Virus record (IMG/VR): IMGVR_UViG_3300034418_001490
Span: 1 to 25,176 of that record
Length of the DNA stretch: 25,176 nt
Strand: one strand, 5' to 3'
From: a virus
Part shown: one piece after another, positions 1-25,176 of the stretch
How the letters are laid out: each line of letters starts with the position of its first letter
How positions within the stretch are numbered: the stretch's first letter is position 1
Notes under the pieces: generated by a model
Database searches by the model: none
Told to the model about the DNA's origin: nothing
The model's input: the letters and a program-made list of their open reading frames with translations, nothing else
Position numbers and translations under genes: made by a program

Positions 1-2
1 GC

Positions 3-311
3 AAGCATAGTCTTGTAGGTCTTGGTGTTAATTCATACAAGACTGATCCGTTTCAAGCTAAGTATGGCAAGCATGAACATGCCATACACCTGCACGCAGA
101 GGTAGCTGCAATCAAGAACGCAGTACGTACAGTAGGTGATGACCTGTCTAGGTGTACGATGGTTGTTGTACGTGTGAAGAGAGAACATGAACGTACAAAC
201 AAATTCAAAACAACTCTTGCAAAACCATGCAAGGGATGTTATAGATGCATCGTAGAGTTTGGTCTACGTAAAGTTTATTACACAACAGAGAAAGGACTAG
301 AACAGTTATGA
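3..311 (+). CDS. Zn-dependent nucleoside/dCMP deaminase-like protein, 5' truncated
   Basis: This is an open frame with no start inside the window; 102 residues remain before TGA. It has the two zinc-binding elements of the cytidine deaminase superfamily: H-A-E at remaining residues 31-33 (ligand His plus catalytic Glu) and a later P-C-K-G-C, followed by an EFGLRKVYY segment typical of the strand after the second motif. Members hydrolyse an amino group from cytosine-type nucleosides or nucleotides. With ThyX encoded nearby, a dCMP-to-dUMP step is a natural guess, but the substrate cannot be read from the sequence. Its stop overlaps the next start (ATGA), so the two are probably translated together. 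Family assignment is fairly sure; exact activity is inference. Confidence 0.72.
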   Translation, partial: KHSLVGLGVNSYKTDPFQAKYGKHEHAIHLHAEVAAIKNAVRTVGDDLSRCTMVVVRVKREHERTNKFKTTLAKPCKGCYRCIVEFGLRKVYYTTEKGLEQL

Positions 312-634
312 TCAAGGGTAGCTTTAAGATTGATGACATTGGTGTGCAACTAGAGATACACAACGATGGACTGTATGTTGCCTTCTATCTTGATGGAGAC
401 CATGGTGTAAAACCCGTCAAGAAAATTTCTTTTGATGATCTTGCTCTTGACTATGTAGATAATATAGGTCAGATGTTCAGAGAGGAAGACATTGACTATC
501 TGTGCTTTGAACTTGGATGTACACTACACATGCTAGAAAAAAAGAGTAAGTCATTCAAACCAAAACTTAAAGAGTTATTAACAGAAAATACTAATGAAGA
601 GTATAAAGATTCAGGATTTACAGATGACTTTTGA
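308..634 (+). CDS. hypothetical phage protein, 108 aa
   Basis: A 108-residue acidic soluble protein that I do not recognise. It has no membrane segment or signal peptide. The first part looks beta-rich (alternating hydrophobic and polar residues up to about residue 45). The second part is helical and charged, with two Cys around residues 63-68, and the C terminus is rich in Glu and Asp. The ATG overlaps the deaminase stop in an ATGA arrangement. An AAAGGA lies rather far upstream, so translational coupling is likely. Coding status rests on frame integrity, overlap with both neighbours and codon use like the surrounding genes. Confidence 0.6.
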   Translation: MIKGSFKIDDIGVQLEIHNDGLYVAFYLDGDHGVKPVKKISFDDLALDYVDNIGQMFREEDIDYLCFELGCTLHMLEKKSKSFKPKLKELLTENTNEEYKDSGFTDDF

Positions 635-929
635 ACTTCTCACTAACTTAAAATTATTAGTAAATGAAATATCTAATAATGAAATTAAACATATTGATCC
701 GTTACGAATGAAGATTACTTTGAAGGGATTAATTGATGCGGAAGAAAAAAGAATGACTGAATATAAAGCGGGGATCATCCCAGAAATATTAAGCGACATC
801 AATGATTTAATTGATTTATCTAATGAAGTAATGTATGGGAAGTATAGTGAAAAAGCTTTTATATTATCAGTATCTTTAGAAAATTTAAAAGAAAAAATAT
901 CAAGGGAATTTATTGGAGATGTCGAATAA
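594..929 (+). CDS. hypothetical phage protein, up to 111 aa
   Basis: An unrecognised, mostly helical, Lys/Glu/Ile-rich protein. Two starts are possible. The first ATG at 594 would overlap the previous gene by 41 bases. An in-frame ATG at 624 overlaps it by only 11 bases and has an AGGA at about 7 bases, giving 101 residues; I slightly favour 624 but give the longer form. There is no transmembrane segment. It is considerably more AT-rich than its neighbours, as is the next small gene, which could mean recent acquisition or just weak constraint. Confidence 0.5.
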   Translation: MKSIKIQDLQMTFELLTNLKLLVNEISNNEIKHIDPLRMKITLKGLIDAEEKRMTEYKAGIIPEILSDINDLIDLSNEVMYGKYSEKAFILSVSLENLKEKISREFIGDVE

Positions 930-1098
930 TAAATCAGAACTTGAGTTAGCTCAGAAAGAAATACAACAACTAACTGAACAACTTTATAATCAATATAAAA
1001 AAAATATTGAATTAAAAAGACAGGTTGATTACTTAAAGTCTAAGTTAGAAAGTTGTGAAAACATGCTAGAACATATGGCAATAGTTAAACTAAAGTAG
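913..1098 (+). CDS. small coiled-coil protein, about 60 aa
   Basis: A 61-residue, almost entirely helical protein with heptad-like spacing of Leu and Ile from about residue 8 to 55, rich in Glu, Gln and Lys, so probably a short coiled coil. The start is either TTG at 913, with AAGGGA five bases upstream, or ATG at 919. Both lie inside the end of the preceding gene. The function is unknown. Small helical proteins of this kind are frequent in phage early regions and often bind a partner protein, but nothing here names one. Confidence 0.5.
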   Translation: MEMSNNKSELELAQKEIQQLTEQLYNQYKKNIELKRQVDYLKSKLESCENMLEHMAIVKLK

Positions 1099-1107
1099 GT
1101 AAATACT

Positions 1108-1179
1108 ATGTTAGAAATTATTATACTAGGCGTAATCATAAATACCGGCATTGTTATTGTAGGTCTAATACTATTATGA
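1108..1179 (+). CDS. 23-residue membrane peptide upstream of the SleB-type hydrolase
   Basis: A short frame beginning MLEIIILGVI and ending in a run of Ile, Val and Leu encodes a single hydrophobic helix with one acidic residue near the N terminus and almost no loop. An AGTAGGT sits just upstream of the ATG. Its TGA overlaps the ATG of the hydrolase gene (ATGA), so translation would be coupled. Phage lysis cassettes often carry tiny membrane proteins, so a holin-like or accessory lysis role is conceivable. That is inference from position only. The frame is short enough that it could also be a leader that only delivers ribosomes. Confidence 0.4.
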   Translation: MLEIIILGVIINTGIVIVGLILL

Positions 1180-1658
1180 GAATATTTATAGTAGGTTTTA
1201 TTTTACTTGTGTTATTGAAGTGGAGTGTAGCAAATGCAGACGACACAGAGTATAATAAACACTTAGATTGTTTAGCAGAAGCTATATACTTTGAAGCACG
1301 GGGAGAATCTTTTGGTGGTATGCTTGCCGTGGCATCGGTTGTTATGAACCGTGTGGATCATAAAGATTTTCCAAATAATATTTGCGGTGTAGTAAGAGAA
1401 GGGAAATACTGGAACGGTCGTCCGATAAAAAACCAGTGTCAATTTAGTTATTATTGTGATGGCAAGCCGGAAGATTTTAAAGATAAACAAGCTGAACAAT
1501 TGGCATACCAAGTAGCTTCATTTGCTCTGGATGGTGCAAGAATTTATTATTTAGAAAAAGCCTTGTATTATCATGCCAATTATGTTAATCCTGATTGGCC
1601 TTACAAAAAGCTAATGGTTCTTGGAAGACATATATTTTACGGAGAAAAAGATGGTTAA
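1176..1658 (+). CDS. SleB/CwlJ-type cell wall hydrolase with N-terminal signal
   Basis: A 160-residue protein matching the Hydrolase_2 (SleB/CwlJ) family. Residues 1-21 form a hydrophobic signal ending in ANA. The catalytic domain begins around residue 30 with the conserved pattern LAEAIYFEARGE (containing the family's Glu residues), then VASVVMNRV, an N-N-I-C-G-V segment, CQFSYYCDG, and a C-terminal YYHANYV stretch. SleB enzymes cleave peptidoglycan glycan strands. A signal-bearing version in a phage would be exported by the host Sec system or anchored as a SAR-type endolysin. It lies far from the holin and M15 peptidase, so it may act at lysis or be involved in entry. Family is secure; biological timing is not. 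Confidence 0.88.
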   Translation: MRIFIVGFILLVLLKWSVANADDTEYNKHLDCLAEAIYFEARGESFGGMLAVASVVMNRVDHKDFPNNICGVVREGKYWNGRPIKNQCQFSYYCDGKPEDFKDKQAEQLAYQVASFALDGARIYYLEKALYYHANYVNPDWPYKKLMVLGRHIFYGEKDG

Positions 1659-1854
1659 AAATTTATGGGAAAGAGATAGAAAAAGTATTTACAGAGGGTT
1701 GTTAAGAGAGTACCAACAAGAAGGATACGACACTAAAGAGGCAAGGCGTCTTGCAAGTCAGGAAACTGAGGAGATAATGGCTGATAAAAAATTCTTTGTA
1801 GATAGTCTTATTGAAATTGAAGAGGAAGAATCCGGTGAAGACACAGCTTATTAA
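1651..1854 (+). CDS. hypothetical acidic phage protein, 67 aa
   Basis: The start at 1651 is chosen because GGAG lies six bases upstream. A longer in-frame reading from 1621 would run deep into the hydrolase gene. The product is helical and strongly charged: a basic N-terminal half (WERDRKS, RGLLREYQQ) and a very acidic tail ending in EEEESGEDTAY. I recognise no domain. It overlaps the hydrolase stop by 8 bases, and its end overlaps the likely ThyX start at 1835, so it sits within a continuous translated block. Confidence 0.55.
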   Translation: MVKNLWERDRKSIYRGLLREYQQEGYDTKEARRLASQETEEIMADKKFFVDSLIEIEEEESGEDTAY

Positions 1855-2533
1855 CCACATGGGAAGTGACTTGACTGTCGTTAACTCTGCCCGTGTGTCC
1901 TTTGATAAGGAGAGTGAATGGGAAGTAAACCATAGTGTACGTAAGGAACTGTCATCGAAGGATGCTGCACTGATCCGTTACCTTGCCAAGCATAATCACT
2001 TCACACCATTCACACATTGCATGGTTACGCTCAGAGAAACTGTGCCTATCTTTGTTGCAAGGCAAAGGTTCAAACATACAATAGGATTTAGTTATAACGA
2101 AGTAAGTAGACGGTACGTTGATGACACTCCAGAGTTTTACCTTCCTGATCTTTGGAGATTCAAAGCTGACAATGTAAAACAAGGATCACATTATACCGGG
2201 TTAACGTCACAGGAAGTTAACGGTAAACTACGGGACAAAGAGGAAGCTAATGGTTTGATCCTGTCTCCAGAAGAAATTTATGATGACTGTTTGAAAACAT
2301 ATAAGCAACTGCTCAGTATCGGAGTATGTGCTGAACAAGCACGTATGGTCTTGCCTCAGTCAATGTACACAAGTTATTATGTTACTGGTTCTTTGTCCGC
2401 CTTCGCCCGTGCATACAAATTACGTATTGACAAGCATGCGCAAAAAGAAATACAAGAACTAGCAGAGAGTTGGAATAACATCATTAAAGATTTATATCCC
2501 GTATCATGGAAGGCGTTAACCAATGAAGAGTGA
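1835..2533 (+). CDS. thyX: flavin-dependent thymidylate synthase ThyX
   Basis: ThyX makes dTMP from dUMP using methylene-tetrahydrofolate, FAD and NADPH. The 232-residue product has the family's opening (NHMGSDLTVVNSARVSF), a FTPFTHC segment, the signature region at residues 76-94 (RQRFKH...SYNEVSRRY) and the C-terminal EQARMVLP and KLRIDKHAQKEIQ blocks. The start is taken as GTG 1835, with AGAGGAAG eight bases upstream; an upstream TTG at 1811 is the alternative. The signature differs from the usual RHRxxSxNExSxR: the first RHR is KHT, with one extra residue before SYNE. It sits between small phage genes and downstream of the deaminase, consistent with dTTP supply. Confidence 0.93.
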   Translation: MKTQLINHMGSDLTVVNSARVSFDKESEWEVNHSVRKELSSKDAALIRYLAKHNHFTPFTHCMVTLRETVPIFVARQRFKHTIGFSYNEVSRRYVDDTPEFYLPDLWRFKADNVKQGSHYTGLTSQEVNGKLRDKEEANGLILSPEEIYDDCLKTYKQLLSIGVCAEQARMVLPQSMYTSYYVTGSLSAFARAYKLRIDKHAQKEIQELAESWNNIIKDLYPVSWKALTNEE

Positions 2534-2774
2534 AGCAGAAAAACATGGCCATGTAAGTACGCCTGTTATAAAAGCAATAAAAAATAATTGCATTGAATGT
2601 AGTGGTGGTAGTTTCAGTGAGGTAAAACTATGTACAGTTTACTCATGCCACCTCTGGCCCTTTCGATTAGGTAAAAATCCTTGGCGTAAAGAGATGTCTC
2701 AAGAACAAAGAGATAGGGCAAGTGAACGATTCAAAAAAGTAAGATCACAAAGAGGAGTTATTAAAAATGACTGA
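2523..2774 (+). CDS. small four-cysteine (zinc-ribbon-like) phage protein
   Basis: An 83-residue basic protein whose middle contains C-x2-C followed by GGSFSEVKLC and then a fourth Cys in YSCHLWPFRLGKNP. Four Cys with this spacing strongly suggest one zinc site. From memory, the pattern C-x2-C-x-G-x(n)-E-V-x2-C...C-x-L-W/Y-P-x-R-x-G-x-N-P recurs in hypothetical proteins of many phages, so this is a conserved small family of unknown function, possibly nucleic-acid binding. The C terminus is helical and basic. The ATG overlaps the thyX stop by 11 bases, and its own stop overlaps the next small gene. Confidence 0.7.
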   Translation: MKSEAEKHGHVSTPVIKAIKNNCIECSGGSFSEVKLCTVYSCHLWPFRLGKNPWRKEMSQEQRDRASERFKKVRSQRGVIKND

Positions 2775-2934
2775 CCGATGGATGGTTCAAGTAGCAGGTA
2801 ATAATGAAATGGAAAAATCATTATCATTTAGAACTAAAAAAGATGCTGAAGAATTTATCTCAGAAAGGATTGAGTTGGTTCAGCACCTTGGATACGATCC
2901 CGACGAGACATACTATTTAATCCCTATACAGTAA
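2767..2934 (+). CDS. hypothetical phage protein, 55 aa
   Basis: A 55-residue frame starting MTDRWMVQVAGN, with a perfect-looking AGAGGAG seven bases before the ATG and an 8-base overlap with the previous gene. The shape is a short beta strand, a helical centre (TKKDAEEFISERIELV) and a final strand ending YYLIPIQ; this resembles small alpha/beta folds but I recognise no family. The last codons and the stop lie inside the left arm of the large inverted repeat at 2913-2964, so the end of this gene and the downstream structure overlap. Confidence 0.55.
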   Translation: MTDRWMVQVAGNNEMEKSLSFRTKKDAEEFISERIELVQHLGYDPDETYYLIPIQ

Positions 2935-2964
2935 GTTCTACGAACTGTATAGGGTATTAAATAG
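2913..2964 (+). promoter_or_regulatory. 52-nt near-perfect stem-loop before the primase-helicase gene
   Basis: The left arm CTATTTAAT-CCCTATAC (2913-2929) pairs with GTATAGGG (2947-2954) plus ATTAAATAG (2956-2964), with one bulged T at 2955. An inner AGTTC (2934-2938) pairs with GAACT (2942-2946) around a three-base loop. It covers the upstream stop codon and ends just before the AAGGAGG ribosome site of the helicase. No U tract follows, so it is a poor intrinsic terminator. An RNase III-type processing site, as known between T7 genes, or a control element for helicase translation is more likely. Confidence 0.7.
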
Positions 2965-2975
2965 AAGGAGGAATT

Positions 2976-4628
2976 ATGGACAAACCCACCGCCAAATTTC
3001 TACGACACACACCATGCGAATTATGCGGGTCATCTGATGCAAACGCATTGTATGATGATGGCAGTACATGGTGTTTTTCTTGTAACACATACGGTAATGA
3101 GGACAAAATGGAAGCCACACAATCACCAATTAAAACTGTGTACACATCACAACTTACATCGGGGCAGGTGACCGGCATTCCTGACCGTAAAATCTCTGCA
3201 GATACATGTAAGGCATTCGGTGTCACAACTCTTGTAAATAATGGTGCAATTTTTAAACACATCTATCCTTATCACGACACATCAGGTTCACAGATTGCTA
3301 ATAAAATTCGTACAGTTCAAAACAAACAGTTCTTCGCTGAAGGTAACCTGAAGGATGCTGTACTTTTTGGCCGAAAGAACTTCTCAGCTAAAGGTAAATA
3401 TATTACCATTACTGAGGGTGAGCTTGATGCTATGGCAGCATATCAAATGTTTGGTAGCAAGTGGCCCTGTGTATCTGTAAAGTCTTCAAGCTCTGCCGTA
3501 TCAGACTGCAAAAATAGTTTTGATTATCTTAATTCTTTTGAAAATATTATTTTATGTTTTGATAATGATCCTGCTGGGAATAAAGCAGCTGAGAAAGTTG
3601 CTGGATTATTTGAGCCACACAAATGTAAGATCGTTAAGCTTAGTCAGTTTAAGGATGCTTCTGATTATCTACGGACTGGTAATCAAGAAAGCTTTGTTCG
3701 TACATGGTGGGCTGCAGAACCTTATACACCTGCAGGTATTATTAATCTTAATGAACTTGGAAATAGTTTATATGACGAAGAGTTCTTTGAAACAATTTCA
3801 TATCCTTGGTCTGGATTAAACAAAAAGATTTATGGTATGCGTACAGGAGAATTGGTTACGTTCACTTCAGGTTCAGGTATGGGTAAGAGCAGCATCATTA
3901 GAGAGCTAATGCACCATATCATGAAGACTTCTACAGATAATATCGGTGTACTTGCTCTGGAAGAAAGCATTCGTAACACTGCACTGAACATCATGTCTGT
4001 TGAGGCAAGTCAAAGATTATATATTAAAGAAGTCCGAGATACATTTCCAATTGAGCAGCTTCAAAAATGGCAGGATGCTACCGTAGGTACGGGCAGGTTC
4101 TTTGCCTTTGATCACTTCGGCTCTATCTCTAACGACGAGATACTAAATCGGGTTCGCTTTATGGCGAAGGCTCTTGATTGTAAATGGATTATTCTTGATC
4201 ACTTGTCTATCCTTGTGTCCGGTCAGGAAGAGGGAGACGAACGTCGATCTATTGATATTCTAATGACAAAGCTGCGGTCTCTCGTAGAGGAGACTGGGGT
4301 CGGTTTACTGCTGGTGTCCCACCTACGTCGAGCATCAGGTGATAAGGGCCATGAGGATGGTCGAGAGGTATCTCTTGCACATCTGAGGGGTAGCCAAAGC
4401 ATTGCACACCTAAGCGATGGTGTCATAGCTCTGGAAAGAAACCAACAGGAAGAAGACGAGACACTGGCTAACACTACCATTGTTCGCATACTAAAGAATC
4501 GTTATACAGGTGACACAGGTATCGCAACATACTTGTATTATGATAAGGATAGTGGTAGAATGTCTGAGATATCAAACCCGTTTGATGTAAACGAAGACAC
4601 TGAAGAGGAGCAAGGTTTTGACAGCTAG
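2976..4628 (+). CDS. T7 gp4-like primase-helicase
   Basis: A 550-residue bifunctional replication protein, close to T7 gp4 (566 residues). Residues 14-36 form the zinc-binding site (C14, C17, C33, C36) that reads priming sites. The Toprim primase core follows with TEGELDAM (Glu 147) and the CFDNDPAG acidic motif near residue 195. The C-terminal half is a DnaB/RecA-type ring helicase with Walker A SGSGMGKSS around residue 300, a Walker B-like WIILDHLS, and SHLRR and LRGSQSIAHLSD motifs. It unwinds DNA 5'-3' and makes RNA primers for the polymerase encoded two genes later. A strong AAGGAGG lies just upstream, right after the stem-loop. The C terminus is acidic and ends EEEQGFDS, like gp4, whose acidic tail contacts the polymerase. 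Confidence 0.93.
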   Translation: MDKPTAKFLRHTPCELCGSSDANALYDDGSTWCFSCNTYGNEDKMEATQSPIKTVYTSQLTSGQVTGIPDRKISADTCKAFGVTTLVNNGAIFKHIYPYHDTSGSQIANKIRTVQNKQFFAEGNLKDAVLFGRKNFSAKGKYITITEGELDAMAAYQMFGSKWPCVSVKSSSSAVSDCKNSFDYLNSFENIILCFDNDPAGNKAAEKVAGLFEPHKCKIVKLSQFKDASDYLRTGNQESFVRTWWAAEPYTPAGIINLNELGNSLYDEEFFETISYPWSGLNKKIYGMRTGELVTFTSGSGMGKSSIIRELMHHIMKTSTDNIGVLALEESIRNTALNIMSVEASQRLYIKEVRDTFPIEQLQKWQDATVGTGRFFAFDHFGSISNDEILNRVRFMAKALDCKWIILDHLSILVSGQEEGDERRSIDILMTKLRSLVEETGVGLLLVSHLRRASGDKGHEDGREVSLAHLRGSQSIAHLSDGVIALERNQQEEDETLANTTIVRILKNRYTGDTGIATYLYYDKDSGRMSEISNPFDVNEDTEEEQGFDS

Positions 4629-5070
4629 ACGAGTAAAGAAAAGATTTGACAAACAGTTATACGATATGGTAAATGAAAGCAGTATTGCTGCAGGTAAAAA
4701 ATATTTAAAGTCTATTGGTCATAGGATTACTTCTACCAAAGAGGATATGAAGGTTGATATCCACAGCACACTCAATGGTAAACCACACCTTACGGAAGTT
4801 GAAGTCAAGCTGGTGTGGGACGGCGAATGGCCGAAGCACTGGAAAGATATTCAATTGCCAGAGCGGAAGCGTAGGCTTGTAGAGTATGCGAAGAATAATG
4901 AGAAAGAATTATCTTTCTTAATCTTTAATAAAAGCTTTACATCTGCTTGGAAAATTGATAGTAGTATACTTGAAGAATGTGAACTGAAGGAGGTTCCCAA
5001 CAGGTATGCACCAAGTGGTGAATACTTTTTCATTGTTCCAACTGAAAGGGCTGAGTTAATTACATTATGA
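4618..5070 (+). CDS. PD-(D/E)xK endonuclease in the T7 gp3 (endonuclease I) position
   Basis: A 150-residue basic protein between helicase and polymerase, as T7 endonuclease I is in that neighbourhood. The nuclease signature is D47 followed by E62-V-K64 in the strand EVEVKLVW, which fits a PD-(D/E)xK core. The N terminus is a basic helical region (ARRVKKRFDKQL), and the C terminus carries a FFIVP strand. The likely role is Holliday-junction or branched-DNA cleavage, or host DNA breakdown, as gp3 does; this is inferred from position and fold signature, since overall similarity to gp3 is not obvious. The start is TTG 4618, preceded by GAGGAG and overlapping the helicase stop by 11 bases. Confidence 0.72.
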   Translation: MTARRVKKRFDKQLYDMVNESSIAAGKKYLKSIGHRITSTKEDMKVDIHSTLNGKPHLTEVEVKLVWDGEWPKHWKDIQLPERKRRLVEYAKNNEKELSFLIFNKSFTSAWKIDSSILEECELKEVPNRYAPSGEYFFIVPTERAELITL

Positions 5071-6731
5071 AATGCATCCTTGACATAGAAACAAACGGGT
5101 TTTTAGACGACGCAACCAATGTCCACTGTATAGTGGCGTATGACATCGACGGTAAGAAGCCCTATGTTTTCAAGGGTGACGAATGTCGAGTAAGGTTTCC
5201 TAACTTTGCAAGAAATGTATCACAGTTTATTATGCACAATGGTTTATCTTTTGACGCACCTATGCTTAATAAACTTTGTGGTACAGAAATTAAAGATAAT
5301 AGTATCTTAGATACATTGATATTATCACAACTGTTTAATCCCATGAGAGATGGTGGACACTCACTAGAGTCATGGGGTGAACGGTTTAAGTTTCCGAAAG
5401 GAAGTGTAGAGAGCTTTGATTATTACACTGAAGATATGTTAGAGTATTGCAAACAAGATGTTAATATAACATATAAATTGTATAACTATCTGAAAGAAGA
5501 AGGTTCTAAGTTTTCTAAAAGAAGTATTGATTTAGAACACCGGATAAGAAAGATCATTAATGACCAAGAAGACTTTGGTTTTTATCTGGACATTCCATAT
5601 GCAACTACCTTTATGGCATCTTTGCAAGACAGATCACAAAATATTTATAATCAGTTACAGGAAGTGTTCCCTCCTGTTGTAACCACTGGTCGAGTACACA
5701 AGAGAAGTGGTAAACCTTTAAAAGATATTATTGAACCGTTTAATCCAGCATCTCGAAAGCAGATCGGTGAAAGACTAATAGAGTTAGGATGGGAACCTAC
5801 AAAGAAAACTGATAAGGGTAATGTAGTTGTAGATGAAGATGTATTAAGTACCATTGATATGGAGGAAGCTAAATTAATAGCTGAATATCTACTACTACAG
5901 AAACGTCATACACAAGTAGCTTCATGGGTAGAAGCAGTTAAGAATGATGGAAGAGTACACGGACGGGTGCTAACGCTACGAACTGTTACGGGACGCATGG
6001 CACACACCTCTCCCAACATGGCTCAAGTACCTGCGGTGTACTCCCCATTCGGTAAAGAGTGTCGGTTATGCTGGACTGTTGAGAATAAGGATACGCATAG
6101 TCTTGTAGGTACTGATGCTTCTGGGTTGGAGTTGAGAGGGCTTGCCCATTTTATGAATGATCCAAAATTCACTGAAGAAATTTTAAACGGTGATGTACAT
6201 ACAGCTAATCAAAAGATGGCTGGACTTGAAACAAGAGATCAAGCAAAGACATTTATCTATGCATTGATGTACGGAGCAGGTGCCGCTAAGATTGGTTCTA
6301 TTGTAGGAGGAGATGCAAAGACAGGAGAAAGATTAATCAGTAAGTTCATGGGTAATATGCCTAAGTTTAGTTTGTTAAAAAATAAGTTGACAGAAGCATC
6401 TGAATCTGGCACTATCCGAGGGCTTGATGGACGGCTACTACACATCAGATCAGCACATGCCTCTCTCAATACTTTAATACAGGGATCAGGCGCAGTGATA
6501 TGTAAGCAGTGGCTTGTTCAAATGACAGATAAAATTCAAGAATCAGGAGTTGATGCAAGACTTGTGGCCAGTGTACATGACGAGTACCAATTTGAGGTTG
6601 CTAATAGTGACACAGAAAAGTTTGGTAAGATCACAAACGAAGCTATCAAAGAAGTGGAAGAGATATACAATCTAAAATGTCCACTTGATTCTGAATTTAA
6701 AGTAGGAAAAAATTGGTCAGAAACGCATTAA
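5067..6731 (+). CDS. family A DNA polymerase with 3'-5' exonuclease
   Basis: A 554-residue replicative polymerase, shorter than T7 gp5 (704). The exonuclease domain is intact: D6-x-E8 in LDIETNGF, MHNGLSFDAPML and YCKQDVNITY. Polymerase motif A is D350-ASGLELR, motif B is R390-DQAK-x3-Y398-x3-YG, and motif C is H504-D505-E506. Y398 aligns with T7 Tyr526 (E. coli 762), the residue linked to T7-like nucleotide handling. The thumb region appears shortened, which explains the small size; I see no DnaJ-like zinc insert between exo and pol domains. The ATG overlaps the endonuclease stop by 4 bases (ATGA). Confidence 0.96.
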   Translation: MKCILDIETNGFLDDATNVHCIVAYDIDGKKPYVFKGDECRVRFPNFARNVSQFIMHNGLSFDAPMLNKLCGTEIKDNSILDTLILSQLFNPMRDGGHSLESWGERFKFPKGSVESFDYYTEDMLEYCKQDVNITYKLYNYLKEEGSKFSKRSIDLEHRIRKIINDQEDFGFYLDIPYATTFMASLQDRSQNIYNQLQEVFPPVVTTGRVHKRSGKPLKDIIEPFNPASRKQIGERLIELGWEPTKKTDKGNVVVDEDVLSTIDMEEAKLIAEYLLLQKRHTQVASWVEAVKNDGRVHGRVLTLRTVTGRMAHTSPNMAQVPAVYSPFGKECRLCWTVENKDTHSLVGTDASGLELRGLAHFMNDPKFTEEILNGDVHTANQKMAGLETRDQAKTFIYALMYGAGAAKIGSIVGGDAKTGERLISKFMGNMPKFSLLKNKLTEASESGTIRGLDGRLLHIRSAHASLNTLIQGSGAVICKQWLVQMTDKIQESGVDARLVASVHDEYQFEVANSDTEKFGKITNEAIKEVEEIYNLKCPLDSEFKVGKNWSETH

Positions 6732-6736
6732 ATTTC

Positions 6737-6765
6737 TTGACATTTAAAAAGAGTTATGGTATAAG
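6737..6765 (+). promoter_or_regulatory. sigma70-type promoter before the winged-helix/SSB/exonuclease block
   Basis: TTGACA at 6737-6742, a 17-base spacer, then TATAAG at 6760-6765: one mismatch from the full consensus. It lies in the 71-base gap after the polymerase stop, and the next gene starts 37 bases after the -10. This implies host RNA polymerase transcribes the middle block. No phage RNA polymerase gene is in the window. Confidence 0.78.
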
Positions 6766-6802
6766 GATTATATTGAAACAGACATGAAAGGAGATTACAT
6801 TT

Positions 6803-7015
6803 ATGTCGAACTGTGAAAAGAAAGTGCTAGCCGCCCTTCGTAAAGGCATGAGAGTTACACGAAAGACTGCCATCCAACGTGGGTGGTGTGAGAATCTAAC
6901 AGCTACAATTTCCGATCTTCGTAGTAAGGGTTATTCAATTGAAACTCTTACAGCGAAACTACCGGAGGGTGGAAGCTATACTCGTTATCGTCTCAATGAA
7001 GCAGCAGCAAGTTAA
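6803..7015 (+). CDS. small helix-turn-helix protein (HTH_39-like)
   Basis: A 70-residue basic protein with one winged-helix-like domain: a first helix (KKVLAALRKG), RVTRKTAIQRGWC leading into the recognition part (LTATISDLRSKGYSIET), and a C-terminal wing (GGSYTRYRL). This arrangement matches the small phage HTH_39 family as I remember it. Members are presumed DNA binders, but their targets are not established. It is the first gene after the strong promoter and has AAAGGAG nine bases before the ATG, so it should be highly expressed and could feed back on the promoter or act with the SSB encoded next. Confidence 0.65.
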   Translation: MSNCEKKVLAALRKGMRVTRKTAIQRGWCENLTATISDLRSKGYSIETLTAKLPEGGSYTRYRLNEAAAS

Positions 7016-7025
7016 GGAGAACATT

Positions 7026-7511
7026 ATGATTGATCGTAAGTACAATATTATTTCTGGCACTGCCTATTGGGCTTCTGTCGTAGCACCTAACACCACATTT
7101 GATAGTGATGGTGTATGGGAAGTTAATGTCTGTAATCTAGATGAGGATGCAAAAGCTACTCTAGAGGCAGACGGCATCACCATTCGTAACAAGGGTGATG
7201 AAAAAGGAGATTACGTCCAGATCAAGCGTAAGGTCCGGCGTAATGATGGTGGGGTAAACACTGCACCAAAGGTGGTTGATTCCAATAATTCCCCCATGCA
7301 TGATACCTTTATTGGAAACGGCTCTCTTGTTAATGTTAAGTACCGTTCTTATGATTGGAAGTTCGGTAATAAGAAGGGAGTTGGTGCAGACCTAGTAGCT
7401 CTACAAGTAGTTGACTTGGTAGAGTATCAACAAGCAGGAGGCTCTGATTTTACCCCAGTGTCTGGCGGATACACTTCTTCTGAAGATGATATCCCATTCC
7501 CCACTAACTAA
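7026..7511 (+). CDS. single-stranded DNA-binding protein (T7 gp2.5-like role)
   Basis: A 161-residue protein starting at ATG 7026, eight bases after AAGGAG; a longer reading from 6939 overlaps the previous gene and is less likely. The body looks like an OB fold, with many beta strands (SGTAYWASVV, WEVNVCNL, YVQIKRKV, LVNVKYRSYDW, VALQVVDLVEY). The tail is Gly/Ser-rich, then acidic and ends EDDIPFPTN. That acidic DDIPF tip resembles bacterial SSB tips that dock partner proteins, though three residues follow it here. The position after polymerase and before the exonuclease matches gp2.5 in T7-like replication modules. Confidence 0.8.
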   Translation: MIDRKYNIISGTAYWASVVAPNTTFDSDGVWEVNVCNLDEDAKATLEADGITIRNKGDEKGDYVQIKRKVRRNDGGVNTAPKVVDSNNSPMHDTFIGNGSLVNVKYRSYDWKFGNKKGVGADLVALQVVDLVEYQQAGGSDFTPVSGGYTSSEDDIPFPTN

Positions 7512-7518
7512 TGGAAAT

Positions 7519-7544
7519 GGGCAGGGCTTTTCGGAGTCCTGCCC
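7519..7544 (+). promoter_or_regulatory. GC-rich stem-loop with TTCG loop before the exonuclease start
   Basis: GGGCAGG (7519-7525) pairs with CCTGCCC (7538-7544). Four inner pairs including two G-U close a TTCG tetraloop (7530-7533). It sits between the SSB stop and the ATG at 7553. No T run follows, so it is not a standard terminator; mRNA processing or 3'-end protection of ssb mRNA is possible. Its presence argues against the in-frame ATG at 7511 as the exonuclease start. Confidence 0.7.
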
Positions 7545-7552
7545 TACCCATC

Positions 7553-8410
7553 ATGATAAAACTTAATACACTTATAGAAGATATCTATAACCTTTTTTCA
7601 GAGGATTCAGAAAGTAAAAAATCAAAAGACGAAATAGAGAAGGCAGCTAAAAAGGCTGGACGAAACATTGCCCACATCTTGGTGTCCTCACTTGAGGAAA
7701 GAAAAGAAAAAAGACCGTCCACTCTCAGGCTTTCTAATATCGGCAGACCGAAACGTCAGTTATGGTATCAACTAAAAGAAACAAAAGGAGAGACTACTCT
7801 TAAACCAAATGATTATATAAAATTTTTATATGGTCATATACTCGAAGAGATGGTATTGTTTCTGGCATTCGCAGCTGGTCATAGAGTTACTGATCAGCAG
7901 AAGCGAGTCACAATCGGCGGTGTTGTCGGACACAAGGATTGTAAGATTGACGATGTTACAGTAGATGTAAAGAGTGCCTCTTCCTATGCCTTTAAAAAGT
8001 TTAAGGAAGGCACACTAGCAGACGATGATCCCTTTGGATATATCAGTCAACTCTCTGCATATGCTAAGGCAGGTAAAGAAAGTTCCGCTGCTTTTTTAGC
8101 TATAGATAAACAGAGTGGTGAGCTTGCACTGCTACCTTTACATCAGATGGAGTTTGATGACGTTGAAACTACGATTAAAAACATTAGACAATCCTTGGAA
8201 AACTCTGAACCACCAGATAGGTGCTATGAAGATATTCCTTTTGGCAAGTCTGGTAATCGTCAGCTTTCCATTGGTTGTCGCTATTGTGATTATAAGTCTA
8301 CTTGTTGGTCTGACTCTAACAACGGTAAAGGTCTTCGTACTTTTAATTATGCATCCGGTCCTGTATACCTTACACAAACTACAACAGTTCCGAATGTCGA
8401 AGAAGTGTAA
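7553..8410 (+). CDS. PD-(D/E)xK exonuclease with a C-terminal cysteine cluster
   Basis: The 285-residue product (299 if translation begins at 7511) has an SNIGRPKRQLWY segment, then the nuclease core with GHKDCKIDD and V137-D138-V139-K140, then a QLSAYAKAG helix carrying the family's Gln/Tyr. The C terminus has C224 and then C242-x2-C245-x5-C251, the spacing seen at Fe-S clusters of Cas4/AddB-type nucleases; a metal cluster is likely but inferred. In T7-like phages the exonuclease (gp6) removes primers, degrades host DNA and acts in recombination. It follows SSB and a stem-loop; neither possible start has a good ribosome site. The stop overlaps the next gene by one base (TAATG). Confidence 0.8.
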   Translation: MIKLNTLIEDIYNLFSEDSESKKSKDEIEKAAKKAGRNIAHILVSSLEERKEKRPSTLRLSNIGRPKRQLWYQLKETKGETTLKPNDYIKFLYGHILEEMVLFLAFAAGHRVTDQQKRVTIGGVVGHKDCKIDDVTVDVKSASSYAFKKFKEGTLADDDPFGYISQLSAYAKAGKESSAAFLAIDKQSGELALLPLHQMEFDDVETTIKNIRQSLENSEPPDRCYEDIPFGKSGNRQLSIGCRYCDYKSTCWSDSNNGKGLRTFNYASGPVYLTQTTTVPNVEEV

Positions 8411-8742
8411 TGAAAACTCAGAGTGCCAAAGCAAAGGGTCGAAGATTTCAGCAGTGGGTGAGAGACAAGCTGATTGAAATACTTTCTATAAATGAAGAGG
8501 ACATAGAGAGTAGGAGTATGGGAGCTTCTGGTGAGGATTTAATCATGGCACAGATGGCTCGCCAGAAGTTTCCCTTCTCCATTGAATGTAAGAATCAAGA
8601 AAAACTAAATGTATGGGAAGCGTACAATCAAGCTGATACAAACTCTGGTAAGTACGAACCTATCTTATTTATAAAAAAGAATAACAAGAAACCATTGGTA
8701 GTTTTAGATGCGGAATATTTTATTAAACTACATAGAAAATAG
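8410..8742 (+). CDS. small PD-(D/E)xK (resolvase-like) endonuclease
   Basis: A 110-residue basic protein with an N-terminal helix (KAKGRRFQQWVRDKL), then GASGEDLIMAQ (E42/D43), FSIECKNQ (E59-x-K61) and WEAYNQA with a conserved-type Gln. This is the E...D...ExK...Q layout of small Holliday-junction-resolvase-like or VRR-NUC nucleases. It is the third PD-(D/E)xK candidate in the window. It directly follows the exonuclease with a TAATG overlap, which suggests work on the same DNA intermediates. Substrate specificity cannot be read off; the fold class is fairly sure. Confidence 0.72.
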   Translation: MKTQSAKAKGRRFQQWVRDKLIEILSINEEDIESRSMGASGEDLIMAQMARQKFPFSIECKNQEKLNVWEAYNQADTNSGKYEPILFIKKNNKKPLVVLDAEYFIKLHRK

Positions 8743-9061
8743 TGAGATACTTTATGTCTATGATCCCATTGAGGAATCCTCTAATTCATATGAGGAACTC
8801 TTCAATGGGGTTATTATGCAAGCTTTAATAGACATTTGTACAGAAGAAGAGTATACTACTAAACATCACCAAGGAGCTAAGGAAGAAGCTATGGCTTGGT
8901 TCTTCTCCACCATTGTGTCTGTTGTGGATAATTTTGAAATGGTATGTGACCTAGCAGGTATCGACTCTGAAAAGGTACGGAGTTTTGCGGAGAGAATAAC
9001 ACTATCAGAAAACAAAGAAGTCTTACGACAACACATGTTGAAGAGCTTTCATGACAAGTAG
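8708..9061 (+). CDS. conserved hypothetical phage protein, 117 or 81 aa
   Basis: The conserved-looking part runs from VIMQALIDICTEEEYTT through AWFFSTIVSVVDNFEMVCDLAGIDSEKVRSFAE, all helical and acidic; the D-N-F-x-x-V-C-x-x-A-G-x-x-x-x-x-V-R element is one I associate with a common phage family of unknown function. Two starts are possible. ATG 8708 overlaps the nuclease gene by 35 bases with no ribosome site. ATG 8816 follows six bases after the stem-loop at 8765-8809 and would remove 36 residues that look less conserved. I give the long form but consider 8816 equally likely. Confidence 0.6.
   Translation: MRNILLNYIENSEILYVYDPIEESSNSYEELFNGVIMQALIDICTEEEYTTKHHQGAKEEAMAWFFSTIVSVVDNFEMVCDLAGIDSEKVRSFAERITLSENKEVLRQHMLKSFHDK
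8765..8809 (+). promoter_or_regulatory. stem-loop before the in-frame ATG at 8816
   Basis: CCCATTGAGGA (8765-8775) pairs with TCTTCAATGGG (8799-8809) over 11 pairs with one G-U; the 23-base loop includes GAGGAATCCTC partial symmetry. It lies just after the stop of the small nuclease gene and immediately before ATG 8816. No T tract follows. It either is coding sequence of the longer reading or marks an intergenic control or processing site. Confidence 0.55.
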
Positions 9062-9332
9062 AAGAGAATCCTTTGCTCAATATATTTTAAGACGGATGGA
9101 GGAAGAAGATTTGAAAGATGCCACAGACAAACAGGTTGGTGGTCAACACTATAAAGATTGTCCGATACAGCCGGTAGAATATATTGTTAAGAATGAGCTT
9201 GATTTTTTAGAAGGTAATGTAGTAAAATATATTACTCGACATAGAAAGAAAGGCTCTGGCCCAGAGGATATCCGAAAGGTTATTCATTATGCAGAGCTTA
9301 TTTTAGAATTACATTACAACGAAAAACCATAG
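9051..9332 (+). CDS. DUF3310 family protein
   Basis: A 93-residue protein whose central part matches DUF3310 clearly: VGGQHYKDCPIQPVEYI, then LDFLEGNVVKYITRHRKKG, then a DIRKVIHYAELILEL helix. The family is widespread in phages and often sits next to nucleotide-metabolism genes; T7 gp1.7, a nucleotide kinase, is related in my recollection, but no catalytic activity should be assumed for this short form. The gene lies directly before the ribonucleotide reductase. The first about 25 residues are charged and not part of the domain. The ATG overlaps the previous stop by 11 bases. Confidence 0.85.
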   Translation: MTSRRESFAQYILRRMEEEDLKDATDKQVGGQHYKDCPIQPVEYIVKNELDFLEGNVVKYITRHRKKGSGPEDIRKVIHYAELILELHYNEKP

Positions 9333-9340
9333 GAGCCACC

Positions 9341-11017
9341 ATGTTTAAATCAAATAAGAACCCACAATTTAGATCAAAGTTTTCTGAAGATATTTTCTAC
9401 ACAAAGTATGCCCATGCCGGTGCTGAAACAATGCATGAACTAGCATCTACTTTAGTAGAGGATGTCTGTCAATCATACATGTCCAAGTCAGAAAAGGACG
9501 AGCTTGTTAGCCACATTGCAGACCTACGGTTTATTCCCGGCGGTCGTTATCTTTACTATGCTGGTAGAGACAAGAAGTTTTTTAATAACTGTTATCTTTT
9601 GAAGTGTGAGGAAGATACAAGAGAGGACTGGGCTAACCTTTCTTGGAAGGCGGAGTCATGCCTAATGACTGGTGGTGGCATTGGGTCTGACTATTCTGTG
9701 TATAGGGCAGAGGGTAAGACGCTTGGAGGAACTGGTGGCATTTCAAGCGGCCCTCTGCCCAAGATGCAGATGATTAACGAGATTGGTCGTAGAGTTATGC
9801 AGGGTGGTAGTCGTAGGTCCGCTATTTATGCCAGCCTTAATTGGAAGCATGAAGATATCTATAAGTTTCTTGGATCAAAGAATTGGAAAGATATGCCGGT
9901 AGGCACAACAGGACAGACATTGTTTGATATTAAACAAGATGATTTTAATTTTCCTGCTCCACTAGACATGACAAATATAAGCGTTAACTACGACACAGAA
10001 TGGTTGCTAAATTATTGGAACACGGGAGAACTAGATGATGTCTTTATTACAAATGTACGTCAAGCTTTATCAACAGCAGAGCCGGGATTTAGTTTCAACT
10101 TCTTTGACAAAGAGAATGAGACACTACGAAATGCCTGCACAGAAGTCACATCCGAAGATGATTCGGACGTATGTAATCTGGGTAGTCTTAACTTTGCTCG
10201 TATTGATGGCGTCGAGCAGCTTCGTTCTGTAGTTGAACTAGCTACAAAGTTTCTCATTTGTGGAACCTTACGGGCGCAGCTGCCTTATGATAAGGTCTAT
10301 AAAGTGAGAGAGAAGAACCGACGCTTAGGCTTAGGGTTGATGGGATTGCATGAATGGTTAATTCAAAGAGGCAGTCGGTATGAGACAACGGAAGAGATGC
10401 ATCGTTGGTTAAAGATTTATGAATCAGAATCAGATAAAGTTTCTAATGAATTCTCCGATCTATTGGGAATCTCTCGTCCAGTTGCAAAGAGAGCAGTAGC
10501 ACCAACAGGAACCATCGGCATTATTGCTGGTACTTCTACAGGTGTAGAGCCTATCTTTGCTGTAGCGTACAAGCGTAGGTATCTCAAGAATCGTAGGTGG
10601 CACTATCAGTATGTGGTTGACAGTGCTGCTCAAGAGATGATTGAATTGTATGGAGCTAACCCAGAGAATATTGAATCAGCTATGGATTTGGCTACGGATT
10701 ATGAACGTAGGCTTTCCTTTCAAGCAAACATTCAAGAGTATGTAGATATGTCCATCTCTAGTACAATTAATCTTCCAGCTTGGGGTACAAAAGAAAATAA
10801 TGAAGACCTTGTTGTTCCTTTTGCTAACACTCTTGCTAAGTATGCACATCGACTGAGAGGCTTCACTTGTTTCCCTGATGGTAGTCGAGGAGGCCAGCCT
10901 CTAACCGTCGTACCCTACAAGGAAGCTGTTGAGAAACTTGGCGAAGAGTTTGAAGAGAACATTCAGACACATGACATCTGTGAGATAGCAGGTACAGGAG
11001 GAGTCTGTGGTGTATGA
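9341..11017 (+). CDS. ribonucleotide reductase, class II (adenosylcobalamin) type
   Basis: A 558-residue catalytic subunit that reduces ribonucleotides to deoxyribonucleotides. Active-site pieces: C84 (NNCYLL) and C278 (CNLGSLN) as the redox pair; N264-A-C266-T-E268 with the radical Cys; PTGTIGIIAGTSTGVEP as the phosphate-binding loop; and a C-terminal C547...C556 pair for re-reduction. No N-terminal ATP cone is seen. The late barrel strand reads GFTCFPDGSRGGQPL, lacking the Tyr-Tyr pair class I enzymes need to receive a radical from NrdB, and no nrdB follows. These point to B12-dependent class II. Caution: the P-SSP7 cyanophage enzyme was once misassigned to class II. GGAG precedes the ATG. 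Confidence 0.88.
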   Translation: MFKSNKNPQFRSKFSEDIFYTKYAHAGAETMHELASTLVEDVCQSYMSKSEKDELVSHIADLRFIPGGRYLYYAGRDKKFFNNCYLLKCEEDTREDWANLSWKAESCLMTGGGIGSDYSVYRAEGKTLGGTGGISSGPLPKMQMINEIGRRVMQGGSRRSAIYASLNWKHEDIYKFLGSKNWKDMPVGTTGQTLFDIKQDDFNFPAPLDMTNISVNYDTEWLLNYWNTGELDDVFITNVRQALSTAEPGFSFNFFDKENETLRNACTEVTSEDDSDVCNLGSLNFARIDGVEQLRSVVELATKFLICGTLRAQLPYDKVYKVREKNRRLGLGLMGLHEWLIQRGSRYETTEEMHRWLKIYESESDKVSNEFSDLLGISRPVAKRAVAPTGTIGIIAGTSTGVEPIFAVAYKRRYLKNRRWHYQYVVDSAAQEMIELYGANPENIESAMDLATDYERRLSFQANIQEYVDMSISSTINLPAWGTKENNEDLVVPFANTLAKYAHRLRGFTCFPDGSRGGQPLTVVPYKEAVEKLGEEFEENIQTHDICEIAGTGGVCGV

Positions 11018-11460
11018 AAACAGAAGATATCAAAAAATATAAAAGAGAATACATGAGAGCGTATCGCTCAAAACCTGAGAATAAAGAACGTCTAAGACAA
11101 CAACAAATCGGTTACAGCAGTAAACGGGACACTACAATTGCTGGTAAACTGCATAGAGTAAAAACAAGGAGTAAAAAAATTAATGTTGAGTTTAATTTAA
11201 CGAAAGAATACTTAGAAAGTATCTATCCGACTGACGGTATGTGTCCATTGCTAAACATAGCATTAAATTGGCATAGCCCTTCAAGACATGATAGCACTCC
11301 ATCAATAGACAGAATTGATAATAATAAAGGATACATAAAAGGAAATGTACAATGGGTAAGTTGGAGAGCTAACCTACTTAAAAATGATGCAACTCTAGAA
11401 GAGCTTCTTATGCTTGCTCAAAACTACAAAAAGATATATGACAAAGTTATACTCTCGTAG
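11014..11460 (+). CDS. HNH-type (His-Me finger) endonuclease
   Basis: A 148-residue basic protein. The N-terminal half is a Lys/Arg-rich helix (KKYKREYMRAYRSK). The C-terminal half carries PSIDRIDNNKGYIKGNVQWVSWRAN (in pieces: D99-R100, G106-Y, N111, N120, K123) and KNDATLEEL, a form of HNH fold common in free-standing phage endonucleases. Only one Cys is present near the start of the fold, so the structural zinc site of some relatives is absent. It sits between RNR and a tRNA, a typical landing place for homing endonucleases. Its start overlaps the RNR stop (ATGA), and its stop codon TAG is made by bases 8-10 of the tRNA. Confidence 0.78.
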   Translation: MKTEDIKKYKREYMRAYRSKPENKERLRQQQIGYSSKRDTTIAGKLHRVKTRSKKINVEFNLTKEYLESIYPTDGMCPLLNIALNWHSPSRHDSTPSIDRIDNNKGYIKGNVQWVSWRANLLKNDATLEELLMLAQNYKKIYDKVILS

Positions 11461-11526
11461 CTCAATGGATAGAGCAACAGACTTCTAATCTGTAGGTTGC
11501 AGGTTCGAGTCCTGCCGAGAGTGCCA
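11451..11526 (+). tRNA. tRNA-Arg (anticodon UCU), CCA encoded
   Basis: Folds fully. Acceptor ACTCTCG pairs with CGAGAGT; D arm GCTC/GAGC; anticodon stem ACAGA/TCTGT with loop CTTCTAA, giving anticodon TCT; variable AGGTT; T arm GCAGG/CCTGC with TTCGAGT. The discriminator is G, followed by encoded CCA. It reads AGA (and AGG) Arg codons, which are frequent in the phage genes here, so it likely compensates for host codon bias. The first ten bases overlap the HNH gene. Confidence 0.96.
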
Positions 11527-11534
11527 AAAAAAGC

Positions 11535-11563
11535 TTGACAAAAATAAAAAAATATGTTATATA
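11535..11563 (+). promoter_or_regulatory. sigma70-type promoter before hsp20
   Basis: TTGACA (11535-11540), a 17-base very A-rich spacer, then TATATA (11558-11563); an overlapping TATACT gives a 19-base spacing alternative. It starts nine bases after the tRNA CCA end. It probably drives Hsp20 and the genes after it, up to the small terminase at least in part. Confidence 0.75.
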
Positions 11564-11567
11564 CTAA

Positions 11568-11593
11568 GCGGGAATGCCATAATGGGTTCCCGC
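11568..11593 (+). promoter_or_regulatory. leader stem-loop of the hsp20 mRNA
   Basis: GCGGGAA (11568-11574) pairs with TTCCCGC (11587-11593) around a 12-base loop. It begins about where transcription from the promoter would start, so the hsp20 mRNA would carry a 5'-terminal hairpin, a known way to protect mRNA. It does not cover the AAAAGGAG ribosome site, so a classic RNA thermometer is not obvious. An operator is the other option. Confidence 0.55.
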
Positions 11594-11618
11594 AATATCT
11601 TGCTAAAAGGAGATAACA

Positions 11619-12050
11619 ATGTTTACAGAACACATGTATAGGCATGCGATTGGTTTAGATAATCTATTTAAAAAGTTAACGGTAATGCAAGGAAATTCAG
11701 CTAAGGGAAATTTTCCTCCTCATAGAGTGTCAGATATTGAGGATAAGACATACTACTTAGAGTTTGCTGTAGCGGGTTATTCTAAAGAAGATTTAGAAGT
11801 TGTACTAGAAGACTCAGAAACTCTTGTTGTTCAGTCATCAGGTTCTAGCACCCAAAAAACAGGCGATAATACAAATGGTGAGTTGTATACTAGCTACGAT
11901 GGTATTGCTTCCAGAGGATTTAAAAAAGAATTTAAATTAAATCCTTATTTAAAAGTAAAAAATGTTACACTGAAGGATGGGTTACTAACTATTGAGTTAG
12001 AAAAAACTTTACCAGAAGAAAAGAAATTAAAAGTCCTAACAATTAACTAG
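11619..12050 (+). CDS. small heat shock protein Hsp20 (alpha-crystallin family)
   Basis: A 143-residue chaperone of the IbpA type. The N-terminal arm (residues 1-40) precedes the alpha-crystallin domain, which shows YYLEFAVAGYSKEDLEVVLED, then LVVQSSG, GIASRGFKKEFKLNPYLKV and the late GLLTIELEK strand. The C terminus ends KLKVLTIN; an I/V-x-I/V-like tail (VLTI) could mediate oligomer contacts. It holds unfolding proteins during infection. Hsp20 genes are common in marine cyanophages and also occur in other T7- and T4-like marine phages. It has its own promoter, a leader hairpin and AAAAGGAG seven bases before the ATG, which suggests strong separate expression. Confidence 0.92.
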   Translation: MFTEHMYRHAIGLDNLFKKLTVMQGNSAKGNFPPHRVSDIEDKTYYLEFAVAGYSKEDLEVVLEDSETLVVQSSGSSTQKTGDNTNGELYTSYDGIASRGFKKEFKLNPYLKVKNVTLKDGLLTIELEKTLPEEKKLKVLTIN

Positions 12051-12058
12051 AAAGGAAA

Positions 12059-12082
12059 GGGGAGAGCAGAAATGTTCTCCCC
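12059..12082 (+). promoter_or_regulatory. stem-loop with embedded 10-codon frame after hsp20
   Basis: GGGGAGAGC (12059-12067) pairs with GTTCTCCCC (12074-12082), nine pairs with one G-U and a six-base loop. The 5' arm is itself a Shine-Dalgarno-like run. The ATG at 12072 begins in the loop and opens a ten-codon frame (MFSPLSWLKQ, stop at 12104) crossing the next gene's start at 12089. No T tract follows. It may control read-through or translation from hsp20 into the next gene. Confidence 0.6.
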
Positions 12083-12088
12083 ACTCTC

Positions 12089-12229
12089 ATGGCTAAAGCA
12101 GTAAATAAAAAAGCATTAGAAATCCATACTACAAAAAAGAAAACCAGTATCGGTATGTCGCCCTTATCAAGACCAACAAACAAATCTAAACGGATGGCAT
12201 GGAAAAAATATAGGGGACAGGGAAAGTGA
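12089..12229 (+). CDS. small basic conserved phage protein, 46 aa
   Basis: A 46-residue, very basic protein beginning MAKAVNKKALE. Its centre has KKTSIGMSPLSRPTNKSKR, and it ends KKYRGQGK. From memory, the S-I-G-x-S-x-x-(S/T)-R-P-x-N-K-x-K-R and K-K-Y-R-G-Q-G pieces recur in small proteins near structural genes of T7-like marine phages; the function is unknown, and nucleic-acid or capsid binding is possible given the charge. No ribosome site is visible; a strong stem-loop ends seven bases upstream. Its stop overlaps the GTG start of the next gene. Confidence 0.65.
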   Translation: MAKAVNKKALEIHTTKKKTSIGMSPLSRPTNKSKRMAWKKYRGQGK

Positions 12230-12675
12230 CAAACAGATTTCTTAAACTAGATACAGAAGTTATTGATATTTTTTGGAGTGACCTGAGTAAGCTGTTTAGT
12301 AAAGTAATTGCACAGCAAGGATCAGGCAGGGATAGTTTAGAACTATTGTACACAAAGATTAAAAATAATATTCTTGAGGTGTGGATTTATAAAGGTGAGA
12401 ATAATAAAATACAAGCTGCGTACTGTACCGCAGTCACACCCTACCCTGAAAAGAAAGTTTTGTTCTGGGGATACATGGGTGCGGTAGATAATAACATGTC
12501 GGAATGGCAAGGCTCAATGGTAAAATGCTTGAAGGACTATGCATACCAAATGGAATGTGAATGTATAGAATTCTTTTCTACAAGGACAGGATGGAATAAA
12601 ATTTTTACAGACTCTGGATCAACAGTAAAAGATATTGGAACAATTTATGAGGTATCGTTAGATGACAACGAATAG
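12226..12675 (+). CDS. GNAT-like phage protein, 149 aa
   Basis: An alpha/beta protein resembling small phage GNAT-fold proteins: a WSDLSKLFSKVI helix, a LEVWIYKGENNKIQAAYC strand pair, a YPEKKVLFWGYMG strand, then WQGSMVKCLKDYAYQMECECIEFF and a TGWNKIF segment. The same R-x-GW-x-K-type end appears in the minus-strand gene at 23917-24348, so the two may be distant paralogues. T7 gp13, an internal virion protein, has a similar size and fold. Acetyl-CoA binding is not demonstrated: the usual GNAT pyrophosphate loop is not evident. It starts at GTG 12226 with a CAGGGA upstream and a four-base overlap with the preceding stop. Confidence 0.5.
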   Translation: MTNRFLKLDTEVIDIFWSDLSKLFSKVIAQQGSGRDSLELLYTKIKNNILEVWIYKGENNKIQAAYCTAVTPYPEKKVLFWGYMGAVDNNMSEWQGSMVKCLKDYAYQMECECIEFFSTRTGWNKIFTDSGSTVKDIGTIYEVSLDDNE

Positions 12676-13456
12676 TATTATTCCTAATATCTATATTGGT
12701 TATGACAGTAAAGAGGATGTAGCATATAGAGTTTTAAGAGAATCTATTTTAGATAATACTAGCGCACCAGTAAATATTATTCCTCTTAAAGAGGGAAGGC
12801 TAAGAGCGATTAACTTTTATAGACGCTCTCATTACACTAAAGATAATATTAATTTTGATTCCATAGATGGTAAACCCTTTTCCACTGCATTCAGTTTTAC
12901 TCGATTTCTTGTACCATTTCTAAACATGCATAGAGGAGAAGCCCTATTTATGGATTGCGATATGCTTGTTAGGGCGGACATCATGGAGGTCTTTGAACTT
13001 TCCAGAACAAAGAGATTGCCTCTATGGTGTGTGAAGCATGATTACAAACCAAAGGAAGCTATCAAAATGGACGGTCAACCACAAACACAATACAGTAGGA
13101 AGAACTGGTCGTCCTTTGTTTTGTGGTCATGCCATCATGAAAAACATAAGAACCTTACAATAGATGATGTTAATTTAAGAAGCGGTTTATATCTGCATAA
13201 CTTTCAGTGGCTAGAAGACGAGGACATAGGAGAGATTGATCCAGCATGGAACTGGTTGGACGGTCATTCGGATGATGCCGTTGAAGCAAAGAATGTACAC
13301 TTTACAACAGGCGGTCCTTGGTTTAAGGATTGGAAACCTAAGAAAAGATTAGATGCTAAGTATGCTTTAGAGTGGGATTTACTACATGATAGTATAGGCT
13401 TAGAGGAATCTCTTGGAAAGGATAGAACAATTAAATGGAAAAAAACTTATGTTTAA
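12662..13456 (+). CDS. GT-A type glycosyltransferase (GT8-like)
   Basis: A 264-residue protein with a GT-A fold pattern. It begins with the nucleotide-sugar-side strand NIYIGYDSKEDVAYRVL, continues through FSFTRFLVPF, and has the metal-binding D98-C-D100 in LFMDCDMLVRADI. Later pieces (NWSSFVLWSCHHEKHKNL, EDIGEIDPAWNW, HFTTGGPWFKDW) fit the acceptor side of GT8-like enzymes. The likely reaction is sugar transfer from a nucleotide sugar; the acceptor is unknown and could be phage virion protein, phage DNA or host surface glycan. It overlaps the GNAT-like gene by 14 bases and the next glycosyltransferase gene by 8. Confidence 0.75.
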   Translation: MTTNSIIPNIYIGYDSKEDVAYRVLRESILDNTSAPVNIIPLKEGRLRAINFYRRSHYTKDNINFDSIDGKPFSTAFSFTRFLVPFLNMHRGEALFMDCDMLVRADIMEVFELSRTKRLPLWCVKHDYKPKEAIKMDGQPQTQYSRKNWSSFVLWSCHHEKHKNLTIDDVNLRSGLYLHNFQWLEDEDIGEIDPAWNWLDGHSDDAVEAKNVHFTTGGPWFKDWKPKKRLDAKYALEWDLLHDSIGLEESLGKDRTIKWKKTYV

Positions 13457-15161
13457 AAATGTAACTGTCGTAACTTCCTTTTCAGAGGATGGTTGGGAAA
13501 CATATGCTAAAGATATGGTCTGGTCTATTGCGGAACATTGGGACCCAGCCATTAAAGTCATTGCTTATTATCATGACTTTGATATTAACACAAAGGACCT
13601 ACCTAAATCTAAAAGTATTGAGTACAGAAACTTAAATGATTTGAATGAGCTTATTGAATTTAGAGAACGGTTTAAGGAATACGATGGCACCATGGGTGGT
13701 AAAACATCCTACACCTTTAGGCTAGACGCTATAAAATTTTGCCATAAGGTTTTTGCTATCACAGACTGCGCATTTAATTTATGCGAGACGATGGAAAAGC
13801 CGGGATGGCTTGTGTGGTTGGACGCAGATACGGTAGCTGTTCGGCCACTTAATAGGCACCAATTATTACAGAGCCTGCCAAAGAATTCTGATATAGTACA
13901 TCTGGGAAGAAAAAATTTTACATACAGTGAAACATCTTTTATTGGTTTTAATTTAGAAAGCCAGCCACCCGTAGACTTCTTGGGAGATTTTCTGGGCGCA
14001 TACTTATCAGGAGAACTCTTTCATTACAGAGAATGGCACGATGGTTTTATTTTTGAAAGACTTATAACAATCTATAAGGCTCATGGATTAAAGTTCCATG
14101 ATTGGACAGGTAGCCTTGACATTAAAAGTATGACTGAGGGTAACCAAGCTTTTGATTTATTCCCTCTATCAGATTATGTAAAACACAAAAAGGGTGCAAA
14201 GAAAAAGAAAAGCTTAAAGCTGCCACTTAGTGTAGACCCATCAGTACATGTATCAGTAGCAGAAGCAAAACCAATACCAATCGTAATTCAACCTAGAGAT
14301 TGTATGCCTAAAGAAGACATTCAAAATAATGTTAAGGAAAATACAAAGCTTATTAATCGTTGGATTGATAGAGCAAAACCAAATAATGATACAGCAATTA
14401 TCATATCTGGAGGACAGAGTACGGATTGGGATGAAGTGCGTAATGTACTTCGTATGGAAGGAGAAGACAGATGTAAGGTTGTATGCGTTAAACATTCATA
14501 CCCTACTTTATTAGAGAAAAAAATACAACCATGGGCCTGTGTAATTCTTGACCCAAGACCGATTGAAGGTCTAAGCACACATGGTGTAGTTCGTAAAGAC
14601 CTATTTAAAAAGATAGATAAGAAAACAATCTTTATGCCTGCCTCTATGACTGATCCATCTATTATTAAATTGATTAAAAAGAAGACATCAAATATTATTG
14701 GATGGCATGCATTCACACAATCTCTTCAAGAGAATAGTAAAGATAAATTAATTAACAATGCGGTAAAGGTAAACGAAGAGCTTGGTATTGCGGAGGGTGC
14801 TACCATGATTACCGGAGGTACATGTGCAGCAATGAGGTCGATTGGTATCATGCACACACTTGGCTTTAGAAACTTTCATTTATTTGGATATGACTGTTCT
14901 TTACCAGAGCCTAGTGACGAAGACAAACAGATGAAACTTGAAGATGGTAAACCTAAATATATTAAAGTTGGTGTGGGGGATAAAGAGTTCTGGACAACAG
15001 GAGAGCTTATTGCGATGGCACAGGACTGCGAAAGACTTTTCTCTAAAGAGGATGTTGATATGAGAATTAATTTTCATGGAGAAGATACATTAGTAGCCTC
15101 TTGTTGGAAGCTTGCACCAATACATAATTTAAAACATTACAATGAGCTATTACAGTTATAG
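13449..15161 (+). CDS. glycosyltransferase fused to a DUF115/Maf-like domain
   Basis: A 570-residue, two-part protein from ATG 13449; a longer TTG reading overlaps the previous gene more deeply and is unlikely. Residues 1 to about 250 resemble a GT-A glycosyltransferase, with D125-A-D127 in WLVWLDADTVAVRPL and a HDGFIFERL segment. A Lys-rich linker (KHKKGAKKKKSLK) follows. Residues about 310-570 resemble the DUF115 / 6-hydroxymethylpterin-pyrophosphokinase-like domain of flagellin Maf glycosyltransferases: AIIISGGQSTDWDEV, then GGTCAAMRSIGIMHTLGF and FHLFGYDCS. The C-terminal domain could transfer a nonulosonic-type sugar, by analogy with Maf. Domain calls are reasonable; acceptor and sugar are unknown. 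Confidence 0.7.
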   Translation: MFKNVTVVTSFSEDGWETYAKDMVWSIAEHWDPAIKVIAYYHDFDINTKDLPKSKSIEYRNLNDLNELIEFRERFKEYDGTMGGKTSYTFRLDAIKFCHKVFAITDCAFNLCETMEKPGWLVWLDADTVAVRPLNRHQLLQSLPKNSDIVHLGRKNFTYSETSFIGFNLESQPPVDFLGDFLGAYLSGELFHYREWHDGFIFERLITIYKAHGLKFHDWTGSLDIKSMTEGNQAFDLFPLSDYVKHKKGAKKKKSLKLPLSVDPSVHVSVAEAKPIPIVIQPRDCMPKEDIQNNVKENTKLINRWIDRAKPNNDTAIIISGGQSTDWDEVRNVLRMEGEDRCKVVCVKHSYPTLLEKKIQPWACVILDPRPIEGLSTHGVVRKDLFKKIDKKTIFMPASMTDPSIIKLIKKKTSNIIGWHAFTQSLQENSKDKLINNAVKVNEELGIAEGATMITGGTCAAMRSIGIMHTLGFRNFHLFGYDCSLPEPSDEDKQMKLEDGKPKYIKVGVGDKEFWTTGELIAMAQDCERLFSKEDVDMRINFHGEDTLVASCWKLAPIHNLKHYNELLQL

Positions 15162-15170
15162 GAGGGGAAC

Positions 15171-15575
15171 ATGTTAGGTATTGCTGAATCAGTTATTGGA
15201 GTTGCTGGAAAAGTTTTAGATAAATTTGTAGAGGATAAAGATTTAAAGACTAAGCTTAATGCAGAGCTTCAATCCCAACTCATTAATCTAGATGCCTTAC
15301 AAGCACAAACAAATCTAGCACAGGCAAAGCATGACTCTATCTTTGTTGCTGGAGCTAGACCAGCTATCATGTGGATATGTGCCTTTGCATTAGCATGGCA
15401 ATACATTATTGCACCCATGGCATCATGGGCCTTAGCTATCTGGTATCCTGCAGTGGTTCTGCCCCAGCTGGGTACTGAGGAACTTACAGGACTCGTTATG
15501 GCACTGTTAGGATTGGGTGCGGCCCGGTCTTATGAGAAGGCCAAGGGTGTCGCAAGGAACAGTATGAGTAGTTAA
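15171..15575 (+). CDS. 3-TM holin (Holin_3TMs/GTA holin family)
   Basis: A 134-residue protein with an amphipathic N-terminal helix region (VIGVAGKVLDKFVEDKDLKTKL) and a Gln/Ala-rich helix, then FVAGARPAIMWICAFALAWQYI, then an APMASWALAIWYPAVVLP segment and a final LTGLVMALLGLGAARSYEK. The A-R-P-A-I-M-W element and the G-A-R-S-x-E-K end are the hallmarks of the 3-TM holin family. Holins make inner-membrane lesions that time lysis. AGGAGGGG precedes the ATG. The nearest lysin is the convergent M15 peptidase, not a plus-strand neighbour. Confidence 0.85.
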   Translation: MLGIAESVIGVAGKVLDKFVEDKDLKTKLNAELQSQLINLDALQAQTNLAQAKHDSIFVAGARPAIMWICAFALAWQYIIAPMASWALAIWYPAVVLPQLGTEELTGLVMALLGLGAARSYEKAKGVARNSMSS

Positions 15576-15580
15576 TTTAA

Positions 15581-15988
15581 ATGTTAAATGAAAAACAAGA
15601 AAAGTTTGCACAAGCATATGTGCTTAATCATAATGCTACAGATGCAGCAAAGACAGCAGGGTATTCTGATAGGTCAGCGTATAACCAAGGCTATAGACTA
15701 CTACAAGACGAAGCTGTTAAGGAAAGAATTGAAGAACTCTCAAGAGAACTGAGAACAACAGTCGATGTTGTATCAGAGATTGAGAAGCAATATGAATTTG
15801 CTAAGGGGCAAGGCCACATCAATAGCGCCATCAAAGCTCTTGAACTACTATCAAGAGTGAGAGGTAATACTGCTGATGTTGGTAAAAATGTAGGTAAGGA
15901 AGAACTTGTAACTATGATTGTAGGATGTTTACAAGTCTTGGGGAAGGAAGAGGTAGATAAGATTATAGCTAAATGCACCTTTGATTAA
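15581..15988 (+). CDS. terminase small subunit
   Basis: A 135-residue protein with the terminase_2 pattern at its N terminus: LNEKQEKFAQAYVLNHNATDAAKTAGYSDRSA in pieces, followed by GYRLLQDEAVKERIEELSREL. This helix-turn-helix part recognises packaging sites. The C-terminal half (HINSAIKALELLSRVRG and KEELVTMIVGCLQVLGKEEVDKI) likely drives oligomerisation. It is the last plus-strand gene, and no large terminase follows; the ATPase-nuclease subunit must lie outside the window. No convincing ribosome site precedes the ATG, so it may be coupled to the holin gene six bases upstream. Confidence 0.85.
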   Translation: MLNEKQEKFAQAYVLNHNATDAAKTAGYSDRSAYNQGYRLLQDEAVKERIEELSRELRTTVDVVSEIEKQYEFAKGQGHINSAIKALELLSRVRGNTADVGKNVGKEELVTMIVGCLQVLGKEEVDKIIAKCTFD

Positions 15989-16063
15989 GGTGGTCTAGCT
16001 CTATTAGAAATCATTTTTGAGAATAAGAATTGTGTGGTTTCTACAAGCTCATAAATAATTTTT
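15989..16063. terminator. convergent gap with a weak candidate stem-loop
   Basis: This 75-base gap separates plus- and minus-strand gene blocks, so transcripts from both sides should end here. AGAAATCA (16006-16013) can pair with TGGTTTCT (16035-16042), eight pairs with one G-U but a 21-base loop. AATAATTTTT follows 11 bases later on the plus strand. It is not a convincing terminator on either strand; other ends may be factor-dependent. Confidence 0.25.
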
Positions 16064-16405
16064 CTACTCCTTTATAGGCGGATGTTTTCCGTTGTGCATA
16101 TGAGACAGTCTGTCTACAGCTGTTTGAAGCTGCTTTATTTCAGCAGCAACAACTCCTTTTCTTTTATTTTCTACAGCTAAATTATTTGGACTAAGAATGT
16201 CAGATAACACTCCTATTTGTTGACGTAAGACAGATACGTTTTGTTCAGCTACATCTAGTTCTCTATTAAGTTCGTCAATCCATTTTTTAATTTCCTCCTG
16301 ACCAGCCTTTAATGTTGCAACCTGCGAGCGCACTAATGCCCATGCTCCAGATAAAGAAGCTACGACAGCACCAAGTTGAAACAACATTCTAATATCTAGT
16401 TCCAT
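16064..16405 (-). CDS. membrane-anchored coiled-coil protein (possible i-spanin-like)
   Basis: A 113-residue protein with an N-terminal hydrophobic segment (residues 5-25, MLFQLGAVVASLSGAWALV) followed by a long charged helix with heptad character (VATLKAGQEEIKKWIDELNREL and IGVLSD, then AAEIKQLQTAVDRLSHM). A single membrane anchor plus periplasmic coiled coil next to a lysin gene is the layout of inner-membrane spanins. No paired lipoprotein gene was found in the window, so the spanin role is only suggested. Its ATG overlaps the M15 stop (TAATG), with GGAG upstream. Confidence 0.55.
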   Translation of the reverse strand: MELDIRMLFQLGAVVASLSGAWALVRSQVATLKAGQEEIKKWIDELNRELDVAEQNVSVLRQQIGVLSDILSPNNLAVENKRKGVVAAEIKQLQTAVDRLSHMHNGKHPPIKE

Positions 16406-16788
16406 TATTTATAGCTCCAAACCCAAGGTCTTGTGTTAGAATCTTCACTAGACAAATCATCAATATGTATAAATCTAGACTCATGATTGCCTCGTTGAGC
16501 AACACCAATACCTGTCATACCATGTTTAAAAGCTACTTGCATTACATCATAAGCAAGTTTACCCATGCATTGTATATCTACCGCTCTGCCAAATATATGT
16601 GGAGAGTTGGGAGCGCCACCTATAGCACTGTTATGAGCAGGGTGACGGTAGGCAGAGGTTATAATAAGTGGTTTACCAATCTCCTCTCTTAGATTATCTA
16701 GCTTATGCATGAAGTTATCGTCCATTCCGTACTCACCTGTTCCTTTACAAACAAGTTCGTCATGGGTAAAGTATTTCCAATTAGGCAT
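16405..16788 (-). CDS. M15-type peptidoglycan peptidase (endolysin)
   Basis: A 127-residue single-domain enzyme of the Peptidase_M15_3 type. The zinc site is visible: H64 and D71 in SPHIFGRAVDI (the S-x-H-x2-G-x-A-x-D signature) and H108 in FIHIDD. It has an ITSAYRHPAHNSAIGGA lead-in, as in D-Ala-D-Ala carboxypeptidase-like phage endolysins. It cuts peptide stems in peptidoglycan and has no signal peptide, so it needs a holin for release. It is cotranscribed with the coiled-coil membrane protein; the holin gene converges from the other side. AGGAG lies eight bases before the ATG. This is a second wall hydrolase besides the SleB-type protein at 1176. Confidence 0.92.
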   Translation of the reverse strand: MPNWKYFTHDELVCKGTGEYGMDDNFMHKLDNLREEIGKPLIITSAYRHPAHNSAIGGAPNSPHIFGRAVDIQCMGKLAYDVMQVAFKHGMTGIGVAQRGNHESRFIHIDDLSSEDSNTRPWVWSYK

Positions 16789-16799
16789 ATAAACTCCTA

Positions 16800-17579
16800 T
16801 TATGATTCATTCTTAATATAGATAACAGAAAAGTCAGCAGACACAAGATTGTTTGACCCTGAACTAGATGCTCTCATCTCAAGGTCAGTCTTTTCCTGTA
16901 CTTCAATTGGATATTTAAGAACAAAGTCTGCTACACCACCAGCCCCAATAGTTTGTTTTATCATAGTTCTAAATACACCACCAAAATTTCTTTGTATTGC
17001 TCTGATAGCGACGTACTGATTGGCATTTGTTGTACCTGTTGCCACATTAAAATGATCAAAGTATCCTGTATAACCTGCAGGTACTGTCCAAAGTCCCATA
17101 AGAGTTTGATTCTCTCCCAGTGTAATCTGAGCATAGATAGTAGCAGGAACACCAGTAGTTACAGTTCCTACACCCACATAGATATTACCTGCTGCTGTAC
17201 CTCCTGATCCTGCTGTCAGAACATATGCTCTGTTTACTCTAAGAAAAGAGGTGGTAGTATTTACTGCTGTCTGACCATTAAGAGTTACAATTTCTTCTAC
17301 CTCGTTGTAGTCTCCATCAAGACCTTGAACAAGAATAGTCCTTGCTCCTGTACCTGCAGCAGTATCATCAGTAGAACTAGATGAAACTTTCATTACAGTA
17401 GCTGCAGATGGATAGGCATAGATACCCCCAGCATCCCAGATAGTTTCTTCAACACTGTTAATATCTGGATTAAATCCAAATTTAAAGATCACCTTGTGAT
17501 CATATATTTGATTACGAGATACCTGTAAATCAAATGGTTCGTTCTTGCCAAATCTTGTAACTGATGATGGTATACCCAT
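16800..17579 (-). CDS. virion structural protein (beta-rich, 259 aa)
   Basis: A 259-residue Gly/Thr/Ala-rich protein with many beta strands and few charges. Recognisable pieces are TVWD-like EETIWDAGGIYAYPSAATVM, then TAAGTGARTILVQGLDGDYNEVEEIVTLNG and FLRVNRAYVLTAGSGG; I associate this pattern with structural proteins found in many T7-like and other tailed phages. Exact location (decoration, tail or neck) is unknown. A terminal ribosome site AGGAGAA precedes the ATG. It is next to the two giant proteins that look like internal virion proteins, consistent with the late structural block. Confidence 0.7.
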   Translation of the reverse strand: MGIPSSVTRFGKNEPFDLQVSRNQIYDHKVIFKFGFNPDINSVEETIWDAGGIYAYPSAATVMKVSSSSTDDTAAGTGARTILVQGLDGDYNEVEEIVTLNGQTAVNTTTSFLRVNRAYVLTAGSGGTAAGNIYVGVGTVTTGVPATIYAQITLGENQTLMGLWTVPAGYTGYFDHFNVATGTTNANQYVAIRAIQRNFGGVFRTMIKQTIGAGGVADFVLKYPIEVQEKTDLEMRASSSGSNNLVSADFSVIYIKNES

Positions 17580-17592
17580 AGTTATTCTCCTG

Positions 17593-20500
17593 TTAATCTA
17601 CTACTTTATCTCTTAAATCTTCTAGCAGTTCTTCTATAGTATCCACAACATCTTTCTTTACATCTCTCACAAGTGGAAGAATTCTAAGAAGTGGCACAAT
17701 ATTTGCAATCTCTCTTGCTAATGCTCTAGGTTCATCATTAAATAAATAACCATAACCCGCTTGACCCATATTTATAATCTGACTTGCAACTGGCCCTGCT
17801 ATTGCAGATAAGAAATTTGATCCGTACTTTTGAGCATTCAATGCTTCTATGCCCATTGTGCTTACTCCAAGTATACCTGTACGAAGTACTGATTCAGCTA
17901 ATTTTTCTTTACCGTCTAACTTAGAGAAAGGACTTTCATCTGAATCATCACCATAACGTATCTGATCACGTAAACCTTGAGTAAACATAGACACTGCCAT
18001 GATAGATGCAAGAGCAACACCATATCTCACTATGTCCGCATCTGGCATACGTCCCTTAAATAATGGAACAAGAACATCTCTGTAAAGTCTAGCACCAACT
18101 ATATTACCAAAGGCAGCAGTAAAACCTTTTAACTGTGCAACAGTAGCAAGATGTGGATTGCTCATCCACAATGGTCTATTAACTGCATTTGGTGACATAA
18201 TAAATTCATCTACAGTTTTAGACATAACCTTTCTAATTAATTCAGGATCACCTTGCCCCTCATATAAACCATCTGCCCATCCTTGCGCAACTTCTGTCAT
18301 AGGGTTAACAATACCCTGTGCAGTGAGACGCTTACGTGCATCTACAAACTCTCTAGTTTTAGGTATTCCTGCGTCTGTATACCTGCGAACAGTACGTAGG
18401 TCATCTCTCATCTGAAGACGAGCAGCTTGAAATGCCATGTCCCTACTAATCTGTGTGAGTGTAGTAAGAAGTGTTGCTCTAAAGAAAGCATTACCCACTT
18501 TTCTTGAAACAGTTACACCAGCTAAGTCACCAAATCTATCTGCAAGTGTACCATCAAGCCCCTGAACAATACCTCTAAATACTTTCTCAGATTCTGTTCT
18601 GGGTAATTTAGGAAACACTGTTCTAAGACCAGAAGCTAAACCATTGTATGCTGCATTCAATCCACCAAATAATGCATACTTGGGATTTATTCTTGATAGA
18701 ATAATAAGAGGTTCTGACAGAGCAGTTAGACCAACAAGAGGAAGTGTATAAATATATCCTGCAGTTAACGCCCACTTCTGAATTGCTTGCACTCTCTTAT
18801 CTTTAAGAGGCTTGTACTTACCCTGTATTGCATCAAAGATATCTACAATACGATCAACCTCTGGCTGAGTTATATTATTTTCCTTTGCCAGTTCAGGTAC
18901 ATTTTCTTGTATGCTTCTTTTAAGTTTCTCACTTTGTATTTTTTTGTTTGCGTCTAACATATAACGATAGAGAATACCTTCTACATTCGTCTCAATTAAA
19001 CCCTCATCGTATAATCTATTTCTCACACGTTCAGGAAGCTGTCGTGCTTGTTCAAAAGATTGTGTTGCTGCGCTTGCTCTGCTGTCAGGACTACGATACT
19101 GATCTATATTTAATTTAATATCATTGGGATTGTACATCCCTTCATTGCTTTCGATATTCTCTGCAACAGAAGCAGCAGCTTGGCGTGTCATTCCCTCCTC
19201 TTGTAGAATACGCATCATCTTTCTACGTGCTAACGGTCCTGTCTTGAACATGACAGGAAGATAACCAGCAACGTAAGGAATGTCTACACCAGCATCGACA
19301 AGTTCTTTATACTTACCTGTAGCTTCTGGTTGAAATAAAACTTCTCCCTCTAGTGGTTTAAATTTACGTAACACTTCTTTTTTAATTAATGCTTCTTCAT
19401 TAGGAGATTGTGCTACTCGTTGTTCTATTTCCTGTCTAATATTATTTGCTTGATTTTTAATGATATCAAATAGTCTAGGGTTAACATAGAACCTACCTGT
19501 ATTTGGATTTATTCTACCAAGAGTTTGAGACTGTTCTTGTGTCATGTCAGGATTATCTATCAGTTCCTGAAGCATAGACCTTTCAACCTTAATTGTTTGT
19601 AGCGGCTTACCTGTTTCAGGATCAGTTTCAATATTACCTAGATAATTTCTAAGATTACGTGCTGCTCTCATAATGTCAGGATCAGGATCAGAGTCTACCT
19701 TGTTCTGAAGAACATCAGAAAGACGCTTCATCTTCTCTGCTTTTATTGCCTTTTGAAAAGGAAGTTTAACTGCTCGTTTTAAAGGTTCAAATAGCTCTAC
19801 CAAACCATTAATAGACTCACCAGTCTCAGGGTCTTGAAATGTTTCAGTAGCATCTTTGCCTACAGCGGCACTTAAATTATCATAGAAAGAATTTAAGTCA
19901 TTAACTAGAGTAGCGCCACGTTCTCCACCTGTTTCAAACAAACCACGGAGAGGAGATATGGAAGATTTAAGAACACCACTGAATAAACGAGAACTGTCCA
20001 TTCGTTTACCCTGCTTTAAATTACCAACAAAACCTTCTACTTTAGCAATATCCGTCTCTTCATTCTGTATAGCTTCATCTAGTTTAGCTATCTTTCTCCT
20101 CTCGTCTAATTCCTTTTCTGCTAATGATTGTTTCATTCTACCAGAGACAAAACCTGAACCTGCTCCTAATGTTTTACCAGTTACTGCACCTAATGCAGCA
20201 GCATCTATAAGACGTTTTTTTGCTATTTCAGCGTCATATGGCATAATACCTTTGTCTGCGGCAATACCTGCTGCTGCCATTTGTGTAAACTCTTGTGCAC
20301 CTTCCGTTACACCTTCAACAACAAAACCTTTTCCTCCACCTTTTGCAATGTCTGCTGTAACTCGACCAGCATTTTCAACAATTGTTTTTGCTGCACTAGA
20401 ACCAAACTCTGTAGATAACTCTTCTAATATAGCTTTCTTACTAAACTGTTTGATAAGACCAGTAAGAATAACACCAGCACCTATCCTATCTAACAGTCCT

Positions 20501-21168
20501 GAAATAGTACCTCCTACCACAGCAGCAGTAGTAGCAGACGCTTCATCTGCTCCTATTTTTTTACTTTCGTTATATATAGGTTTAGCAGCTAATAGGTTAC
20601 CTACAAGAAGAGGTAAACCTATAGCTACTGTTCCTGTAAGAACAGCAGGTGCACCAGCAACAGAAAGAGGAATTGCAGCTAAACCTGCAGCTACTGGTAA
20701 GCCAGCTGAACCAAGACCATCAGCTACCATATCTTTAAGAAGTAGACCACCACGTTCTAATGCTGCACCTACGTCACCATCAGAACCATATGCTTTTTCA
20801 ACTTCATCTAACCCTTGAGTAAATGAACTTGTTCTTCTTGGTGCACCATACTGTTTAATATCTATTTCTTGCTCTAGTACATTACCAACTGCCCACTTTT
20901 CTAAATCCTCTAACCCTAATTTTTGAGCATAAAGTGCTATACTTTCAGCCATAGTTTTTTGAGATTCATTAAAAGAACGACCTACTCTAGATGTAAAAGA
21001 ATCACCATCATAAAGAGTAAAAGTTGATGGGCTAGTTACTGTTTCAACAGAAGGTTGTTGAGATAAATCAATATCTTTAAATGGATCAAGATATGCAGAA
21101 TAGCTATCTTGATTACCACCTTGTAGCAACCTTAAAGTTTCTTCATTTATTCTCTGTGCTTCTGACAT
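17593..21168 (-). CDS. very large virion protein, probable ejected/internal protein (1191 aa)
   Basis: The product has long Ala/Gly-rich hydrophobic stretches around residues 150-200 (GLPVAAGLAAIPLSVAGAPAV), a further cluster at 215-240, and near-C-terminal hydrophobic helices (VALASIMAVSMFTQGL and FLSAIAGPVASQIINMG). These alternate with long charged helical parts (MKRLSDVLQNKV, ELIDNPDMTQEQSQTLGR). Size, membrane-like segments and position in the late block next to another giant protein fit the T7 gp16-type ejection proteins that form a channel across the envelope. No lysozyme or transglycosylase motif was recognised, so a wall-degrading function is not claimed. No clear ribosome site precedes the ATG. 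Confidence 0.6.
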   Translation of the reverse strand: MSEAQRINEETLRLLQGGNQDSYSAYLDPFKDIDLSQQPSVETVTSPSTFTLYDGDSFTSRVGRSFNESQKTMAESIALYAQKLGLEDLEKWAVGNVLEQEIDIKQYGAPRRTSSFTQGLDEVEKAYGSDGDVGAALERGGLLLKDMVADGLGSAGLPVAAGLAAIPLSVAGAPAVLTGTVAIGLPLLVGNLLAAKPIYNESKKIGADEASATTAAVVGGTISGLLDRIGAGVILTGLIKQFSKKAILEELSTEFGSSAAKTIVENAGRVTADIAKGGGKGFVVEGVTEGAQEFTQMAAAGIAADKGIMPYDAEIAKKRLIDAAALGAVTGKTLGAGSGFVSGRMKQSLAEKELDERRKIAKLDEAIQNEETDIAKVEGFVGNLKQGKRMDSSRLFSGVLKSSISPLRGLFETGGERGATLVNDLNSFYDNLSAAVGKDATETFQDPETGESINGLVELFEPLKRAVKLPFQKAIKAEKMKRLSDVLQNKVDSDPDPDIMRAARNLRNYLGNIETDPETGKPLQTIKVERSMLQELIDNPDMTQEQSQTLGRINPNTGRFYVNPRLFDIIKNQANNIRQEIEQRVAQSPNEEALIKKEVLRKFKPLEGEVLFQPEATGKYKELVDAGVDIPYVAGYLPVMFKTGPLARRKMMRILQEEGMTRQAAASVAENIESNEGMYNPNDIKLNIDQYRSPDSRASAATQSFEQARQLPERVRNRLYDEGLIETNVEGILYRYMLDANKKIQSEKLKRSIQENVPELAKENNITQPEVDRIVDIFDAIQGKYKPLKDKRVQAIQKWALTAGYIYTLPLVGLTALSEPLIILSRINPKYALFGGLNAAYNGLASGLRTVFPKLPRTESEKVFRGIVQGLDGTLADRFGDLAGVTVSRKVGNAFFRATLLTTLTQISRDMAFQAARLQMRDDLRTVRRYTDAGIPKTREFVDARKRLTAQGIVNPMTEVAQGWADGLYEGQGDPELIRKVMSKTVDEFIMSPNAVNRPLWMSNPHLATVAQLKGFTAAFGNIVGARLYRDVLVPLFKGRMPDADIVRYGVALASIMAVSMFTQGLRDQIRYGDDSDESPFSKLDGKEKLAESVLRTGILGVSTMGIEALNAQKYGSNFLSAIAGPVASQIINMGQAGYGYLFNDEPRALAREIANIVPLLRILPLVRDVKKDVVDTIEELLEDLRDKVVD

Positions 21169-21175
21169 AGATTAT

Positions 21176-23917
21176 TTACTTAGGTTTAGGTGGTAATTGT
21201 TCAGCTAAAGCATTATAAAATACGCCTAAATTACCTCTATCTTTTGATGTTTGATGTGCATTATACACACTTATAAATACTGAAGTAGGTAGCTTTTTCA
21301 TTTCCTCTATAGCCGTCACACCTACGTATCCCTTTTTCTCTAGGTCCTTCTTCATTGAATCACTAAAATAGTTAAATACAGCTTCTTTATTACTAAAGAA
21401 ACTATCTTGTTCATCTTTAGCAGCTTTAATATCGTCTTTACCTAATTTATATCTAGTTGCTAAAGCAGTTTGTGCCTCTAAGATAAACCGTTGTTCATCA
21501 AGAAGTTGCTTTCTTGCTCTAATTTGATTTAATATAGCATCAGATTTTCCTTCATCTATATATCTAGCTTCTATAATATTTAATCTTTTAAGTTCATTGT
21601 CTAACTGTGTTGATTTAAGGTCTAAATCTCTTGATTTGTAATACATATCAGCTTGAGTTTTAGTAAGACCTAACTTATCTTGTAGTTCTCTTCGATCTAG
21701 TTGAGATGCATTCAGAGCAAGTGCACGTTGCTTATCGTTTAACTTAGACAAGTTACTAACTAATTGAGATTCTTTTGCTCCCTTTCCTACAGCTTCAAGT
21801 AAAGTCTGTCCACCGGGTTGTGCAAGAATACTAAATCCAAAGTTAGCCAACTGCATCCACTTATCTTGGTCAATATCTTTTCTTAACTTAGTTAAGTCTT
21901 CTCTTTCCTTTTTAGTAATATCTGATAGCTGTCCTGTAAGATCAGTTATTTGCTGCTGATAAGGATTGACAATGGATAGACCAGAGGCAAAAGATTTTGC
22001 AGCAGGATTATTTATATTAACATTGTTATCAGCAGCAATTGCGCTTACATCTTCGTCCATATCCGTATTGGCAGATTCTGGTAATCCTGGACCTATATCA
22101 ATAACAGGTTTAGGTGTATCTGCAGGAGGTGTATCTGCAGGAGGTGTAGCTGCAGGAGGTGTATCTGCAGGAGGTGTAGCTGCAGGAGGTGTAGCTGCAG
22201 GAGGTGTATCTGCAGGTGCAGGTTTAGGTGTAGCTGTAGCTGCAGGTGCATTAGATGTAGCAGATGCAACTGCAGAAGTTGGAATTTGACTAATCGGTAC
22301 ACCAACACCATATCTGGGATTTAAAGGAGCAACAACAGAACTTGAATTTTGTTCAGCTAATCTTGCCATTATTTTTCTTCTCTCTTCTAAAGTATCCTTA
22401 CGTAATTGTTCAATAGAAGAAACATCTACTGCAGTTCTCCTTAACTGACTCGCTCTATCTCGCTCACGTTCTATTTCTAACCTATCATCTGAAGGAAGGC
22501 TAGATTCTTCAGCAGCAGCAGGGAAATTATTTAAACCTCTATTATATATTTGTTCAGGAGTAAGTAGTCCTGTTAATTCATTTGCTCTAATTTTATTTTC
22601 ATTTCGTGGTATTGTTCCAAAAATACCAGTTCGAGAACGTCTATTTGCTGCATCTACTGCGTCTCTTCTGCGCCGTCGCTCTGCTTCTACTAAAGCAGGA
22701 GAAAAATTAGGATCGCCTGCCGCTCTATTTAATTCTTGTGTAGACATTTTAGACAACATATCTATCTGTGTTGAACCGCTACCTGTTGGTGGACCACCAT
22801 TAGAAAGAGAAATAAGACCACCTTCTTTAAAAGCATTAAACGCTTTACCAACACCTGCGGCTGCAAAACCTAAACCTGCTGCCTGTTGCAAGAATGAAGG
22901 AGCAGGTGTAGTAGTCTGTGAACGCGTCACAGTAGATGCAGGAATAGGTGCAGCATAACCACGAATGATTGACTGATAATCCTGTAGTGTACGCTCTGGG
23001 AATGTACGAGCAATCTCGTATTCTTGTTGTGCAATGTCCAATGCCTGTTGCTGTTGCTGTTGTCTTTGTGCACCAATAGCTTCAAGTGCAGACAACTCAC
23101 GGAATGCCTGTCCCGGTGCTACTTGTCCTAGTGTAGCAAACTGTGCACCTGCAAGACGTTCACGTTCACGCTGCTGTTGTAGGCGTGCCTGTGCATCTTC
23201 ATATGCTGAAGCTAAACCACGTGCTTGAATGTCACCTAGTTGCTGTTGTAAATTACGCGCTTGCTCTGCCTCAAGAATTGCCTGACGAGAACCACCAAAT
23301 CCACCAGCACCTACAGCCTGTGCACCTAACTGTTGACGCTCTACGTCTGCTGCTCTACGTGCTTCACGTTGTTGTATATCTACTACATTCTGTAGATAAG
23401 GATTCATAAACTGTGATACTTGTGGTGCAGTAGGAGCAAATGCACTAGCTGCTGTAAGTCTAGCAGCAGGATCAAAGTATTGCTGTCCTTGACCTACAAG
23501 ACCTTTGATACTTTCAAATGCTTGCGTCTGCTCAGGAGCAAACTCTGCAATACGTGGACCTGAGAATGGAACATAACCTTCTACTTCTCTACGCTCTTGA
23601 ATTGCGCGTGCTTTTTCAAGAGCATCAGTAACGAATGGTTTTAGTTCATCAGGAATAGTTTGTTGTTGAGTAACAGTCTGTGTAGCAGGAGGAGGAGGTG
23701 GAGGAGAACCACCACCACCAAACTGAATTAGATTGGTATGTGGGTTGATTGTACCTGATCCACCCATAGCACGCAGAACTGCCATCTCTTCCACGTTGAC
23801 ATGTGCAAGTTCAGTATCTCCATCAATACCTTTGCCTGACAGGTCTTCATAGAGACAGTTATACAGTTCAATCTTTTCTGCTACTGAAAGATCATTGATC
23901 AACTTGTTTGCTTCCAT
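21176..23917 (-). CDS. large virion protein with repeat-rich linker, probable internal/ejection protein (913 aa)
   Basis: The N-terminal part has a short hydrophobic/acidic region, then a GGGGSPPPPPP stretch. A Gln/Ala/Arg-rich helical block follows (about residues 90-330: FMNPYLQNVVDIQQREARRAADVERQQ in pieces, then AVGAGGFGGSRQAI, QQQQQQ). This block recurs in hypothetical proteins of marine podovirus-like phages as I remember them. Next come a hydrophobic AAGLGFAAAGVG turn, a charged middle, and about residues 567-601 of repeated TPPA(A/D) units. The C terminus is a long helical part (QLSDITKKEREDLTKLRKD, ELKRLNIIEARY). Layout suggests a T7 gp14/gp15-like internal protein. AAGGAA precedes the ATG, with a TAATG overlap to the upstream gene. 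Confidence 0.55.
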   Translation of the reverse strand: MEANKLINDLSVAEKIELYNCLYEDLSGKGIDGDTELAHVNVEEMAVLRAMGGSGTINPHTNLIQFGGGGSPPPPPPATQTVTQQQTIPDELKPFVTDALEKARAIQERREVEGYVPFSGPRIAEFAPEQTQAFESIKGLVGQGQQYFDPAARLTAASAFAPTAPQVSQFMNPYLQNVVDIQQREARRAADVERQQLGAQAVGAGGFGGSRQAILEAEQARNLQQQLGDIQARGLASAYEDAQARLQQQRERERLAGAQFATLGQVAPGQAFRELSALEAIGAQRQQQQQQALDIAQQEYEIARTFPERTLQDYQSIIRGYAAPIPASTVTRSQTTTPAPSFLQQAAGLGFAAAGVGKAFNAFKEGGLISLSNGGPPTGSGSTQIDMLSKMSTQELNRAAGDPNFSPALVEAERRRRRDAVDAANRRSRTGIFGTIPRNENKIRANELTGLLTPEQIYNRGLNNFPAAAEESSLPSDDRLEIERERDRASQLRRTAVDVSSIEQLRKDTLEERRKIMARLAEQNSSSVVAPLNPRYGVGVPISQIPTSAVASATSNAPAATATPKPAPADTPPAATPPAATPPADTPPAATPPADTPPADTPKPVIDIGPGLPESANTDMDEDVSAIAADNNVNINNPAAKSFASGLSIVNPYQQQITDLTGQLSDITKKEREDLTKLRKDIDQDKWMQLANFGFSILAQPGGQTLLEAVGKGAKESQLVSNLSKLNDKQRALALNASQLDRRELQDKLGLTKTQADMYYKSRDLDLKSTQLDNELKRLNIIEARYIDEGKSDAILNQIRARKQLLDEQRFILEAQTALATRYKLGKDDIKAAKDEQDSFFSNKEAVFNYFSDSMKKDLEKKGYVGVTAIEEMKKLPTSVFISVYNAHQTSKDRGNLGVFYNALAEQLPPKPK
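22113..22217. repeat. seven tandem 15-bp units within the 913-aa gene
   Basis: The unit GGTGTA(T/G)CTGCAGGA occurs seven times end to end; the seventh ends in T instead of A. On the minus strand each unit encodes five residues of the TPPA(A/D) type, giving a stiff Pro-rich linker. Since 15 bases is a whole number of codons, loss or gain of units keeps the frame, so copy number could vary between phages. It is not a CRISPR: there are no spacers. Confidence 0.95.
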
Positions 23918-24348
23918 TACTCAATTTCCTTTACAATCGTAGTATAATACTTTTTAAAGTTAAACTTCTTAGTGTACTTTAGCCAGCCATCCCTGACATA
24001 ACACTCAAGTCTTACTGCTCCTTGCTCTTTACCCCACTGCAATAGCGGAGAATTATCGTCCATTGTGTACTCGTACCACTTGCTTATTGTATGTGGCTTA
24101 GTTCCTACCAGTGGTAAAGACAATGCTTTACATTTTGGATATTGTATCAACTGTGTGATACATGCTCCTAGTATTCCTTCTTCTTCACTTGCCAAAACCC
24201 ATAGCTGCATTTGATTGTGGAGAAGAGAAAGGTAAACATCATCTATGTCTCTTTCATTCATGCTCCTGTCTACAGGTTTTTTAATAAAGTGTTTTACATA
24301 AGGCCAAGTAACTTCTACACAGTTTTGTTCAATTCTTATTAGTTTCAT
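23917..24348 (-). CDS. GNAT-like protein in a T7 gp13-like position
   Basis: A 143-residue alpha/beta protein. Pieces include LWVLASEEEGILGACITQLIQYPKCKAL, WGKEQGAVRLECYVRDGWLKYTKKF and a final YYTTIVKEIE. The R-D-GW-x-K end parallels the plus-strand gene at 12226. T7 gp13 (138 residues) is a small GNAT-fold internal virion protein lying just before gp14-gp16, and here the order is the same: this gene, then two giant proteins. An enzymatic acetyltransferase role is not supported by a clear acetyl-CoA loop. No ribosome site is evident before the ATG, while the TAATG overlap couples it to the next gene. Confidence 0.55.
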   Translation of the reverse strand: MKLIRIEQNCVEVTWPYVKHFIKKPVDRSMNERDIDDVYLSLLHNQMQLWVLASEEEGILGACITQLIQYPKCKALSLPLVGTKPHTISKWYEYTMDDNSPLLQWGKEQGAVRLECYVRDGWLKYTKKFNFKKYYTTIVKEIE

Positions 24349-24369
24349 TTTTTATTATTATTGTTCTTG

Positions 24370-25023
24370 TTAATTACCAACTCCTTGATCGTCCCAATAT
24401 CTTCTTTGACTCTCTGCAAATCTCCTGTCTTCTGCTTCCTGTATTTGATCTGCAGTAGGTGCATTAGCTGCTGCTGCATCTTGATCTGCAAATCTTTTCT
24501 CCATTATTTCAAGTCTACGTAGTGTATCTCTCGCAGTAAGTTCGTCATCAAAATTAGTCCTAGATAATTCAGTTACATCTATTTGTGGACCGGGAGAAGT
24601 ATAGCCAGTACTGCCATATGGAGACAGTGGAATACTTGCAAGTCCTGTATAAGGTGATGTAGGTGTAGGTGTAAGTGGTGAAGTAATTCCACCACCTTTA
24701 TTACTTTGTATAGGTGTAGGTAATGGTTGTGCTACTATTGGATCAGAAGCAAATGTAGGAGAAGGAATAGCAGCAGTACCACCACCTTTATTAGATGTAC
24801 TTGGAAAACCTATTGGTCCTGTTGGTGGTACTGGAAGTGTAGACATACCTGCACCACGATTTATTAACTGTGGTTTAGATGGTATTGTTGCTGGTGTTGT
24901 TGCTGGTGTTGTTGGTGGTACTGGAAGTGTAGACATGCCTGCACCACGATTTACCAACTGTGGAGTAGCTGGTGTTGTAGCTGGTGTTGTAGGTGTTGTA
25001 GTTACACCTCTTGCTCCTCCCAT
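24370..25023 (-). CDS. Pro/Thr-rich repeat protein, 217 aa (structural?)
   Basis: The N-terminal about 130 residues are low-complexity and Pro/Thr/Gly-rich, with two copies of a PQL(V/I)NRGAGMSTLPVPPT block 30 residues apart and two SNKGGG blocks. The C-terminal part is a charged helix (FDDELTARDTLRRLEIMEKRF, then EAEDRRFAESQRRYW). This reads as a flexible arm plus helical bundle, as in phage scaffold or internal proteins, but I do not recognise a family. It lies in the minus-strand structural block and overlaps the previous stop by one base (TAATG). Alternative identities: linker or tail-associated protein. Confidence 0.5.
   Translation of the reverse strand: MGGARGVTTTPTTPATTPATPQLVNRGAGMSTLPVPPTTPATTPATIPSKPQLINRGAGMSTLPVPPTGPIGFPSTSNKGGGTAAIPSPTFASDPIVAQPLPTPIQSNKGGGITSPLTPTPTSPYTGLASIPLSPYGSTGYTSPGPQIDVTELSRTNFDDELTARDTLRRLEIMEKRFADQDAAAANAPTADQIQEAEDRRFAESQRRYWDDQGVGN
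24821..24963. repeat. 90-bp direct repeat (two copies) in the Pro-rich gene
   Basis: The 53-base stretch at 24821-24873 recurs at 24911-24963 with three mismatches, so the period is 90 bases (30 codons). It encodes the repeated NRGAGMSTLPVPPT block on the minus strand. The intervening bases are Thr/Pro/Ala codons of simple sequence. Recent in-frame duplication is likely given the near identity. Confidence 0.85.
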
Positions 25024-25176
25024 TAAACTAATCCTCTCAAACCTTGTTGTGCATTAAGCTGTCTTTGTTGTTTTTGTGTTCCAAATGAATCTTGACGTAT
25101 ACCTTTAATAAAATTATCTAACTGTTCTGATCCTGCATTAGAAGAACCATTACCAAGCATTGCTACCACATCTGCA
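25023..25176 (-). CDS. minus-strand gene, 5' truncated by the window end
   Basis: The last 50 codons of a gene whose start lies beyond base 25176. The visible C terminus reads ADVVAMLGNGSSNAG, then SEQLDNFIKGIRQDSFG and a Gln-rich QKQQRQLNAQQGLRGLV end. It is probably helical and could be a structural protein like its neighbours, but no family is recognisable from this piece. Its TAA overlaps the ATG of the Pro-rich gene (TAATG), so the two are translationally linked. Confidence 0.6.
   Translation of the reverse strand, partial: ADVVAMLGNGSSNAGSEQLDNFIKGIRQDSFGTQKQQRQLNAQQGLRGLV

Follow-up and report, generated by a model that had tools for sequence, protein, structure and literature searches.

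Hairpins between the Shine-Dalgarno sequence and the start codon after the ssb and hsp20 genes of marine phages: probable split ribosome-binding sites

Introduction

In phage T4, the initiation regions of genes 38 and 25 carry a hairpin that brings the Shine-Dalgarno sequence (SD) from 22 to 5 nt and from 27 to 11 nt of the AUG, respectively, and mutations that destabilise the hairpins of these split sites lower initiation (PMC3014915). In the accessible literature, split ribosome-binding sites have so far been an oddity of these two T4 genes. Hairpins have been described in other roles as well. The one at mobE of phage Aeh1, as cited in the T4 work, sequesters the ribosome-binding site and reduces initiation (PMC3014915), and that of galE protects an mRNA 3' end (PMC9239205). 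Literature searches found no relevant account of ribosome-binding sites that enclose a terminator, nor of terminators in HMO-2011-type phages.

Here, we describe two junctions in a viral genome, one after ssb and one after hsp20, whose layout resembles that of the T4 sites. In the T4 record, gene 38 reads AAGGAG-AGGGGCTTCGGCCCT-TCTAAAT-ATG, which is nearly the plan of the first of these junctions.

Results

The window analysed is the whole IMG/VR record IMGVR_UViG_3300034418_001490 (25,176 bases). Its genes run in the order primase-helicase, DNA polymerase A, Gp2.5-like SSB, Cas4-like exonuclease, RusA-like resolvase, DUF3310 and ribonucleotide reductase, with long genes on the other strand beyond these. 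A similar order is found in cultured marine phages, e.g., Roseobacter phage CRP-13 and Puniceispirillum phage HMO-2011; judged from cultured relatives, the hosts of this phage group are likely marine Alphaproteobacteria. Against the models of Rfam 15, a tRNA was the sole match in the window at gathering score, H1 and H3 (see below) matching none of its families. Between the ribonucleotide reductase gene and tRNA-Arg(tct) lies an HNH/endonuclease-VII-like gene (11014-11460), possibly a homing endonuclease. Ahead of the primase-helicase gene, orf 2767-2934 ends in a separate hairpin (2922-2954), which is followed by a normal SD and whose counterpart at L106 (5250-5300) is longer (20 bp).

The preliminary description had singled out three hairpins, here H1, H2 and H3, each ending shortly before a start codon that lacks a ribosome site, and had suggested a phage-specific initiation arrangement, overlooked by gene callers, in which structure and position are shared and not a copied repeat. 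For H1 and H3, much of this survives. Among simple hairpins, with a loop of 10 or less and no more than one interruption, none in the window is as stable as these two on either strand. Their two occurrences of a hairpin of -16 or lower at 4-13 nt before a start compare with 0 of 300 sets in which the 60-nt regions preceding 28 start positions (1652 among them is not a real ATG) were dinucleotide-shuffled. Conservation, covariation and position uphold a structural initiation arrangement at these two of the three sites, and their stems are indeed unrelated in sequence between clades. It is also correct that no SD lies between hairpin and ATG; an SD-like stretch does, however, occur 5' of each hairpin, against the preceding stop codon (Table 1). 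Specificity to the window's phage group does not hold, with T4 genes 38 and 25 as precedents. A normal SD (e.g., AAAGGAGA or GAAGGAGGA) precedes many of the window's other starts; that of ssb is preceded by TAAGGAGA.

Two of the three starts had been flagged as uncertain. That of the exonuclease gene is 7553, because relatives keep this ATG, lose the in-frame ATG at 7511 (TAAAGG, TAGTGG) and vary the length of the hairpin out of frame; a start at 7511 is rejected. The start at 12089 is confirmed by conservation of the 46-aa protein. The start at 8816 fared differently: this position is TTG or CTG in relatives, the frame from 8708 is conserved there with substitutions mostly in third codon positions, and the H2 stem weakens to between -9.5 and -11.6, which together rule out an 8816 start and remove H2 from the set. 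In the window, H2 folds strongly (MFE -22.4), with an internal loop; no other of the 1060 45-nt segments sampled was as stable, and it is not conserved. This fold inside a coding sequence is probably a product of chance.

Table 1. Features of the two hairpin junctions and of the H2 region (positions in the window)
Feature	Position	Strand	Details
Sigma-70-like promoter, TTGACA-N17-TATAAG	6737..6765	+	Heads orf 6803 and ssb
ssb, Gp2.5-like ssDNA-binding protein	7026..7511	+	phrog_112 match 1e-14; conserved; stop TAA 7509-7511
Distal SD-like stretch of exonuclease gene, TGGAAAT, 5' of H1	7512..7518	+	aSD energy -3.3 (window clade)
H1, 11-bp hairpin with UUCG loop, between SD and start codon	7519..7544	+	dG -19.5; GGGCAGGGCTT-TTCG-GAGTCCTGCCC; ends 8 nt before ATG 7553
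Spacer TACCCATC, H1 to exonuclease start	7545..7552	+	No SD, no T run
Cas4-like exonuclease gene, true start 7553	7553..8410	+	phrog_1990 match 6e-43; start conserved
Conserved reading frame (MRNILLNYIEN...) containing H2 (8765-8809)	8708..9061	+	Changes mostly in third codon positions; 8816 is not a start
Sigma-70-like promoter, TTGACA-N17-TATATA	11535..11563	+	Heads hsp20; conserved in relatives
hsp20, small heat-shock protein	11619..12050	+	PF00011 2.8e-9; stop TAG 12048-12050
Distal SD of 46-aa gene, AAAGGAAA, 5' of H3	12051..12058	+	aSD energy -4.9
H3, 10-bp hairpin between SD and start codon	12059..12082	+	dG -17.6; GGGGAGAGCA-GAAA-TGTTCTCCCC; ends 6 nt before ATG 12089
Spacer ACTCTC, H3 to 46-aa gene start	12083..12088	+	No SD, no T tract
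46-aa gene (phrog_516, function unknown), true start 12089	12089..12229	+	Conserved 46-aa protein

A scan of viral contigs, with the products of the exonuclease, ssb, hsp20 and 46-aa genes as queries, yielded 65 ssb-exonuclease junctions, 47 of them distinct. A hairpin is present in every one of the 47 (median dG -17); its stem measures 8-15 bp and shows no resemblance from one clade to another. Compared with dinucleotide shuffles of the same junctions, the natural sequences fold more stably (median z -4.4), and in 43 junctions 7-13 nt separate the end of the GC core from the ATG. Within one clade, 4 of 12 pairs have changed on both sides, with 99% of cells paired. At an aSD energy threshold of -4 or better, an SD was called 5' of the hairpin in 42/47 junctions and between hairpin and ATG in a single one (L225, spacing 23 nt), while a clear distal SD was not found in 5/47; after clustering at 80% identity, 21 of 23 groups retained a distal SD. 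Counterparts of the window's distal SD in relatives read AAAGGA, TGGAG or AAAGGAG. The window's own copy is weak, at -3.3, and could be base-paired to the 3' flank (AUGG/CCAU), and a GGAGT in the 3' arm of H1, approximately 15 nt before ATG 7553, is paired. Over 40 junctions, the linear SD-AUG spacing of 33-61 nt (median 41) compares with a median of 10 nt once the hairpin is collapsed; the collapsed values in the window are about 10 nt (H1) and about 7 nt (H3). Co-variation of the two spacer halves (stem to SD and stem to ATG) was not found (r = 0.23). A run of at least four T residues follows the stem in 34/47 junctions and is absent from the window's clade. Exonuclease homologues encoded behind another gene mostly lack such a hairpin, and several have a canonical SD (e.g., CATAGAAAGGAGTAGCATAATG at L060). 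At L298 (Pelagibacter phage HTVC103P), a 13-bp terminator-like hairpin with T6 follows the ssb stop at 3453 of the locus and directly precedes the ATG of an unannotated ORF of approximately 30 aa.

At the hsp20 junction, same-clade homologues of the 46-aa gene show changes on both sides in 5 of the 10 H3 pairs with 100% of cells paired, a covariation score reached by 0/500 shuffles, and the distal SDs of relatives read AAAGGAA, ACAGGAG or AAGAAGG. A hairpin close before the next start, with hsp20 upstream, recurs at L210, L111 and L340 and, between hsp20 and gp38, in the cultured Pelagibacter phage HTVC115P (AAAAGGTA-GGGGGTGTCAAAGCCCCC-TATTAAA-ATG), as well as in Pelagibacter phage HTVC008M, where the distal SD is weak; for most other hsp20 genes in the set, the hairpin lies further off and a normal SD stands behind it. 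A general motif at many starts was not found, the window displaying two junctions only (after ssb and after hsp20). Of the 195 starts annotated in the cultured marine relatives HTVC115P, CRP-13 and HMO-2011, a single one fits the pattern, again after hsp20; in 2.1 Mb of fetched sequence, a set chosen for these junctions, the same two account for nearly every clean SD-hairpin-ATG case.

Separately, terminator-like hairpins after hsp20 in other marine phages (L318, L319, L335, L341, L347, L361, L365, L369, L371 and L375) carry TTGACA as a -35 box within the loop or close to it, and a -10-like TATAAT or TATAGT follows approximately 17 nt on, such that the terminator overlaps the next promoter. 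On the minus strand of the G033 contig (L134/L135; 17441-17396), an 18-bp hairpin directly precedes TTTTTT-ATG of a 258-aa gene; the 3' arm of this hairpin closes with CAGGAG, placing an SD inside the stem.

When both junction types were pooled, the position of the SD followed the distance of the hairpin from the start codon. For hairpins within 13 nt of the ATG, the SD was 5' of the hairpin in 48/55 cases and 3' of it in 0/55, whereas for hairpins at least 15 nt away, these numbers were 4/38 and 26/38 (Fisher P of about 5e-14, which overstates the evidence owing to shared ancestry). For hsp20 junctions alone, a distal SD was present in 9/12 near versus 1/34 far cases (P of 2e-6, likewise overstated by shared ancestry). 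A split site would lead one to expect such a shift of the SD with hairpin distance; neither a bare terminator nor a post-stop purine bias would.

The window contains exactly two promoters of the form TTGACA-N17-TATAWD (0.03 expected), one heading the ssb unit, which ends at H1, and the other heading the hsp20 unit, which ends at H3. In a mismatch-tolerant scan, similar promoters were found before ssb and hsp20 in several relatives. The promoters suggest strong expression of both genes. Because the only two such promoters head units ending at H1 and H3, the hairpins probably also form or protect mRNA 3' ends. The combination of a GC-rich stem with a T tract that marks an intrinsic terminator was found at neither H1 nor H3, as evident from their spacers (Table 1). 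Right after the hsp20 promoter, a hairpin at 11568-11593 (GCGGGAATGCC...GGTTCCCGC) is kept in close relatives, and the hsp20 mRNA may be bracketed by one 5' and one 3' hairpin.

Discussion

A layout like that of a split site is well supported at these junctions by predicted structure, conservation, covariation, position, SD placement and promoter-like sequences. The SD lies beyond the normal linear distance with none at the normal distance (that of the H1 copy being weak), a stable hairpin stands between SD and AUG, and the looped-out spacing, with a median of 10 nt, is within the 5-11 nt of T4. We consider it likely that H1 and H3 each form part of a split (accommodated) ribosome-binding site of the type known from genes 38 and 25 of T4, with use of the distal SD and 3'-end formation being what we infer from the sequences.

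The proposed arrangement would operate as follows. The SD of the downstream gene sits just after the stop codon, 5' of the hairpin, with the start codon 6-8 nt past it. On an mRNA running through the junction, the folded hairpin would be looped out, shortening the SD-to-AUG distance from approximately 30-40 nt to approximately 7-10 nt and allowing one 30S subunit to hold both elements. Lineages that have a T-tract behind the stem should also use the hairpin to terminate transcription; in the window's clade, which has no T-tract, it would more likely protect the mRNA 3' end, and its loss would also break translation of the next gene. Since stop codon and SD are adjacent at both H1 and H3, translational coupling could contribute to translation of the next gene.

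A simpler account would be that the hairpins are only terminators or 3'-exonuclease barriers of ssb and hsp20, with the next gene translated through coupling or termination-reinitiation and the SD-like purines unused. The T runs behind the stem at 34 of the 47 ssb-exonuclease junctions agree with it, as do the separate promoter before each unit, the short stop-to-start distance after collapse and the precedent of hairpins as mRNA 3'-end protectors such as at galE (PMC9239205). However, H1, H3 and all relatives of the hsp20-46-aa gene junction keep the stem without a T run, and the SD is placed 5' of the hairpin only if there is no room behind it, a rule that a bare terminator does not predict; we regard this account as unlikely. 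The reverse regulatory logic would have the SD sequestered by an extended hairpin and the next gene repressed for as long as neither a terminating ribosome nor a protein has opened the structure. It draws on the MFE folds of H1 and H3, in which part of the SD pairs with the 3' flank. This pairing does not behave as a conserved feature: across 36 distinct flank pairs, the natural pairing is weaker than random (198/200 re-matchings at least as stable), and in the window's clade, the natural flank combinations are unremarkable (32/120 permutations at least as stable). Conserved sequestration by the 3' flank is unsupported by these tests, the SD was not found to be conserved within the stem, and we judge repression of this kind to be improbable.

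RNase III requires roughly two helical turns in most cases. Stems of 8-15 bp are shorter than this, and no sequence is conserved between clades; processing by RNase III or another endonuclease, as between the early genes of T7, is highly improbable in spite of the intercistronic position of the hairpins within a T7-like replication gene order. Chance hairpins do arise, as H2 exemplifies, but as an explanation of H1 and H3, coincidence is contradicted by the comparative data (0/300 shuffled sets, covariation and recurrence in 23 clusters), leaving it a negligible probability.

Returning to the split-site reading, the association with promoters suggests a possible history: the hairpins would have begun as mRNA 3' ends of two promoter-headed genes and would now also be needed for the ribosome site of the next gene. 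More tentatively, and with somewhat more doubt than confidence, we propose a widespread device of marine phages, with one hairpin serving both at the 3' end of a promoter-driven gene (ssb, hsp20) and as the structural spacer of the next gene's ribosome-binding site. Transcripts with 3' ends at the hairpin would keep the SD and lose the AUG, such that one element would set the ratio of the two products; the stem could outlive its T-tract, with translation of the next gene depending on the stem.

The junctions amount to a comparatively rich variant of the T4-type split site, being conserved, recurrent and available in dozens of natural variants, with a built-in natural control in that the SD stands behind the hairpin when room allows. 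The rule by which the 30S subunit accommodates a hairpin thereby becomes testable by comparison. Gene callers and ribosome-binding-site models that read only the last 20 nt would miss such genes or assign them wrong starts.

Among known systems, T4 genes 38 and 25 are alike in having an SD that is too distant linearly, a hairpin in between and a functional spacing after loop-out, with a UUCG loop shared by the gene 38 hairpin and H1. Unlike in T4, the predicted stem here follows promoter-headed ssb and hsp20 genes, is terminator-like in many lineages, has unrelated sequences between clades and recurs across many diverse marine phages. With intrinsic (Rho-independent) terminators, the junctions share a GC-rich stem directly after a gene end and, for most ssb-exonuclease junctions, a T tract; H1 and H3 differ in having no T tract, with the SD before the stem and the next start 6-8 nt past it. 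The galE hairpin is likewise near an intercistronic boundary and could hold exonucleases and define an upstream mRNA 3' end, but as described (PMC9239205), it is not between the SD and AUG of a next gene, and the 3' ends proposed here are predicted. Hairpins of homing endonuclease genes such as mobE, as cited in the T4 work, likewise occupy translation starts of phage genes. They sequester the ribosome-binding site and reduce initiation, whereas at the junctions described here the SD lies mainly outside, 5' of the stem.
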